Shown: one piece after another, positions 1 through 64,000 of the stretch
Layout of the letters: each line of letters opens with the position of its first letter
Position numbering within the stretch: the first letter of the stretch is position 1
Source of the DNA: Alphaproteobacteria bacterium
GTDB taxonomy: Bacteria > Pseudomonadota > Alphaproteobacteria > Micropepsales > Micropepsaceae
Length of the DNA: 64,000 bases
Reading direction: 5' to 3'
Assembly: GCA_947473475.1 (NCBI GenBank)
Contig: CANJBZ010000003.1
Location: 1-64,000, forward strand
Notes under the pieces: model-generated
Told to the model about the DNA's origin: nothing
Databases searched by the model: none
The model's input: the letters and a program-made list of their open reading frames with translations, nothing else
Made by a program: the position numbers and the translations under genes

Positions 1-2
1 CT

Positions 3-113
3 GGTACCAGAACTGCCGAGGCAACCTGGCAGCACATCGGAACGCTGATCGACGGCTTTTCCCCAACAGAATGCGCTAACTACATCGCAAATTCCGGGTA
101 CGCTTCCACCTAA
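3..113 (+). mobile_element. C-terminal end of an IS630-family-like transposase (partial, runs off the left edge)
   Basis: Frame starting at base 3 reads GTRTAEATWQHIGTLIDGFSPTECANYIANSGYAST*, resembling the C-terminus typical of IS630-type transposases (ECANYxANAGYA). Confidence 0.75.
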
Positions 114-523
114 CTCAAACGTGCTCTAACTCCCTTGCCATGTGAGCAGTAGCCGCGCCATTGACTCAGGAGATTTCCTGCCTCGGTAAAACACGCGACG
201 AACAAGAGCGGTCCGTCTTCGAAGCGAAAGGCAAGCCAATCGCGAAACTGACGAAGCACCTCCGCGCTGCTATCCGAGATGTCGGCGTGCTCCAGGTAGA
301 TTCCCGCTTCGATGCGAAGCAGCTCTCCCAAATGTGCTAACTCTTTTGCGTCATTCAGGTAGCGGATTTCTGTCGCCCAAAGTGCCCGCTGCTCAACGAT
401 GCTCCGCATCCCATCTAAAGAGGTGTAATGGAAAAGCGGTTGGGTCGGGCGATCCGCATACAGTCGGGTAACTAAGGCTGAGAGATTGATTCCCTCTCCA
501 TCGGAGTCAGTCATGATTGCCAC
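110..523 (-). pseudogene. DUF2971-like protein, 5' part only, truncated by the IS end
   Basis: N-terminal part has LFHYTSLDGMRSIVEQRALWATEIRYLNDAKEL and LLSQWRGYCSHGKGV; the last residues (RARLS*) are encoded by the IS terminus. Confidence 0.7.
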
Positions 524-821
524 TTTAGCGCATTGAATTCACATAGGCAGGCGAAATATTTGAACGCATAGGTGTACTAGCTGTTCGGTTTTGATGTCAG
601 TCCTTCATATTGCACTCGGCTAACAGCTTCAGCCAACCGCTTAAGTCCGAACCTTTGGACGCGATTCTTTAAGATCGCAAGTAAGATCAGGGTCAGAGTA
701 AGAACTTGCGGAGCCAACCGGAAAGGGCGGGATGTGGAGCGCCGCCCCCTCATCCGCTTTCGCCTTGGCTTCAGCGGGACAAGCCCTGGCCCACTCCCCA
801 GAGGGGGAGTGGGAATTCTAT

Positions 822-1508
822 TCAGAACTTGTTGGGGTAGAGGTTGATGAAGCCGTCGCGGTTGGGCATTTGAATCTTCATCAGCGTGTCTTTGTTCAGG
901 ACGTCGCCGTCTTTCATCAGGCCGTTGAGCTGAAACACATAGGCGACCGAGGCGTAGACCTCGTCGTTGCTCAGCGATTTAGGTTTGTCCCAGGGCATGG
1001 CGCGGCGCACGAAATCGAACACCATGGTGGGATAGGGCCAATATGAGCCTACCGTCTGCACCGGCTGCGCGGGCGCCTTTAAGGTGCCGATTCCGCCGAA
1101 CAGGCGCGGGCCGCTTGCACTGCCTTCGCCGGTGGCGCCGTGGCAGGCCGCGCATTTCTGCGCATAGATGGCTTTGCCTTGTGCCGGAGTGCCCGAACCT
1201 GCGGGGAGGCCCTTGCCGTCGGGGCCGATGGAGATGTCCCACGATGCGGCGTCGGCCTCGGTGATGGGTTTGCCGAATTTCGGCGCGTCGGCGGCGGAAG
1301 CGGTGGTGGCGCCGAGCACGGAAAGTGCGAATGCGGCGAAAAAGAACTCCCCCCTCACCCGGCGCGCCAAGGCGCACTTGCTTAACCGCAAGTGCGGGCG
1401 CGCCGCCCTCTCCCGCAAGGGGAGAGGGATGTTATTCGCCGCGCGGACGCGCGGCGGCTGGGTGGCCGGGTCAAGCCCGGCCATGGTGAAAGCGTTAGAC
1501 GTAGACAT
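822..1508 (-). CDS. SoxD-like c-type cytochrome (sulfite dehydrogenase cytochrome subunit); the true start is probably at 1370 or 1358, not 1508
   Basis: CAACH heme motif; AASWDISIGPDGKGLPAGSGTPAQGKAIYAQKCAACHG resembles SoxD/SorB; lies directly downstream of soxC. The first ~46 codons are a repeat element. Confidence 0.8.
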   Translation of the reverse strand: MSTSNAFTMAGLDPATQPPRVRAANNIPLPLRERAARPHLRLSKCALARRVRGEFFFAAFALSVLGATTASAADAPKFGKPITEADAASWDISIGPDGKGLPAGSGTPAQGKAIYAQKCAACHGATGEGSASGPRLFGGIGTLKAPAQPVQTVGSYWPYPTMVFDFVRRAMPWDKPKSLSNDEVYASVAYVFQLNGLMKDGDVLNKDTLMKIQMPNRDGFINLYPNKF

Positions 1509-2811
1509 GGGTGACGGCTCCGTTGGCGGCGACGGACCAGCTGCAAATCTGGTTCACATGGCCCATCGGGAAGGCGTTGACGTTGGGCGTGTTGCGCGGT
1601 TCGCCGCGTTCGGCGATCAGCTTCGCCCGCGTCGGCTGCACATTGCCCGCTTCGTCGGTGGCGCGGCTCATGACGACCGCCGGCGTGCCGCTCCAATTCC
1701 ACGGCATGCGGAAGCGCGTGAGCGCTTTCGGCAGCACCGGCCCTTGCAGCGCGGCCACCGCCCAGGATTTCCCGCCATCGGCGGATACTTCCACCTTGGC
1801 AATTCGTCCGTGTCCGGACCATGCGATGCCCGATATTTCGTAATAGCCGGGCGAAGGCATCTGCATCGTCGGCGAGGGCCGGGTGATGAAGCTTTTCACC
1901 TCTTGCGGATAATAGAAGCGCCAGGCTTTGCCGTCGTCCATCAGCAGCGTGTATTGCCGCGATTCATTGATCGCCATGACGGGCGCGTCGGTCAGCTTCA
2001 GCCGCCGCAGCCATTTGACGTTCATGTTGCCTTCATAGCCCGGCAGCAACAGCCGCATCGGATAGCCGTTCCACGGCATGATGCGCTCGCCGTTCTGATA
2101 GAAGACGATCATCGCGTCATCCATCATCTTACCCATGGGAATCGAGCGGTTCATGGTGACGCCATCGGCGCCTTCCGCGATCACCCATGTCGCGCGCGGA
2201 TCGACGCCGGCTTCTTCCAGAATCGTCGAGACGCGAATGCCCGTCCATTCCGAGCACGACAGCAATCCGTGCAGGCCCTGCACACTCGCCTGGACTGGCT
2301 CTTTCGACCACATGGGCGCGGAGTTGCCGCCGCACTCCACAAAGCGCACATGCGTTTCCATGGGATAACGCATGAGGTCGTTCAGCGAGAAGGTCAGCGG
2401 CTGCTTCACCATGCCGTGGATCAGCAAACGATGCTTGTCCGGATCGATGTCGGGTGCGCCAGCGCGCGCGACAACAAAGTGCACGCCATTGGGCGTCAGG
2501 ATGCCATCAAGCAGATGATGCGGCGTGCGCGCCTGTCCCGTGCCGATGCCGTTGCCCGGCGCGATCAGGTGCGCGACTTTGGCTTCGAACTTCGACGGGT
2601 TGGAATAGGGCGGAATTGGCGCGCCCGGCGTCAGGCTCCACGGATCGACGGCGAGCGGTTCGGCTGCGGCGGTCGCCGCGCTTGCCACGGAGGCCGCTGC
2701 GGCAGCGCCCGCGAACGCGACCCCAGACCCCAAAAGCGCGCGGCGGTCCAATAAACCGCCGCCAGCTACCTGAGCGATATCAGGCCCTTTCCTACGGCGC
2801 GATCCGGCCAT
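1495..2811 (-). CDS. soxC: SoxC-like sulfite dehydrogenase, molybdopterin subunit
   Basis: Leader with RR; VRFVECGGNSAPMW, GYEGNMNVKWLRRLKL and GHGRIAKVEVSADGGKSW motifs of the SoxC/sulfite oxidase family. Confidence 0.85.
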   Translation of the reverse strand: MAGSRRRKGPDIAQVAGGGLLDRRALLGSGVAFAGAAAAASVASAATAAAEPLAVDPWSLTPGAPIPPYSNPSKFEAKVAHLIAPGNGIGTGQARTPHHLLDGILTPNGVHFVVARAGAPDIDPDKHRLLIHGMVKQPLTFSLNDLMRYPMETHVRFVECGGNSAPMWSKEPVQASVQGLHGLLSCSEWTGIRVSTILEEAGVDPRATWVIAEGADGVTMNRSIPMGKMMDDAMIVFYQNGERIMPWNGYPMRLLLPGYEGNMNVKWLRRLKLTDAPVMAINESRQYTLLMDDGKAWRFYYPQEVKSFITRPSPTMQMPSPGYYEISGIAWSGHGRIAKVEVSADGGKSWAVAALQGPVLPKALTRFRMPWNWSGTPAVVMSRATDEAGNVQPTRAKLIAERGEPRNTPNVNAFPMGHVNQICSWSVAANGAVTHVYV

Positions 2812-2925
2812 AGTTCCCTCCCTGCTTGTTCGCCCTAGAGTCTACTCCAAGGCGGCGCAGGAACGGTTTGGTAAATTTGAATATCACGCGAGGTCAGGGC
2901 AGCCCTCACGCGAGGCGGCGAGTAG

Positions 2926-2957
2926 AAAACCCGGCTCGTATCCTCGAGCCGGGTTTT
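2926..2957. terminator. Hairpin terminator AAAACCCGGCTCG...CGAGCCGGGTTTT
   Basis: 13-bp perfect inverted repeat with flanking A/T tracts, downstream of the amidohydrolase. Confidence 0.7.
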
Positions 2958-2963
2958 CATTGC

Positions 2964-4631
2964 CTAACGTACGGCTGCGTCCCAAACGACCTTACCGCCG
3001 ACCAGCGTCATGACCGGCTGGATGTCTTTGATCTGGTCCGCCGGGATGGTGAGATAGTCGCGGTCGAGCACGACCATATCGGCGAATTTGCCCGGCGCGA
3101 TCGAGCCCAGATTGTCTTCCTGAAATACGAAAAAGGCGTTGTTGCGCGTATGCGCGATCAGCGCATCCTCGCGTGAAATCGTCTGCTTGTTGACGACATC
3201 GCCGCCGACCATTTTGCCGGTGACCGCGAACGCCAGCGTTTGGAACGGACGGTACTGATTGACCTCAAACGCGTCGGTGCCGAGGCCCCAGCGCAGGCCG
3301 CTGTCTTGAATCGTTTTGAACGGCGGCGTGTTGTCGGCGCTTTGGCCATGCACGCGGTGGAAGATGCCGCCCATGATGGTGGAGCGCGGCTGCACGCCGG
3401 CATACATGCCGAGCTTCTTCATACGCTCCATCTGCGTGGCATTGAGCTGATCCAGATGGATCAGCGACCAGCGCAAATTCTTGACCGGGTATTCCTTGTC
3501 GATCTGTTCGATCTGATCGAGGATTCCGTCGATCGAACCCGTAAGCGTCGCGTGCTGATTGACGGGCATGCCGTTCTTGGCAAGTTCGCGCGCGATGCGG
3601 CCCCATTGCGTGAAATCTTCCGGCTTTGCCGTCGCCTGCACGGCGACCATGTTGTCGCCGACCGGCTGATACAGATGCTCGCCGTAAATATAGACGTCGA
3701 ACATCGGCCCGCCCTGATAGAGCGCCTTCTTGATCTGCGGAATTTGCGTAATGGTCGCGTCCGCCTGCATCGGATTGCGGGCGGGCGCCGAGATGTTGCA
3801 ATAGAAGCGCAGGGTCGTGCGGCCTTCCGTGGCCCATTTGCGATAGGCGTCGGCGTCGTCGCGGGGGCAGGGGCCGCCGACGGTCGTCAATCCGGCTTTG
3901 TTCATGTCGCGCATGAGCATCATGTTGCCGGGCTCGTATTGATCTTTCGGAGCAGCCGGACGTTCGCGCGAAATAACGTCGGCGCCTTCCACTTCGATGT
4001 AGCCCGTGGCTTTGCCCGCGCCGTCCTTCTTGATCCACGGTTCGCTGCGGGTATCCAGCTTCAGCGCCTCAACGGTCTTGCTGTTCACATAGGTGCAGCA
4101 GCGCGTGAATTGGAGCTGCACCGGATTGTTCGGCGCAACGGCGTCCAACTCCGCTTTGGTGAAGTCGGTCTTGTTGTCGCTGAACTGATCGGGCGTGAAC
4201 CCGCCCAGCACATAAACCCATTCGCCGGGTTTGATGCTTGTGGCCTTGGCGCGGATCATGTCCAGCGCGGCTTTGCGGGTGGTGACGCCGTCCAGCCGCA
4301 ATTCCTGCAGCCAGATTTTGCCCTCTTCCATGATGTGCGCGTGATTATCGATCATGCCGGGCACGACCGCTTTGCCGCCCAGGTCGATGCGCCGCGTGTT
4401 GGGACCGGCGAGACGGTTGATTTCCGCATTGGTGCCGACCGCGACGATACGATCGCCTCTCACCGCCACCGCCTGCCGCACGGAGAAGCGGTCATCGACC
4501 GTGATGATCTTGCCGTTGGTCAGGATCGTATCGGCCGGCGCCTGCGCCGGTTGCGCTTGCAACGCCGCGACGCCGGCCACAGCGGCGATGACCGCCGCAC
4601 TGGCACTCAGTCCCCAAAATCCGGTCTTCAT
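2964..4631 (-). CDS. Exported amidohydrolase family protein (YtcJ-like)
   Basis: Signal peptide, then ADTILTNGKIITVDDRFSVRQAVAVRGDRIVAVG...VVPGMIDNHAHI...IAPGKFADMVVLDRD. Confidence 0.85.
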   Translation of the reverse strand: MKTGFWGLSASAAVIAAVAGVAALQAQPAQAPADTILTNGKIITVDDRFSVRQAVAVRGDRIVAVGTNAEINRLAGPNTRRIDLGGKAVVPGMIDNHAHIMEEGKIWLQELRLDGVTTRKAALDMIRAKATSIKPGEWVYVLGGFTPDQFSDNKTDFTKAELDAVAPNNPVQLQFTRCCTYVNSKTVEALKLDTRSEPWIKKDGAGKATGYIEVEGADVISRERPAAPKDQYEPGNMMLMRDMNKAGLTTVGGPCPRDDADAYRKWATEGRTTLRFYCNISAPARNPMQADATITQIPQIKKALYQGGPMFDVYIYGEHLYQPVGDNMVAVQATAKPEDFTQWGRIARELAKNGMPVNQHATLTGSIDGILDQIEQIDKEYPVKNLRWSLIHLDQLNATQMERMKKLGMYAGVQPRSTIMGGIFHRVHGQSADNTPPFKTIQDSGLRWGLGTDAFEVNQYRPFQTLAFAVTGKMVGGDVVNKQTISREDALIAHTRNNAFFVFQEDNLGSIAPGKFADMVVLDRDYLTIPADQIKDIQPVMTLVGGKVVWDAAVR

Positions 4632-4733
4632 ATATGCCCCTCCCCATGTTCAGGCCGATTGTACTGCTCCGTTGATACACATCAACGGCACGGGCGGGCA
4701 ATCCGCGCATATTGCTAAGCCTAGAAACAGCGC

Positions 4734-5117
4734 GTGTTCGGGAGTGTTATGCCCAAAGTCCAGGCTGTCATCGGTTCAATTCTGTCTCTCATCGCCGTTG
4801 GCGCAGCTGTCGCCGCTACGCCGGGAGAGGAAGCCGACATCCGGGCAGGCAACAATATAGCCGTCACCAGTTGCGTCGCTTGCCATGTGGTTTCGGCGAA
4901 CCAAGCGGTGAAACCGGTGCTCGGCGCCGGCATTCCGACCTTCCAGGACATTGCGGACCGTCCGGGCACGAGCGCGGAGAGTCTTGGGGCCGCCATGAAA
5001 AGCGCCCGCTGGCATGAACCGGGAATGGCGGCAACGCTGCTGCCGATGAGCCGCCTCTCCGATAAGGCGCGCGGACAGGTGGCGCTCTACATTCTCAGCC
5101 TGAAAAAGCAGCCTTAA
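4734..5117 (+). CDS. Secreted c-type cytochrome
   Basis: Signal peptide plus CVACH motif. Confidence 0.75.
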   Translation: MFGSVMPKVQAVIGSILSLIAVGAAVAATPGEEADIRAGNNIAVTSCVACHVVSANQAVKPVLGAGIPTFQDIADRPGTSAESLGAAMKSARWHEPGMAATLLPMSRLSDKARGQVALYILSLKKQP

Positions 5118-5196
5118 AACCCGCCTGCGCTTAAGGCGTGGAACCTTGGCCTGAGGTTTTCGTTGTGTTCGCGACGCATTTAACAGCGAGCCATCT

Positions 5197-5418
5197 ATGC
5201 GCAACATGCTTTGGGTAGGCGTTCTTCTGGTCGTTCTCGGCATCGCCGGTCTTGTCGTTCAGAACGTGCAATTCACCGAAACGAAAAAAGTGATCGACAT
5301 CGGGCCGCTGCAGGTCAACTCGGAGGAAAAGCACAATGTGCCGATTCCAACGATTGCAGGGATCATCGCGGTCGTGGCTGGATTGGGAATTGTATTCGCA
5401 TCGCGCCGGACGGCGTAA
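5197..5418 (+). CDS. Small two-TM membrane protein
   Basis: MRNMLWVGVLLVVLGIAGLVVQ...IPTIAGIIAVVAGLGIVFASRR; two hydrophobic segments. Confidence 0.6.
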   Translation: MRNMLWVGVLLVVLGIAGLVVQNVQFTETKKVIDIGPLQVNSEEKHNVPIPTIAGIIAVVAGLGIVFASRRTA

Positions 5419-5641
5419 GGCGCCGGGCTATCGAATATTGTCGAAGATGTAATTTGCGGGCGTACCACGGAACTTCAACTGTCGATTGAGTCGGCACTGC
5501 CCTCGCCGCAATCAGCGCGGGCGGCGATTCTTGGAATTGCGCCAAGGTCTTACGCGGGCTTGGGCTTTAACAGCCCATTATGGGATGGCGGCGCATTATG
5601 CGCCCGAACAGCCGCCCAACCCGCAATGGTTCTTAACCCGC

Positions 5642-6784
5642 ATGACCGAAATGTTCCGGAAATGCTTGGCACCCACGCGCGGGGTGGAGCTGAGCACGTG
5701 GGTAAGCCGCCTGTTCGTTGCGGCTTTCATAATTCCCTGGGTCGTTTTTGCTTGGATGACGTTGCAGGAGCGAGCCGACGTCTTGCGGCGCCTCGACGAC
5801 AACCGCGCGGCTTTGGCGGCGACCTATGGCGAACATGCAGCCCAGCAGGTTGCGGCTGTCGCCTCGCTTAACCCGGATCGGGCGCTGGCGGATTGGCGTC
5901 AACATGCAAAAGCGGCCTTCGTCGCGCTGGTGCTGCGCTCGTTGTTCGTAATTCTCATCGGATTGTTCCTGGTGGAACAGCTAAGCCGCCGGGAATTTAT
6001 GGAAGCAGAACTGGTCAAAGCCAAGGACGCGGCGGAAGCGGCCAATCGCGCCAAATCCGCGTTCCTCGCCAATATGAGCCACGAGCTGCGCACGCCCCTA
6101 AACGCGATTCTGGGATTTTCGGAAATCATCAAATCGGGGCATTTCGGACCCGCCAGCGAACGCTATTCCGGTTATGCCGGCGACATCCACGCCAGCGGAA
6201 AGCACCTGCTCTCGCTGATCAACGACATTCTCAATCTGTCGAAGCTCGAAGCGGGCCAGTTGGCGCTGGACGAACGGGAAGTTGACATCCGCGCCGTTAT
6301 CGCGGAATCGGTCCGTTTCATCGAGGACTGTTCGCGCAAGGCCGGTGTTCGGGTGATCGCCCATGTGGAGAACGGAATTCCGTTGCTCTGGGCAGACGAG
6401 CGGCGCTTGCAGCAAGTGCTTATCAACCTCCTATCCAACGCCGTGAAATTCACGCCGCGCGGCGGACAGGTATGCATTTCAGCGCTGGATTCGGTGGCTG
6501 GCATAACCATCGCGGTTAGCGATACGGGTATCGGTATTGCCCCCGAGGATATTCCCAAAGTACTGGCGCCTTTCGGCCAGGTCGCGAGCGCGCTCAGCCG
6601 CAACCACGAAGGCACAGGGCTTGGCCTGACGCTCGCCAAACAATTGGCGGAACTTCACGGCGGCACGCTTGCCATTGAAAGCGCGCCGGGCGCGGGAACG
6701 ACGGTGACGATCGTTCTGCCGCCGGACCGTATTGTGGTGGACGCCGCGCCAGTGAAAGCGCCTGCAGCGGCTCAATCCGCTTAA
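5642..6784 (+). CDS. Membrane sensor histidine kinase (HisKA + HATPase)
   Basis: SAFLANMSHELRTPLNAILGFSEII H-box; LINLLSNAVKFTPRGG, DTGIGIAPEDI and GTGLGLTLAKQLAELHGGTL boxes; two TM segments. Confidence 0.9.
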   Translation: MTEMFRKCLAPTRGVELSTWVSRLFVAAFIIPWVVFAWMTLQERADVLRRLDDNRAALAATYGEHAAQQVAAVASLNPDRALADWRQHAKAAFVALVLRSLFVILIGLFLVEQLSRREFMEAELVKAKDAAEAANRAKSAFLANMSHELRTPLNAILGFSEIIKSGHFGPASERYSGYAGDIHASGKHLLSLINDILNLSKLEAGQLALDEREVDIRAVIAESVRFIEDCSRKAGVRVIAHVENGIPLLWADERRLQQVLINLLSNAVKFTPRGGQVCISALDSVAGITIAVSDTGIGIAPEDIPKVLAPFGQVASALSRNHEGTGLGLTLAKQLAELHGGTLAIESAPGAGTTVTIVLPPDRIVVDAAPVKAPAAAQSA

Positions 6785-6845
6785 ACCACAATGTCATGGC
6801 CACGAAAGCGGCCATCCAGCGCGCTCGCGTCCGCGGGCGTAGTCG

Positions 6846-7412
6846 CTATCTGACCCGCTCGCTGCTGCCGACGGTCTTGTAGCGGATGCGAACGCCGTCC
6901 GCGTCCAGGATTTGCACGGACGCCTGAAACTGCGCCGGGGGCGGTACGTTGATCGGCGTGTTCGCTTCCACGATGTACAGCCGCTTCTCCGCCGAGACGA
7001 GAATTTCCGTCAGTATACGGCGGTTGTTGGCGGTCTCGAGGGTCAGGCGCCAGCTCCGCATCTGGTCGATATTGTTTTCTTCGTCGTATTTGACCGTGCC
7101 TTTGGTGCGGGCGGCCTTTGCGGCTTCCTCAATGGCGGTGGCTAGTTCGCCCGGCGCGGAATTATAATCGACAACGGTCACCGAATAATTGCCCGCGGAA
7201 CGTGACTTCGGATCGGCTTCCGCGGTGTAGATATGCGCAGGGAGAGTGGCGCCTTTTGCGGTTTTGTACGGCATCTCCGTCCGGTTGGGCTCACCCGGAA
7301 AGTTCACCACAAAGCGATCGTCGCGGTTGGGCCATTCCGCCCACGTCTGCGCCTGCGCCGCCGTCGCCAGAAACAATCCCAACGCCACCGAACCAAGTGT
7401 GAGAATGCGCAT
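6846..7412 (-). CDS. Secreted hypothetical protein
   Basis: Signal peptide MRILTLGSVALGLFLATAAQAQT; no confident family call. Confidence 0.6.
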   Translation of the reverse strand: MRILTLGSVALGLFLATAAQAQTWAEWPNRDDRFVVNFPGEPNRTEMPYKTAKGATLPAHIYTAEADPKSRSAGNYSVTVVDYNSAPGELATAIEEAAKAARTKGTVKYDEENNIDQMRSWRLTLETANNRRILTEILVSAEKRLYIVEANTPINVPPPAQFQASVQILDADGVRIRYKTVGSSERVR

Positions 7413-7538
7413 GAACCCCTCCTCCAATTTTGACAAATAATGCCACATTCCGGCGCTTTTGTCGTTCAGACTCAGAGCACCTCCCCGCGTTGGGGGAGGT
7501 GATTAAGAGTGCAGCGCTCTAAAGGTGTGTCTTAGAAA

Positions 7539-8060
7539 TCAGTGAAACACGGGCGGGCGAAAAAACGTCAGCAGCCGCCCGCACACCAGCACACCGACCC
7601 AGGCCCCTAACGACGTCCCGGCGATCAGCTTTGCGCGGAACGGCGCATCGGCGCCGGCCGGCATGGACTTCACTTCCGCGAACGCACTGGAAAGATAGAA
7701 CACCGCTACGTTCATCCCCGCGACGGCCATCAGCACGCCCTTCCAGAAGAAGGATGGATTGTACGCGTACTGTTCCGGAAAGCCGGAGAAGAACACGATC
7801 CCCGTGAGGATGTTCACCGCATAGCCGGCGATGCCCACGGGAATGAGCTTATGCAAAGCGGACGGCGGAATGCCGCGCGCCATGCCGAGCACACGCAGAT
7901 CGAACAGCCCGACGGTGCCCAGCAGCAGAGACAGCCCGAGATAATGCAGCGTTTCGGAAAGCGGCCACACCCAGACATGGTCCGCCACGAAACGGTGCAG
8001 CCCGGTCGCGCGTATCCAGCGCTCCCACGCATCGGGTGTCTCAGGTTCGATCCACCACAT
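7539..8060 (-). CDS. Integral membrane protein, hypothetical
   Basis: Several TM segments; begins MWWIEPETPDAWERWIRATGLHRFVADHVWVWPLSETLHYLGLSLLLG. Confidence 0.6.
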   Translation of the reverse strand: MWWIEPETPDAWERWIRATGLHRFVADHVWVWPLSETLHYLGLSLLLGTVGLFDLRVLGMARGIPPSALHKLIPVGIAGYAVNILTGIVFFSGFPEQYAYNPSFFWKGVLMAVAGMNVAVFYLSSAFAEVKSMPAGADAPFRAKLIAGTSLGAWVGVLVCGRLLTFFRPPVFH

Positions 8061-8183
8061 AGGCGTTGGCTCCCTGTCTAAGGAGAATACCGGAATGGGC
8101 ATTGCGGCGAGGGCACTTATGAGCGCTGCCGGGGCAGGATTATAGCTTAGTCCGCCGCGAGCCGCAGCTCTCGCAGGAAAAGA

Positions 8184-11100
8184 CTAAGGGGACGCGGCCT
8201 CAACACGGTCCAGGTAAGTCGACAATTCACGTACCCACTTACGCGATGCTTCGGTATCGACACTCTCGGCGGCCCGCTCAATGGCTGCGCCGATGTCAGT
8301 GATGGCTTGGAAGCCGTACATGCCGCCGGAGCCGTTCATCTGGTGCGCCAGCGAGCTCACGGTCTCAAAGTCAATCCGATCCAGGGCGTCCGACATCGCG
8401 ATGCCATTCTGCCTGCAGTTTTTAAGATACGCAGGTATCCTGTCTAGAAATCTGTGGTTCGTGTGTACGGGGATCGGGGCCATCCAGCTGTTTTCTTTCA
8501 ATGGCTTGACGATGGCGTACTCTCTGATCGCCTTCAGCAGCACCGCTTGCTTGATGGGTTTGGTCAAGAAAGCAGTACACCCTGCTGCCAGGCACATCTC
8601 CCGATCTCCTTTTAAGGCAGAGGCCGTCAGGGCGATGATCGGCGTGGGCGGCTTATCGTTCCCCTGTTCCCACGCTCGAATTGCCCGCGTCGCAGTCAAA
8701 CCATCCATAACGGGCATTTGCCGGTCCATCAGTACCAAGTCGTACTGTCCAGATTTAAACATCTGACAGGCGATGGCTCCGTTTTCGGCAATATCAACCT
8801 GGTACGGCGTGTCCTCGACATAGGCCACTGTGATCGTGCGGTTATCGGGAGAATCCTCCACCAGAAGAATACGCAACGCCCGCAGCGGTAGTTCAACATC
8901 CCCACCGGCAGGCACAATCGCTGACCGCGAAGCATCGATCCAGATCTCGAATGGCACGGCGAAAGAAAAAACGCTTCCCTCCCCAACCTCGCTTTCCGCC
9001 CCGATCTGTCCACCCATCAGCTCCACCAGACGCTTCGAAATCGTGAGCCCTAGCCCCGATCCTCCGAACCTGCGCGTGGTGGACGAGTCTGCCTGCGTGA
9101 ATCGCTCGAATACACGCTCCAATTTCCCACTCGGAATACCGATGCCCGTGTCCGAGATAGTGAACCGCAAGGCGGTCGGTACGGTGGAGTTCTCGTCCCG
9201 CGCGATTCGAAGGGACACGCTACCGGATTCTGTAAATTTGATCGCGTTGCCAACCAGGTTGAGTAGAACCTGGCACAGGCGTGTCGGATCGCCGACGAGA
9301 TCGGTCGGGGTGCCCGGAGCAATCTCGCACACCAAAGTCAGGCCTTTTTCGTTCGCCCTGACCGCCACCATCTCCATGACTTTCTCCAGCAACTCGGTCA
9401 GCGAGAAGCCGGTCTGTTCCAGTTCGAGCTGCGAGGCTTCGACCTTGGAGAGATCGAGGATGTCGTTGATCAGATTGAGCAGGTTGTCGCCGGCGCGGCG
9501 AAAGATCTGGACGTACTTATCTTGCTCCGCGGAGAGATTGGTTTTCGCGAGCAGGTCCGCAATTCCCATGATCGCGTTCATCGGCGTTCGGATTTCGTGG
9601 CTCATGCTTGCCAGGAAGTCTGACTTTGTCCGGCTTGCACTCTCGGCTGCGCTCTTGGCCTGTTGTAACTCAAGCTCGACCCGTTTGCGTTCCGTGACGT
9701 CGCGCGCAGCGGCGAAGACGCCCTTCAACGTGCGCTCGCGATCATAGAAGGTGGTCGCGTTGTAGGACACGACCGTCTTTTTGCCGTCGAGCGAGCGCGC
9801 CGTCAGTTCATAGTCCGTGACCTTCTTGTCTCGCAGCACGAGATTGATCGCTGCTTCGGCCCGCTCCGGATCCGTGAAGTAGCTCTTGAAGGGCGCGCCA
9901 ATCAGTTCGTCGCGCGTACACCCGGTAAGCGCCTCCATCTGCTTATTTACGTCCGTGATGATGCCGAAGGGATCGGTTGTCATCAGCGCATCGATGTTGG
10001 ATTCGATCAGTGAGCGCGTGTAAAATTGCTGGTCACGCAGGCGCTGATCGGACTTCTTTTGCTCTGCTTCGACCAACTTTCGTGCGGTGTTGTCCGTGCC
10101 GATAAGCAGGTAGCCAATGATCGCGCCTGGCGCGTCGCGCAACGCCGTGACAGACACAACCGCCGGGAACCTGCTTCCATCCTTGCGGATGTACGTCAGC
10201 TCGTAGATGTCCTCAATCCCGCGCGAGGCCTTGAACACCAACGCTTCGAAGCCCGGCGTGATCGAGGTCGCGAGCTCGACGCTCAGCGCTTTGGCGCGCG
10301 CGATAAGCTCCTGAGGGTCGGAAATATCGGCTGGCGTGATCTTGTTCATCACGTCCGCGGCGGCGTAGCCAAGCATTCGCTCCGCTCCGACATTGAAGAT
10401 TTGAATGACGCCCTTCGCGTCGGTTGCGATACTTGAGAAATTGGCGCTGTTGAAGATCGCGCGCTGCAATGCTCCCGCCTGGAGAAGCGCCTCTTCGGCT
10501 GACTTTCGTGCGGTGTTGTCCGTGCCGATAAGCAGATAGCCGATGATCGCGCCTGGCGCGTCGCGCAACGCCGTGACGGACACAACCGCCGGGAACCTGC
10601 TTCCATCCTTGCGGATGTACGTCAGCTCGTAGATGTCCTCAATCCCGCGCGAGGCCTTGAACACCAATGCTTCGAAGCCCGGCGTGATCGAGGTCGCGAG
10701 CTCGACGCTCAGCGCTTTGGCGCGCGCGATAAGTTCCTGAGGGTCGGAAATATCGGCTGGCGTGATCTTGTTCATCACGTCCGCGGCGGCGTAGCCAAGC
10801 ATTCGCTCCGCGCCGACATTGAAGATTTGAATGACGCCCTTTGCGTCGGTGGCGATGCTTGAGAAATTGGCGCTGTTGAAGATCGCGCTCTGCAATGCTC
10901 CCGCTTTGAGCAATGCCTCTTCGGCCGACTTTCGTGCGGTGTTGTCCGTGCCGATAGGCAGATAGCCGATGATGGCGCCTGACGCATCGCGCAACGCCGT
11001 GACGGACACAACCGCCGGGAATCTGCTTCCATCCTTGCGGATGTATGTCAGCTCGTAGATGTCCTCAATCCCGCGCGAGGCCTTGAACACCAACGCTTCG

Positions 11101-11426
11101 AAGCCCGGCGTGATCGGGGTTGCGAGCTCGGCGCTCAGCGTTTTGGCGCGCGCGATAAGCTCCTGAGGGTCGGAAATATCGGCTGGCGTGATCTTGTTCA
11201 TCACGTCCGCGGCGGCGTAGCCAAGCATTCGCTCCGCGCCGACATTGAAAATTTGAATAACGCCCTTTGCGTCGGTGGCGATACTTGAGAAATTGGCGCT
11301 GTTGAAGATCGCGCTCTGCAATGCTCCCGCTTTGAGAAGCGCCTCTTCGGCCTGTTTGCGTTCCGTCTTGCCGCCGCGCTTGGAGGCGCCGATCGGCTTT
11401 TTCGTTCCGTGCGCTTGATTGGCCAT
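8184..11426 (-). CDS. Cytosolic hybrid histidine kinase: PAS x3 (near identical), PAS, HisKA-HATPase, REC, HPt-like C-terminus
   Basis: Three AIFNSANFSSIATDAKGVIQIFNVGAERMLGYAAADVMNK... repeats; H-box DFLASMSHEIRTPMNAIMG; REC VLMDRQMPVMDGL; C-terminal SSLAHQMNGSGGMYG. Confidence 0.93.
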   Translation of the reverse strand: MANQAHGTKKPIGASKRGGKTERKQAEEALLKAGALQSAIFNSANFSSIATDAKGVIQIFNVGAERMLGYAAADVMNKITPADISDPQELIARAKTLSAELATPITPGFEALVFKASRGIEDIYELTYIRKDGSRFPAVVSVTALRDASGAIIGYLPIGTDNTARKSAEEALLKAGALQSAIFNSANFSSIATDAKGVIQIFNVGAERMLGYAAADVMNKITPADISDPQELIARAKALSVELATSITPGFEALVFKASRGIEDIYELTYIRKDGSRFPAVVSVTALRDAPGAIIGYLLIGTDNTARKSAEEALLQAGALQRAIFNSANFSSIATDAKGVIQIFNVGAERMLGYAAADVMNKITPADISDPQELIARAKALSVELATSITPGFEALVFKASRGIEDIYELTYIRKDGSRFPAVVSVTALRDAPGAIIGYLLIGTDNTARKLVEAEQKKSDQRLRDQQFYTRSLIESNIDALMTTDPFGIITDVNKQMEALTGCTRDELIGAPFKSYFTDPERAEAAINLVLRDKKVTDYELTARSLDGKKTVVSYNATTFYDRERTLKGVFAAARDVTERKRVELELQQAKSAAESASRTKSDFLASMSHEIRTPMNAIMGIADLLAKTNLSAEQDKYVQIFRRAGDNLLNLINDILDLSKVEASQLELEQTGFSLTELLEKVMEMVAVRANEKGLTLVCEIAPGTPTDLVGDPTRLCQVLLNLVGNAIKFTESGSVSLRIARDENSTVPTALRFTISDTGIGIPSGKLERVFERFTQADSSTTRRFGGSGLGLTISKRLVELMGGQIGAESEVGEGSVFSFAVPFEIWIDASRSAIVPAGGDVELPLRALRILLVEDSPDNRTITVAYVEDTPYQVDIAENGAIACQMFKSGQYDLVLMDRQMPVMDGLTATRAIRAWEQGNDKPPTPIIALTASALKGDREMCLAAGCTAFLTKPIKQAVLLKAIREYAIVKPLKENSWMAPIPVHTNHRFLDRIPAYLKNCRQNGIAMSDALDRIDFETVSSLAHQMNGSGGMYGFQAITDIGAAIERAAESVDTEASRKWVRELSTYLDRVEAASP
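10085..11362 (-). repeat. Three tandem ~426-bp (142-aa) direct repeats encoding PAS domains (boundaries approximate)
   Basis: Alternate-frame ORF copies at 10349, 10775 and 11201 give an exact 426-bp period. Confidence 0.92.
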
Positions 11427-11497
11427 GCCGTTGTACCGCTACTCATGTTTGTCCTGCTCAGGACCAATTGTCTGTTCGAACAAATCAGGATTTTCGA

Positions 11498-11977
11498 TTA
11501 CGCTGCGAGTAGGTTTTCCACGGACGATCGCAGCTGATCTTCGCTATAGGGCTTGGGAAGGAAGTGCGTCCCCGCGGCAAATCGGGCCTGCATCTTTTCC
11601 GGCTCGCGAGTGGCTGTCGTGTAAAGAACGCGGATGCCAGGGCGTAGCAATATCGCGAGACGAGCGATATCGCAGCCGCCGTGGATTTCGGTCTTTAGGT
11701 TTACGTCGGTGAAAAGCGCGTCAATGTGGTGCTGAGACCTGAGATGTATAAGGGCCTCGGGCACGTCGCAGGCCGAGAGCATGTCATGCCCCCAGTCTCC
11801 AATCATCAAAACCGCCATTTCTCGGATGAAAACCTGGTCTTCGACAACCAGGATTACCGCCAATCGGGACCGCCCTCCGCCATACGCATGGCTATTTCCT
11901 ATTGTGTGGCGCGCCCTATGTCGCGTTTGGCGAGTGAGCCAGAAGCTGTAACGCCGCTGCCCTGCTTGGGTTCCCAA
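11498..11977 (-). CDS. Single-domain response regulator (REC)
   Basis: ILVVEDQVFIREMAVLMIGDWGH...DALFTDVNL...FLPKPYSEDQL. Confidence 0.85.
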   Translation of the reverse strand: MGTQAGQRRYSFWLTRQTRHRARHTIGNSHAYGGGRSRLAVILVVEDQVFIREMAVLMIGDWGHDMLSACDVPEALIHLRSQHHIDALFTDVNLKTEIHGGCDIARLAILLRPGIRVLYTTATREPEKMQARFAAGTHFLPKPYSEDQLRSSVENLLAA

Positions 11978-12105
11978 TTAACGCAACTTTTTTGCGCAAG
12001 GGAATTATACCTGCGGCCCAGAGTATCGCCTCCTTGTGTCATGGCCCGCAAAAGATGGCCATCCAGGAGAACGTAGGGCAGCACCCATTTGTGGGGGCGA
12101 GGGAG

Positions 12106-13380
12106 TTAGAAGCGGGCGGCGATTTCGCGGTCGATGACGGCGGGGATGTCGGTTTCAGATGCCACGTATTGATCGACCGCGCGGATGGTGCGGTAGGAGG
12201 CGGAATCGGCGCCGCGTGGCTTGCCGCCGGCTTCGACCGCGCGGGTTGCATCCAGCAAAAGGCGGCGCAGTTGCACGATGGCGCGGTCCGTCGAGCCCAG
12301 ATGTTCTTCCGAGCGGTCGACGATGGGGCCCATGCCTTCCTGCACGGCGACGTCTTGTGTGTTGATACCCACAATGCCGGTGAAGCTTTCCCGCGCCTGC
12401 AAGTCGCGGTCGATTTGGAAACCGTTTTGCAAATTCCGTTTCAAGCGGCCGTCGGGCAGCACATCGTCCGGCCCGCGGCCGTAACCGGCTTCGGCGGCCA
12501 TCGCGAAATCATGGTCCAGCGGAATAGTTGGATCGGCGGAATAGGAAAAATTGATCACCGACACGGTGACATCGTCGATGGGCACCCAGTAATGGCCGGC
12601 GACAATCGGAACGCGCGGTGGCGCTGTTTCCCCGCGCACCGGCACGCAGCGGGCGCGCACTTGCGTCACCGGCATGATGTATTGATACACCCGCACCCAA
12701 TGGCGGCCGTCCAATTTCCGAATGCCGCTATAGCTGAAGCCGTAATCGGTGAGCTTCACATCCAGCTTCGGCGTGGTGCGTTCGAAATCGTCGAGCCAGG
12801 AAAGATCGCCGATGGTGACATTGTGCAGAATCGTCGCGTGCGCGGAATCCAGCCCGCCCTCCAGCGCCTGTAGATAATTGCAGTCCTGCACCGTGCGTGA
12901 AACGAAGCGGTGCGTTTGCGGCACGCGCGTCAGCTCCATATCGGGCGGCGGCGGCGCGTCTTCTTTGGGCCCCATATAGGCCCAGATCATGCCGCCGCCT
13001 TCCCAGGCGAGGTAAGACTTAATGCGGATACGATCCTTGTACGTACTATCCTTGGGCTCCGTCGGCATTTCCAGGCACTTGCCCGTAACGTCGAACTTCC
13101 AGCCGTGATAGACGCAGCGCAGGCCGCATTTTTCGTTGCGGCCCAAAAACATCGGCGCGCGGCGGTGGGGGCAAAAGGCGTCCACCACACCAATGGCGCC
13201 GTTGGTGTCGCGGAAGGCGACCAAATCCTCGCCCAGCAGGCGGAAGCGAACCGGCGCGCCATCCGCTTTCGGCAATTCCGACGACAACAGCGCGGGCAGC
13301 CAATAGCGGCGAAACACATTGCCCATCGGAGTGCCCGGCCCGACGCGGGTCAGCCGCTCATTATCCTCTTTGGAAAGCAT
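12106..13380 (-). CDS. Rieske [2Fe-2S] ring-hydroxylating oxygenase, alpha subunit (phthalate-dioxygenase-like)
   Basis: CPHRRAPMFLGRNEKCGLRCVYHGWKFD Rieske motif; LQALEGGLDSAHATILH mononuclear iron region. Confidence 0.88.
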   Translation of the reverse strand: MLSKEDNERLTRVGPGTPMGNVFRRYWLPALLSSELPKADGAPVRFRLLGEDLVAFRDTNGAIGVVDAFCPHRRAPMFLGRNEKCGLRCVYHGWKFDVTGKCLEMPTEPKDSTYKDRIRIKSYLAWEGGGMIWAYMGPKEDAPPPPDMELTRVPQTHRFVSRTVQDCNYLQALEGGLDSAHATILHNVTIGDLSWLDDFERTTPKLDVKLTDYGFSYSGIRKLDGRHWVRVYQYIMPVTQVRARCVPVRGETAPPRVPIVAGHYWVPIDDVTVSVINFSYSADPTIPLDHDFAMAAEAGYGRGPDDVLPDGRLKRNLQNGFQIDRDLQARESFTGIVGINTQDVAVQEGMGPIVDRSEEHLGSTDRAIVQLRRLLLDATRAVEAGGKPRGADSASYRTIRAVDQYVASETDIPAVIDREIAARF

Positions 13381-13393
13381 TCCTCATTCCCTG

Positions 13394-14731
13394 TTACGCA
13401 ACGCCTTCTTTCAATGCCGGCGCGCGCTTCAATCCACCCAGTGCGGCGCCTGCCAGAGACGCGATGAGCGCGGGGATGACCGCGAGGTAGAAGATATTCT
13501 CGGTCGACATTCCCGATTCCACCAAAATACCGGCTAGCCCCGGCCCGAGGATCGAGCCTGCGCGGCCGACGCCCGTCGCCCAGCCCACGCCCGTGGAGCG
13601 AATTTGCGTCGGATAGGAAATCGCGGCCAGAGCGTTGGCGCAGGTTTGACCACCGATAATGCCAAAGCCTGCCGTCAGCACCGAAACGATAAGAAGCGGC
13701 ACGTTCGGCCCCACCAGGCCGATGCACGCAATGGCGATACCGCCAATGAAATAAGCCAGGAAAATCGCGCGGCTTGGTCCGGCTTTGTCGAACACCCAGC
13801 CGAACACCGCGCCGAAGACGCCCCCCACCTGGAACAAGCTGTGAATGAAGATCGCGCGCTCCAGCGGGATGCCCGCCGTTGTCATGTGCACCGTCAGCCA
13901 GTTGGCGAACAGATACAGATTGAGCAGGCTCATGAAATAGATGATCCACAGGAGCGTCGTGGCCAAGCCGCGCCCATCGCGGAACAAGGCGCCGACCGAA
14001 GCGCCCGACGCATGTTCCTCTTCGACGATCAGGCGCGTGCCCGCGTCTACAACCAGCGAGGAATCGATGCGGCGGATCAACCGCGCGATGGCGTCCCGCG
14101 CGCGCTCCCGCACGATCATGAAGCGTAGGGATTCCGGCAGCGCAAACACCAGCACCGGCAGCAAAAGCAACGGCAGCACGCCGTCCAAAATGAAAATCGC
14201 GCGCCAGCCCCAGACGGGCACTATCTCCGCGGCGACAAGACCGACAACAATGGCGCCGCTGATGAATCCGATCAGCATCACGCCCACCATGGAGCTGCGC
14301 CGCGCCGTCGGCGCGTATTCCGCGGTCAGCGCAATCGCGTTCGCCATGCCCGCGCCGATGCCAAGCCCGGTCAAAAAGCGGAAAATATCCAGCGTCAGAA
14401 TCGACGTGCTCGCCGCGGCGCCAAAGCTCATCAAGCCGAAAAACGCGACGCAGCCGAGCAAGATCGGCCGCCGCCCGAAGCGGTCGGCTAAGGGCGCGAT
14501 CAGGATCGCGCCGGCCATCAGACCGATCAGTCCGGAGGAGAAGAAATAGCCCAGATCCGAGGGCGACATGTGCATGGCCGCGCGGATGGCGGGGGCGATG
14601 TAGCCCGCGGCCTGCGCGTTCATGCCCTCGACGAAAACGATGGCCGCGCACAGCGCGATGACCGTCTTCTGAAAAGGGCTGAGCTTCCGCTCATCCAGAA
14701 TATGCGCGACGTTAACGATAGAGGCGGCCAT
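13394..14731 (-). CDS. MFS transporter (aromatic acid:H+ symporter-like)
   Basis: 12-TM pattern; PLADRFGRRPILLGCVAFFGLMS. Confidence 0.85.
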   Translation of the reverse strand: MAASIVNVAHILDERKLSPFQKTVIALCAAIVFVEGMNAQAAGYIAPAIRAAMHMSPSDLGYFFSSGLIGLMAGAILIAPLADRFGRRPILLGCVAFFGLMSFGAAASTSILTLDIFRFLTGLGIGAGMANAIALTAEYAPTARRSSMVGVMLIGFISGAIVVGLVAAEIVPVWGWRAIFILDGVLPLLLLPVLVFALPESLRFMIVRERARDAIARLIRRIDSSLVVDAGTRLIVEEEHASGASVGALFRDGRGLATTLLWIIYFMSLLNLYLFANWLTVHMTTAGIPLERAIFIHSLFQVGGVFGAVFGWVFDKAGPSRAIFLAYFIGGIAIACIGLVGPNVPLLIVSVLTAGFGIIGGQTCANALAAISYPTQIRSTGVGWATGVGRAGSILGPGLAGILVESGMSTENIFYLAVIPALIASLAGAALGGLKRAPALKEGVA

Positions 14732-14766
14732 GCGATGCGCCCATTTTGTTTCTTCCCTGCCGGAAA

Positions 14767-14808
14767 CTAGAGCATGATCCGATCAAAAGGAATCGGATCA
14801 TGCTCTAG
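14767..14808. repeat. AGAGCATGATCC-type palindrome (17-bp arms, 8-nt loop)
   Basis: ctagagcatgatccgat-caaaagga-atcggatcatgctctag, perfect inverted repeat in an intergenic region. Confidence 0.9.
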
Positions 14809-14900
14809 ATTCTTTAGTTTGGCGCGCAATCTAACGACGAACCGGCGTCCACTTCGTCGGATTGCGCTATAGCCGGACCCGCGGCAGAAGGCGAAGAAAA

Positions 14901-16085
14901 TCAAAGTGACATGTCCGTTGGGCGTTCCAGAACGATCTCCCGCCCCTCACGCGCCGATTGCAGCATGGCGAGGCAAACCTCCATCGTCGCCATGCCCCAG
15001 CGGCCGTCATGCAAAGGCGGGACGCCGTCGAATATGGCGGCGATCAGTTCGTCGAGCACCGCTTGGCGGGGGATTGCCGGTGGCGCGATGGGTTCAAACC
15101 GGCGCCCGGAATCGGAATGGATAACCACGCCCTTGGGCGTCGGGCGCAAATCGGCATGGGTGCAGGAGACGATCAGCGGGCCGAACTGCTGGTGCCAGCG
15201 TTCGCCCGGTGGCGCGGCCTGCGAGGCGCTGCCATAAATTTGGGTCTGCTTTAGCGTGCGTTCGTCCGCGCTCGATTGCGTCTTGCCAAGATGGGCGCGG
15301 GTGGTGGCGAAGTGATTGGGGCTCTTGGGAGAACCACTCTCGGCGATCCAATCCATGAATTCGTCACTGTCGAAATGGGCGTAGCCGCTATAGGTGAGGG
15401 AGGCAAAAGCGCCATCCTCAAACGTGAGCAAAGCGGAGTAGGCGCCTTCGGTTGGGCGTGCCGCATCCCACGACCCCGTCAGCGCCCGCACGGACTTTAC
15501 GGGCGCCCCCGCCAGCAGCCGCACGACATCCACATGATGCGGCGCCTGATTGTAAATCACGCCGCCGCCGCTTTCAGTGCGCAGCTCTTCAGGCCGCCGG
15601 GGCCGGTATAGGAAATCGGTGAAGTTCAGCGCGGTGATCATGCGCAACCGTCCGAATTCGCCGCTGTCGATGAGCGCGCGCGCGCGGGCGATGGGCGCGT
15701 CGAAACTGTGACTGTGGCCGACCACGATATGCACGCCGCCCTCACGCGCGGCGCGGGTCATGGCCGCGCATTCCGCGACGGTCAGCGCCATCGGCTTTTC
15801 CACCAGCACATGCTTGCCGTGGCTTGCGGCCATGCAGGCGTGCCCGGCATGGAATTCATGCGGGCTGGCGACATAGATTGCCTGCACATCCGGATCGCCG
15901 GCAAGCTCAGCCACATCCGCGTAGGTCTTGGCGCCGAAATCCGCCGCAAAGCGCGCGCGCGCTTCCGGCCGGGGATCGGCCGCCGCAACCAGCTTCACGC
16001 GGGGATGCGCAATCAGCCCCGGCAGCATCAGCATGAAGGCTTTGCCCAGACCGGCGACGCCCAGGCGCAACACCTTTTCCGTCAT
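14901..16085 (-). CDS. Gfo/Idh/MocA-family oxidoreductase
   Basis: LRLGVAGLGKAFMLMLPGLIAHPRVKLVAAADP; VASPHEFHAGHACMAASHGKHVLVEKPMALTVAE. Start at MTEKV. Confidence 0.88.
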   Translation of the reverse strand: MTEKVLRLGVAGLGKAFMLMLPGLIAHPRVKLVAAADPRPEARARFAADFGAKTYADVAELAGDPDVQAIYVASPHEFHAGHACMAASHGKHVLVEKPMALTVAECAAMTRAAREGGVHIVVGHSHSFDAPIARARALIDSGEFGRLRMITALNFTDFLYRPRRPEELRTESGGGVIYNQAPHHVDVVRLLAGAPVKSVRALTGSWDAARPTEGAYSALLTFEDGAFASLTYSGYAHFDSDEFMDWIAESGSPKSPNHFATTRAHLGKTQSSADERTLKQTQIYGSASQAAPPGERWHQQFGPLIVSCTHADLRPTPKGVVIHSDSGRRFEPIAPPAIPRQAVLDELIAAIFDGVPPLHDGRWGMATMEVCLAMLQSAREGREIVLERPTDMSL

Positions 16086-16095
16086 GCGGCGCAGG

Positions 16096-17463
16096 TCAGG
16101 ATTGGCTTGCGGTCGGCCGTCCGCCCACTTCGTCCCAAATCTGCGTGTCCTTGGTTTCGTGGCGCAATCCGAAGATGCTGACGACGATGCCGATGGCGGC
16201 AATCGAGATCGGATAGGCCAGCCCGATCAGCGGAATGCCCGTGAACGTGCCCGCCAGCAGCGTGGCGATGAACGGCACGCCGCCGCCGAACACGCCATTG
16301 CCCACGTGATAGGGCAGCGACATGGAGCTGTAGCGGATGCGCGCGGGGAACAGCTCGATCAGGAACGCCGCGATCGGGCCGTAGACCATGGTGACCAGGA
16401 TCACCAAGTACCAGACCAGCGCCGTCAACATGACGGGGTTGTCCTTGAACGTGCCCAGCAAAGTGAACACCGGCCAGAACGTAAGGACCGCCAGCGTGAA
16501 CCCCGCCGTCATGATCCAGCGGCGGCCAACCTTGTCGGACAGCCAGCCCCAGAAGACGAAGAACGGCGCGCCGAGGACCAGCGCCGTTATCATCACCGAG
16601 TAAACCGTGATGTACGGAATCATCAGCACGGTCTGCATATAGGCCAGCGCGTAGAACTGGCCCGTGTACCAGACGACGCCCTCCGGCGCGGTGAAGCCAA
16701 ACAGCGCCAGCAGCATCAGCCCCCAATTCCGTCCGCTGCCATAGGTGTCGCGCATCGGATTGGTGGACGTCTTGCCTTGCTCTTTCAGCTTCTTATACAG
16801 CGGCGACTCGCCGAGCTTCAGCCGCAGATAAGCGGACAGCCCCACGAGCAGGGCGGAGATCATGAACGGAAAGCGCCAGCCATAGTCCGCGAACGCCTGG
16901 TCGCCCATTCCCACGCGGAAGGCGATGATGACCAGCAGCGCCGCAACAATGCCGAGCGTCGCCGTGGTCTGGATCCAGCTTGTGTATAGGCCGCGTTTGC
17001 CGTCGGGGGCATGTTCGGCGATGTAGGTGGCAGCGCCGCCATATTGCCCGCCGAGCGCGAGTCCCTGCACGACGCGGCAGGCCACCAGCAGCGCGGGGGC
17101 CGTCCAGCCGATCTGGTCATAGGTCGGCAGACAGCCGACCAGAAAGGTGGAAGCGCCCATCAATCCCAGCGTCAGCATGAACGTGTATTTGCGCCCGATC
17201 AGATCGCCCATATGGCCGAACACGACCGCGCCGAAGGGACGAACGACGAAGCCCGTCCAGAAGATGCCGAGCGAATAGAGAAAACCCTGGCGCATATCGC
17301 CGGGAAAGAAATGGGTGGCGAAGAACGCGGCCAGTACGCCGTACAGGTAAAAATCGTACCACTCGATCAGCGTGCCCCCGGACGACGCCGCGATGATAAA
17401 CGCCAAGCTTTTCTTGCCCTTGGCCGCCTCGCCGTAAGCCGCCGGTGCCGTCAAAGTCGCCAT
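16096..17463 (-). CDS. MFS transporter, metabolite:H+ symporter type
   Basis: GTLIEWYDFYLYGVLAAFFATHFF; FVVRPFGAVVFGHMGDLIGRK; YSSMSLPYHVGNGVFGG. Confidence 0.9.
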   Translation of the reverse strand: MATLTAPAAYGEAAKGKKSLAFIIAASSGGTLIEWYDFYLYGVLAAFFATHFFPGDMRQGFLYSLGIFWTGFVVRPFGAVVFGHMGDLIGRKYTFMLTLGLMGASTFLVGCLPTYDQIGWTAPALLVACRVVQGLALGGQYGGAATYIAEHAPDGKRGLYTSWIQTTATLGIVAALLVIIAFRVGMGDQAFADYGWRFPFMISALLVGLSAYLRLKLGESPLYKKLKEQGKTSTNPMRDTYGSGRNWGLMLLALFGFTAPEGVVWYTGQFYALAYMQTVLMIPYITVYSVMITALVLGAPFFVFWGWLSDKVGRRWIMTAGFTLAVLTFWPVFTLLGTFKDNPVMLTALVWYLVILVTMVYGPIAAFLIELFPARIRYSSMSLPYHVGNGVFGGGVPFIATLLAGTFTGIPLIGLAYPISIAAIGIVVSIFGLRHETKDTQIWDEVGGRPTASQS

Positions 17464-17532
17464 GATGCTGCTTCCCCACCTTGTTTTGCAGGGAGGGTAA
17501 GCTCGCGACGTGAGGCGAGCAAGATGGCGTGC

Positions 17533-19932
17533 TTACCAGGTGAACGTCGTCGTCACGCCGGCGGCGCGTGGGTCGGTGACGAAGCCGGAGACGGAGCCGG
17601 GTTGGAGGGTGGTGCTGCTGAGGAGGGCCCAGGCGCGCTGGTTGAAAAGATTGCGGGCCCATAGCTCGACCCGCCAGTGCCGTTCGGGCGCTTCGATCCC
17701 GAGGCGCGCGCCGACGACGGCGTAGGCGCCCTGGAAGAAATTCGGCGAGGGCGAGGCTGACGATCCGACATTGGACTTCGATTGCCAGCGCACATCCATG
17801 GCGCCAAACGCTGTCACGCCAACTGAGGGAATTGCCTCACGATAATTCACGCCCGCAACGCCTACCCAGCGCGGCGCCAGCGGAGCGGTTGCGCCTTGAA
17901 GCTGGACCAGTGCTGCGGGAAAGCCGCTGCCGCCGAAGATGGCCTCCTGATAGATGCCGGAAGCTGTGAGCTCCAGTTCCTTAATCGGACGATAGGCGGC
18001 TTCAGCCTCGATGCCCTTGGTGACGAGTTTGGGCACATTCTGTGTGCGGCGATTGAGCCCGGTGAAGTAGCTGAACTGGTAATCGCTAAAGGTCGAGTGA
18101 AACAGCGCCGTGCTCGTCCGCCACGCGCCATCCTGCGACTGGCCTTTGATGCCGGCTTCATAGGCGTCGGTGGTTTCCTCGTTGAACGCGAGCTGCGACA
18201 AGGACGGGCTCGTCACGCTCATCCCTGAGCGTTCCATCTGATAGCCGCCGCTTTTGTACCCGCGGCTGTAACTCACATAGGCGCTGAAGGCGTCTGTGAG
18301 GTGCTGGTTCAGCGCCGCGGTGCCGGACCAACTGCCATCGCCGCGGCTGGTTGTGTAGGCGCCGTCATAGCGAGGATCGAAATTCGGCAGACACACCAGC
18401 GGCGCGAGACTTGCCGGTACGCCCACAAGGCCGGGATGAAGCGAAAGCGCCTGTACGCAGCCAGGATTACTCGTGGCGATCGACGCGGCAAGTGTCTTTT
18501 CTTCCTTGCTGTAGCGCACGCCCAAGGTAGCGGAGAGGGTATCGGTCAGCTTTACGATCTCATGCGTGAACAGCGCAAATGTATCCGTACGCTGACGATA
18601 GACGTCGAGAACGCCGCTGCCCGCCGGAAAATTTCTGCCGGCCGGAAGTCCGGTGATCAAGGGAATGGCGCCGCCCGTCATGCCGTTGATGTAAGCGTCG
18701 AAGGCTTTTCCGGCGCTGTGCGAGTCGCGCGAAACGATCAGGCCGCGGCTCACATAGCCGCCCACGAGATAATCGAGAGGCCCGGCCTCGCCCTGAAAGC
18801 GCAGTTCGAAGGTCGACAAGTGAAAGCGTTCGCCGTCACGCGGATCGTAGGCGAGATCGGCCGGGCTGTTGTCCAGATCGTAATCGCGCCTGATCGTGGA
18901 TGAGCGGTGCGAGGCAATCGCCGTCAGCGTTCCCGCCCCGCTTTCCCAATTGGCCTGCGTGCTGATTCCTGCGCTGTCGCTGATTTCAAAGCGCGGCGAC
19001 TCGGCGTCGATCTGGGTAACGTCGCGTGCATGGAACGATGCCGTCAGAGGCGCGTGCGCCAGCGCCGCGATCAGCGGCCCCGTGGCGCCCACGACACGAT
19101 AGACCGGCGCATTCATCGAGCCTCCGTGGTGGAGGTAATCGGCAATCAGCCGCACATCCACATCGTCCGTTGGCGTCCAGAGAAGTTGCGCCCTGGCTTC
19201 ATCCTTGTGCCGCGCGCCATAAACGCTGCCGGTATTCGGGTCCTTGAGATAGCCGTCCACCGCGCCGGCGAGTACGTCGATGCGCGCCGCCAGCTTCGAG
19301 GGGGCGATGCCCCCTTCCGCCGAGAGGCGCAGCTCCCGCAAATTGCGCTCGCCATAGGTGGCGCTGGCCTCAAGGTGCGGATCGAAACCTGGACGGCGCG
19401 TCAGAACATTGATGATGCCCGCCGTTGTGTTGGTGCCGAAAAGCGTTCCCTGCGGCCCCCGCAGGAACTCGATCCGGTCAACGCCTTGCAGGTCGAACAG
19501 CGAAACGCCGGGCCGCATCATCGGCACCCCGTCCAGCGTTATGCCGGTTGCCGATTCCAGGCCGGCATCGGCGCCGGATGTGGCCACCCCGCGCACGGCG
19601 ATAAGCTGGCCGAACGCTTCGCCGATCGAGTTGAGGACCGTCATCGACGGCGCAAGCGTCGCGAGCTGCTTTACGGACGTGATGTTAGCGCCAGTCAGGC
19701 GCTCGGATGTAAAGACCGATACGCTCGTGACCGCATCCTGGGCCGGCTCGGACCGCTGTGTCGCCGTAACGACGACTTGTTCAGGCTTTTGGTCGGCCGC
19801 TTGCTCTGCCCGGTTACCAGAATCGGCCGCGACCGCGCTGACGGCGGCAGAGGACAACAAAAAGCAAATCAGGACGGCGGCGATCCCCTTCGGACGCGCC
19901 AACTTCCCCTCCAAAAGCATTCGCACAATCAA
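17533..19932 (-). CDS. TonB-dependent receptor
   Basis: EQVVVTATQRSEPAQDAVTSVSVFTSERL plug; VDRIEFLRGPQGTLFGTNTTAGIINVLTRRP; C-terminal aromatic residue. Confidence 0.92.
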   Translation of the reverse strand: MIVRMLLEGKLARPKGIAAVLICFLLSSAAVSAVAADSGNRAEQAADQKPEQVVVTATQRSEPAQDAVTSVSVFTSERLTGANITSVKQLATLAPSMTVLNSIGEAFGQLIAVRGVATSGADAGLESATGITLDGVPMMRPGVSLFDLQGVDRIEFLRGPQGTLFGTNTTAGIINVLTRRPGFDPHLEASATYGERNLRELRLSAEGGIAPSKLAARIDVLAGAVDGYLKDPNTGSVYGARHKDEARAQLLWTPTDDVDVRLIADYLHHGGSMNAPVYRVVGATGPLIAALAHAPLTASFHARDVTQIDAESPRFEISDSAGISTQANWESGAGTLTAIASHRSSTIRRDYDLDNSPADLAYDPRDGERFHLSTFELRFQGEAGPLDYLVGGYVSRGLIVSRDSHSAGKAFDAYINGMTGGAIPLITGLPAGRNFPAGSGVLDVYRQRTDTFALFTHEIVKLTDTLSATLGVRYSKEEKTLAASIATSNPGCVQALSLHPGLVGVPASLAPLVCLPNFDPRYDGAYTTSRGDGSWSGTAALNQHLTDAFSAYVSYSRGYKSGGYQMERSGMSVTSPSLSQLAFNEETTDAYEAGIKGQSQDGAWRTSTALFHSTFSDYQFSYFTGLNRRTQNVPKLVTKGIEAEAAYRPIKELELTASGIYQEAIFGGSGFPAALVQLQGATAPLAPRWVGVAGVNYREAIPSVGVTAFGAMDVRWQSKSNVGSSASPSPNFFQGAYAVVGARLGIEAPERHWRVELWARNLFNQRAWALLSSTTLQPGSVSGFVTDPRAAGVTTTFTW

Positions 19933-20131
19933 TAAACTACTATGGGCAATATCATCGATGCGACATAACTTTCAAATTGCGCCTAACGAAAACTACAACC
20001 TAAAATGGCGCCCCGTGCCGAATTAAGGTGAACAAACATTTGCGATAGCGGCGGGTTTGGCTTCATTGTACACGCCAATTCCTCCCCCGGCGAAATGGGC
20101 GCCAGCTCGGATCGGCGGTGGGAAGGCGAAA

Positions 20132-20219
20132 GGGCGGCCGGCCAGGGGGACTAGCCGACCGCCCCGTCTTGGCGACGGCGGTTCACGAGAAAGCTCGAGC
20201 GCAACCTCGTGAATCGCCG
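20132..20219. other. Two consecutive stem-loops (structured intergenic RNA or terminator candidate)
   Basis: gggcggccggc/gccgaccgccc (20132-20142, 20154-20164) and cggcggttcacgag/ctcgtgaatcgccg (20176-20189, 20206-20219). Confidence 0.45.
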
Positions 20220-20269
20220 CAGTGCCAAGCCTTGATGCTGACGCGGGTAGTGGGCCCGCGAAAGCAAGG

Positions 20270-20449
20270 TCATTGTCTCTCCAAAGTCCCCCTTCTCACC
20301 TTTTCGGCAAGCTTGTGGTCGATGTCCGCCTTGGCTTTATCGAGAAGCTGAGCGGATTCCTGCATTTCGAAATCCCGAAGGGTCGTGGCCATCTGTGTCA
20401 GCACCTCCGCGATGTATTGCAGCGGATGCGATGTTGAAAGCATTGTCAT
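20270..20449 (-). CDS. 59-aa small protein overlapping the stop of the upstream isochorismatase-like gene (not in the ORF track)
   Basis: ATGA overlap at 20446-20449; MTMLSTSHPLQYIAEVLTQMATTLRDFEMQESAQLLDKAKADIDHKLAEKVRRGTLERQ*; soluble, helical composition. Confidence 0.65.
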   Translation of the reverse strand: MTMLSTSHPLQYIAEVLTQMATTLRDFEMQESAQLLDKAKADIDHKLAEKVRRGTLERQ

Positions 20450-21036
20450 TTAACGGCCCCAATTCTTCGTGACGTCGCTCTGACCCAGGCATGCGTAACG
20501 GTCGTGTCGGCGTAGAGCCCAAGGATGGACGTGACGGCGTCTCGTACGCAGGCCGCAGGCAAATTGTCCTGCGGCAGGCACATCAGCGCATCGCTCAAGA
20601 CGGTCGGGCGATGATCGCGATGGAACGCTTCAACCGCGGTCGAGAGACAGGACAACTCGCCAAAGCGCCCGGCCATGACGTAATTGCCGTCCAGTTCGCC
20701 GGCCACCTCGGCGAACTCGTTGCTCGTGTAGCAGGACGGGCGTTGACGATCGAACACCATATCCCAACGGCTGGGCTCGAAGCCTTCGATCCAGCGGGGA
20801 TAGACCGGCGACGTCACCATATTTTCCGGCGCAGGGACCTGGCGTGTAAACGCCACCGGAATACCGCACGCTCTCGCATGACGAAGCGCCGCGCGGCAGT
20901 TGGCGAGCGATTCGGAAAACAACGCCGCGGCGGGCGATGGCTCGCGCGCGGCGTCATGGTGCATATCGATCAGGACCAGCGTGGGCAACTCACGCGTCCG
21001 CTGCCTGAAATTCGAGAGCGTGATGACGGTGCTCAT
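20446..21036 (-). CDS. Isochorismatase-like cysteine hydrolase
   Basis: TLVLIDMHHDA; ACGIPVAFTRQV; GELSCLSTAVEAFHRDHRPTVLSDAL. Confidence 0.75.
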   Translation of the reverse strand: MSTVITLSNFRQRTRELPTLVLIDMHHDAAREPSPAAALFSESLANCRAALRHARACGIPVAFTRQVPAPENMVTSPVYPRWIEGFEPSRWDMVFDRQRPSCYTSNEFAEVAGELDGNYVMAGRFGELSCLSTAVEAFHRDHRPTVLSDALMCLPQDNLPAACVRDAVTSILGLYADTTVTHAWVRATSRRIGAVK

Positions 21037-22283
21037 AAATGATGTTCCTGAACCTTGGCGTGCACCGAGGGACGCGTTGCCTTGCGTGCGGCGGAGCGTT
21101 CAAGAATGCCAGGAACGTGCCAGCGCCCTTCGGGACGGATGAGCACATACGGGTCCGCGCCAATGCCGATGGAGTTGGGATCCTTCTCCACGTCGGCGAC
21201 CAGTTCAACATAATCGAAATCGGAGAAGACGAATTCCTTGGCGCCCTCCAGCGGGCGGAAACCGAAACGGCCCCAGAAGTTCATCAGCCGCTTTTGGGAA
21301 TGACCATACAGCCGCTTATAACCCTTCATCTGGCACAACCGGATGGCGGCGCGGACAATCTGAAACGAAAGACGCGTGTTGCGGAATTCCTTGCGCACCG
21401 CGAGACGTTCGAGCTTCGCGAAATCGGCGAAGAAGCGAATGCGCAGGCAGCCGGCCGGCTCGTTGCCGACGTAACCGATCAGATGAGTCGCGCTCAGATC
21501 GTTGCCGTCGAATTCCTCTTCATACGGACATTCCTGCTCGCCGATGTAAACCGCGCTTCTCAGGCTCGAAACCCGCATCAGGTCTTCGAATGTCCGGGCC
21601 ACGGTGACAGAGACGCCGGCTTCCGAGCCGTCGCGGCGGTAGCTGTCGTAGATCGGCGGAGAAACCGCGGTGCGCGGAAAGGTGTAAAGATGTGGCGCAT
21701 AGATCGGACCGACCTTGGCGCCTCTCTTCCACCCGAGATTTTCGTTGAAGCGAAACCCTTCCGGCGTGTTCGGGCGTGAATAGAGGCTGACCCCGGCGTA
21801 AGGAGCCACTTCAATTCGCTCCATGGCCAAGGCTACGCCTGCCGCAATCGGACCCGGCGCGAAGGTCGCCCAGACGTAGATGCCCGCCGGTGTTTCATCC
21901 GGCCGCGCGATGAGCGACAGGTCCGGATTTCCCGTGTCGAGGGCGCCGGCCGCCAGCTGATACAACCCGGCCTTGTTGAGCGGCAGGAAAGCGAAGAACC
22001 CGTCACCGAACGGAACAGCAGGGTTAAACTTACGCTTGCGCGCTATGGCAATTACGCAATCGGGGTTGTGCCGAAGCACCCGGTGCACCACCGAACTATC
22101 GGTCAGGCCAGGGATCGCTTTGCTGGCTTTCTGAACCAGGTCATCCACCGCTTTTCCATCGGGTCGAAACACAACCAAGTGCTTGGAATATCTGTCGGAA
22201 TCGAGTTCTGTCAGGAGGCGGCGCGGTTTCGCGACGTCGAGTTGTCCGCGGCTACGAATTAGGTCCAAAGGATATTCGGTCAT
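21033..22283 (-). CDS. Tandem-GNAT-domain acyltransferase (C-terminal GNAT with autoinducer-synthase-like EQECPYEEEFDGND)
   Basis: VYIGEQECPYEEEFDGNDLSATHLIGYVGNEPAGCLRIRFFADFAKLERLAVRKEFRN; N-terminal half (DGFFAFLPLNKAGLYQLAAG...YSRPNTPEGFRFNENLGW) looks like a second GNAT unit. Confidence 0.75.
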   Translation of the reverse strand: MTEYPLDLIRSRGQLDVAKPRRLLTELDSDRYSKHLVVFRPDGKAVDDLVQKASKAIPGLTDSSVVHRVLRHNPDCVIAIARKRKFNPAVPFGDGFFAFLPLNKAGLYQLAAGALDTGNPDLSLIARPDETPAGIYVWATFAPGPIAAGVALAMERIEVAPYAGVSLYSRPNTPEGFRFNENLGWKRGAKVGPIYAPHLYTFPRTAVSPPIYDSYRRDGSEAGVSVTVARTFEDLMRVSSLRSAVYIGEQECPYEEEFDGNDLSATHLIGYVGNEPAGCLRIRFFADFAKLERLAVRKEFRNTRLSFQIVRAAIRLCQMKGYKRLYGHSQKRLMNFWGRFGFRPLEGAKEFVFSDFDYVELVADVEKDPNSIGIGADPYVLIRPEGRWHVPGILERSAARKATRPSVHAKVQEHHL

Positions 22284-22343
22284 GATTTTTTCCCCACCTT
22301 CTTCCATCCGTGATAAAAATCTATCGAGGGACGGTGATTTCGT

Positions 22344-23399
22344 ATGCAGAGCGAAATGGAACGCGGTGTTCCGAATTCGGAACAGGCGCTACACGGAACA
22401 CGGCGAAGAACGCCGGATTGGGATGCGGTCCGCGTCTCGCTGGAAGTCGTCCGTAAAGGGAGCTTCCGGGCTGCTGCCGAACATCTACGCATGTCGGTGA
22501 ACGCCGTGCGGCGCCGAGTCGACGAGGTTGAGAACAGCCTCGGCATGATCCTTTTAACGCGCCATGTGGATGGGGTCCGAGTGACGGCGGAAGGCGAACA
22601 AGTGTTTGCGGCCGCAGTGCAAATGGAAGCTGCATCCTTCGGTTTGATGCAGGCCAGCAACAGCGCGGACAGCGACCTGTCGGGCGAAGTCCGGCTGGCC
22701 GTTACGGAAGGTTTGGGCACGGCGTGGATCGCGCCACGGCTTGTCGAGTTTCAGCGCGCCAATCCGAATCTGATCATCGATCTCAACTGCGCCATGCGTT
22801 CCGCTGACGTGTTGCGCATGGAAGCCGATGTTGCGATTCAGATCACACGGCCGACCAATCCCGATCTGCGTTTGGTAAAACTGGGGCGGTTGCACTTCCT
22901 GCCGTTCGCGGCGCCGAGCTATCTCGAGACCTTCGGCATGCCGAAAACGATTCGCGATTTGGCGAATCACCGGATTCTCGTGCAGGCCGACGACAATGCG
23001 CAGTGGAAGGAACTTTACGACCGTCTTTTCCCCGGCATCTCGCCGACGCGTATCGTTGCCCTGCGGACCAATGTCAGCAGCGCGCATTATTGGTCGATCG
23101 CCAAAGGCGCCGGCATCGGGCTGCTGCCGACCTATGCGCAGTGGGTGGGCGCCGAAATCGTGCCGCTCGACCTCGGCATTCACGAAACGATCGATATCTG
23201 GCTGACCTACCATCCCGACGCCAAGCGGATTGCGCGTGTGTCCAGGCTGATCGATTGGGCGATTCAGGCCTTTTCGCCGCAGAAATATCCCTGGTTCCGG
23301 GATGAGTTCATTCATTCGAACGATCTCAAAAATCACTATCGCGGTGAGCCGTTAGGTAACGTGTTCAACGATTTTCCGGGTAAGACCGCGGTGGCTTGA
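22344..23399 (+). CDS. LysR-family transcriptional regulator, divergent from the GNAT operon
   Basis: N-terminal HTH SLEVVRKGSFRAAAEHLRMSVNAVRRRVDEVENSLGMILLTRH; periplasmic-binding-like effector domain. Confidence 0.9.
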   Translation: MQSEMERGVPNSEQALHGTRRRTPDWDAVRVSLEVVRKGSFRAAAEHLRMSVNAVRRRVDEVENSLGMILLTRHVDGVRVTAEGEQVFAAAVQMEAASFGLMQASNSADSDLSGEVRLAVTEGLGTAWIAPRLVEFQRANPNLIIDLNCAMRSADVLRMEADVAIQITRPTNPDLRLVKLGRLHFLPFAAPSYLETFGMPKTIRDLANHRILVQADDNAQWKELYDRLFPGISPTRIVALRTNVSSAHYWSIAKGAGIGLLPTYAQWVGAEIVPLDLGIHETIDIWLTYHPDAKRIARVSRLIDWAIQAFSPQKYPWFRDEFIHSNDLKNHYRGEPLGNVFNDFPGKTAVA

Positions 23400-23413
23400 T
23401 CGGGGCGTGGGCT

Positions 23414-23578
23414 GTTGACGGCCGCGCGGCCGAGCGAAAACTCACGCTCCAAGGGCAGCACAAACAACCCAGCCGAATAGCTGGTGCTGCCGATGGCCAG
23501 CATTTCGATGGCGGCCGTAGCCGCAAGCACCCACCAGCCGTAATAAATCGGCCGGCATGCCCAATTTTGCGGACCCAA
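23414..23578 (-). pseudogene. N-terminal remnant of an MFS transporter
   Basis: YYGWWVLAATAAIEMLAIGSTSYSAGLFVLPLEREFSLGRAAVNS, then homology stops abruptly against the lysR 3' end. Confidence 0.65.
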
Positions 23579-23786
23579 CGCGTCGCCCCCCTATACGTCG
23601 ACACGTCATGGCGGCGGCGGAAAGCACCCTCGACGGTGCTTTCCACTCGGCCATTAACCATAAAAGGCTACCTTGAAAGCCGCGGAGCGGACAAGCGAAA
23701 GCTGGCAACACGATGCCTGCATCGACACGTCCCGCGCAGCCCATTAAGCTTTACACAGTTTTTCGTGGGGAAATCGGGGAGTTACC

Positions 23787-25721
23787 ATGCCGAAAATGGC
23801 CGACGGTCCGGATATCAAACGCCGTAAATTCCTGAAGGGCGCCGGTCTTGCGGGCGCCGCCGCAATGGCCGCGCCGCTGAACGCAGTTGCACAACCGCGC
23901 ACGCCGCCGGCGGGCAATGCGGTCCCCATGCCGAACCGCGCCGCGGAAACAGGGGTGCCGCCTGAAATGGAGGTGCTGACCGAAGGCAAAAGCGGCAGCG
24001 ACTTCATGGTCGACTGCATCAAAGCGCTCGGCTTCGATTATGTGGCGTCCAACCCCGCCTCAAGCTTCCGGGGCCTGCACGAGTCGCTGATCAATTACGG
24101 CAACAACAGTCCGGAATTCCTCACCTGCAGCCACGAAGAAATCTCCGTGGCGATGGGGCATGGCTATTACAAGATCGAAGGCAAGCCGTTGTGCGTGTTC
24201 GCGCATGGCACCGTCGGCCTGCATCACGCCACCATGGCGCTCTACAATTCCTGGTGCGACCGCGTGCCGGTCTATGTGGTGATCGGCAACATCATGGACG
24301 TGCAGCTTCGCCGTCCGGGTATCGAATGGAATCACAGCGCGCAAGACCCCGCCGCCGTGGCGCGCGATTTTCTGAAATGGGACGACAATCCCGCATCGTT
24401 GCAGCACTTCGCGGAATCTTCGGTCCGCGCCTACAAAATCGCCATGACGCCGCCGACGCTGCCGGTGCTGCTGGTTGCCGATGGCGGGCTGCAGGAAGAC
24501 CCGATTCCCGCGGGCATGGAATTGCGTATACCCAAGCTGCCGCAGGTTTCGGCCCCGCAAGGCGAATCCGGCGCGGTTGCGGAAACCGCGCGTCTGCTCG
24601 CGACAGCAGAAAATCCGGTGCTGGTGGCCGACCGTTATGCGCGCACGGAAAAAGGCGCCAAGCTGCTGGTCGAGCTGGCCGAGGCGTTGCAATGCCCGGT
24701 CATCGATACCAGCGGGCGTTTGAACCTACCCACCCGGCATCCGCTGAACCAAAGCTCCCGCGCGCGGGGGCACCTGTCGCAGGCCGATGTGGTGCTTGGC
24801 CTGGAGATGAACGACTATTGGGGTGTCATCAATTCCTATCGCGACCAGCTTCACCGCACGTCGAAGCCAATCACTAAGCCGGGCGCGCGGCTCATCAGCC
24901 TGGGTTGCGGCGATCTCTATACGAAATCGAACTATCAGGATTTCCAGCGTTTCGCCGATGTCGATGTGGCGATCACCGGCGATGGCGAAGCGACACTGCC
25001 GCTGTTGATTGAAGCGGTGAGGAAACACGTCGACCAGGGCCGCAAAGCCAATTTCGAAGCGCGCGGCAAAAAACTGGCCGACGCGCACAAGGCCGATTTC
25101 GACAAGGCCCATGTCGATGCGACCTATGGCTGGGACGCCAGTCCCATCTCGACGGGCCGACTGTGCGCCGAGGTGTATGAGCAAATCCGCAACGAAGATT
25201 GGTCGATGGCCTCGCCGACGGCTTCGCTATCCTATTGGCCGCAGCGGCTGTGGACTATGGACAAGCCCTATCACTTCATCGGCGATGGTGGCGGCATGGG
25301 CATTGGATATTGCGCGTCCGCGTCGGTTGGCGCGGCGCTCGCCAATCGTAAGCATGGCCGCTTTACGGTGGCCATCCAGAACGACGGCGATCTGCTGATG
25401 ACCATCGGCGTGCTGTGGACGGCGGCGCATCACAAGATTCCGCTGATGTTCGTGATGCACAACAACCGCGGCTATCACCAGGAACTCATGCATGTCCAGC
25501 GCATGGCGAACCGGCATATGCGCGGGCTTGATCGCGCGCATATCGGCACCACGCTGCGCGATCCGTTCATCGACTACGCGAAAATCGCGCAGGGCATGGG
25601 CATCGCCGCCATTGGGCCAATCTCCGATCCGAAGGACCTGGGCCCGGCACTGACGCGGGCGAAAGCCATCGTCAAAGCCGGTGAGCCCGTTCTGGTCGAT
25701 GTCGTGACACAGGGGCGCTGA
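23787..25721 (+). CDS. Tat-exported thiamine-diphosphate-dependent enzyme (acetolactate synthase/benzoylformate decarboxylase superfamily)
   Basis: KRRKFLKGAGLAGAAAMAAPLNAVAQ Tat signal; SHEEISVAMGHGYYKIEGKPLCVFAHGTVGLHHATMALYNSW; ThDP motif NDGDLLMTIGVLWTAAHHKIPLMFVMHNNRGYHQE. Confidence 0.9.
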   Translation: MPKMADGPDIKRRKFLKGAGLAGAAAMAAPLNAVAQPRTPPAGNAVPMPNRAAETGVPPEMEVLTEGKSGSDFMVDCIKALGFDYVASNPASSFRGLHESLINYGNNSPEFLTCSHEEISVAMGHGYYKIEGKPLCVFAHGTVGLHHATMALYNSWCDRVPVYVVIGNIMDVQLRRPGIEWNHSAQDPAAVARDFLKWDDNPASLQHFAESSVRAYKIAMTPPTLPVLLVADGGLQEDPIPAGMELRIPKLPQVSAPQGESGAVAETARLLATAENPVLVADRYARTEKGAKLLVELAEALQCPVIDTSGRLNLPTRHPLNQSSRARGHLSQADVVLGLEMNDYWGVINSYRDQLHRTSKPITKPGARLISLGCGDLYTKSNYQDFQRFADVDVAITGDGEATLPLLIEAVRKHVDQGRKANFEARGKKLADAHKADFDKAHVDATYGWDASPISTGRLCAEVYEQIRNEDWSMASPTASLSYWPQRLWTMDKPYHFIGDGGGMGIGYCASASVGAALANRKHGRFTVAIQNDGDLLMTIGVLWTAAHHKIPLMFVMHNNRGYHQELMHVQRMANRHMRGLDRAHIGTTLRDPFIDYAKIAQGMGIAAIGPISDPKDLGPALTRAKAIVKAGEPVLVDVVTQGR

Positions 25722-25722
25722 A

Positions 25723-26082
25723 ATGACGATGATTTTGCGTTTGTCTGCTGTTGTCTTGGCGCTGTCTGTTTCTTCGGCACTCGCAGCCGAACCGCCGAAG
25801 GGTGACGCCGCCAAAGGGCGCGAGTCCTATTTGACCAAGGGCTGTTCCTATTGCCACGGCACGGTGGGCCAAGGCGGCGGCGGACGCACCGGCGGTTTGC
25901 GCCTTGCCAATATGGACATCGGCTACGAGGCGTTTTTGAATCAGTTGCGCCATCCGGTGAACGAAATGCCGCCCTATGTGCAGAGCGCAATGCCCGATGC
26001 CGAAGTGGCAAACATCCACGCCTACATCAGCAGCCTGCCGCCCCCACCCGACGTGAAATCCATCCCGATTTTGAACCGGTAA
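25723..26082 (+). CDS. Secreted monoheme c-type cytochrome
   Basis: Signal peptide; CSYCHGTVGQGGGG; ATG begins 1 nt after the upstream TGA. Confidence 0.88.
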   Translation: MTMILRLSAVVLALSVSSALAAEPPKGDAAKGRESYLTKGCSYCHGTVGQGGGGRTGGLRLANMDIGYEAFLNQLRHPVNEMPPYVQSAMPDAEVANIHAYISSLPPPPDVKSIPILNR

Positions 26083-26088
26083 ATCGGC

Positions 26089-26332
26089 TCCTCCCCTGCG
26101 AAGCGCAGCGTAGCGGAGGAGGGGGACCGCCGTAGGCGGTGGAGGGGGCGACCGTTGCACGAATGCTCGCCAGTGTTTGCACGACGCGAAACTGAGGATG
26201 CTGAAATTAGGCCGAGTGCGCGGCCTCCCCCTCCACCGCAAGCGCCCCCTTCGTCGCGCTGACGCGCGCCACTTCCCCCGTAACAACGGGGGGAGAAAAG
26301 CGGTCCCCCTCCCCCGTAAACGGGGGAGGAAT
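26089..26332. repeat. Composite palindrome-core-palindrome element, copy A
   Basis: ggagggggaccgccgtaggcggtggagggggc ... ggcctccccctccacc ... cttcccccgtaacaacggggggag; flanked by ccccgtaaacggggg. Confidence 0.8.
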
Positions 26333-26335
26333 AAA

Positions 26336-27040
26336 TCAGCTGACGACTTTGTAGAGGCGCTGGTCGTAGGGCGTGCCGAGCCATTGCAGAATGACTTGGC
26401 GATAGGTCTGCGTGTGGGGCGCGCGGTTGTGCGCGTCGAACGCGGCCATGTTGGCCCATTCTTCGTAGACGCGGAAATGGTTGGCGTGCAGCGGCACTTC
26501 ATCCAGCACATCGAAGCGCACCATGCCGCTGTCTTTGCGGCTGGCCTCGGTCAGCGGCGCGAATGCGTTGATAAGGTTCTGCGTATTGCCGCCCGCCACA
26601 TCGCAATGGCTGATCACGACGACGCTGTTCGGGCTCGGCGCTTTGGGCGGCGCCGCGGAATGTGCCTGGTGAACCCGCAGATCGGTGGGACCGAGCGCGA
26701 TGGGTTTCACTTTGTCGTTCATGGCCTTCATGGCGGCGGCCGAGGCGTGCGTGGATGCCGTGCCGCGGTTCTGCCAGACTTCGCTGAGCACGAAATTATA
26801 GGGCCGGCCGTCTTCCTGCATGATGTCGACGAACATCGCACCGGGTTCACGCCGGGCGGCATCGCGGTATTCTTTCAGCGCGGCCAGTGCGGCGCCTGCG
26901 CCACTCGGAACGACCTCGACATAGGTCATCACATAGGTCGGCCCGTCGATGACGGGTATCGGCTGATTTTGCGCAACCGCGGGGCCAACCATGGCCGCGA
27001 GCAAAGCCGCACACGCAAAGCGCCGGGACAGCGTCTTCAT
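26336..27040 (-). CDS. Secreted protein with two ABM-like (dimeric alpha-beta barrel monooxygenase) repeats
   Basis: Signal peptide; TYVMTYVEVVPSGAGAALAALKEYRDAARREPGAMFVDIMQED and FRVYEEWANMAAFDAHNRAPHTQTY. Confidence 0.7.
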   Translation of the reverse strand: MKTLSRRFACAALLAAMVGPAVAQNQPIPVIDGPTYVMTYVEVVPSGAGAALAALKEYRDAARREPGAMFVDIMQEDGRPYNFVLSEVWQNRGTASTHASAAAMKAMNDKVKPIALGPTDLRVHQAHSAAPPKAPSPNSVVVISHCDVAGGNTQNLINAFAPLTEASRKDSGMVRFDVLDEVPLHANHFRVYEEWANMAAFDAHNRAPHTQTYRQVILQWLGTPYDQRLYKVVS

Positions 27041-27109
27041 AACAGGCACCTCCTAAAGCAAACGGCCGCCTCGTGTCCGGGGCGGCCGTTCCGATGAAAC
27101 CTCAGTCGC

Positions 27110-27802
27110 TCAATTGACCGGCAGATATTTGCGCTGGTCGTAAGGCGTGCCCAGCATGGGCGCCAGATCGTTGCGGAACGCTTGCGTGTGTGCCGAAAGA
27201 TTGTGCGCATCGAACGCGCGTTCGCTGGCCCAAATCTCGAACAGCCGGAAATGATTTCCCGTGCCCGGCGCCTGACGCAGGATTTGAAATTTCTGCATGC
27301 CGGGATCCTTGGCCGAGCCTTCCGACAGCGGCTTCATGATGTCCAGCAATTGCGGCAGCACGTTCGGCGTCACGTCCAGATGGCTCATGATGAGAATGCT
27401 GTTCGCCGTCGCAGCGCCGCCGCCCGGCGCGATGTAATGGGCGATATGGGTGCGCGCATCCGGCGGTCCGTATTGGATCGGCAGCATTCTCTGAAACAGC
27501 TGGGCGCGGGCGATGGCTTTGGCGTGCGTTTCATACGCGCCCATGTCGCGCCACACTTCGTTGGTGACGAAGCGCGCGGGCGCGCCGGCTTCCTGATACA
27601 CGTCCGCTACCATCATGCCCGGCTCTTTGCGCGCGGCGTCGCGATACTCTTTCAGCATCGCTACGGTGTCCGCGGTGGCGCCCGGTGTGACCTCGTAGAA
27701 GGTGGTGACGTAAATGGCGCCCTGAGCCTCAACGGCATTGGCGGGTTGCGCAAACCCAAGCACCGTGAGGGCGCAGAACAGCAAGCTGAAAAACGCTTTC
27801 AT
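27110..27802 (-). CDS. Secreted ABM-like protein, paralogue of the neighbour at 26336-27040
   Basis: IYVTTFYEVTPGATADTVAMLKEYRDAARKEPGMMVADVYQE; FRLFEIWASERAFDAHNLSAHTQAFR. Confidence 0.7.
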   Translation of the reverse strand: MKAFFSLLFCALTVLGFAQPANAVEAQGAIYVTTFYEVTPGATADTVAMLKEYRDAARKEPGMMVADVYQEAGAPARFVTNEVWRDMGAYETHAKAIARAQLFQRMLPIQYGPPDARTHIAHYIAPGGGAATANSILIMSHLDVTPNVLPQLLDIMKPLSEGSAKDPGMQKFQILRQAPGTGNHFRLFEIWASERAFDAHNLSAHTQAFRNDLAPMLGTPYDQRKYLPVN

Positions 27803-27818
27803 ATACTCTCTCCAAAAA

Positions 27819-28325
27819 TCAGTTCTGAGCGACGGGGCGTTGCGCCAATTGAGCAGCGGCATCCGCACCGGCCTGTGCGCCCGCGGTATCGCCTTCCTGC
27901 CCGCCACGCGTGCCGGATACACCGACAGCGCCAACCACCTCACTGCCGACCATGATCGGAACGCCGCCGCCCAACGGAATCACCTTGGGCATCTGGCGCT
28001 CGCTCGCGCGGTCCTTGCCCGGCATGGAAACATCGCGCCATTCGATCGACTTCATCTTGAACGTGTTGGCGGTAAACGCCTTGCGCTCCGCCAAGCCGAC
28101 ATTGTGGGGCGCGGCGTTATTGCCTTTCAGCAGCAGCACGACATCGCCATTGGTGTCCACCACGGCCGTCGACGGATCGGAGCCGTCATTCCTGGCGTAG
28201 GCCTGCACGGCCTTTACCGCCGCCATCGCCATTTCGGACGTCAGCTTGGTTTGCGCGTAAGCGGAAGGCGCCGTCAGAAGGGAAGCCGCAGCGGCCGCAA
28301 TGAGAAGATGAGAGAAACGAGACAT
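27819..28325 (-). CDS. Secreted HbpS/GlcG-family protein
   Basis: Signal peptide; STAVVDTNGDVVLLLKGNNAAPHNVGLAERKAFTANTF; GGGVPIMVGSEVVGAVGVSGTRGGQEG. Confidence 0.8.
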   Translation of the reverse strand: MSRFSHLLIAAAAASLLTAPSAYAQTKLTSEMAMAAVKAVQAYARNDGSDPSTAVVDTNGDVVLLLKGNNAAPHNVGLAERKAFTANTFKMKSIEWRDVSMPGKDRASERQMPKVIPLGGGVPIMVGSEVVGAVGVSGTRGGQEGDTAGAQAGADAAAQLAQRPVAQN

Positions 28326-28343
28326 CGAATCCTCCGGATTTTT

Positions 28344-28898
28344 TTAGAGAAGTTGATCGGCAATGGCGTCGGCGCCGGCTTGCGCACACGCTTCATCCGC
28401 CATCGGTCCGCCTTTGGCCCCCGTGACGCCCACGCCGCCAATGGCATCGGCATAGCGCGTGATGGGCACGCCGCCCGGTTCCGTGATCGTATTTTCCAGA
28501 TATTGCTGGCCGTTCAGATCGATCCGCACGCCCTTGTCGTCTTTGGCATCCATCGCCGTGCGTTCCATCCACGTCGAGACATTTTGGCGGAAGGTGCGCG
28601 CGGTATAGGCCTTGCGCCGCGCATTGTCGGCCATCTCCGGCGACGCGCCATCGCCGCGCACCAGGAACCGCGTCATGCCGTTACGATCCACGACCGCGAC
28701 GCTGATGACGGAGTTGTCTTTCTTACAGGCGTCGACAGCACCTTGCGCCACCATCAGCGCCTGCTCGACCGAGATGTCGTTGTTGTTCAGCGATTGCAGC
28801 GTGGAAATCTTCACCATCTGCTGCACAAGGCCGTAGCCTGTGCCCACCGCAAAAGCGCCAAGCGCCACCAGGGCAACGCTCCTCACCAATTTTTCCAT
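28344..28898 (-). CDS. Second secreted or membrane-anchored HbpS/GlcG-family protein
   Basis: ISVAVVDRNGMTRFLVRGDGASPEMADNARRKAYTARTF; GGVPITRYADAIGGVGVTGAKGGPMADEACAQAGADAI. Confidence 0.78.
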   Translation of the reverse strand: MEKLVRSVALVALGAFAVGTGYGLVQQMVKISTLQSLNNNDISVEQALMVAQGAVDACKKDNSVISVAVVDRNGMTRFLVRGDGASPEMADNARRKAYTARTFRQNVSTWMERTAMDAKDDKGVRIDLNGQQYLENTITEPGGVPITRYADAIGGVGVTGAKGGPMADEACAQAGADAIADQLL

Positions 28899-28959
28899 GG
28901 ATATGCCTCCCGCAGAGCTTTTTGCTCTGACTTCCCCAGAGGCAAGTTTAGGCCAGACG

Positions 28960-29850
28960 CTATCTGGCGTCGAGGGTCTCGGCCTGTTTGTGGACCAGCG
29001 CGGACTTCATCTTTGCCTGAAGCTTTTCAAAGGCGCGGACCTCGATCTGGCGCACCCGCTCGCGGCTGATGTCGTATTTGACCGACAGGTCCTCCAGCGT
29101 CATCGGCTCGTCGCGCAGGCGCCGGGCTTGCAGGATGTCGCGCTCGCGGGGGGTAAGCTCCTCCAGAACGGTAGACAGCAGGGTCCGGCGCGCCTCCAGC
29201 TCTTCGGTTTCGGCGAATTGCGTTTCCTGGTCTACCGCATCGTCGGCCAGCCAATCCTGCCATTCGGAATCCGATTCGCCGCCCAGAGGGGCGTTGAGGG
29301 ACGAATCCGGGGAGGCGAGGCGGCGGTTCATGTTAACCACTTCCTCCTCGGGCACGCCTAAGCGCGTCGCGATAGCGCTGACGTGCTCGGGCCTGAGGTC
29401 GCCCTCTTCCAGCGCCTCGATCTGGCCTTTGACGCGGCGAAGATTGAAAAACAGCTTCTTCTGCGCCGCCGTGGTTCCGAGCTTCACAAGGCTCCACGAG
29501 CGCAGGATGTATTCCTGGATCGACGCCCTGATCCACCACATCGCATAGGTGGCGAGGCGGAACCCGCGCTCCGGCTCAAACCGTTTGACCGCCTGCATCA
29601 GGCCGATATTGCCCTCGGCGATGACTTCGTTGATCGGCAGACCATAGCCGCGATAGCCCATGGCGATTTTCGCCACCAGCCGCAAATGGCTGGTGACCAG
29701 TCGATGAGCCGCATCGGTGTCTTCATGCTCGCGCCAGCGTTTGGCGAGCATGTATTCTTCCTGCGGATCGAGCAGCGGAAACTTCCGAATCTCGGACAGA
29801 TAGCGAGACAGACCGCCCTCGCCCAGGGCTGGAAGTGCTCTCGTAGCCAT
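28960..29850 (-). CDS. rpoH: RNA polymerase sigma-32 factor
   Basis: LSRYLSEIRKFPLLDPQEEYMLAKRWRE; EVIAEGNIGLMQAVKRFEPERGFRLATYAMWWIRASIQEYILRSWSLVK. Confidence 0.95.
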   Translation of the reverse strand: MATRALPALGEGGLSRYLSEIRKFPLLDPQEEYMLAKRWREHEDTDAAHRLVTSHLRLVAKIAMGYRGYGLPINEVIAEGNIGLMQAVKRFEPERGFRLATYAMWWIRASIQEYILRSWSLVKLGTTAAQKKLFFNLRRVKGQIEALEEGDLRPEHVSAIATRLGVPEEEVVNMNRRLASPDSSLNAPLGGESDSEWQDWLADDAVDQETQFAETEELEARRTLLSTVLEELTPRERDILQARRLRDEPMTLEDLSVKYDISRERVRQIEVRAFEKLQAKMKSALVHKQAETLDAR

Positions 29851-29989
29851 TTTAAATCCCCTCAAAGCGCGGTAGCGGCAATGCGCATGGCGCATATTGC
29901 CGAAGTGCTAACGCTCGCTTGCTTAAGAATATCCCCTATTCTGGCGGAATGTGGGCACGGGGGGGGCTACTTACAACCCTTTCGCCGAT

Positions 29990-31009
29990 TTAACCTCGGG
30001 CCGGGCTCAAGCTTCGCAAAGACGTGACCAGTCCCGCGAAATCCTCGGGCCAAGCGGACTCAAAGCGCATTGTGGTTTGCTTTGTCGGGTGAAAAAAACC
30101 AAGCAATCCAGCGTGTAGCGCCTGCCGGGGGAAATTTGTCGCCGCTTCATAGGCAGCCACTTCCTCCGGCGTTTTGGCCCGCGGGGCGGCGCGGCTTCGG
30201 CCGTAGGTCGAATCCCCGATCAGGGGATGGCCGATATGGGCCAAGTGTACGCGGATTTGATGGGTGCGGCCGGTCTCCAGCCGGCATTCGACCAGGGCGG
30301 CGAAGGGTTTTTCGCCCGTCCCGAAATGTTCCAGCATGCGGTAGCGGGTGCGCGCGGGTTTGCCCTGTCCGCGCAGAACCGCCATGCGCTTGCGGTCAAA
30401 GGGATTGCGCCCGAGATTGCCTTCGACCAGCCCTTCCCCGGCGCGCGGCGCGCCCCAAACCACCGCGTTGTAGGCCCGCTCCACGGAATGTGCCGCGAAT
30501 TGCTTGGCCAGACTGCGCATCGCCCGTTCCGTCTTGGCCGCAACCAGCAGCCCGCTGGTGTCCTTATCCAGCCGGTGGACGATGCCCGGACGCGCCACGC
30601 CGCCGATGCCCGGCAGATCGCCGCCGCAATGCGCCAGCAGCGCGTTGACCAGCGTGCCATCGAGATTGCCGGCGGCCGGATGCACCACCAGCCCCACGGG
30701 CTTGTCGATGACGATTAAATCCGTGTCCTCGTAGACAATAACGAGTGGAATATTCTGCGCCTGCGGCTCCGCCGGTGTCGGTGGCGGAATGACGACGATC
30801 ACCGCGTCCTCAGGTTTGACCCGCTTGTTGGGGTCTTTTATCGTCTGGCCGCCGAGCGTAACGGCGCCTGTCGTAATCAACCCTTGCAGGCGTGAGCGCG
30901 AAAGCTCAGGACAACTGACCGCCAGAAAATGGTCCAGCCGCCAGCCTTTGTGCGCCTCGGCCGCTGAAAACTCACAGGTTCTTCCGTTGACGGATAAGAT
31001 GTCGGCCAT
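29990..31009 (-). CDS. rluD: RluD-type 23S rRNA pseudouridine synthase
   Basis: S4-like N-terminus; GIVHRLDKDTSGLLVAAKT; ETGRTHQIRVHLAHIGHPLIGDSTYG. Confidence 0.93.
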   Translation of the reverse strand: MADILSVNGRTCEFSAAEAHKGWRLDHFLAVSCPELSRSRLQGLITTGAVTLGGQTIKDPNKRVKPEDAVIVVIPPPTPAEPQAQNIPLVIVYEDTDLIVIDKPVGLVVHPAAGNLDGTLVNALLAHCGGDLPGIGGVARPGIVHRLDKDTSGLLVAAKTERAMRSLAKQFAAHSVERAYNAVVWGAPRAGEGLVEGNLGRNPFDRKRMAVLRGQGKPARTRYRMLEHFGTGEKPFAALVECRLETGRTHQIRVHLAHIGHPLIGDSTYGRSRAAPRAKTPEEVAAYEAATNFPRQALHAGLLGFFHPTKQTTMRFESAWPEDFAGLVTSLRSLSPARG

Positions 31010-31322
31010 GGTCCCAAGCGATGTAAAAGCGGCGCCAAGCTATCGTGGCATGCTGGCGGTCGTCATCATCTTAGGCGTTCTCATCGTCGTTGGGGTGATT
31101 GCTTTGATCACAACGGCGGTTTTGCGCGCCGGAAACCGCGCTCCCGCAAACGCGATATATGCGGCAAGCGTCGCTGCCCCCGGCGAGCGCATCGAATCCA
31201 CCCAGCTTGACGGAAACCGCATTTTGCTGCGGCTTTCCGGGCCTAACGGCGAGGAACTCGTCGTGCTGGACGCCGCTTCTGGGCGCACCATCGGCCGGAT
31301 TGCGGTCGCCACCCGGCCGTGA
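31008..31322 (+). CDS. Small membrane-anchored protein (DUF6476-like)
   Basis: One TM segment; ANAIYAASVAAPGERIESTQLDGNRILLRLSGPNGEELVVLDAASGRTIGRI; position next to rluD and the JAMM gene. Confidence 0.65.
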   Translation: MVPSDVKAAPSYRGMLAVVIILGVLIVVGVIALITTAVLRAGNRAPANAIYAASVAAPGERIESTQLDGNRILLRLSGPNGEELVVLDAASGRTIGRIAVATRP

Positions 31323-31747
31323 AGACACCGGCTCTTGTTCTGCCCGACGAATTGGCCGCGCAGGTGCTTTTGGCCGCCGCCCGTGCCTATCCCAACGAAT
31401 GCTGCGGGCTGATCGAGGGAACCGAGGCTGGCCAAGGCTGGATCGCCACGGCCGTGCACGAGGCCGCAAACATCGCCGACAACCCGGCCCGCCACTTCCT
31501 GATCGACCCGCAAGCGCAGTTCGATCTGCTTCGGGCCATGCGCGGGCAAGACACGCAGATCATCGGCTGCTTCCATTCGCACCCCGATGGCGAGCCCGCC
31601 CCGTCGGCAACCGACCGCGCCGAAGCCTACGAGCCCGGCTTTCTCTATGTGATTGCGGGCGGATCGGCGGAAATAGGCCTCAGCTTGCGCGCCTACCGCT
31701 TCGACGGCCCCTCCGGGTTCACCCCGCTCGAGCTGCTCGAAGCCTGA
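31319..31747 (+). CDS. M67/JAMM (Mov34) family metallopeptidase
   Basis: YPNECCGLIEG; CFHSHPDGEPAPSATDRAEA (HxHx10D-type JAMM motif). Confidence 0.85.
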   Translation: MKTPALVLPDELAAQVLLAAARAYPNECCGLIEGTEAGQGWIATAVHEAANIADNPARHFLIDPQAQFDLLRAMRGQDTQIIGCFHSHPDGEPAPSATDRAEAYEPGFLYVIAGGSAEIGLSLRAYRFDGPSGFTPLELLEA

Positions 31748-31823
31748 GCGTCACTCCCGCTTTACGGTGATACTCGCCTTGATCCCTGACGCCGTGCGAC
31801 CGTATAAGCGCCCCCTGGCCACT

Positions 31824-31899
31824 GCTCCCTTCGTCTAGCGGCCCAGGACGTCGCCCTCTCACGGCGAAAACAGGGGTTCGATTCCCCTAGGGAGCGCCA
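31824..31899 (+). tRNA. tRNA-Glu (anticodon CTC), CCA encoded
   Basis: GCTCCCT/AGGGAGC acceptor stem; TCGCC-CTCTCAC-GGCGA anticodon arm; GGTTCGATTCC T-arm; CCA end. Confidence 0.93.
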
Positions 31900-31912
31900 G
31901 CCGCTGGGCGGG

Positions 31913-32950
31913 CTATTTGTATAGCGTGTCGAAAAAGCCTTCGTGGTCGATCTCAGCCATGATGCTGTCGTCGTAGAAATCTTCCGGCTTGTAGCGGCGC
32001 ATTTCGTGGGAGTCGTACAGCTCCATCGTCTTGGCGATGCCCTCATGGCAGGCATAGGGTTTCTTCGGCAGCCAGGCGCCCCGTGCATACAGGGTCTTCA
32101 GGAATTCCCGGTCGGAAATGCCGTACCACTTCTCCATCGCTTGAAGCGCGATTTCCGGCTGCTTGAAATAAACAGCGGTCCCTTCCGCGATTGCCTTCAT
32201 GAAGCGGCGCGCGGTTTCACGGTGGGCGGGATCCTTCAGCCAGGCCGCTTCCACATTGATGCTGTTACCCGCGATAAACGCGTGCCAATCGGCGGTATCC
32301 GCCAGAATCGGCAGACCCGCTTTCAGCGCGCGCGCATAGGTGTCTTCATACGCCACCATCGCATCCACCGAGCCGTCGAGCAGCGGGTCGATGTCCGACA
32401 CCTCGCCGACGATCGAAACATCCCGCACCGGGTCCCAGCCCATGCGTTGGGCGAGCAGCAGCGCATGAAATCCCGATGTGGTGTAGGCGGCGGTGACGCC
32501 GATGCGCTTGCCCTTAAGTTCGTCCAAACTCGCGATGCCTTTGCGGCCGATAATGTGCGCGCGTACATCGCAATCGGTGCCGCCGATCGCCACACGCCGC
32601 CTTACGCCGGCGTTCTGACTAAGCCGCACCATGGCTGGTGTGGTGCCATCGACGAAAATATCAGGCCGCTTTGGCGTGCCGATACCGGTCTTCCGCCACA
32701 GCCTTGTCAGAGGATCGGCATACACGGCTTCGGAATGCGTGCCATAGGGCGCCATCCATAGTTCGACATCGAGCCCGTACTTGGCAAAGAGGCCTTGGTC
32801 GTAGGCGATGAGGACCGGAAGCTTTGTGATGGAGAGCGCCGGCGCCCGCACGATGACCTTTTGGGCATCACGCTGCCCACACGACAGCATCGCGGCAGAC
32901 AAGAACAATAAAGCCGAAAGTCTGACGAGAGCACGTTTCACGAAGACCAC
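31913..32950 (-). CDS. Orphan NMT1/SsuA-like substrate-binding lipoprotein
   Basis: Lipobox LSAAMLSCG; KLPVLIAYDQGLFAKYGLDVELW; KGKRIGVTAAYTTSGFHALLLAQRMGWDP. Confidence 0.82.
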   Translation of the reverse strand: MVFVKRALVRLSALLFLSAAMLSCGQRDAQKVIVRAPALSITKLPVLIAYDQGLFAKYGLDVELWMAPYGTHSEAVYADPLTRLWRKTGIGTPKRPDIFVDGTTPAMVRLSQNAGVRRRVAIGGTDCDVRAHIIGRKGIASLDELKGKRIGVTAAYTTSGFHALLLAQRMGWDPVRDVSIVGEVSDIDPLLDGSVDAMVAYEDTYARALKAGLPILADTADWHAFIAGNSINVEAAWLKDPAHRETARRFMKAIAEGTAVYFKQPEIALQAMEKWYGISDREFLKTLYARGAWLPKKPYACHEGIAKTMELYDSHEMRRYKPEDFYDDSIMAEIDHEGFFDTLYK

Positions 32951-33085
32951 CGGATTGAATTCTTCGCGTCCGCAGATTGTCTTCTGTGCGGGCTGCGGAC
33001 AGCGTCAATCCTTGTTCCATGCAGCGGCAGCGGTCAATCGCGGAGCATGCAGTGTGGTTAACTGCTGGGCCGTTCGCCGTGGGGC

Positions 33086-33625
33086 TTACGACAGCCAGAT
33101 CAGCAAGCCATTTCGCTTTCCCGCGACTGCATCGACGTAATCGCGCAAGTCTTCGAGGCTGACCGCCACGTCCTCACGCAACGCGGCCTCCTCCCGCTCG
33201 CCGATATGCGCCCCTCTTGGAACTGCGTAAACACCGGCGCGCCGCATCTCCGCCAGATCGAGCCGGGGCTGCAAATTGTATAGGCTCAGGAATGCGGCAA
33301 ACGCTCGCGTCGGATCGACATCGTGCAAACGCGGTGGGCCATATCCCAAATCCTCGCCCAACTCCTCGCCCGCGATGAGTGCATCGGAAGGCGGAGCACC
33401 GGGGCCGACGTCGCCGGTGAACAGGTAATGCAGAATGTGCCAGGTCTTCTGCAGATCGAACACCGGCCCGATGGGACCCAGGGCGCTCGATAGGCCGGGC
33501 GCGCCGTCCGGTCCCATGTGCGCCGTATCGGCATGGGTGGCGAGATAACTCGCCAATGCCGGTGTACGCCGAATGGCGGCGATCTGTGCGGGCGTAATGC
33601 CCAGCACACTGCAAATCATGCTCAT
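33086..33625 (-). CDS. DUF1877 (YfbM-like) protein
   Basis: MSMICSVLGITPAQIAAI...LQKTWHILHYLFTGD...EELGEDLGYGPPRLHDVDPTRAFAAFL. Confidence 0.8.
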   Translation of the reverse strand: MSMICSVLGITPAQIAAIRRTPALASYLATHADTAHMGPDGAPGLSSALGPIGPVFDLQKTWHILHYLFTGDVGPGAPPSDALIAGEELGEDLGYGPPRLHDVDPTRAFAAFLSLYNLQPRLDLAEMRRAGVYAVPRGAHIGEREEAALREDVAVSLEDLRDYVDAVAGKRNGLLIWLS

Positions 33626-33794
33626 ATGCGTCCCCCTGAGCTCGTCCGGGACACATGCCCCGGCGATCGAACTCACCCAAGGAACCCTGGCCGCGTTGAT
33701 GTATTTTGCATTGCCGCAGCGCAAAGACTTTGCCGCAAGCTCTACGCATCGGCAGGCGGCAGGTGTAGATTTGTCCGCAAAACGGGAGGGAATA

Positions 33795-34679
33795 ATGAAA
33801 CAGACAATTTTAAGCGCCGCCGCGGCATTGCTGTTGTTCGGCACACACGCCTACGCGCAACAGCAGGATTTTTCCAAGGTTGAGGTGAAGACCACCGATC
33901 TGGGCAACAAGACTTATATGCTGGAAGGCGCGGGCGGAAACGTCACCATCGCCGTCGGCAGCGACAGCGTCATCATGGTGGATGCGCAATTCGCGCCCAT
34001 GCACGACAAGCTGAAAGCAGCCATCGCGAAAATCACCAATCTGCCGGTGAAATACCTCATCAACACGCACTATCACGGCGACCACACCGGCGGGAACGAA
34101 GCCTTTGGCAAGGAAGGCGCCACGATTGTCGCGCATCAAAATCTGAAGGACCGATTGGCCAATCCGCCGCCCGGCGCCAACGGTCAGAAGCCGCCCGCCT
34201 CACCGGCCGACGCGCTGCCCAAGCAGGTGTACGCCGACAAGACGACGGTAAGCAGCGGCGGCCGCACGGCGCAGCTCGTCCATATGGAAGGGCACACGGA
34301 TACCGACACGGTGGTCTACTTCGCGGATGCCAATGTGCTGGATATTGGCGACACGGGCGGGCGCGCCCGTCTGCCGAATATTGCGCTCGGCGCCACCATC
34401 GACGGCCTTATCTCGGGCGTGCAGATGTATGTGAACATGGCGAACGCACAGACGAAAATTGTGCCCGGACACGGCCCGCTCGCGACGAAGGCCGATCTTC
34501 AAGCCTATCACGATATGCTGGTGTCGATGCGCGACCGCGTCGCCAAGCTGAAAGCCGAAGGCAAGACCGAAGACCAAGCCGTCGCCGCCAAACCCGTTGC
34601 CGATTTTCAGGCCAAGGTGGGCGGCAACGACATGCAAGCCGACAACGCCGTCCGCCGCATTTACGCAACGCTGAAATAG
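33795..34679 (+). CDS. Secreted metallo-beta-lactamase-fold hydrolase
   Basis: Signal peptide; INTHYHGDHTGGNEAFG; HMEGHTDTDTVVYF; VPGHGPLATKADL. Confidence 0.9.
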   Translation: MKQTILSAAAALLLFGTHAYAQQQDFSKVEVKTTDLGNKTYMLEGAGGNVTIAVGSDSVIMVDAQFAPMHDKLKAAIAKITNLPVKYLINTHYHGDHTGGNEAFGKEGATIVAHQNLKDRLANPPPGANGQKPPASPADALPKQVYADKTTVSSGGRTAQLVHMEGHTDTDTVVYFADANVLDIGDTGGRARLPNIALGATIDGLISGVQMYVNMANAQTKIVPGHGPLATKADLQAYHDMLVSMRDRVAKLKAEGKTEDQAVAAKPVADFQAKVGGNDMQADNAVRRIYATLK

Positions 34680-34696
34680 CGGAAAAATGAAGAGGT

Positions 34697-34790
34697 AGCA
34701 CGAAGGACACGAAGAAGGCTCGAAGATCACAAAGGTCTTTGTGCCCTTCGTGCTTCCTTCGTGTCATTTGTGTAACCCCTTTTTCTTTTA
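34697..34790. repeat. Imperfect inverted repeat with CACGAAGG units between convergent genes (possible bidirectional terminator)
   Basis: gtagcacgaaggacacgaagaaggctcgaagatcacaaag...ctttgtgcccttcgtgcttccttcgtgtcatttgtgtaac. Confidence 0.6.
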
Positions 34791-35312
34791 CGTTTTGATC
34801 GCCTGGAGGACGAACATCTGCTGCAGATCGGTTGAGACCTGCTGATGCAGCAGCTTCCAATTGGCTTTGTACCAGGGGCGGAAGTCGGTCATCGAAGTCT
34901 TGCCGCAGTCGGCATACTGCTCCTGATCCAGGAACGTAAAATTCTCCACTGCAACAATGCGCGTATGTGAGGGATCGCCCCAGGCCCAAGGCGAAGAATG
35001 GTGCGGCACGATTCCGCAGAACAATCCGCCCGGCTTCATGATGCGCCACAGCTCGGTCCATTGCGCGAAGAAATACTTCCAGTCGCCCTGCCGGCCGCAA
35101 TGTTCCAGCACATGATAGGCGTGGATTTCGTCGAAGTGATTATCGGCAAACGGATAGGGCAGCACGTCGAGGTCATGGACCACGTCGGGCGCGACATCGG
35201 CATTGGAATCGAGCGTCGTTAGATCAAGCCAGGCTTCGCGGCCATTCAAGCCCACCCGTTTGATACGCGCGTGCCCGCAACCCAGAAGAAGTTCCGCCAT
35301 AGAATCCGCCAT
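34788..35312 (-). CDS. SAM-dependent methyltransferase-like protein
   Basis: LLLGCGHARIKRVG...VVHDLDVLPYPFADNHFDEIHAYHVLEH...LWRIMKPGGLFCG. Confidence 0.75.
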   Translation of the reverse strand: MADSMAELLLGCGHARIKRVGLNGREAWLDLTTLDSNADVAPDVVHDLDVLPYPFADNHFDEIHAYHVLEHCGRQGDWKYFFAQWTELWRIMKPGGLFCGIVPHHSSPWAWGDPSHTRIVAVENFTFLDQEQYADCGKTSMTDFRPWYKANWKLLHQQVSTDLQQMFVLQAIKT

Positions 35313-35372
35313 TGTGATGCAGGCCGATCATAGGAAGCGCGTGCCAAGGCGACAACACTCCTCGTTTTGATC

Positions 35373-35566
35373 CTCCCCCGTAATGGCCGGGCTTGACCCG
35401 GCCATTACGGGGGAGTGGTACCGCGAAGCGGTGGAGGGGGCGGCCACCGCGCAATTGCTCCCGTGAGGAAAAAAGGAGCTGCTCGCATCAACTGACGATG
35501 AGCACGTGCACCGCGCCCCCTTCGTCGCGCTGCGCGCGCCACTTCCCCCGCAAGCGGGGGAAGAAA
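35373..35566. repeat. Composite palindrome-core-palindrome element, copy B, with a GLDPA palindrome nested in the left hairpin
   Basis: Perfect 19-bp stem ctcccccgtaatggccggg-cttga-cccggccattacgggggag (35373-35415), then ccgcgaagcggtggagggggcggcc; right half shares cgcccccttcgtcgcgct...gcgcgccacttcccccg with copy A. Confidence 0.85.
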
Positions 35567-35591
35567 ATGGCGGCGTAGGAGGCAAACAAAA

Positions 35592-35622
35592 ACGGCCGCT
35601 CTCTTGCGAGAGCGGCCGTCAG
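35592..35622. terminator. Hairpin ACGGCCGCTCTC-TTGC-GAGAGCGGCCGT
   Basis: Perfect 12-bp stem with upstream A-run, downstream of the minus-strand MBL gene. Confidence 0.7.
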
Positions 35623-35644
35623 CATTCAGCAGTGGTTTATAAAC

Positions 35645-36397
35645 TCAGTACCACTTGCGCAGGCGGACGTCGGAGGCGGCGCCGACGAGCGTCTTGAACT
35701 TGTTCACGTCGCTCATGCCCGTGTGATACGGGTAGACGATCTTCGGCTTGAAGTCCTTTACCCACGTGGCGGCGGCTTCTTCCGTCATCGTGTACGGCAG
35801 GTTGAACGGCACGAAGGCCACGTCGATGTTCGGCAGGACCTTCAGCTCCGGCGTCTCTTCGGTGTCGCCCGCGAGATAAACGCGCTTGCCGCCCATGGTC
35901 AGCACATAGCCGTTGTCGCGACCCTTGGGGTGGAACATCAGGCGGTCCGGCGTCGTGTTGTATTCCACGACCGCTTCGATGGGGACGCCGGCATAGGTCT
36001 GCTTGTCGCCGTTCTTCATCACTTTGGTCTTCGCCTGCAGCGCGGCGGGCATCATGCCGAACACGCTTTGCGGGGCGACGATGACGGTGTTCGGGCCAAC
36101 GAGGTCCGTCAGCGTGGGAACGTCGAAATGATCGCCATGCTCATGTGTGATCAGAATCAGATCGGGGGCCGCGGCAGCCTTGAAATCGGCCGCGCCGTTC
36201 TTGCCCGGCGGGAAGCTGGTCGGGTCGGCGACGATGCGCTTGCCGTTCCAGGTCAGCACCAGACCGGCGTGGTGGACCGGATGGATGGTCAGATTGCCGT
36301 TGCTGGTGGGAATTTGGTCGTCCTGCGCCATAGCCTGCGACGCCAGTGCGAGCGCGGCAAACGCCACGGCTGCACCGAAAATGCGAAATCCTTTCAC
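35645..36397 (-). CDS. Secreted UPF0173-like metal-dependent hydrolase (MBL fold)
   Basis: Signal peptide; LILITHEHGDHFDVPTL; KRVYLAGDTEETPELKVL. Confidence 0.85.
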   Translation of the reverse strand: MKGFRIFGAAVAFAALALASQAMAQDDQIPTSNGNLTIHPVHHAGLVLTWNGKRIVADPTSFPPGKNGAADFKAAAAPDLILITHEHGDHFDVPTLTDLVGPNTVIVAPQSVFGMMPAALQAKTKVMKNGDKQTYAGVPIEAVVEYNTTPDRLMFHPKGRDNGYVLTMGGKRVYLAGDTEETPELKVLPNIDVAFVPFNLPYTMTEEAAATWVKDFKPKIVYPYHTGMSDVNKFKTLVGAASDVRLRKWY

Positions 36398-36553
36398 GGT
36401 AGTCCCTCTCGTTTTGGTTCAGGAAGTAAGCCCGGCCTTCATGTAGGGGGCGACCGGTGCCGACGCGGCTTATACTGCAGTGCGGCAGGCAATGGCTAGG
36501 CGCACTTGAGACGGAGAAAGGCTATACTGCCGCGTCCCTTGGGAGCCCCGCCT

Positions 36554-37366
36554 ATGAAACTGCGTCTTTGGCAGGTGGATGCCTTCGCGTCACGGCCTTT
36601 TGCCGGCAATCCGGCGGCTGTTGTGCCGCTGGACGAATGGTTGCCGGATGCGACGCTGCAGGCGATCGCCAACGAGAACAATCTGTCGGAAACCGCCTAT
36701 CTGGTGCCGCAAGGGCCGGGACAGTACGCGCTGCGCTGGTTCACGCCGCAGGCGGAAGTGCCGTTGTGCGGCCATGCGACATTGGCCACGGGATGGGTGG
36801 TGTTGAACGAACTGGACCGCAATCTCGATGTGGTTCGATTTGCCACCAAGAGCGGCGAATTGACGGTGGAGCGCGGGCAAAACGGCCTGCTGAGAATGGC
36901 GCTTCCGTCCGATCAGGCCGCACCCTTCGCTGCGGCCGAGGGTGCAGCCGAAATGCTGGGGCGCGCTCTTGGCGTTCCTCCGCCTGCCGAGTTTTTCATG
37001 GGCCGTTATCTGGGGGCCGTCTGGGAGGACGCGTCCGACATTCGCCGCATGACGCTCGGCGATATCGCGCCCGTTTTGCGGCCCACGGGAACGTGGGGCC
37101 TTGTGGTGACCGCACCCGGCGACTCGACGCCTTACGATTTCGTCTCCCGCTTCTTCACCATCGATCACGGTGTGCCCGAAGACCCGGTGTGCGGCTCGGC
37201 CCATTGCCTGCTCACGCCCTTCTGGGCGAAGCGCCTCGGTAAATCGACCTTGCGCGCCTATCAGGCCAGCCCGCGCGGCGGCGATCTTCTGTGCACGGAC
37301 GAAGGCGAGCGCGTGATTCTATCCGGCCCCTGCGCCCTCTACATGCGCGCCGAAATTACAATTTAA
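36554..37366 (+). CDS. PhzF-family isomerase/epimerase
   Basis: WQVDAFASRPFAGNPAAVVPLDEWLPD; NNLSETAYLV; FTPQAEVPLCGHATLATGWVV; EDPVCGSAHCLLTPFWA. Confidence 0.93.
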   Translation: MKLRLWQVDAFASRPFAGNPAAVVPLDEWLPDATLQAIANENNLSETAYLVPQGPGQYALRWFTPQAEVPLCGHATLATGWVVLNELDRNLDVVRFATKSGELTVERGQNGLLRMALPSDQAAPFAAAEGAAEMLGRALGVPPPAEFFMGRYLGAVWEDASDIRRMTLGDIAPVLRPTGTWGLVVTAPGDSTPYDFVSRFFTIDHGVPEDPVCGSAHCLLTPFWAKRLGKSTLRAYQASPRGGDLLCTDEGERVILSGPCALYMRAEITI

Positions 37367-37419
37367 GTCCCCTCTCCCCGTTTCGGGGAGAGGGCTAGGG
37401 TGAGGGGGCGGTCTAACCG

Positions 37420-38697
37420 TTACGCCGGGTTTACCGCTACTTTGCGCGGGCTCATCTTGCGGCCCATGACCACCACGATCAGGCCGGAGATCGTCATCGC
37501 CACCGCCATCGCCGCCATGGCAGACGAATAGTTGCCGCTTGTTTCCTTAAGATATCCCACGCCCCAGGGCCCAATGAAGCGCCCCAGGCTGCCGATTGTG
37601 TTCACGAAACCCACGCCCGCCGCTGCCGCCGTCCCGGCCAGGAACGTGGAAGGCAGGCTGAAGAACGGGCCGTTATAGGCCAGGGTTCCGATCAGCGCGA
37701 TCGCCAGCGCGAACAACACCAACGCGTTTGACTGCGTGGCTGCTGCCACAAAAAGGGCGGCGCCGGCGAGCAGAAGCGAACTTGCAACATGCCAGACGCG
37801 CTCGCCCGTGGCGTCGCTGTGCCGTGCCCACCAGATCATCACGACCATGGAGGCAATGAAGCACAACGCCACCACGAAGCCTGTGGCGAAATTCGAAAAG
37901 CCCATGTCGCGCACGATCTGGGGCAGCCAAAGCTGCACGCCGTACAGTCCGATCTGGTTGCCCAGGAGCACGAGCCCAAGTCCGATCACGCGTATGTCGA
38001 GCAGCGCCGGCCACATGGTGCGATGATCGCTGCCGCGCTCATCCTGCTTCACGCGCGCTATGACGATGGCTTTTTCCTCAGCGGTGAGGAACGACGCCGT
38101 GGCCGGACTGTCGGGCAGATATTTCAGCGAAAAGAAAGCCAGCACGGTCGCGGGCAGGCCTTCCAGGATGAACATCCACTGCCAGCCATGCAGCCCCCAG
38201 ACGCCGTCCAGACCGAGTATGCTCGTCGAAAGCGGTCCGCCGATAATATTGGCCAGCGGAATCGCGGCCATGAAAATGCCGACAAACCGGCTGCGCCAGG
38301 ATTGCGGAAACCAATACGTCATATAGAGCAGCATGCCCGGAAAGAACCCGGCTTCCGCGATGCCCAGCAGAAAACGCAGGCCGTAATAGCTATACGGTCC
38401 CGTCATGAAGGCGTTGGACGCGGAGATCAGTCCCCACACCGCCAGGATCGTGAAAATCCAGCGCCGGGCGCCGAATTTTTCCAGCATCAGATTGGCGGGC
38501 ACCTGAAAGATCATGTAGCTGATGAAGAAAATGCTGGCGCCGAGCCCGAAGACTGCGGGCGACAGCCCAAGGTCTTTGTTCATGGTCAAGGCCGCGAAGC
38601 CGACATTCACCCGGTCGATATAATTGACCACGTAAAGCAGCATGACGAAGGGCAGGAGCCGTTTGGCGATCCGCCCAAAGATCACATCTTCATTCAT
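37420..38697 (-). CDS. MFS transporter (anion:cation symporter/phthalate-permease-like)
   Basis: RLLPFVMLLYVVNYIDRVNVGFAALTMNKDLGLSPAVFGLGASIFFISY. Confidence 0.9.
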   Translation of the reverse strand: MNEDVIFGRIAKRLLPFVMLLYVVNYIDRVNVGFAALTMNKDLGLSPAVFGLGASIFFISYMIFQVPANLMLEKFGARRWIFTILAVWGLISASNAFMTGPYSYYGLRFLLGIAEAGFFPGMLLYMTYWFPQSWRSRFVGIFMAAIPLANIIGGPLSTSILGLDGVWGLHGWQWMFILEGLPATVLAFFSLKYLPDSPATASFLTAEEKAIVIARVKQDERGSDHRTMWPALLDIRVIGLGLVLLGNQIGLYGVQLWLPQIVRDMGFSNFATGFVVALCFIASMVVMIWWARHSDATGERVWHVASSLLLAGAALFVAAATQSNALVLFALAIALIGTLAYNGPFFSLPSTFLAGTAAAAGVGFVNTIGSLGRFIGPWGVGYLKETSGNYSSAMAAMAVAMTISGLIVVVMGRKMSPRKVAVNPA

Positions 38698-38790
38698 TCT
38701 GTCGTTCCGCCCCGTTTTCGTGCGCTGTGCGCTTTTGGGCACGCTAGCACAGTCCCGCCGCCATGCCACAGGGCCTCGGTACGGGCGAGG

Positions 38791-39870
38791 TCACATCTTC
38801 AAGGGTTTGAAATAGCCGGTCAGTTCAAGATAGCCGCGGCCGCCGTGTACGCGCGCTGCCCCTTCCCAATAGACGGGGCCGCCCCCGGCGCGGCTGTCCA
38901 GCTCCTGATCGTCGAACAGAGGCGCAATGCGCCATTCCTTCGTGGCGGGGCCAAGCCGCACCGATAGGTTTTGCTCCACCGGATAATCCGTGCCGGTGCG
39001 CGGCGAATGCCACCGCCTTACCGGGGCGAATGCGACGTCGCCGGGGGCGAGATGCGTCAGGGCGCCCTTGGCATCGCGATACGACCCGCCCGCCCACAGA
39101 GCCTGTCCTTGGGCGTCGCGAATCCGGAACGCCATCAGCGCGCCGCCGTCGTCAAAGTTGAAGCCGGCCCAGTCCCATCCAACAGCGCCCGGCGCGAGAT
39201 AGGCCGAAGACCATTCGCGGTCCAGCCAGGCGGTTCCTTTTACGGCGGCCTTGCGGCCGTTGCGCGTGACCGTCCCAGACACCAGCAGATGCGGCAGGCT
39301 GTAATAATGGCTCGCCTGCGCGGGCAGGGGGCCCTTGCGGCTGTAGCCTTCTTCGCCCTCAAGCATCACGGGCTGGGTTGGCGTGAAACCCAGGTCGAGC
39401 GCGAAATCCTTACCGCCCGCATGTGTCGTCATGCGCCCGTTTGCGTCGCGTTTCAGCGTCCAATCGTTCAGCGTCACGTCCATATCGGCCATTGAGGCTT
39501 GTGCGAGGCCAAAGCCTTCCCGCGCGATCCGCTGATCGTGCAGCAAATGGCCGGTTTGCGGATCGGACAGCGCCGCGTGCGCGAACAATATCTGCTTGGG
39601 CGCAAAGGCGCTGTCGTTGCGTTGATCGGTGGAAGTCCGTGTACGGAAGAACGTCACCTGGAAGCCCACGGAGCGTCCGTCCTCCGTATCGAGCCAGCCC
39701 GTGATGTACCACCACTCCGTCCGGAATTCGGGATGGGCGCCGTGGTCGCGCGGGAAGCTCAGCGTCACGCCGGGACGGACTTCCGCATAATTCGGCAGGA
39801 CCGGCGTGTCGGCGGCATGCCCGATGGTTGCGAGCAGGATCAGCGCCAACGCCCATTTCAAGGCGCGCAT
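38791..39870 (-). CDS. AttH/CrtC-like lipocalin-domain secreted hydrolase
   Basis: FPRDHGAHPEFRTEWWYITGWL; GTAWLDREWSSAYLAPGAVGWDWAGFNFDDG. Confidence 0.88.
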   Translation of the reverse strand: MRALKWALALILLATIGHAADTPVLPNYAEVRPGVTLSFPRDHGAHPEFRTEWWYITGWLDTEDGRSVGFQVTFFRTRTSTDQRNDSAFAPKQILFAHAALSDPQTGHLLHDQRIAREGFGLAQASMADMDVTLNDWTLKRDANGRMTTHAGGKDFALDLGFTPTQPVMLEGEEGYSRKGPLPAQASHYYSLPHLLVSGTVTRNGRKAAVKGTAWLDREWSSAYLAPGAVGWDWAGFNFDDGGALMAFRIRDAQGQALWAGGSYRDAKGALTHLAPGDVAFAPVRRWHSPRTGTDYPVEQNLSVRLGPATKEWRIAPLFDDQELDSRAGGGPVYWEGAARVHGGRGYLELTGYFKPLKM

Positions 39871-42443
39871 CACCAATCCTCCCGCACGGCACGAATGGCA
39901 TCGCCGGAAAGCGCCCGGCGTCCGGCTATCAGCGCCGTTCCTGCCGATGCAGCAACCAGCGCTACGGCAACCGTGGCGAATAGAACGAAGGGAAGGCGCG
40001 TTTCCATCGTCCAGTGAAACGACTGCGGATTGATGACGTGGATTAGAACCTGGCTGATCGCGATGCCCAGGCCAATTCCCGCAACGACGCCGACCGAACC
40101 GAGCAGCGCGCCCTCCGCCGCCAGCATGCCGACGATCTGCCGCTTCAGCACGCCGATGTGCCGCAGCATCCCGAATTCCTTGGTGCGCGCCAGTGTTTGC
40201 GCCGAAAATGTCGCGGCGACTCCGGCCAATCCAACAAGAATGGCGATGGCCTCCAAAAGATACGTCACCGCGAAGCTGCGGTCGAAAATCTGCAGCGATA
40301 ATTTGCGCAAGTCGCGCGACGGCACGAAGGACACGCGCCCGGCAAGCGAGGGCGGCATCACCGCGCGCATGGCATCCGGCAAGGACGCGCTATCCGCGCC
40401 GGGCTTCAGCGAGATCGCGGCATCGGAGCGCAAGCGGTCGCCGGTCAAACGGACATAGTCGGGCGAGGCCATGGCGACGGTGCCTTGCTGCCGGCCGTAA
40501 TCACGCCAGATGCCGGCCACGAAAACGCGTGTGCTGCCGGACGCCCCCGAAAGCGGAAGGTCCATGTAGTCGCCTGCCCGATACGGATAAAGCCAGGTGG
40601 CCGGTTCGGACAGCCACACGGGAATCGCGCCGTCGGGAATGGGCCGCGACGATCCAATGAGCGGAAGCAGCGCGGACGGATTGGCTGGGTCGATGTCTTC
40701 CGCCAGCAAGGTGATCGGCGGCTGATCGGGCGACAGACGCAACGGCGTGACTTTGCGGAAGTGAATGGATTGCAGGCCGGGCACCGTGGCCATGCGCTGC
40801 TGCACATCCGGCGCAAAGGCATTGTAGTCGTCGCCTTCCACCCGCAGGTAGATGTCAGCGGGCAATATTTGCACCAGCCAACTGTCCACCGAATTGCGGA
40901 AGCTCCAGACCATGACGGCCATCGCGATCATCAGACTGGTGCTCGCGACAATGCCGCATAGTGCAATGGCCGCTTGGGAGGGCGCGCCCCACAGATGCTT
41001 GGAGGCGAGGTGGCCCGAAACCCCGAAGGTGACATGCTGCAACGGCGTCAGCAGCACGCGCGCCAACAGCGGCATCGCGCCGACGCCGCCCGCCAGCAAA
41101 AACGCCACGGAGATGTAACCGAACAGCGGCAGCCCGCCGATCGCCGGCAGGAAAGCGCAAACGGCTCCGGCCAGCAGCAGCGCGAGAGCGATGCGCCAGC
41201 CCGGCGCGCGTCGTGGGTCGGCGGCATCGCCGGCATCTTTTAGGGCGATGGCCGGTTGTGCTTGCGCCGCCTGTCGCGCAGGTAAGACGCTGCCGATTAG
41301 GGCTGCGAGCAGCCCAAGCCCGAAGAAGCTCAGCGCCGCCCCTGGCGCGAAAATAAGCTGTGGCCGCGTGCCGCTGAAATAGCCGCCCCCCAGATCGCCC
41401 CCGAGAAAACTCAGCGCGCCTTGCGCGAGGAACAGTCCCGCGCCGAGCCCGAGCGCGGCGCCGATGCCGCCGACAACAGCGCCTTCCACCAGCACTTGAA
41501 ACAGCAGCGCCCGCCGCTGCACGCCCAGCACGCGCAACAAGGCAAACTGCGAGCGCCTGCGCGCCACCGACAAGGCCTGCGCGGAAAAGGCAAGAAAGCC
41601 GCCGGTGAGCAGCGCCATCAGCGCAACCATGTCCAGGTTCACGCGGTAGGCGCGCGAGAGCGCATCGGTGCGCCGCTCTTGCGTCGTCTCGTTGACGATC
41701 TCCGCATCCCTGGGGAGTAGCGCGGCCAGTGCATTCCTGACGCGCGGTTCGTCGGCGCCTTCCACGAATTTCAGATCGACACGTTGCAAGCGGCCAAGCC
41801 GGTTCAAGCGCCACTGCGCGGTGGCAATATCCACCACCGCAAGCCTCTGTCCCTCGGCGACACCGGGAAGCGTACCGGCGATCGTGAACGCAAGCGTTTG
41901 TCCGGCGGCAGAGACCTGTATTTCGTCGCCTGGCTTCTTGTTCAGAGCCAGCAGCGCCGCTTGCGAAAGAAAGATGGACGTCTCGCCCAAGGCGTTGTCC
42001 GTGGCCGAAGGAGGAGCCGCGGTCTGGGTCGTTTCCGCCGCAACGGGCCGTCCCATCAGGTTGGGCGTAACAAGCCCCGCGCGAAACGGATCGATGCCGA
42101 GAAGTGTGAGAGGCACTTTTCCATCGATGGACGCGGGCAGTTCGACGACGGGACTTGCCGCCGCAATGCCGGGGGTTCGCGCCAGTTTGGGATACAGCGC
42201 CTCTTCGAAGCCGAGCGGTGTCCTCGCGTGTACCTGAAAGTCGGCATCGCCGTTCACGGTTCTGACCGCGCGGGAGAATTCGTTCAGCGCCGAGGCATTA
42301 ATCAAATGCACCGCAAAGCCAAGTGCAACGCCCACGGCAATCGCGAGCGCCGCCAGGATCACGCGGGCCGGATGCGCGCGCCACTCGCCGGCGATCATCC
42401 AGCGCGTGGCGACGCCGCTGAGACCGCACATGTCAGCGGCCAT
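39870..42443 (-). CDS. FtsX-like ABC transporter permease
   Basis: Multiple TM segments; duplicated FtsX-type domains; overlaps the ATPase gene. Confidence 0.88.
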   Translation of the reverse strand: MAADMCGLSGVATRWMIAGEWRAHPARVILAALAIAVGVALGFAVHLINASALNEFSRAVRTVNGDADFQVHARTPLGFEEALYPKLARTPGIAAASPVVELPASIDGKVPLTLLGIDPFRAGLVTPNLMGRPVAAETTQTAAPPSATDNALGETSIFLSQAALLALNKKPGDEIQVSAAGQTLAFTIAGTLPGVAEGQRLAVVDIATAQWRLNRLGRLQRVDLKFVEGADEPRVRNALAALLPRDAEIVNETTQERRTDALSRAYRVNLDMVALMALLTGGFLAFSAQALSVARRRSQFALLRVLGVQRRALLFQVLVEGAVVGGIGAALGLGAGLFLAQGALSFLGGDLGGGYFSGTRPQLIFAPGAALSFFGLGLLAALIGSVLPARQAAQAQPAIALKDAGDAADPRRAPGWRIALALLLAGAVCAFLPAIGGLPLFGYISVAFLLAGGVGAMPLLARVLLTPLQHVTFGVSGHLASKHLWGAPSQAAIALCGIVASTSLMIAMAVMVWSFRNSVDSWLVQILPADIYLRVEGDDYNAFAPDVQQRMATVPGLQSIHFRKVTPLRLSPDQPPITLLAEDIDPANPSALLPLIGSSRPIPDGAIPVWLSEPATWLYPYRAGDYMDLPLSGASGSTRVFVAGIWRDYGRQQGTVAMASPDYVRLTGDRLRSDAAISLKPGADSASLPDAMRAVMPPSLAGRVSFVPSRDLRKLSLQIFDRSFAVTYLLEAIAILVGLAGVAATFSAQTLARTKEFGMLRHIGVLKRQIVGMLAAEGALLGSVGVVAGIGLGIAISQVLIHVINPQSFHWTMETRLPFVLFATVAVALVAASAGTALIAGRRALSGDAIRAVREDW

Positions 42444-43128
42444 CGTGTTCCCGCAAACCGCTGCGCGCGAGCAAGAGTGTGCGGTCCGCGACCGCCGCGG
42501 CGACATGGGAATGGGTGACCAGCAAAACGCCCGCGCCGGATTCGCGTACCGCCGTTGCAAACAGTTCGAGAATGCGCGCCGCCGTTTCGGGATCGAGGTT
42601 GCCGGTCGGCTCGTCCGCCAGGATCAGCGCGGGTTTGTGTACTAGCGCCCGTGCAATCGCGACCCGTTGCAGCTCGCCGCCGGACAGCGCGCGGGGAAAA
42701 TCATTGCCGCGGCCGGACAGGCCGGCGGACGCCAGCATCGCGTGGGCCCGCTCCTCCGCCTCCCGCGCCTTCATGTGCTGCAGCACCAGGGGCAGCGCCA
42801 CGTTCTGAGCCAGCGTCAGATGCGGCAGTATGTGAAAGGCCTGGAACACGAAGCCGATGGCGGCCAACCGAAGCTTTGTCCGGGCATCGTCGTCCAGACC
42901 GTCCAAAACCGTGCCCCGAATGGCAATGCTGCCGGAATCGGCGGTGTCCAGCCCGGCGATCAGATTGAGCAGGGTGGACTTGCCCGCGCCGGATTCCCCC
43001 ATGATGGCGACGAATTCGCCCGGCGCGACCGCCATATCAAGTCCATCGAACAGCACCCGGCCGCCGGGTACCGACTTTTTCAGGGACGTGACGGACAGCA
43101 AGGGGGAAGCAGGGGAGGGCGTGCGCAT
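42433..43128 (-). CDS. ABC transporter ATPase (LolD/MacB type)
   Basis: Walker A GESGAGKSTLLNLIAGL; signature LSGGELQRVAIARALVHKPALILADEPTGNLDPET. Confidence 0.94.
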   Translation of the reverse strand: MRTPSPASPLLSVTSLKKSVPGGRVLFDGLDMAVAPGEFVAIMGESGAGKSTLLNLIAGLDTADSGSIAIRGTVLDGLDDDARTKLRLAAIGFVFQAFHILPHLTLAQNVALPLVLQHMKAREAEERAHAMLASAGLSGRGNDFPRALSGGELQRVAIARALVHKPALILADEPTGNLDPETAARILELFATAVRESGAGVLLVTHSHVAAAVADRTLLLARSGLREHDGR

Positions 43129-43175
43129 TGTCCTACCCTAACGCAGTGAGTCGCTAGCTAGCGGAAAATTCAGTT

Positions 43176-43327
43176 GATCCTCCCCTGCGAAGCGGGGGAG
43201 GGGGGCGACAGCCGCGCCGAACTTTCTGCGACGAAAATCAAGCCATACGAATTCTACGCGCTGCAACCGCCCCCTCCACCATGCTTCGCATGGCTCCCCG
43301 CCGCGCGCTACGCGCGCATGGGAGGAG
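43176..43327. repeat. Composite palindrome-core-palindrome element, copy C
   Basis: gatcctcccctgcgaagcgggggagggggg ... ccgccccctccaccatgcttcgcatggctcccc. Confidence 0.75.
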
Positions 43328-43337
43328 CTACAAAACA

Positions 43338-43368
43338 AAAGCCCCGGAGGCAGGACCTCCGGGGCTTC
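43338..43368. terminator. Hairpin AAAAGCCCCGGAGG-CAGGA-CCTCCGGGGCTT
   Basis: Long GC-rich stem downstream of the BI-1-family gene. Confidence 0.75.
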
Positions 43369-43391
43369 GCTTATTATACGCAGTGACTGTC

Positions 43392-44132
43392 TTAGCGGCG
43401 GTCGCCCATGAGGCGGAGCAGCATCAGGAACAGGTTAATGAAGTCCAGATAGAGCGTCAGCGCGCCCATGATGGCATTCTTGCCGGTAACCGTGCCGTCG
43501 TTACCGACGTAATAGCCTTCCTTGATCTTCTGCGTGTCATAGGCCGTCAGCCCGGTGAAGATCACCACGCCGAGGACCGAGATCAACCACGACATCATGC
43601 CGGACTGGAGGAACATGTTCACCAGTGAGGCAATGAGAATGCCGATCAGGCCCATGAACAGGAACGAGCCCAAGCCCGTCAGGTCCCGCTTCGTGGTGTA
43701 GCCCCAAAGGCTCATGGCGCCGAACGTCGCCGAGGTGACGAAGAACACCTGCGCCACGCTTGCGCCCGTGTAGAGCAGCAAGATCGGCGTCAAGCCGATG
43801 CCCATAAGCGCGGCATAACCCCAGAAGGTCGCCTGCACGGCGCTAAGGCTCATCTGCCGAAGGCGGAAGCCCAGCAGCATCACGAGGCCCAGCGGGGCGA
43901 ACAGCGCCACCCATCCGAGCGGCGACATCGAATAGCCGCGCGCGGTGAAGGTGAAGAACAGCGACCGGAACGGCGTGTCCAGCGAGGTGACGTACGCGCT
44001 TACGCCCGTGAGCGCTAAGCCCAGCAGCATGTAGTTGTAGACGCGAAGCATGTAAGCCCGAAGGCCCACATCGATGGCAGCAGCGTCCGCCGCGCCACCC
44101 CAGCTCCGAACCCTGTTGTCATATTCGGCCAT
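43392..44132 (-). CDS. Bax inhibitor-1/YccA family membrane protein
   Basis: GLRAYMLRVYNYMLLGLALTGVSAYV...YDTQKIKEGY...ALTLYLDFINLFLMLLRLMGDRR. Confidence 0.92.
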   Translation of the reverse strand: MAEYDNRVRSWGGAADAAAIDVGLRAYMLRVYNYMLLGLALTGVSAYVTSLDTPFRSLFFTFTARGYSMSPLGWVALFAPLGLVMLLGFRLRQMSLSAVQATFWGYAALMGIGLTPILLLYTGASVAQVFFVTSATFGAMSLWGYTTKRDLTGLGSFLFMGLIGILIASLVNMFLQSGMMSWLISVLGVVIFTGLTAYDTQKIKEGYYVGNDGTVTGKNAIMGALTLYLDFINLFLMLLRLMGDRR

Positions 44133-44257
44133 AATGGCTCTCCAATAAATCTCTTGATCCGAGGGGATCGCGGCTAATATCGGGCTTTGCGCCCGCAACA
44201 TCAATGGGTGGATGTCCGAAACCCCGCCGGCGGATTTCCGGAAATTAATAATCGCAA

Positions 44258-46786
44258 TTAAGGATTTCGCAGCCGCTTTGCAGGCTTTGCCGCCAATGCG
44301 GCGAAGCCGCCGGAAAGTCCCAGAAACAGTGTTGCTAACGAACCTCCCGCAATCGTGAAGAATAAGGTTCGCGGCTGAAAGACGAACGGTACCTCCAGCA
44401 CGAAATGCGCAACGGCCCACGCCGCGGTGGCCCCGGCAATCGCAGCCGCCAGACCGGCAAAGGCGCCGAGCAAGCCGTACTCGATGACGTAAACCACGGC
44501 GAGCCTGCCCCGTGTGGCGCCCAACACTTTCAGCACCACGGCATCGTATAGACGCGCCCGGTGACCTGCGGCTATCGCGCCCGCCAGGACCAGCACGCCC
44601 GCCAGGATCGTGATCAGGCTGGCAATTTCGATGCCGCGCGCCAGCGTGGCGAGCATCTCGCCGACCTGCGCCAAGGTTTCCTTCACGCGCACGACCGTCA
44701 CATTCGGGAAGGACCCGGACACGGCGGAGAACAGGGCGTCTTCATCGGCGGGGGCGACGCGCACGCTCGAAAAGAAGGCGTGCGGGGCTTTATCCACGAT
44801 GCCGGGCGAAACCGTCAAAATGAAATTCAGCCCGGCATTGCGAAAGTCGATGTCGCGCAGATTAAATATGCGCAGATCGATTTCCCGCCCGAGTAGACTG
44901 ATCGTGATGGTGTCGCCGATCTTCAGGCCCATGCCCTTCGCCAAATCCTTGTCGAAGGAAACGAGCGTCGGTCCGCTATATTCGGCCGGCCACCACTGCG
45001 GCCCTTCAACCACGCGCGCGTTATTCGGTTTGCTGGCGCTGTAGGTGAGATTGCGGTCGCCGTTCACCGCCCAGCGCGAATCGGCCGCGATGGTGGCTTT
45101 CTCCGTGGGGACGCCTTTCAACTTGACGATGCGCGCGCGCAGCATGGGCGTCAGGCTGAAATCGGTGTTGGTGCCGAACGACTGCACACGTTTGGAGAAG
45201 GCGTCGGCCTGGTCCTTTTGGATGTCCACGAACAGAAAGCTCGGCGAGCGCGAGGGAAGCTGATCTTCGATCTGCGCTTCGACGGTTCCCTGAATCAGTG
45301 TGACCGTCGAAAGCAAGGTCAGTCCCAGCCCCAGCGCGACGATGATCCCTGCCGCCGGTGTGCCCGGCCGGGTCAGATTGGCGAGCGCCAGACGCAAAGA
45401 CTGCGAACGGCGGCGCGGCACGCGCGCGATGCCCCAGCGCACGCCCAGCGCGATCAGACGCAACACGATCAGCACACCGATCGTGCCGCCGAGAAAGGCG
45501 AGATTGAACCAGGGATAAGGCGAAAGCAGAACCGATAATGCCGCGATGGCAGCGAACGCGCCCGCCGCTGTCAGCCGGTACGGCCAGCGGCCTTGCCGAG
45601 ACGATGGCGAAACGAGGTCGCGGAACAAGCCCGCCGGTGCAATCTCGCGGGCGCGGGCGAGCGGCGGCACCGCAAAGCCAAGCGCGGCCAGTGCGCCGAA
45701 CAAGGCCGCCAGCAAAAGCGGCCCCGGATAGAGCGCATAATGCGCAGGCGCTGGAATGGCATCGCCGGCGAGGTGCTGGACCGCAAACGGGAAGGCGGCG
45801 CCGAGTATGAGCCCGAGTACGATCCCGACGCTTGCCACGGCCATGATTTGGGTGAGGTAGATCAGAAAGATATGGCGGCCTTCCGCGCCCATGGCTTTCA
45901 GCGTGGCGATCGTCACGCGCCTGCGTTCCAGAAACGCCTCGACGGCTTGACCTGCGCCAACGCCCGCCACGATCAGCGCCGTCAAACCGACCAGCGTCAG
46001 GAACATGGTGGCCTGCTCGACGAAGCGTCGCACCTGCGGCAGCGCGTTATCGCGGTCGTTCACTTCCCACACGCCCCTAGGGAATTTTTGCGCGACTTCG
46101 TTGCGAAAATCTTTTGGCTCCGCGTTTCCCGCAAAGGCGACACGGTAGGCGTAATTGATGAGGCTGCCGGGTGTAATCAGACCCGCGCGTTGCAGGCCGT
46201 CCATCCCAACAAGCACATGCGGTCCCAGCGTGAAGCCGCCGGAAATGCGGTCCGGCTCGGAGACAATTTGGGCACGGACGAGAAAGTCAGAGCTGCCGAT
46301 GTGGATGGTATCGCCAACCTTCAATCCCAATCGAGCGAGCAGGGCTGCTTCCACAGCCGTGCCGCAGGTTTGCGTGTCGCAGGAAATCGCGGTTTGCAGG
46401 GGCATTGCGGGCGACACCACCGTTTCGCCGAGCAGCGGATAGGAGCGATCCACGGCTCTGAGCTCTATCAGCGTGCGCTTGGTCTGGTCTTTCGCGTCCG
46501 CGGCCATGCTGCGCATCGCGGCGCTTTCGGTGATGCGGCCATAGCTCGCGAGGAATTTGCGTTCGGCCTCGCCGGCCGGTTCATACATGCGCTGCAAGCG
46601 GACATCGCCGCCCAGAAGCGTGCGCCCTTGCTCCGACAGCCCGGTAAGAAACGCTTCACCCAGAGAACCCACACCGGCAATGGCAGCAACGCCGAGCGTC
46701 AGCGCCGCCAGGAAGATGCGAAATCCCGCCAACCCGCTACGCAATTCCCGCCGCGCAAACCGGAGGGCCAGCGCAAACGCGTTCAA
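44258..46786 (-). CDS. YbbP-like ABC transporter permease (TTG start)
   Basis: ALRFARRELRSGLAGFRIFLAALTLGVAAIAGVGSL; FtsX-type domains; follows a YbbA-like ATPase. Confidence 0.9.
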   Translation of the reverse strand: MNAFALALRFARRELRSGLAGFRIFLAALTLGVAAIAGVGSLGEAFLTGLSEQGRTLLGGDVRLQRMYEPAGEAERKFLASYGRITESAAMRSMAADAKDQTKRTLIELRAVDRSYPLLGETVVSPAMPLQTAISCDTQTCGTAVEAALLARLGLKVGDTIHIGSSDFLVRAQIVSEPDRISGGFTLGPHVLVGMDGLQRAGLITPGSLINYAYRVAFAGNAEPKDFRNEVAQKFPRGVWEVNDRDNALPQVRRFVEQATMFLTLVGLTALIVAGVGAGQAVEAFLERRRVTIATLKAMGAEGRHIFLIYLTQIMAVASVGIVLGLILGAAFPFAVQHLAGDAIPAPAHYALYPGPLLLAALFGALAALGFAVPPLARAREIAPAGLFRDLVSPSSRQGRWPYRLTAAGAFAAIAALSVLLSPYPWFNLAFLGGTIGVLIVLRLIALGVRWGIARVPRRRSQSLRLALANLTRPGTPAAGIIVALGLGLTLLSTVTLIQGTVEAQIEDQLPSRSPSFLFVDIQKDQADAFSKRVQSFGTNTDFSLTPMLRARIVKLKGVPTEKATIAADSRWAVNGDRNLTYSASKPNNARVVEGPQWWPAEYSGPTLVSFDKDLAKGMGLKIGDTITISLLGREIDLRIFNLRDIDFRNAGLNFILTVSPGIVDKAPHAFFSSVRVAPADEDALFSAVSGSFPNVTVVRVKETLAQVGEMLATLARGIEIASLITILAGVLVLAGAIAAGHRARLYDAVVLKVLGATRGRLAVVYVIEYGLLGAFAGLAAAIAGATAAWAVAHFVLEVPFVFQPRTLFFTIAGGSLATLFLGLSGGFAALAAKPAKRLRNP

Positions 46787-46974
46787 GATCCTCCCCCGTT
46801 TACGGGGGAGGGGGACCGCGAAGCGGTGGAGGGGGCGGCCACAAGCTCAGTACGCGGGGCTAATTCCCTCGAAAGAAATTTAGAAATGCGCGCAGAATCC
46901 GCCGATGGAGCCTGCATCAGCCCCCTCCACCATGCTGCGCATGGTCCCCCTCCCCCGCAATGCGGGGGAGGATC
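46787..46974. repeat. Composite palindrome-core-palindrome element, copy D, between ybbA-like and ybbP-like genes
   Basis: Terminal inverted repeat gatcctcccccgtttacgggggagg ... cctcccccgcaatgcgggggaggatc; inner ggtggagggggc/gccccctccacc. Confidence 0.85.
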
Positions 46975-47690
46975 AGGGTATCCGCCACAATGAGGCCGTC
47001 CTTCATGCGCAAGGTCCGGTCGCAACGCTGGGCCAGCGCCTCTTCATGCGTCACCAGAAACAAGGTCGCCCCGACCCGTGCGCGCAGCGAAAACAGTAGA
47101 TCGACGATCGCGGTGCCGGTGGCCCCGTCCAGATTGCCCGTCGGCTCGTCGGCGAACAGCACTTCGGGCTCATGCACGATGGCGCGGGCCAATGCCACCC
47201 GCTGCTGCTCGCCGCCGGAGAGTTGCCCTGGATAATGCTCAAGCCGGTGTTGCAAGCCGACATGCAGCAGGGCGTCCTCCGCGCGCGCGAACGCATCGCT
47301 GCGTCCGAGCAATTCTAGCGGAACCGCCACATTTTCGAGCGCCGTCATGGTGGGAATAAGGTGAAACGACTGAAAGACGATGCCGACATGCTCGCGCCGA
47401 AACCGCGCCAGCGCGTCCTCGCCCAGACCCGACAACACCCGTCCGGCCACGCTGACCCGCCCCGCGGTCGGCGTTTCCAGCCCGGCGGCCACCATCAAAA
47501 GCGAGGACTTCCCGGAACCGGATGGGCCGAGCAGCGCCACGGCCTCGCCGCGCGCTACAGTGAGCGAAACGCCATTCAGGATGTTGACCGGCCCCGCTGC
47601 GCTCGCCAATGTCAGGCGCAGGTCTTCGAGCAGAATGGATGGCGGCTTAGCCGCTTGCTCTCGCGCGTCGCGTTCTTGCAATGCTCGCAT
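46917..47690 (-). CDS. YbbA-like ABC transporter ATPase
   Basis: GPSGSGKSSLLMVAAGL; LSGGEQQRVALARAIVHEPEVLFADEPTGNLDGATG. Confidence 0.92.
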   Translation of the reverse strand: MRALQERDAREQAAKPPSILLEDLRLTLASAAGPVNILNGVSLTVARGEAVALLGPSGSGKSSLLMVAAGLETPTAGRVSVAGRVLSGLGEDALARFRREHVGIVFQSFHLIPTMTALENVAVPLELLGRSDAFARAEDALLHVGLQHRLEHYPGQLSGGEQQRVALARAIVHEPEVLFADEPTGNLDGATGTAIVDLLFSLRARVGATLFLVTHEEALAQRCDRTLRMKDGLIVADTLILPRIAGEGDHAQHGGGG

Positions 47691-47710
47691 ATCCTCAGGC
47701 GATAGTGACG

Positions 47711-48385
47711 ATGCCGCTTACCTTCAAGACAATAGTGCTCAACTTGGTGCTTTTAATGGCATTGACCGGCAGCGCCGGTGCGGCCGAGCGCAGTATTCGG
47801 ATATTGGCGCTTGGGGACAGTCTTACCTCCGGCTATGGGCTGCCCAATGGCATGGCCTTTCCCGACGTTCTGCAACGCGCGCTGAAGGCACAGCAACCTA
47901 ACGTAACCTTCATCAATGCGGGGGTAGCGGGCGATACAAGCTCGGACGGTCAGGCGCGGCTGGACTGGAGTCTGTCCGACACCAAAAACGTCCCCGATGC
48001 GGCGATTGTCGAATTGGGGGCGAACGACGCGTTGCGCGGTCTGCCCCCTGCGGAAATGGAAAAGAACCTGGACGCGATCCTCGCCAAGCTGAAGGCGCGC
48101 AATATTCCGGTTTTGCTTGCCGGGATGAAAAGCCCGCGCAATCTCGGGCCCGCTTACGCGGCGGATTATGACGCGGTGTTTCTGCGGCTGTCGAAGAAAT
48201 ATGGAACGCTGTTATATCCGTTCTTTCTTGACGGTGTTGTTCTCGACCGTTCGCTCATCCAGCCGGACGGCTTGCATCCCAACGCGAAAGGCCTCGATGT
48301 CATCGTGAAGAATATCACGCCTTCGGTGATGAAGCTGATCCAGCTTGCGTCGGCCAAAGCCGCCGGCGGCCAAACGGTGCGATAA
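47711..48385 (+). CDS. GDSL/SGNH-type arylesterase (TesA-like)
   Basis: ILALGDSLTSGYGLPNGMAFPDVL; VAGDTSSDG; VELGANDALRG; DGLHPNAKGLDVI; divergent from ybbA. Confidence 0.92.
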   Translation: MPLTFKTIVLNLVLLMALTGSAGAAERSIRILALGDSLTSGYGLPNGMAFPDVLQRALKAQQPNVTFINAGVAGDTSSDGQARLDWSLSDTKNVPDAAIVELGANDALRGLPPAEMEKNLDAILAKLKARNIPVLLAGMKSPRNLGPAYAADYDAVFLRLSKKYGTLLYPFFLDGVVLDRSLIQPDGLHPNAKGLDVIVKNITPSVMKLIQLASAKAAGGQTVR

Positions 48386-48392
48386 TCGGCAG

Positions 48393-49931
48393 ATGATCGG
48401 GCGGCTGCTTTCGGTTGGCGGGTTCACCGCGCTGTCGCGCGTGATGGGCTTCGTTCGCGACATTCTCATGGCATCCATCCTCGGCGCTGGGCCGATGTCG
48501 GACGCGTTTTTGGTGGCGTTCCGTCTGCCGAACAATTTCCGCGCCATCTTCGCCGAAGGCGCATTCAATGCCGCGTTCCTACCGCGCTATACCGCGGCGG
48601 CTACGCACAGCGGCACCGCGCCCACCTCAGACGCCACACGTTTTGCCGATGATGCGTTTTCCTGGCAGGTGTTTGCGCAGCTGATCCTGCTGATCCTGGC
48701 GTTGCTGTTTATGCGGCAGATCGTGGCGCTTCTCGCGCCGGGCTTTGCCGGCAATCCCGCCCAGATGAATCTGGCGGTGGAATTGTCCCGCATCACCTTT
48801 CCCTATCTCATCTGCATCACCATCGTGACGCAGATTTCGGCCATGCTGAACGCGGTGTCGAAATTTCGCGCCGCGGCGGGAGCGCCGATCCTGCTGAATG
48901 TGGCGATGATCGGCACGCTGTTGGCAGTGCCGCTTTTCCCCTCTGCCGCCTATGCCGCCGCTTACGGGGTACTGATCGCGGGCTTCCTGCAGTTGCTGTT
49001 CACGGTGTGGGCGGGCGCACGCTGCGGATTGTTTCTGCGGCTGAAATTACCGCGCTGGACACCGGAGGTCAGGGATTTTCTGAGGGCGCTGGGCAATGCG
49101 ACCATTGGCGCGGGAAGCGTTCAAATCGGCCTGTTCATCGACACGCTGATTGCGAGCTTTCTGCCCTCCGGGGATTTGACGGCGCTTTACTACGCCGATC
49201 GCATCAATCAGCTGCCCATGGGCATCATCGGCATTGCGCTGGGCACTGTGCTGCTGCCGGAAATGTCGGCCAAGCTGGCGGGCCGCGACGAGAAAGGCGC
49301 CAGCATCGCGCAGAACCGCGCGGTGATTTTGGGGATGCTGCTGACGCTGCCCTGCATCGCGGCGTTTTTCATCATGCCCGAAACGCTGATGCGCGCGTTG
49401 TTCGCCCGCGGCGCATTCCATCTGGAGGCCGCCGATACCTCTGCCGCTGCGCTGGTCGCTTACGGCCTGGGACTTCCCGCGTTTGTCCTGATCCGTTGCG
49501 TCGTTCCCTCGTTTTATGCGCGCAAGGACACGGCGACGCCGGTGCGCGCGACGATCCTTTCGGTGATTGCCAATATCGCGCTGAAATTCGTGCTCGTGTG
49601 GGGTTTTGGGCTGGGCGTGGTTGGGCTGGCCCTGGGAACGTCGTTGGGCGCGTGGGTCAATTTCGCCGTGCTGGCGTTTCTGGCGCGGCAACGGGCCGTT
49701 CTGGTCGCCACAACCGAGCTTCGACGGGCAATCGTTCCCGTGATTGCCGCGGCGGCAGCTGCGGCCGCAGGCTTCCTGGGCGGCGTCTCGCTGGGGCATG
49801 CGGTGATCGGGCCGGGAGCCCTGCACGATATCGGCGCATTTCTGATCGCCGGAGTGATGGGCGCGACGGCCTATGTTGCGATGGTTTTTGCGTTGAAGCG
49901 CAATCTGCCCGTGCTGAGAGCGCGCACATGA
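48393..49931 (+). CDS. murJ: Lipid II flippase MurJ
   Basis: SVGGFTALSRVMGFVRDILMASILGAGPMSDAFLVAFRLPNNFRAIFAEGAFNAAFLPRY. Confidence 0.95.
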   Translation: MIGRLLSVGGFTALSRVMGFVRDILMASILGAGPMSDAFLVAFRLPNNFRAIFAEGAFNAAFLPRYTAAATHSGTAPTSDATRFADDAFSWQVFAQLILLILALLFMRQIVALLAPGFAGNPAQMNLAVELSRITFPYLICITIVTQISAMLNAVSKFRAAAGAPILLNVAMIGTLLAVPLFPSAAYAAAYGVLIAGFLQLLFTVWAGARCGLFLRLKLPRWTPEVRDFLRALGNATIGAGSVQIGLFIDTLIASFLPSGDLTALYYADRINQLPMGIIGIALGTVLLPEMSAKLAGRDEKGASIAQNRAVILGMLLTLPCIAAFFIMPETLMRALFARGAFHLEAADTSAAALVAYGLGLPAFVLIRCVVPSFYARKDTATPVRATILSVIANIALKFVLVWGFGLGVVGLALGTSLGAWVNFAVLAFLARQRAVLVATTELRRAIVPVIAAAAAAAAGFLGGVSLGHAVIGPGALHDIGAFLIAGVMGATAYVAMVFALKRNLPVLRART

Positions 49932-50476
49932 TCCGGCTTTTCGTGGCGCTGGAATTGCCCGAAGCAGTGCGTAGCCGGCTCGCTCTGCTGCAAGGCGGCG
50001 TGCCCGGCGCACGCTGGTCGACTGATGAGCAGCTTCATCTGACGCTGCGCTTCATCGGCGAAGTTCCGGAGAATGTTGCCAATGACATCGACGATGCGCT
50101 GACAGAAATTCGCGCACCGGGATTTACCTTGGAACTGGCCGGGGTAGGTGAATTCGGCAGCAAGAAGCCGCGTGCTTTGTGGGCGGGCGTGCGGCCCAAT
50201 GAATCGTTGCTGCATTTGCAGAAAAAAGTCGAAAGCGCGCTGCAGCGGATCGGTCTGGCCGCCGAAGAGCGGAAGTTCTCGCCGCATGTGACGCTGGCGC
50301 GCCTTAAGGCGGCGCCGCAGGAGAAGGTCGTGCAGTTCCTCACCCATCACGCGCTGTTTTCCAGTGCGCCGTTCGAGGTCAGCCGCTTCGTGCTGTTTTC
50401 GAGCCATCTCGGAAGCGGCGGCTCGGTCTATCACGCAGAGAGAATCTATCCGCTGGAAGTGAGTGGTGAATGGTGA
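49928..50476 (+). CDS. thpR: RNA 2',3'-cyclic phosphodiesterase
   Basis: MIRLFVALELPEAVRSRLALLQGGVPGARWSTDEQLHLTLRFIGEV; FSPHVTLARLK; two H-x-T motifs. Confidence 0.93.
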   Translation: MIRLFVALELPEAVRSRLALLQGGVPGARWSTDEQLHLTLRFIGEVPENVANDIDDALTEIRAPGFTLELAGVGEFGSKKPRALWAGVRPNESLLHLQKKVESALQRIGLAAEERKFSPHVTLARLKAAPQEKVVQFLTHHALFSSAPFEVSRFVLFSSHLGSGGSVYHAERIYPLEVSGEW

Positions 50477-50495
50477 GCGGAAACGCGCGGCTCCA

Positions 50496-50894
50496 CTACT
50501 CACCCTCTTCTATCTGTTCCATGTCCTCGTCGCTGAGCCCGAAATGGTGGCCGATTTCGTGGATTAGGACATGGCGCACGATGTGGCCAAGCGGTTCGCC
50601 GCTCTCTGCCCAGAAGTCGAGGATGGGACGCCGGTACAAAAAGATCATGGTCGGCTCATGCGAGGCAGAGGCGCCCTCGCGGTCGGCAAGCGTCGGTCCT
50701 GAAAACAAACCCAGAATGTCGAACGCCGTTTCCAGCTGCATCTCGTCGATGACGTCTTCGCTCGGAAAATCCTGGACCATGAACATGACATCGCCGGTCA
50801 GCCGCCGGAAATCATCGGGTAGGTCGATGAAGGCTCGGCTCGCGAGCTGTTCGATTTCGTCCAGGGTCGGTGCGCGTGTGTCTGTCCAGTTCAT
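50496..50894 (-). CDS. Metallopeptidase-family protein (minimal zincin)
   Basis: HVLIHEIGHHFGLSDEDMEQIE zinc motif; TMIFLYRRPILDFWAE. Confidence 0.88.
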   Translation of the reverse strand: MNWTDTRAPTLDEIEQLASRAFIDLPDDFRRLTGDVMFMVQDFPSEDVIDEMQLETAFDILGLFSGPTLADREGASASHEPTMIFLYRRPILDFWAESGEPLGHIVRHVLIHEIGHHFGLSDEDMEQIEEGE

Positions 50895-50990
50895 GACCGA
50901 CAATGAGCATAGCGGCGCGTTTCCTGTAAACTGGGTTGCTTGACTCATTGGCCGGTACGTCGAACCGTCCAGCTTTCCACGGAGGTGAGA

Positions 50991-51281
50991 ATGGCCAAAC
51001 TCGAGGGGGACGCCCGCGCATCGGCTGTCGGCGAACTAAATGGCTGGCAAGAGGTGGCGGGCCGTGACGCCATCGCAAAGAAATTCGTCTTTGCCGATTT
51101 CAACGAGGCATTCGGATTTATGACCCGGGCTGCGCTGGTGGTGGAAAAGATGGATCACCATCCGGAATGGGCGAATGTGTACCGCACCGTGGATATTGTG
51201 CTTTCCACCCATGACGCAGGCGGTTTGACCCAAAAGGACATCGCGCTCGCCAAAGCCATGGACAAGCTTGCCGGCCGGTAG
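50991..51281 (+). CDS. phhB: Pterin-4a-carbinolamine dehydratase
   Basis: [60 protein letters not shown]. Confidence 0.94.
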
Positions 51282-51423
51282 CGTCGCCATACTTTAGCCG
51301 TGGCCCGGAACAGCACCGGCGGCGCTCCGCGTTTTTGTATGAACCAAAAGCGGAGATACATTCCAGCGCCTGCTCGGTAAATAAGGAATATTGGGCTGAC
51401 GGGTCGCGCTGTGGAGTGGCCCG

Positions 51424-52950
51424 TTACTGCCAGGTGGGGCTTTCCTTTTCCCGTTCAAGAAACAAGTCGCATTGCTGCCGCCGCAGGCCTTCTCCTGCAG
51501 CCGCGCCCTGAGCGGCGAAGGACATGTAGGCCATCGCCTTGGCATCGAAACGGTTCCAGCGCGGCACGCCTGCGCCGTTGGGATCGCCAGTTTTGGCAAA
51601 GTTCGTCCAGTAAGTTTGTATCTGCTCCGATAGTGCCAGTTCCGCCGGACGGGCCATTCTGAGGGCGCTCAATGCGGGCGTGCCGAAGACGAATGGGATT
51701 TCGTCGGTGTGCGTCGAACCGTTGGTCTGTCCGGGAAAATCACGGCTGAATTGGAATTGGTAAAAGGGCTGGCCGGTCTGCGCGTGCTGCAAGCCCGTCA
51801 GCTGGACGCGGCAGCGATGCGATTGATCCGTGCCGTATTGCACCGCGATATCGCCGTAAACGGGATCGGGTGGCGGCAAGCGGCGTCCGTCGAATCCATA
51901 GGCGTCGAAAACGCGATTGGCCCGAGAGCCATACTGCATCCGGATCATCTGCCCGAGTGCGGCCGGGGGCACGCGAACGAATCCTTCGCGCAACGTGTTA
52001 CCCAGCATGAACGGCACCGGATGCTGCTTGCCCTCCGCGTAGAGTCTCAGCGGTTGCTCCGTGAGGACATAGCCGTCGAGATTGACCGGTTTGCAGATTT
52101 CTTGATTGATCCAAGCCGCGTTCAAAACATCGGCGGCACGCTTGCTGCGCAGAAAGCCGATCTGGCCCTCATGCGGCGCTTTGAGCATACGGGCGACGCC
52201 GGTGCATTCCTCTTCCTGCTGCTTCAGTGTTGGGTAGATTTTTCTCAAAGGCCCCGACTCCGCGATGGCGCGGTGGAACAGCCCCTTGGCGAGCGGCGAC
52301 ACCAGCAACAATTGCACGTCCTCGGCGCCCGCGGATTCGCCGAAAATGGTGACGTTGCCCGGATCGCCCCCGAAAGCGGCGATATTGTTCTTTACCCAGC
52401 GCAAAGCCGCGACCTGATCCAGCAAGCCGTAATTGCCCGAGGCCTGATGCGGGTTTTCCTTCGTCAGTTCGGGATGCGCGAAAAATCCGAACACGCCCAG
52501 GCGATATTGGGCGGTCACGACCACGACGCCGTGCTTTGCCAGGGCCGAGCCGTCGAAGAACGGCGTGTTGGTCCAGCCCTCCGTATTGCCGCCGCCGTGA
52601 AACCAAACCATGACGGCGCGCTTGGAAGCTGCCGGCCATTCCGGCGTCCAAATGTTCAGCGTCAGGCAGTCTTCACTGGTGTCGTTGAAGTTGGGCTGCA
52701 TGCAGGCATGGCCGAAGGCGCGGCCGTCGCGCGTTCCCGTCCAAGGGACAACCGCTTGCGGCTCGCGCCACCGCAACTCACCCACGGGCGGCGCTGCAAA
52801 CGGAATGTTTTTAAAAATGCCCTCGCCGTTTTGGACTGCGCCGCTAAGCTTACCGTCATTAACATTTACCGTGAGGCTCGCGGTTTCCGCCGAACTGCTT
52901 CCGCCAAGAAGCAGCGCGCAAACCGCCAAAATTCCGGTCGTCAGTTTCAT
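51424..52950 (-). CDS. Secreted carboxylesterase/lipase family B
   Basis: EDCLTLNIWTPEW; FGGDPGNVTIFGESAGAEDVQLL; TDEIPFVFG. Confidence 0.92.
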   Translation of the reverse strand: MKLTTGILAVCALLLGGSSSAETASLTVNVNDGKLSGAVQNGEGIFKNIPFAAPPVGELRWREPQAVVPWTGTRDGRAFGHACMQPNFNDTSEDCLTLNIWTPEWPAASKRAVMVWFHGGGNTEGWTNTPFFDGSALAKHGVVVVTAQYRLGVFGFFAHPELTKENPHQASGNYGLLDQVAALRWVKNNIAAFGGDPGNVTIFGESAGAEDVQLLLVSPLAKGLFHRAIAESGPLRKIYPTLKQQEEECTGVARMLKAPHEGQIGFLRSKRAADVLNAAWINQEICKPVNLDGYVLTEQPLRLYAEGKQHPVPFMLGNTLREGFVRVPPAALGQMIRMQYGSRANRVFDAYGFDGRRLPPPDPVYGDIAVQYGTDQSHRCRVQLTGLQHAQTGQPFYQFQFSRDFPGQTNGSTHTDEIPFVFGTPALSALRMARPAELALSEQIQTYWTNFAKTGDPNGAGVPRWNRFDAKAMAYMSFAAQGAAAGEGLRRQQCDLFLEREKESPTWQ

Positions 52951-52986
52951 CGAGCGCCTCCGCCATTCGCTACCGGCACTGTGAAA

Positions 52987-53340
52987 TCAAGGCGAGTTTG
53001 AGGGCACAAGTTCTTCGAGCACTTTGACCAAAGGAGGCAGGCGGTCGCGAACCACCGACCAAACCAGGTCGATTCGCACATCGCCATAACCGTGGATCAA
53101 GCGATGCCGCATCCCGGTTATCTCGCGCCATGGGATTGCTGGATGAGACGTCCTAACGCCGGCAGAAATTTTACCGGCTGCCTCTCCAAGAACCTCTAGC
53201 GATCGGATGACGGCATTCTGATGAAGACGGCTGTCCAGAAACGTCGTCTCGTCCAGAGCCTCGACGAAGCTCAGTGCGTCGCGCGCAGCCAGCAGCATAT
53301 CGAGAAGAAGTGCTGAATCGCGTTCCGGCAGTTCAGCCAT
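52987..53340 (-). CDS. hepT: HepT-like HEPN-domain toxin (DUF86)
   Basis: HPAIPWREITGMRHRLIHGYGDVRIDLVWSVV: Rx4HxY motif. Confidence 0.9.
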   Translation of the reverse strand: MAELPERDSALLLDMLLAARDALSFVEALDETTFLDSRLHQNAVIRSLEVLGEAAGKISAGVRTSHPAIPWREITGMRHRLIHGYGDVRIDLVWSVVRDRLPPLVKVLEELVPSNSP

Positions 53341-53659
53341 AAATTGGCTCAGTACCGCTTAGGATAGCCCGGCGACGTATGAAATTGCGGCTGCGTTCAA
53401 CGGCCTCTCTCTCCACCAAGTCCACCTGACGATTGAGAAGGCTCTCTAACGCTTCTCTGAATGCCTCGAATGTGACGAGATCGTTCCGCACCGTAGGCGC
53501 GAAACTGACAAGGAGGTCGACGTCGCTATTAGCCGGATTGAATTGCGTCCCGTGCGCCGCAGACCCGAATATGTCCAAGCGCGCCACATGATAACGGTGA
53601 CACAGCGCGATGAGAGCGTCGCGCTGCTCCGCGATCTCCTCAAGCATCTGGTCCTCCAT
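53333..53659 (-). CDS. mntA: MntA-like minimal nucleotidyltransferase antitoxin
   Basis: RLDIFGSAAHGTQFNPANSDVDLLVSF: GSx10DxD motif; overlaps hepT by 8 nt. Confidence 0.88.
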   Translation of the reverse strand: MEDQMLEEIAEQRDALIALCHRYHVARLDIFGSAAHGTQFNPANSDVDLLVSFAPTVRNDLVTFEAFREALESLLNRQVDLVEREAVERSRNFIRRRAILSGTEPIYG

Positions 53660-53714
53660 CACTTCATTCCGGCGAATGGTAGGTGAAGTGTTGTCCCGGA
53701 GCAAATTCACCCCG

Positions 53715-55655
53715 TCAGACGACGCTTTTGCGGTTCTTCACCAAATCGTCAACCACGGAAGGATCGGCGAGCGTTGATGTATCGCCAACGTGCGCGATGT
53801 CGTTTTCGGCGATTTTGCGTAGGATGCGGCGCATGATTTTGCCGGAGCGTGTTTTCGGTAAGCCCGGTGCGAACTGGATCACATCGGGGCGGGCAATCGG
53901 GCTGATCTGCTGCGCGACCCAATGCTTCAGTTCGGTTTCCAGGGCTTCCGATGGCGTCTGTCCCAGCTTCAATGTCACGTAGGCGTAGATGCCCTGTCCC
54001 TTGATGTCGTGCGGGAACCCGACCACGGCGGCCTCCGCCACTTTCAGATTTCCGACCAGCGCTGATTCCACTTCCGCCGTTCCCAAGCGGTGGCCGGAGA
54101 CGTTGATGACGTCGTCCACGCGACCGGTGATCCAGTAATAGCCGTCTTCGTCGCGGCGGCAGCCGTCGCCGGTGAAATACATCCCCGGATAGGCTTTGAA
54201 ATAGGTGTCGATGAAACGCTGGTGATCGCCATAGACCGTACGCATTTGGCCCGGCCAGGAATCGGTCAGCACCAAATTACCGCTCGTTGCGCCTTCCAGA
54301 ATATTCCCGTTCTGGTCCACGAGCGCCGGCAGGATGCCGAAAAGCGGTTTGGTTGCCGAGCCCGGTTTCAAATCGGTTGCGCCCGGCAGCGGCGAAATCA
54401 GAATGCCGCCGGTTTCCGTCTGCCACCACGTATCCACAATCGGGCAACGGGAATCGCCGACGATGCGGTGATACCAAAGCCAGGCTTCCGGATTGATCGG
54501 CTCGCCGACCGAACCCAGCAGACGCAGCGACGCGCGGCTCGTTTTCTTCACCGGCGCGTCGCCCTCGCGCATGAGCGCGCGAATAGCCGTCGGCGCGGTA
54601 TAGAAGATGTTGACCCTGTGCTTGTCGATCACCTCCCAGAACCGCGACGTCGTCGGGTAATTGGGGATGCCCTCGAACATCAGCGTGGTGGCGCCGTTCG
54701 CAAGCGGCCCATAGACGATGTAACTGTGTCCGGTCACCCAGCCGACATCGGCCGTACACCAGTACGTGTCGCCCTCGTGGTAATCGAAGACATATTTGTG
54801 CGTGAAGGCGGCATAGCAAAGATAGCCGGCGCTGGTGTGCAGTACACCCTTGGGTTTTCCCGTCGATCCTGACGTGTACAGAATAAACAGCGGGTCTTCG
54901 GCGCCCATCTCCTCCGGCGGGCAGTCCTCGGACACCTTCGCCGCTTCCTCGTGGTACCAGACGTCGCGTCCCGCACGCATCAACTCCGCGGCGCCGGTGC
55001 GCTTGACGACGATCACGCGCTTGACGTCTTCGCATTGTGTCAGCGCCACGTCGGTGTTGCGCTTCAGCGGGACGGACTTGCCGCCGCGCAAGCCTTCATC
55101 GGCGGTTATGACCACCTCGCTCTTGCAATCGAGGATGCGTCCGGCGAGCGAATCCGGCGAGAAGCCCGCGAACACCACCGAATGGACAGCCCCGATGCGT
55201 GCACAGGCGAGCATCGCGTAAGTCGCTTCGGGAATCATGGGCAGATAGATGGTTACGCGGTCGCCGCGATTGACGCCGTTCGCCTTCAGCACGTTCGCGA
55301 AACGGCAGACTTCCCGGTGCAACTCGGCATAGGTGATATGGCGCGATTGGCTGGGGTCATCGCCTTCCCAGATGATGGCCGTCTGATTGGCGCGGGCGGG
55401 CAGATGCCGGTCGATGCAGTTCGCCGAGACGTTCAGCGTGCCGTCTTCGAACCAGCGAATGTGGAAATCGTGCAGATCGAATGAGGTATCCTTCACCTTG
55501 GTGAAGGGCTTCATCCATTGCAGCTTGCGTCCCTCTTCCCCCCAGAACGCGTCCGGGTGCGCGACCGAATCCAGATACCAGCCCTCATATTTGTCCGGGT
55601 CGATATAGGCGCGCTTTTTCCATTCGGACGAGACGGGAATGAGGGTATCGGACAT
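53715..55655 (-). CDS. acs: Acetyl-CoA synthetase
   Basis: [62 protein letters not shown]. Confidence 0.96.
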
Positions 55656-55807
55656 GCGGTTTCCTTAGGGGTATTTTGACCGATATTGGCCGGGCAGGCG
55701 CGGTGCTTCAAGCGGACGGCGCACTCCGGACCTGCGGCGTAATCGGGGCTTCCGCTGGCAGCGTCTAATGGTACAAGCGGCCTCGCCCCGCCCCGGAAGG
55801 AGTTTTC

Positions 55808-56494
55808 ATGAGCGCGCAGCTGGTTTTTCAGATTCCTGAAGTTACCCTTCCCATCGTAGGGACCGCCATGCGCTTTCCGGTGCGGCGAGTCTACTGCGTG
55901 GGCCGTAATTATTTGGAGCATATCCGCGAACTTGGGAATGACGAGCGCGAGCCGCCCTTCTTCTTTGCCAAGCATCGCGACACGATCGTGGAGAGCGACA
56001 GCGAGGTGCGCTACCCCAGCCTGACCAGCCTCTATCAGCATGAGCTGGAAATGGTGGTCGCCATGAAGTCCGGCAGCGAGAACATGAAGAAGGAAGACGC
56101 CCTCAACCACGTCTTCGGTTATGCGGTCGGTCTCGACATGACCCGGCGGGATCTTCAGACGATCTCCCGCAAGAAGGAACAGCCCTGGGAAATCGGCAAA
56201 TCCTTTGAGCAGTCGGCGCCCTGTTCTGCCATCCTGCCGGCCGAGAAAAGCGGTCATCTGTCGAAGGGCAAAATCCAGCTCACCGTCAACGGCACGCTCA
56301 AGCAGAACGGCGACCTGGAACAAATGATCTGGAACGTGCCGGAAATCATCGCGGCGTTGTCGACGCAGGTGGGCCTTGCGGCAGGCGATCTGATCTATAC
56401 CGGCACCCCAGCCGGTGTCGCGGCCTGCGCCCGGGGCGACAAGCTCGTCGGCACGGTCGAAGGCCTCCCGGAGCTTGCCATTACGATTGCCTGA
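55808..56494 (+). CDS. Fumarylacetoacetate hydrolase family protein
   Basis: RVYCVGRNYLEHIREL; PFFFAKHRDTIV; DLIYTGTPAGVAACARGD. Confidence 0.92.
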   Translation: MSAQLVFQIPEVTLPIVGTAMRFPVRRVYCVGRNYLEHIRELGNDEREPPFFFAKHRDTIVESDSEVRYPSLTSLYQHELEMVVAMKSGSENMKKEDALNHVFGYAVGLDMTRRDLQTISRKKEQPWEIGKSFEQSAPCSAILPAEKSGHLSKGKIQLTVNGTLKQNGDLEQMIWNVPEIIAALSTQVGLAAGDLIYTGTPAGVAACARGDKLVGTVEGLPELAITIA

Positions 56495-56603
56495 CCCGCC
56501 GGCATCGCGCGGTGCCTGAGGAACCTTATTGTGTGCGGCAGGAACCAAGGCCGCGCCTCCGGTCCCTTGACATGTCGCCCCATCGGCGCATCAATCCGCC
56601 CAA

Positions 56604-58619
<2,016 letters not shown>

Positions 58620-58623
58620 CGGA

Positions 58624-58896
58624 TTGCGTTGCATGCGATGGGGCTCAGTCGTGCTGCTCGCGGCAGTGCTTACAGGTTGCGAGCAGCCCATGTCGGGCGA
58701 CGAGACACTGGCGTTTCAAGAAAATGGCTTCCGAGTGATTGAAGTCTTTGCGAATGGAACGTGCAGTTTAGTCGACAGACACGGAGAGACGTTTTTCTCC
58801 CTGCAGGGTTGTGATTGGCGCCGAGCAGGCAACAACCGCGTTGGGTTCCCTCTATGGGACTGGAGCGCTGCGCCTGACGGGAGGTTCGCCAATTAG
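58624..58896 (+). CDS. Small putative lipoprotein
   Basis: VVLLAAVLTGCEQP lipobox-like sequence. Confidence 0.5.
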   Translation: MRCMRWGSVVLLAAVLTGCEQPMSGDETLAFQENGFRVIEVFANGTCSLVDRHGETFFSLQGCDWRRAGNNRVGFPLWDWSAAPDGRFAN

Positions 58897-58956
58897 AAAA
58901 TTCGGTATGCGATAAGTGAACACGTTATCGCCGCTCGTTGTGTTGGTGCCGGTCAC

Positions 58957-59211
58957 GTGAAACTGGACGCTCTGACGTTGTACGGCGTGGCGGCTTTGGC
59001 CGTCATGCTCGTCTGTTATGCGCTGGAGCGCCGGAGTCCGTGGTTCATCTTCGGAATGGCGCTGTCGTGCCTCGCCGCGTCGGTGTACGGATTCCTGCAA
59101 GGCGCGTGGCCATTCGGTGTGCTGGAAGTCATCTGGTCTGCCATCGCCTTCCGCCGCTGGTGGGGCGACCACCATCTCCCTCGCCCCCAACGGGGGAGAG
59201 GGCCGGGGTGA
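58957..59211 (+). CDS. Small membrane protein; the C-terminal residues run into repeat copy E
   Basis: MKLDALTLYGVAALAVMLVCYALERRSPWFIFGMALSCLAASVYGFLQGAWPFGVLEVIWSAIAFRRWW. Confidence 0.65.
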   Translation: MKLDALTLYGVAALAVMLVCYALERRSPWFIFGMALSCLAASVYGFLQGAWPFGVLEVIWSAIAFRRWWGDHHLPRPQRGRGPG

Positions 59212-59311
59212 GGGGGAGATTTATCCGCCGCACAGGTGCCGATCCTGACAAGCCGCGCCTTCCCAACCACCGCCCCCTCACCCTAACCCTCTCCCCGAAT
59301 GGGGAGAGGGG
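59175..59311. repeat. Palindrome-core-palindrome element, copy E (related architecture, different sequence subtype)
   Basis: ctccctcgcccccaacgggggagagggccggggtgaggggg ... gccccctcaccctaaccctctccccgaatggggagaggg. Confidence 0.75.
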
Positions 59312-59426
59312 ACGGACGACAACATTTGGTGATCTGGGTTGCAAAGCGCGAGCCCTGCCGCAACATCCTTGTCCATGCTACGTTTGCTTGACGGATGGAG
59401 GGGCAACTCCTCCGAAAGGGACGGAA

Positions 59427-59768
59427 ATGAAAACAAGAAACAGAGTTCTTATCGGCGCCTTGGCCGGAGTCATGCTGGCGACGCCCGTTCTGGCGGCCGC
59501 CGATGACGCTTGCCTGCAGCACAACCGTATCTGGAGCACGCGCGTGGTGGATCCCGTCACGGTGGTGGCGACGGATCAAACCCAGCATCGCTATACGATC
59601 CACATGAATCCGGGCTGTGTCGGCCTTACCAATGGCGGCTCTCGCCTCGTTTTCCGGACATGGCAGAATCTCGGCTGCGTGGACAAAGGCAGCATCCTTG
59701 GCGTGGAGGTTCCCGGCATGGGCTTCGTCTCATGCTCGATTTCCGGCGTGACGGCAGGGGCGCCCTAA
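59427..59768 (+). CDS. Small secreted protein (DUF6491-like), copy 1
   Basis: Signal peptide MKTRNRVLIGALAGVMLATPVLAA; CLQHNRIWSTRVVDPVTVVATDQTQHRYTIHMNPGCVGL. Confidence 0.7.
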   Translation: MKTRNRVLIGALAGVMLATPVLAAADDACLQHNRIWSTRVVDPVTVVATDQTQHRYTIHMNPGCVGLTNGGSRLVFRTWQNLGCVDKGSILGVEVPGMGFVSCSISGVTAGAP

Positions 59769-59853
59769 ATCGGCTCCAATTGATGACTATCAAAGCCATA
59801 AAAGCGGGCCGGTTATCCGGCCTGCTTTGTGGATTGAACATCGAGGAAAAGCG

Positions 59854-60207
59854 ATGAATCGGACCAAGACAATTATAATCGGCGTTCTGATGGGTGCGAC
59901 GCTGGCATCGCCCGTTCTGGCAGCGGAAACCGCATGTCTGCCATCGAACCGCATCTGGGGCTGGCAGGCCGTCAACGATCGCACGCTTACCGTGACAGAC
60001 CGGAACTACAATCGATACACGGTGCATCTGTCCGGCGGCTGCATCAATTTGCGCCAGTATGTCGCCGATCCGCTTGTATTCCGTACGCGGACGGAGTTGG
60101 GCTGTGTTGGCCAGGGCGACCGGATCGCATTCAACTCGCCGGGCCTCGGGCCGATGACGTGCTTTGTCACCGGCGTCGATGGTGCCCCGAAGCAAGCGGG
60201 GAAATAG
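59854..60207 (+). CDS. Small secreted protein (DUF6491-like), copy 2
   Basis: Signal peptide MNRTKTIIIGVLMGATLASPVLAA; CLPSNRIWGWQAVNDRTLTVTDRNYNRYTVHLSGGCINL. Confidence 0.75.
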   Translation: MNRTKTIIIGVLMGATLASPVLAAETACLPSNRIWGWQAVNDRTLTVTDRNYNRYTVHLSGGCINLRQYVADPLVFRTRTELGCVGQGDRIAFNSPGLGPMTCFVTGVDGAPKQAGK

Positions 60208-60227
60208 GCGTTTGGCGCTCTGGGACG

Positions 60228-61223
60228 CTAGGCGAAGAGCCCTTTGACCATCCGCCGCTCGCCAACCTGAGCATTGCGCGTATTGAGGACCGGTGCATGC
60301 GCCAAAGCATGTGCCGGTCCTTCGTCTTTTACCGCTGCCAGCGCGATCAGCACCGCCGCAATGGCCGTCTCGGCTGCCCGAGCGGCGCCGTCGTCGACTT
60401 TCAGGGCCACACCCAATCCCAGGGATGGCAGAATGGCGACATAGACGCCCTCTGCGCCGGTCTTGACCGCAATCCCCGGGGTTTGGCGCATCAACTGCGT
60501 GCAGGGCCGCCCGGTGCCTGCGACAAGCTCTGGGTTCGCCATCATGGCCGCGACGATCCGGCGGCAGGCTGCTTGGCGCGCCGGCGGAAGGCCGTTGGGA
60601 TCGGCCAACACCGCCATGGCGCGCGCCAGCGCCGCCAGCGGAATCGCGAAATTCGGCACCGCGCAGCCGTCGATGCCATACGGGAGCGGGCCGGAGAGCG
60701 CCGCCAATTCGGTCAGCGTCCCGGCGACGGCACGTTGGACCGGATGGTCTACCTGTTCATAACCGGCCACCGAAGCCTCAAGCCCGCGCGCCAGCGTCAT
60801 GAAGCCGGTGTGCTTGCCGGAGCAATTGTTGTGTAACGGCGTCCAGCGTTCGCCGCTTTTGATCATGGCGACCGCCGTTCCCTCATGCGTCGGGCGATGC
60901 GGGCCGCAGGCAAAGTCCGTTGCCGTGCAGCCGATCCGCTCCTGCCAGGCGGCAATTCGCGTGGTGTGCTGCGGTTCGCCGGAATGCGAGGCGCACGCCA
61001 AGGCGATTTCCTCGTCGTTGAGGCCAAACCTCTCGGCGGCGCCCGATTCGATCAGCGGCACGGCCTGGACAGGCTTTAATGCGGAGCGGGGAAACACCGC
61101 ATGCTGCACGTCGCCGATAGCGATGCGTAAGCGGCCACTTGCATCGCATACGGCGATGGCCCCGCGGTGGATGCTTTCCACCATGGGTCCGCGGGTGACT
61201 TCGACAAGGACTGGGTTGGGCAT
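60228..61223 (-). CDS. Rhizobial-type (AnsA-like) asparaginase
   Basis: VLVEVTRGPMVESIHRGAIAVCDASG; LACASHSGEPQH; NNCSGKHTGFM; YGIDGCAVPNFAIPL. Confidence 0.9.
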   Translation of the reverse strand: MPNPVLVEVTRGPMVESIHRGAIAVCDASGRLRIAIGDVQHAVFPRSALKPVQAVPLIESGAAERFGLNDEEIALACASHSGEPQHTTRIAAWQERIGCTATDFACGPHRPTHEGTAVAMIKSGERWTPLHNNCSGKHTGFMTLARGLEASVAGYEQVDHPVQRAVAGTLTELAALSGPLPYGIDGCAVPNFAIPLAALARAMAVLADPNGLPPARQAACRRIVAAMMANPELVAGTGRPCTQLMRQTPGIAVKTGAEGVYVAILPSLGLGVALKVDDGAARAAETAIAAVLIALAAVKDEGPAHALAHAPVLNTRNAQVGERRMVKGLFA

Positions 61224-61353
61224 GGGAGGGGGTGAGTGGTGAGTTGGGAATAGTGAGTGGTGGTATGGTGGACGCGGCTAAAGCGATGGTAAAGGTTTAA
61301 CCGGCTGTTCGCCATTCACCATTCACCACTCACCACTCACCCACTTACCCACC

Positions 61354-61899
61354 ATGCGCGGTTATTTCTCCGTCGGCACCGACGGCATTTCCAAGCCTAT
61401 GAACCTAGGCAATCTGTTGCGGATTGCCCATTCGTTCGGGGCCAGTTTCTTTTTCACGGTCGGCGGACGCGTGCGGCTGGCCGATGCCATGTCCGATACG
61501 TCGGAAGCGGCCGGTCACATGCCGATGTATCAATATGCGACGCCCGATGAGCTTCAGCTTCCGCAAGGCTGCGATCTGGTGGGCGTGGAGATTACCGACG
61601 ATGCGACTGAGCTGCCGAGCTTCCGGCATCCTTTGCGCGCAGCCTATGTGTTTGGCGCCGAGCGCCTGTCGCTGTCTTCAGGAACGCTGGAGCGCTGCCG
61701 CTATGTGGTGAAAATTCCAACGCGCTTCTCCATCAATGTCGGCATGGCTGGCGCAATCGTGATGTACGATCGCCTGATTTCGCTCAGTCATTTTGCGGAG
61801 CGGCCTCTATTGCCGGGTGGGCCGCCAAATGGCGCTGTTCCGCCGCCCGAACGCTGGGGCAAGCCGATTCTACGGCGCCGCGATACGCGGCCAACATAA
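61354..61899 (+). CDS. TrmH/SpoU-family RNA methyltransferase
   Basis: MNLGNLLRIAHSFGASFFFTVGG; AYVFGAERLSLSSGTLERCRYVVKIPTRFSINVGMAGAIVMYDRL. Confidence 0.85.
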   Translation: MRGYFSVGTDGISKPMNLGNLLRIAHSFGASFFFTVGGRVRLADAMSDTSEAAGHMPMYQYATPDELQLPQGCDLVGVEITDDATELPSFRHPLRAAYVFGAERLSLSSGTLERCRYVVKIPTRFSINVGMAGAIVMYDRLISLSHFAERPLLPGGPPNGAVPPPERWGKPILRRRDTRPT

Positions 61900-61967
61900 G
61901 CAAAGCTTCAAATGGACGCCGAAATCATGTTTAAGGAAGCGGGCGTGCGATAAGGAGAAAAGCAGCG

Positions 61968-62498
61968 ATGCGTGCAAGCTGGGTAGCCAAAGCGCTCCTT
62001 TGCGGAAGTCTGCTGCTTTTTATTGGTGTTGCGCGTGCGGCGGACAACAAGCCGGAGCTGCTCGACAGCTTCCGGGACTGGCACGTATATCAGACCGGAA
62101 CGGGGCCGGACCGGCTCTGCTATGCGCTGTCCCAGCCCAAAGAGCTGACGCCGAAAAACGTCACCCGCGGTTCGGTATACTTTCTGATTTCGACGTGGCC
62201 CGGGCGAAAGGTGCGCAACGAGCCCTCCGTGGTGCCCGGCTATCAGTACAAGGACGGCGCCAAGACCGAAGTGCAGATCGGCATGGATAAATTCACCTTC
62301 TTTACGAAAAATGACGGCGCGACGGGCGGCGCGTGGATGGAAAACCCCGCCGATGAGCGCAAATTGATCGAGGCCATGAAAAAGGGCTCGGCGATGTCCA
62401 TATCCGGGACGTCGACGCGCGGGACGGCCACCAAGGACAATTATTCGCTGGCCGGCATTTCGGCGGCGCTGGATAAGCTCGACCAGGGCTGCAAGTAA
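61968..62498 (+). CDS. IalB-like invasion-associated-locus family secreted protein
   Basis: Signal peptide; FRDWHVYQTGTGPDRLCYALSQPKELTPKNVTRGSVYFLISTWPGRKVRNEPSVVPGYQ. Confidence 0.75.
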   Translation: MRASWVAKALLCGSLLLFIGVARAADNKPELLDSFRDWHVYQTGTGPDRLCYALSQPKELTPKNVTRGSVYFLISTWPGRKVRNEPSVVPGYQYKDGAKTEVQIGMDKFTFFTKNDGATGGAWMENPADERKLIEAMKKGSAMSISGTSTRGTATKDNYSLAGISAALDKLDQGCK

Positions 62499-62540
62499 GG
62501 CCGTCCCTATCGCCGCTCGCGTGGGGGCGGGATCAACGGA

Positions 62541-63683
62541 ATGAATATAAAAGGTCCAATGACGCCACTACCTCTCATCGGTCTTTCCGTCGCGGAGCTG
62601 ACGGCGGCTTTGGAGGCAACCGGCCTCGATGCCAAGGCCGCGCGCATGCGCGCGCGCCAGTTGTGGAATTGGGTCTACGTTCACGGGGCGCGCGATTTCG
62701 CGGCCATGACCAATCTCGCCAAGGACTTTCGCGCCCGGAGCAGCGAGGCCTTCGGCCTGACGCGCCCGGAGATCGTGACCGAACAAATCTCCGAGGACGG
62801 CACGCGCAAATGGCTGCTGCGGACGGGGCCGGGTGTGGAATTCGAGACCGTTTACATACCGGAAGAAGATCGCGGCACGCTTTGCGTTTCCTCGCAGGTC
62901 GGCTGCACGCTCAATTGCCGCTTCTGCCACACAGGTACGCAGAAATTCGTCAAGAACCTGACGCCCTTTGAAATCGTGGGTCAGGTGATGGTGGCGCGCG
63001 ATGCGCTGGGCGATTGGCCTTCAACCAAAGAAAACCGCCGCGTCACCAATGTGGTGATGATGGGCATGGGTGAGCCGCTCTACAATTTCGACAATGTGAA
63101 AGCCGCCCTTGCCATTGTCGCCGACGGCGACGGCTTGGCGCTGTCCCGGCGGCGTATCACGCTGTCAACGGCCGGCGTCGTGCCGATGATCGAGCGCGCC
63201 GGAAACGAGATCGGCTCCTCGCTCGCCATTTCGCTCCACGCCGTGCGCGACGAGTTGCGCGACGTGCTTGTGCCGCTGAACAAGAAATACCCCATCGCCG
63301 AGCTGATGGCGGCGTGCCGGTCCTATCCCGGCGTTTCGAACGCGCGCCGGATCACGTTTGAATATGTGATGCTGAAGGGCGTCAACGACTCGCTCGCCGA
63401 TGCGCGCGGACTGGTGAAGCTGCTCGCCGGCATTCCGGCCAAGATCAATCTCATTCCCTTCAATCCGTGGCCCGGCGCACCCTACGAATGTTCGGACTGG
63501 GAGCAGATCGAGACCTTCGCCGAGATCGTCAATCGGGCCGGCTATGCCTCGCCGGTGCGCACGCCGCGCGGACGGGACATCATGGCGGCCTGCGGCCAAC
63601 TGAAAAGCGCCAGCGTCAAAGAGCGCGCCTCCACCCGCATGGCGCAAATGCAATCGGCCGAACTGGCGCGGATGCCGGAATAG
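62541..63683 (+). CDS. rlmN: 23S rRNA/tRNA adenine C2-methyltransferase
   Basis: [36 protein letters not shown] radical SAM motif; [16 protein letters not shown]. Confidence 0.96.
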
Positions 63684-63798
63684 GCGCAACGGCCGCGACA
63701 TCGTAGCCGCTTGCCGTGACGCGGGTTCATGTCGGACATGCAATCGGTTCGGTGAGTGCCCGCTTGCTGAAGCGGAAAAATGGGTGAACCATACTATC

Positions 63799-64000
63799 AT
63801 GAGCGATGCCGCGCCCGCGATTGCCGACGTACCGCCCGAGCTGAATCCTTTGCTCGACCGGGTGGGGCTCGCGGAAGAATTTCGCCGCCGCGAGCGCATT
63901 CACATCCAGAATATCCTCACCGATCCGGCGGCGCGCCGTCTTTTTCAGGTGCTGCAACAGGAGACGCCCTGGACCGTCACTTTTAACAAGGGCGCCGACT
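63799..64000 (+). CDS. 2OG-Fe(II) oxygenase / prolyl-4-hydroxylase-like protein (partial, runs off the right edge)
   Basis: MSDAAPAIADVPPELNPLLDRVGLAEEFRRRERIHIQNILTDPAARRLFQVLQQETPWTVTFNKGAD, open to the window end. Confidence 0.55.
   Translation, partial: MSDAAPAIADVPPELNPLLDRVGLAEEFRRRERIHIQNILTDPAARRLFQVLQQETPWTVTFNKGAD

Follow-up and report, generated by a model that had tools for sequence, protein, structure and literature searches.

Does the ThDP enzyme of the gene pair at 23787-26082 of the window, the whole stretch of 64,000 nucleotides analysed here, work in the periplasm, and does it pass its electrons to the cytochrome c encoded directly behind it? ThDP synthesis is cytosolic, and as far as we are aware every known ThDP enzyme of this superfamily works inside a cell or organelle, where the cofactor is produced. 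The Tat pathway exports folded, cofactor-loaded proteins. We propose that the pair constitutes an operon encoding a new type of periplasmic dehydrogenase, in which a ThDP enzyme would feed a co-encoded cytochrome c, and we give this reading a probability of about 0.6.

Structure of the gene pair

An earlier note on this DNA had described a complete ThDP enzyme gene with a twin-arginine leader, followed 1 nt after its stop by a gene for a signal-peptide cytochrome c (CSYCH), and both genes were recovered:

22344..23399, + strand: LysR-type regulator gene just upstream of the pair (domain scan)
23787..25721, + strand: ThDP enzyme of the benzoylformate decarboxylase/acetolactate synthase superfamily with a Tat leader (ORF, Pfam, profiles, structure model)
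23787..23890 (end approximate), + strand: twin-arginine leader region, R-R-K-F-L at residues 12-16 and then a hydrophobic stretch (motif)
25374..25391, + strand: ThDP/Mg motif N532-D533-G534-D535 in IQNDGDLL, with N560 further on (alignment)
25723..26082, + strand: small monohaem class I cytochrome c with a signal peptide, CSYCH and a Met ligand in MPPY (ORF, Pfam, model)

The enzyme ORF starts with ATG, encodes 644 aa and ends in a TGA stop at 25719-25721, and all three of its Pfam domains (TPP_enzyme N, M and C) score above cut-off. Its N-terminus reads MPKMADGPDIKRRKFLKGAGLAGAAAMAAPLNAVAQ, a twin-arginine leader in textbook form, and the letters of the leader are KRRKFLKGAGLAGAAAMA. A single base separates the enzyme stop from the ATG of the cytochrome ORF at 25723, which encodes 119 aa beginning with a short hydrophobic signal peptide and matches both Cytochrome_CBB3 and Cytochrom_C above cut-off. 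The LysR-type gene is a possible regulator of the module; further upstream in the window are isochorismatase-like hydrolase, TonB receptor and MFS genes. On the minus strand, a convergent run at 26336-28898 carries two duplicated gene types, namely two exported proteins that each have two ABM domains, and a pair of exported HbpS-like proteins.

Conserved residues and relatives of the enzyme

Across the 82 leader-bearing and 13 cytosolic sequences compared, residues E117, D533, G534 and N560 are invariant; H140 occurs in 81 of the former and all 13 of the latter. The catalytic Glu and the Mg/ThDP ligands of the superfamily are thus present as E117, D533 and N560, with the first Gly of GDG not kept. 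In an alignment with benzoylformate decarboxylase, E117 corresponds to the catalytic E47, H140 to H70, and S92, which is kept in 77 of the 82 leader-bearing enzymes, to S26. Opposite H281 the sequence varies, and the alignment there is uncertain. Because the catalytic and ThDP/Mg residues are kept and E117, H140 and S92 match those of benzoylformate decarboxylase, we conclude that the enzyme is probably active and decarboxylase-like.

The earlier note had taken NDG, found here as N532-D533-G534, as the mark of a divergent subfamily. We rejected this, since position 532 shows ordinary variation within the leader-bearing family (N 22, C 16, G 12, S 9, A 6 and D 5 among the 82 sequences), and NDG therefore does not define it.

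Apart from the leader and linker, the enzyme was modelled confidently by AlphaFold (pLDDT 85, pTM 0.85). The solved structures nearest in fold to this model were benzoylformate decarboxylases, glyoxylate carboligase, other carboligases and 2-hydroxyacyl-CoA lyases. Benzoylformate decarboxylases were also the nearest solved proteins by sequence profile. The curated model NF005485 (benzoylformate decarboxylase) gave 138.9 bits against a cut-off of 493, which makes the enzyme a relative and not a member. Scores for NF006591 (ubiquinone-dependent PoxB; 59.7 bits, cut-off 792) and NF006377 (another pyruvate oxidase; 71.9 bits, cut-off 742) were lower, and the enzyme fell below the cut-off for every ThDP family listed. 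Benzoylformate decarboxylase of the MdlC type (PDB 1bfd, 4q9d, 6qsi) shares with the window enzyme the three-domain ThDP fold, the catalytic Glu, His70 and Ser26 (77/82), at about 21-23% identity in structural matches. Unlike it, the window enzyme has a Tat leader, a cytochrome c operon, a variable His281 stretch and a variable first Gly of GDG.

The cytochrome gene follows the enzyme gene across phyla

We searched 85,462 species genomes for homologues and used the best 80 of 155 homologous stretches, which come from MAGs of Acidobacteriota, Alpha- and Betaproteobacteria and Actinomycetota and show 49-77% identity. Together with paralogues from the window's own genome these gave 86 leader-type loci, two of which end too soon downstream, leaving 84 evaluable. 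The frequency with which a cytochrome is the next gene, a score the earlier note had called for, was 74 of 84 (88%; 71 same-strand, 3 convergent), as compared with 9 of 390 (2%) when the same test was applied to other genes of at least 200 aa in the same loci. On these counts chance adjacency of enzyme and cytochrome was rejected. Gaps between enzyme and cytochrome in the 71 same-strand pairs had a median of 10 nt, with 51 falling within 0-30 nt and 8 pairs overlapping. Additionally, enzyme and cytochrome distances were correlated (Mantel r 0.51, 0 of 2000 permutations) over 70 pairs, with relatedness not controlled.

The partner cytochrome is built for electron transfer, since CxxCH and the Met ligand are kept in all 74 partners. 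A hydrophobic N-terminal stretch was present in 71 of 71 same-strand partners. The window's cytochrome shows the signal peptide, CxxCH, distal Met and helical fold of a class I cytochrome c, and its model is small and helical; the structures it resembles include the p-cresol methylhydroxylase cytochrome subunit, with weak structural E-values. In Caballeronia the partner occurs in a dihaem version (L126:13809-14426), and in Novosphingobium a second cytochrome c gene directly follows the first (L127:13698-14410).

Export of the enzyme, also claimed at the outset, is supported by comparison. Leaders were assigned by motif, and an RRxFL leader was found in essentially every homologue with an intact N-terminus. 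The two arginines and the phenylalanine of this motif fall in alignment columns that at least 95% of rows share, although the remaining N-terminus is variable. The window's genome carries a TatC gene and a CcmE gene. We suggest from this conservation that the enzyme is a Tat substrate.

Ten of the 84 loci carry leader and enzyme without an adjacent cytochrome. In one subclade of four (L010, L013, L017 and L023), an Abhydrolase_10 alpha/beta hydrolase stands in the cytochrome's place behind the leader-bearing enzyme, and a conserved exported protein without a Pfam match is encoded upstream. At L153:2984-7292, two consecutive leader-bearing ThDP genes apparently share one cytochrome gene. No natural enzyme-cytochrome fusion was seen in the fetched loci.

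The leader-bearing enzymes form one clade, amplified as gene pairs in the window's genus

In a quickly built tree of 96 rows, with some long outgroup branches, the leader-bearing enzymes formed one clade (SH-aLRT 99). Rows lacking leader and cytochrome, two of them paralogues from the window's own genome, were placed outside this clade. Leader and cytochrome thus appear to have been gained together. The cytosolic sister clades (P_C12, which is G000:C12; P_C9, which is G000:C9; and L098-L114) belong to the same enzyme family, at 32-40% identity and with most invariant residues in common, but unlike the window enzyme they have neither leader nor cytochrome gene. One cytosolic relative at 39% identity (G000:C12:74016-75833, L093) lies downstream of tripartite tricarboxylate transporter-like genes. 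Residues that mark the leader-bearing clade off from its cytosolic relatives include E99, Q146, N168, F208, P222, N382, Q384, Y508, H564 and E566. In a deeper leader-bearing set from Acidobacteriota genomes, at 43-44% identity, a more divergent cytochrome is likewise encoded next to the enzyme. The earlier note had held that close homologues lacking both features would speak against its proposal; we looked for them, and the only such enzymes belonged to separate clades and were no more than 40% identical. Membership of an undescribed subfamily is supported by the comparative evidence.

The window's genome encodes six leader-bearing paralogues, five with a cytochrome, and three of the six lie within 12.3 kb of one contig; the sixth, which lacks a cytochrome, is followed by an M16 peptidase gene. 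Matches were found in 7 of 7 genomes of the genus, three to ten in each (some being the cytosolic relative), and in 1 of 30 other genomes of the family. Tandem arrays of enzyme and cytochrome occur in other genomes of the genus, with three units in L139 and L140 and four in L138; in one array, cytochromes with MPRY and MPQY fell outside the stricter haem/Met pattern and were assigned by eye. Paralogues within arrays are about 50% identical. Since the genes duplicate as a pair, a joint function is strongly supported, and conserved pairing and co-amplification together argue that enzyme and cytochrome are functionally coupled, as the earlier note had supposed.

A proposed mechanism and its alternatives

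We propose that the enzyme would fold and load ThDP and Mg in the cytosol and be carried out by Tat. In the periplasm it would form the ThDP enamine by attacking a small carbonyl compound, for which a 2-oxo acid, with loss of CO2, is the likeliest candidate and an aldehyde the other. The co-encoded cytochrome c would oxidise this enamine in two one-electron steps and pass the electrons on to terminal oxidases, and hydrolysis of the acyl-ThDP would release a carboxylic acid. Ferricyanide and other one-electron oxidants are able to oxidise the ThDP enamine in related dehydrogenases, and by analogy cytochrome c could take ferricyanide's part.

Whether a flavin stands between ThDP and haem is the point on which the closest alternative differs. 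A periplasmic flavoenzyme binding FAD and ThDP, as pyruvate oxidases do, could hand electrons from flavin to cytochrome one at a time, which would solve the two-to-one electron problem, and FAD-binding relatives (pyruvate oxidase, acetolactate synthase, glyoxylate carboligase) do match the protein and its model. The best-characterised relatives, however, are the flavin-free benzoylformate decarboxylases (139 bits, against 60 for PoxB and 72 for another pyruvate oxidase), and we regard a flavoenzyme as unlikely. Because of these relatives, electrons may instead pass from the ThDP intermediate to the haem without flavin, and the enzyme would then contain no FAD. We hold the most specific form of this proposal tentatively, at slightly worse than even odds: a Tat-exported, flavin-free family of ThDP dehydrogenases whose enamine gives its electrons straight to the haem of a dedicated cytochrome c, with arrays of paralogues that may differ in substrate.

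Somewhat less probable again is a non-oxidative enzyme, a periplasmic ThDP decarboxylase or lyase yielding an aldehyde, with the cytochrome serving a different dehydrogenase that oxidises the product. Benzoylformate decarboxylase is itself non-oxidative, the ten loci without an adjacent cytochrome would fit, and a few loci have genes for PQQ or molybdenum-type dehydrogenases nearby. Against this, our survey of the neighbourhood (883 neighbour genes clustered, 130 scanned) found no conserved dehydrogenase gene beside the pair among the 86 loci, where the most frequent neighbour after the cytochrome occurs at 10, and enzyme and cytochrome duplicate as a bare pair. The remaining idea, that the genes are neighbours by accidental hitch-hiking or local gene habit with no common function, can draw on the many loci from related, and so non-independent, Acidobacteriota MAGs, but is largely refuted by the 88% against 2% background, the spread over several phyla, the tandem co-amplification and the correlated divergence.

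In the same survey the commonest neighbour types were alpha/beta hydrolases, MFS transporters, FAD monooxygenases and amidohydrolases, and the excess of hydrolases, MFS transporters and FAD monooxygenases was only loose. With no neighbour apart from the cytochrome at more than 10 of 86 loci, the wider neighbourhood is too varied to indicate a substrate, and assignment of one from gene context was rejected. Cultured hosts of the pair are Caballeronia zhejiangensis and Novosphingobium sp. KACC 22771, and on a plasmid of the former the pair adjoins an operon for an aromatic-ring dioxygenase that includes a 4-hydroxy-2-oxovalerate aldolase gene. The annotated record examined gives the enzyme gene no name beyond 'thiamine pyrophosphate-binding protein'. 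We treat a role of the module in the catabolism of aromatic-derived acids as a lead and not as a result.

Relation to known systems

The proposed dehydrogenase, with its ThDP enzyme and cytochrome c, has partial counterparts. PoxB and other pyruvate oxidases are alike in outline, in that a ThDP intermediate is oxidised and its electrons reach the respiratory chain. PoxB itself, a flavoenzyme that is cytosolic and associated with the membrane, reduces ubiquinone; unlike it, the window enzyme has a Tat leader and a dedicated c-type cytochrome, and its profile match is the weaker one of 60 bits. In p-cresol methylhydroxylase and the PQQ alcohol dehydrogenases, a cofactor enzyme delivers electrons to its own class I cytochrome, as we propose for the window pair, and one of the closest small single-domain matches to the window cytochrome is that of p-cresol methylhydroxylase. 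The catalytic subunits of those systems are flavin or PQQ proteins, and we know of no periplasmic dehydrogenase with a dedicated cytochrome c of these types that uses ThDP. Neither an exported ThDP enzyme nor a ThDP-to-haem electron path is known to us as described, and a search of 5.39 million open-access papers turned up no description of an exported ThDP enzyme or a ThDP-cytochrome c pair. Within the ThDP decarboxylase superfamily the module appears to be an undescribed variant, new both in its location and in its redox partner.

If the proposal is true, it would add a new type of catalyst to periplasmic respiration, in which oxidation and decarboxylation would proceed without uptake of the substrate and electrons would enter at cytochrome c. 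Chemically, it would have a bearing on whether direct reduction of a protein haem by a ThDP enamine is possible. Numerous uncultured bacteria of soil and freshwater carry the module, as do at least two isolates with sequenced genomes, which makes it testable.
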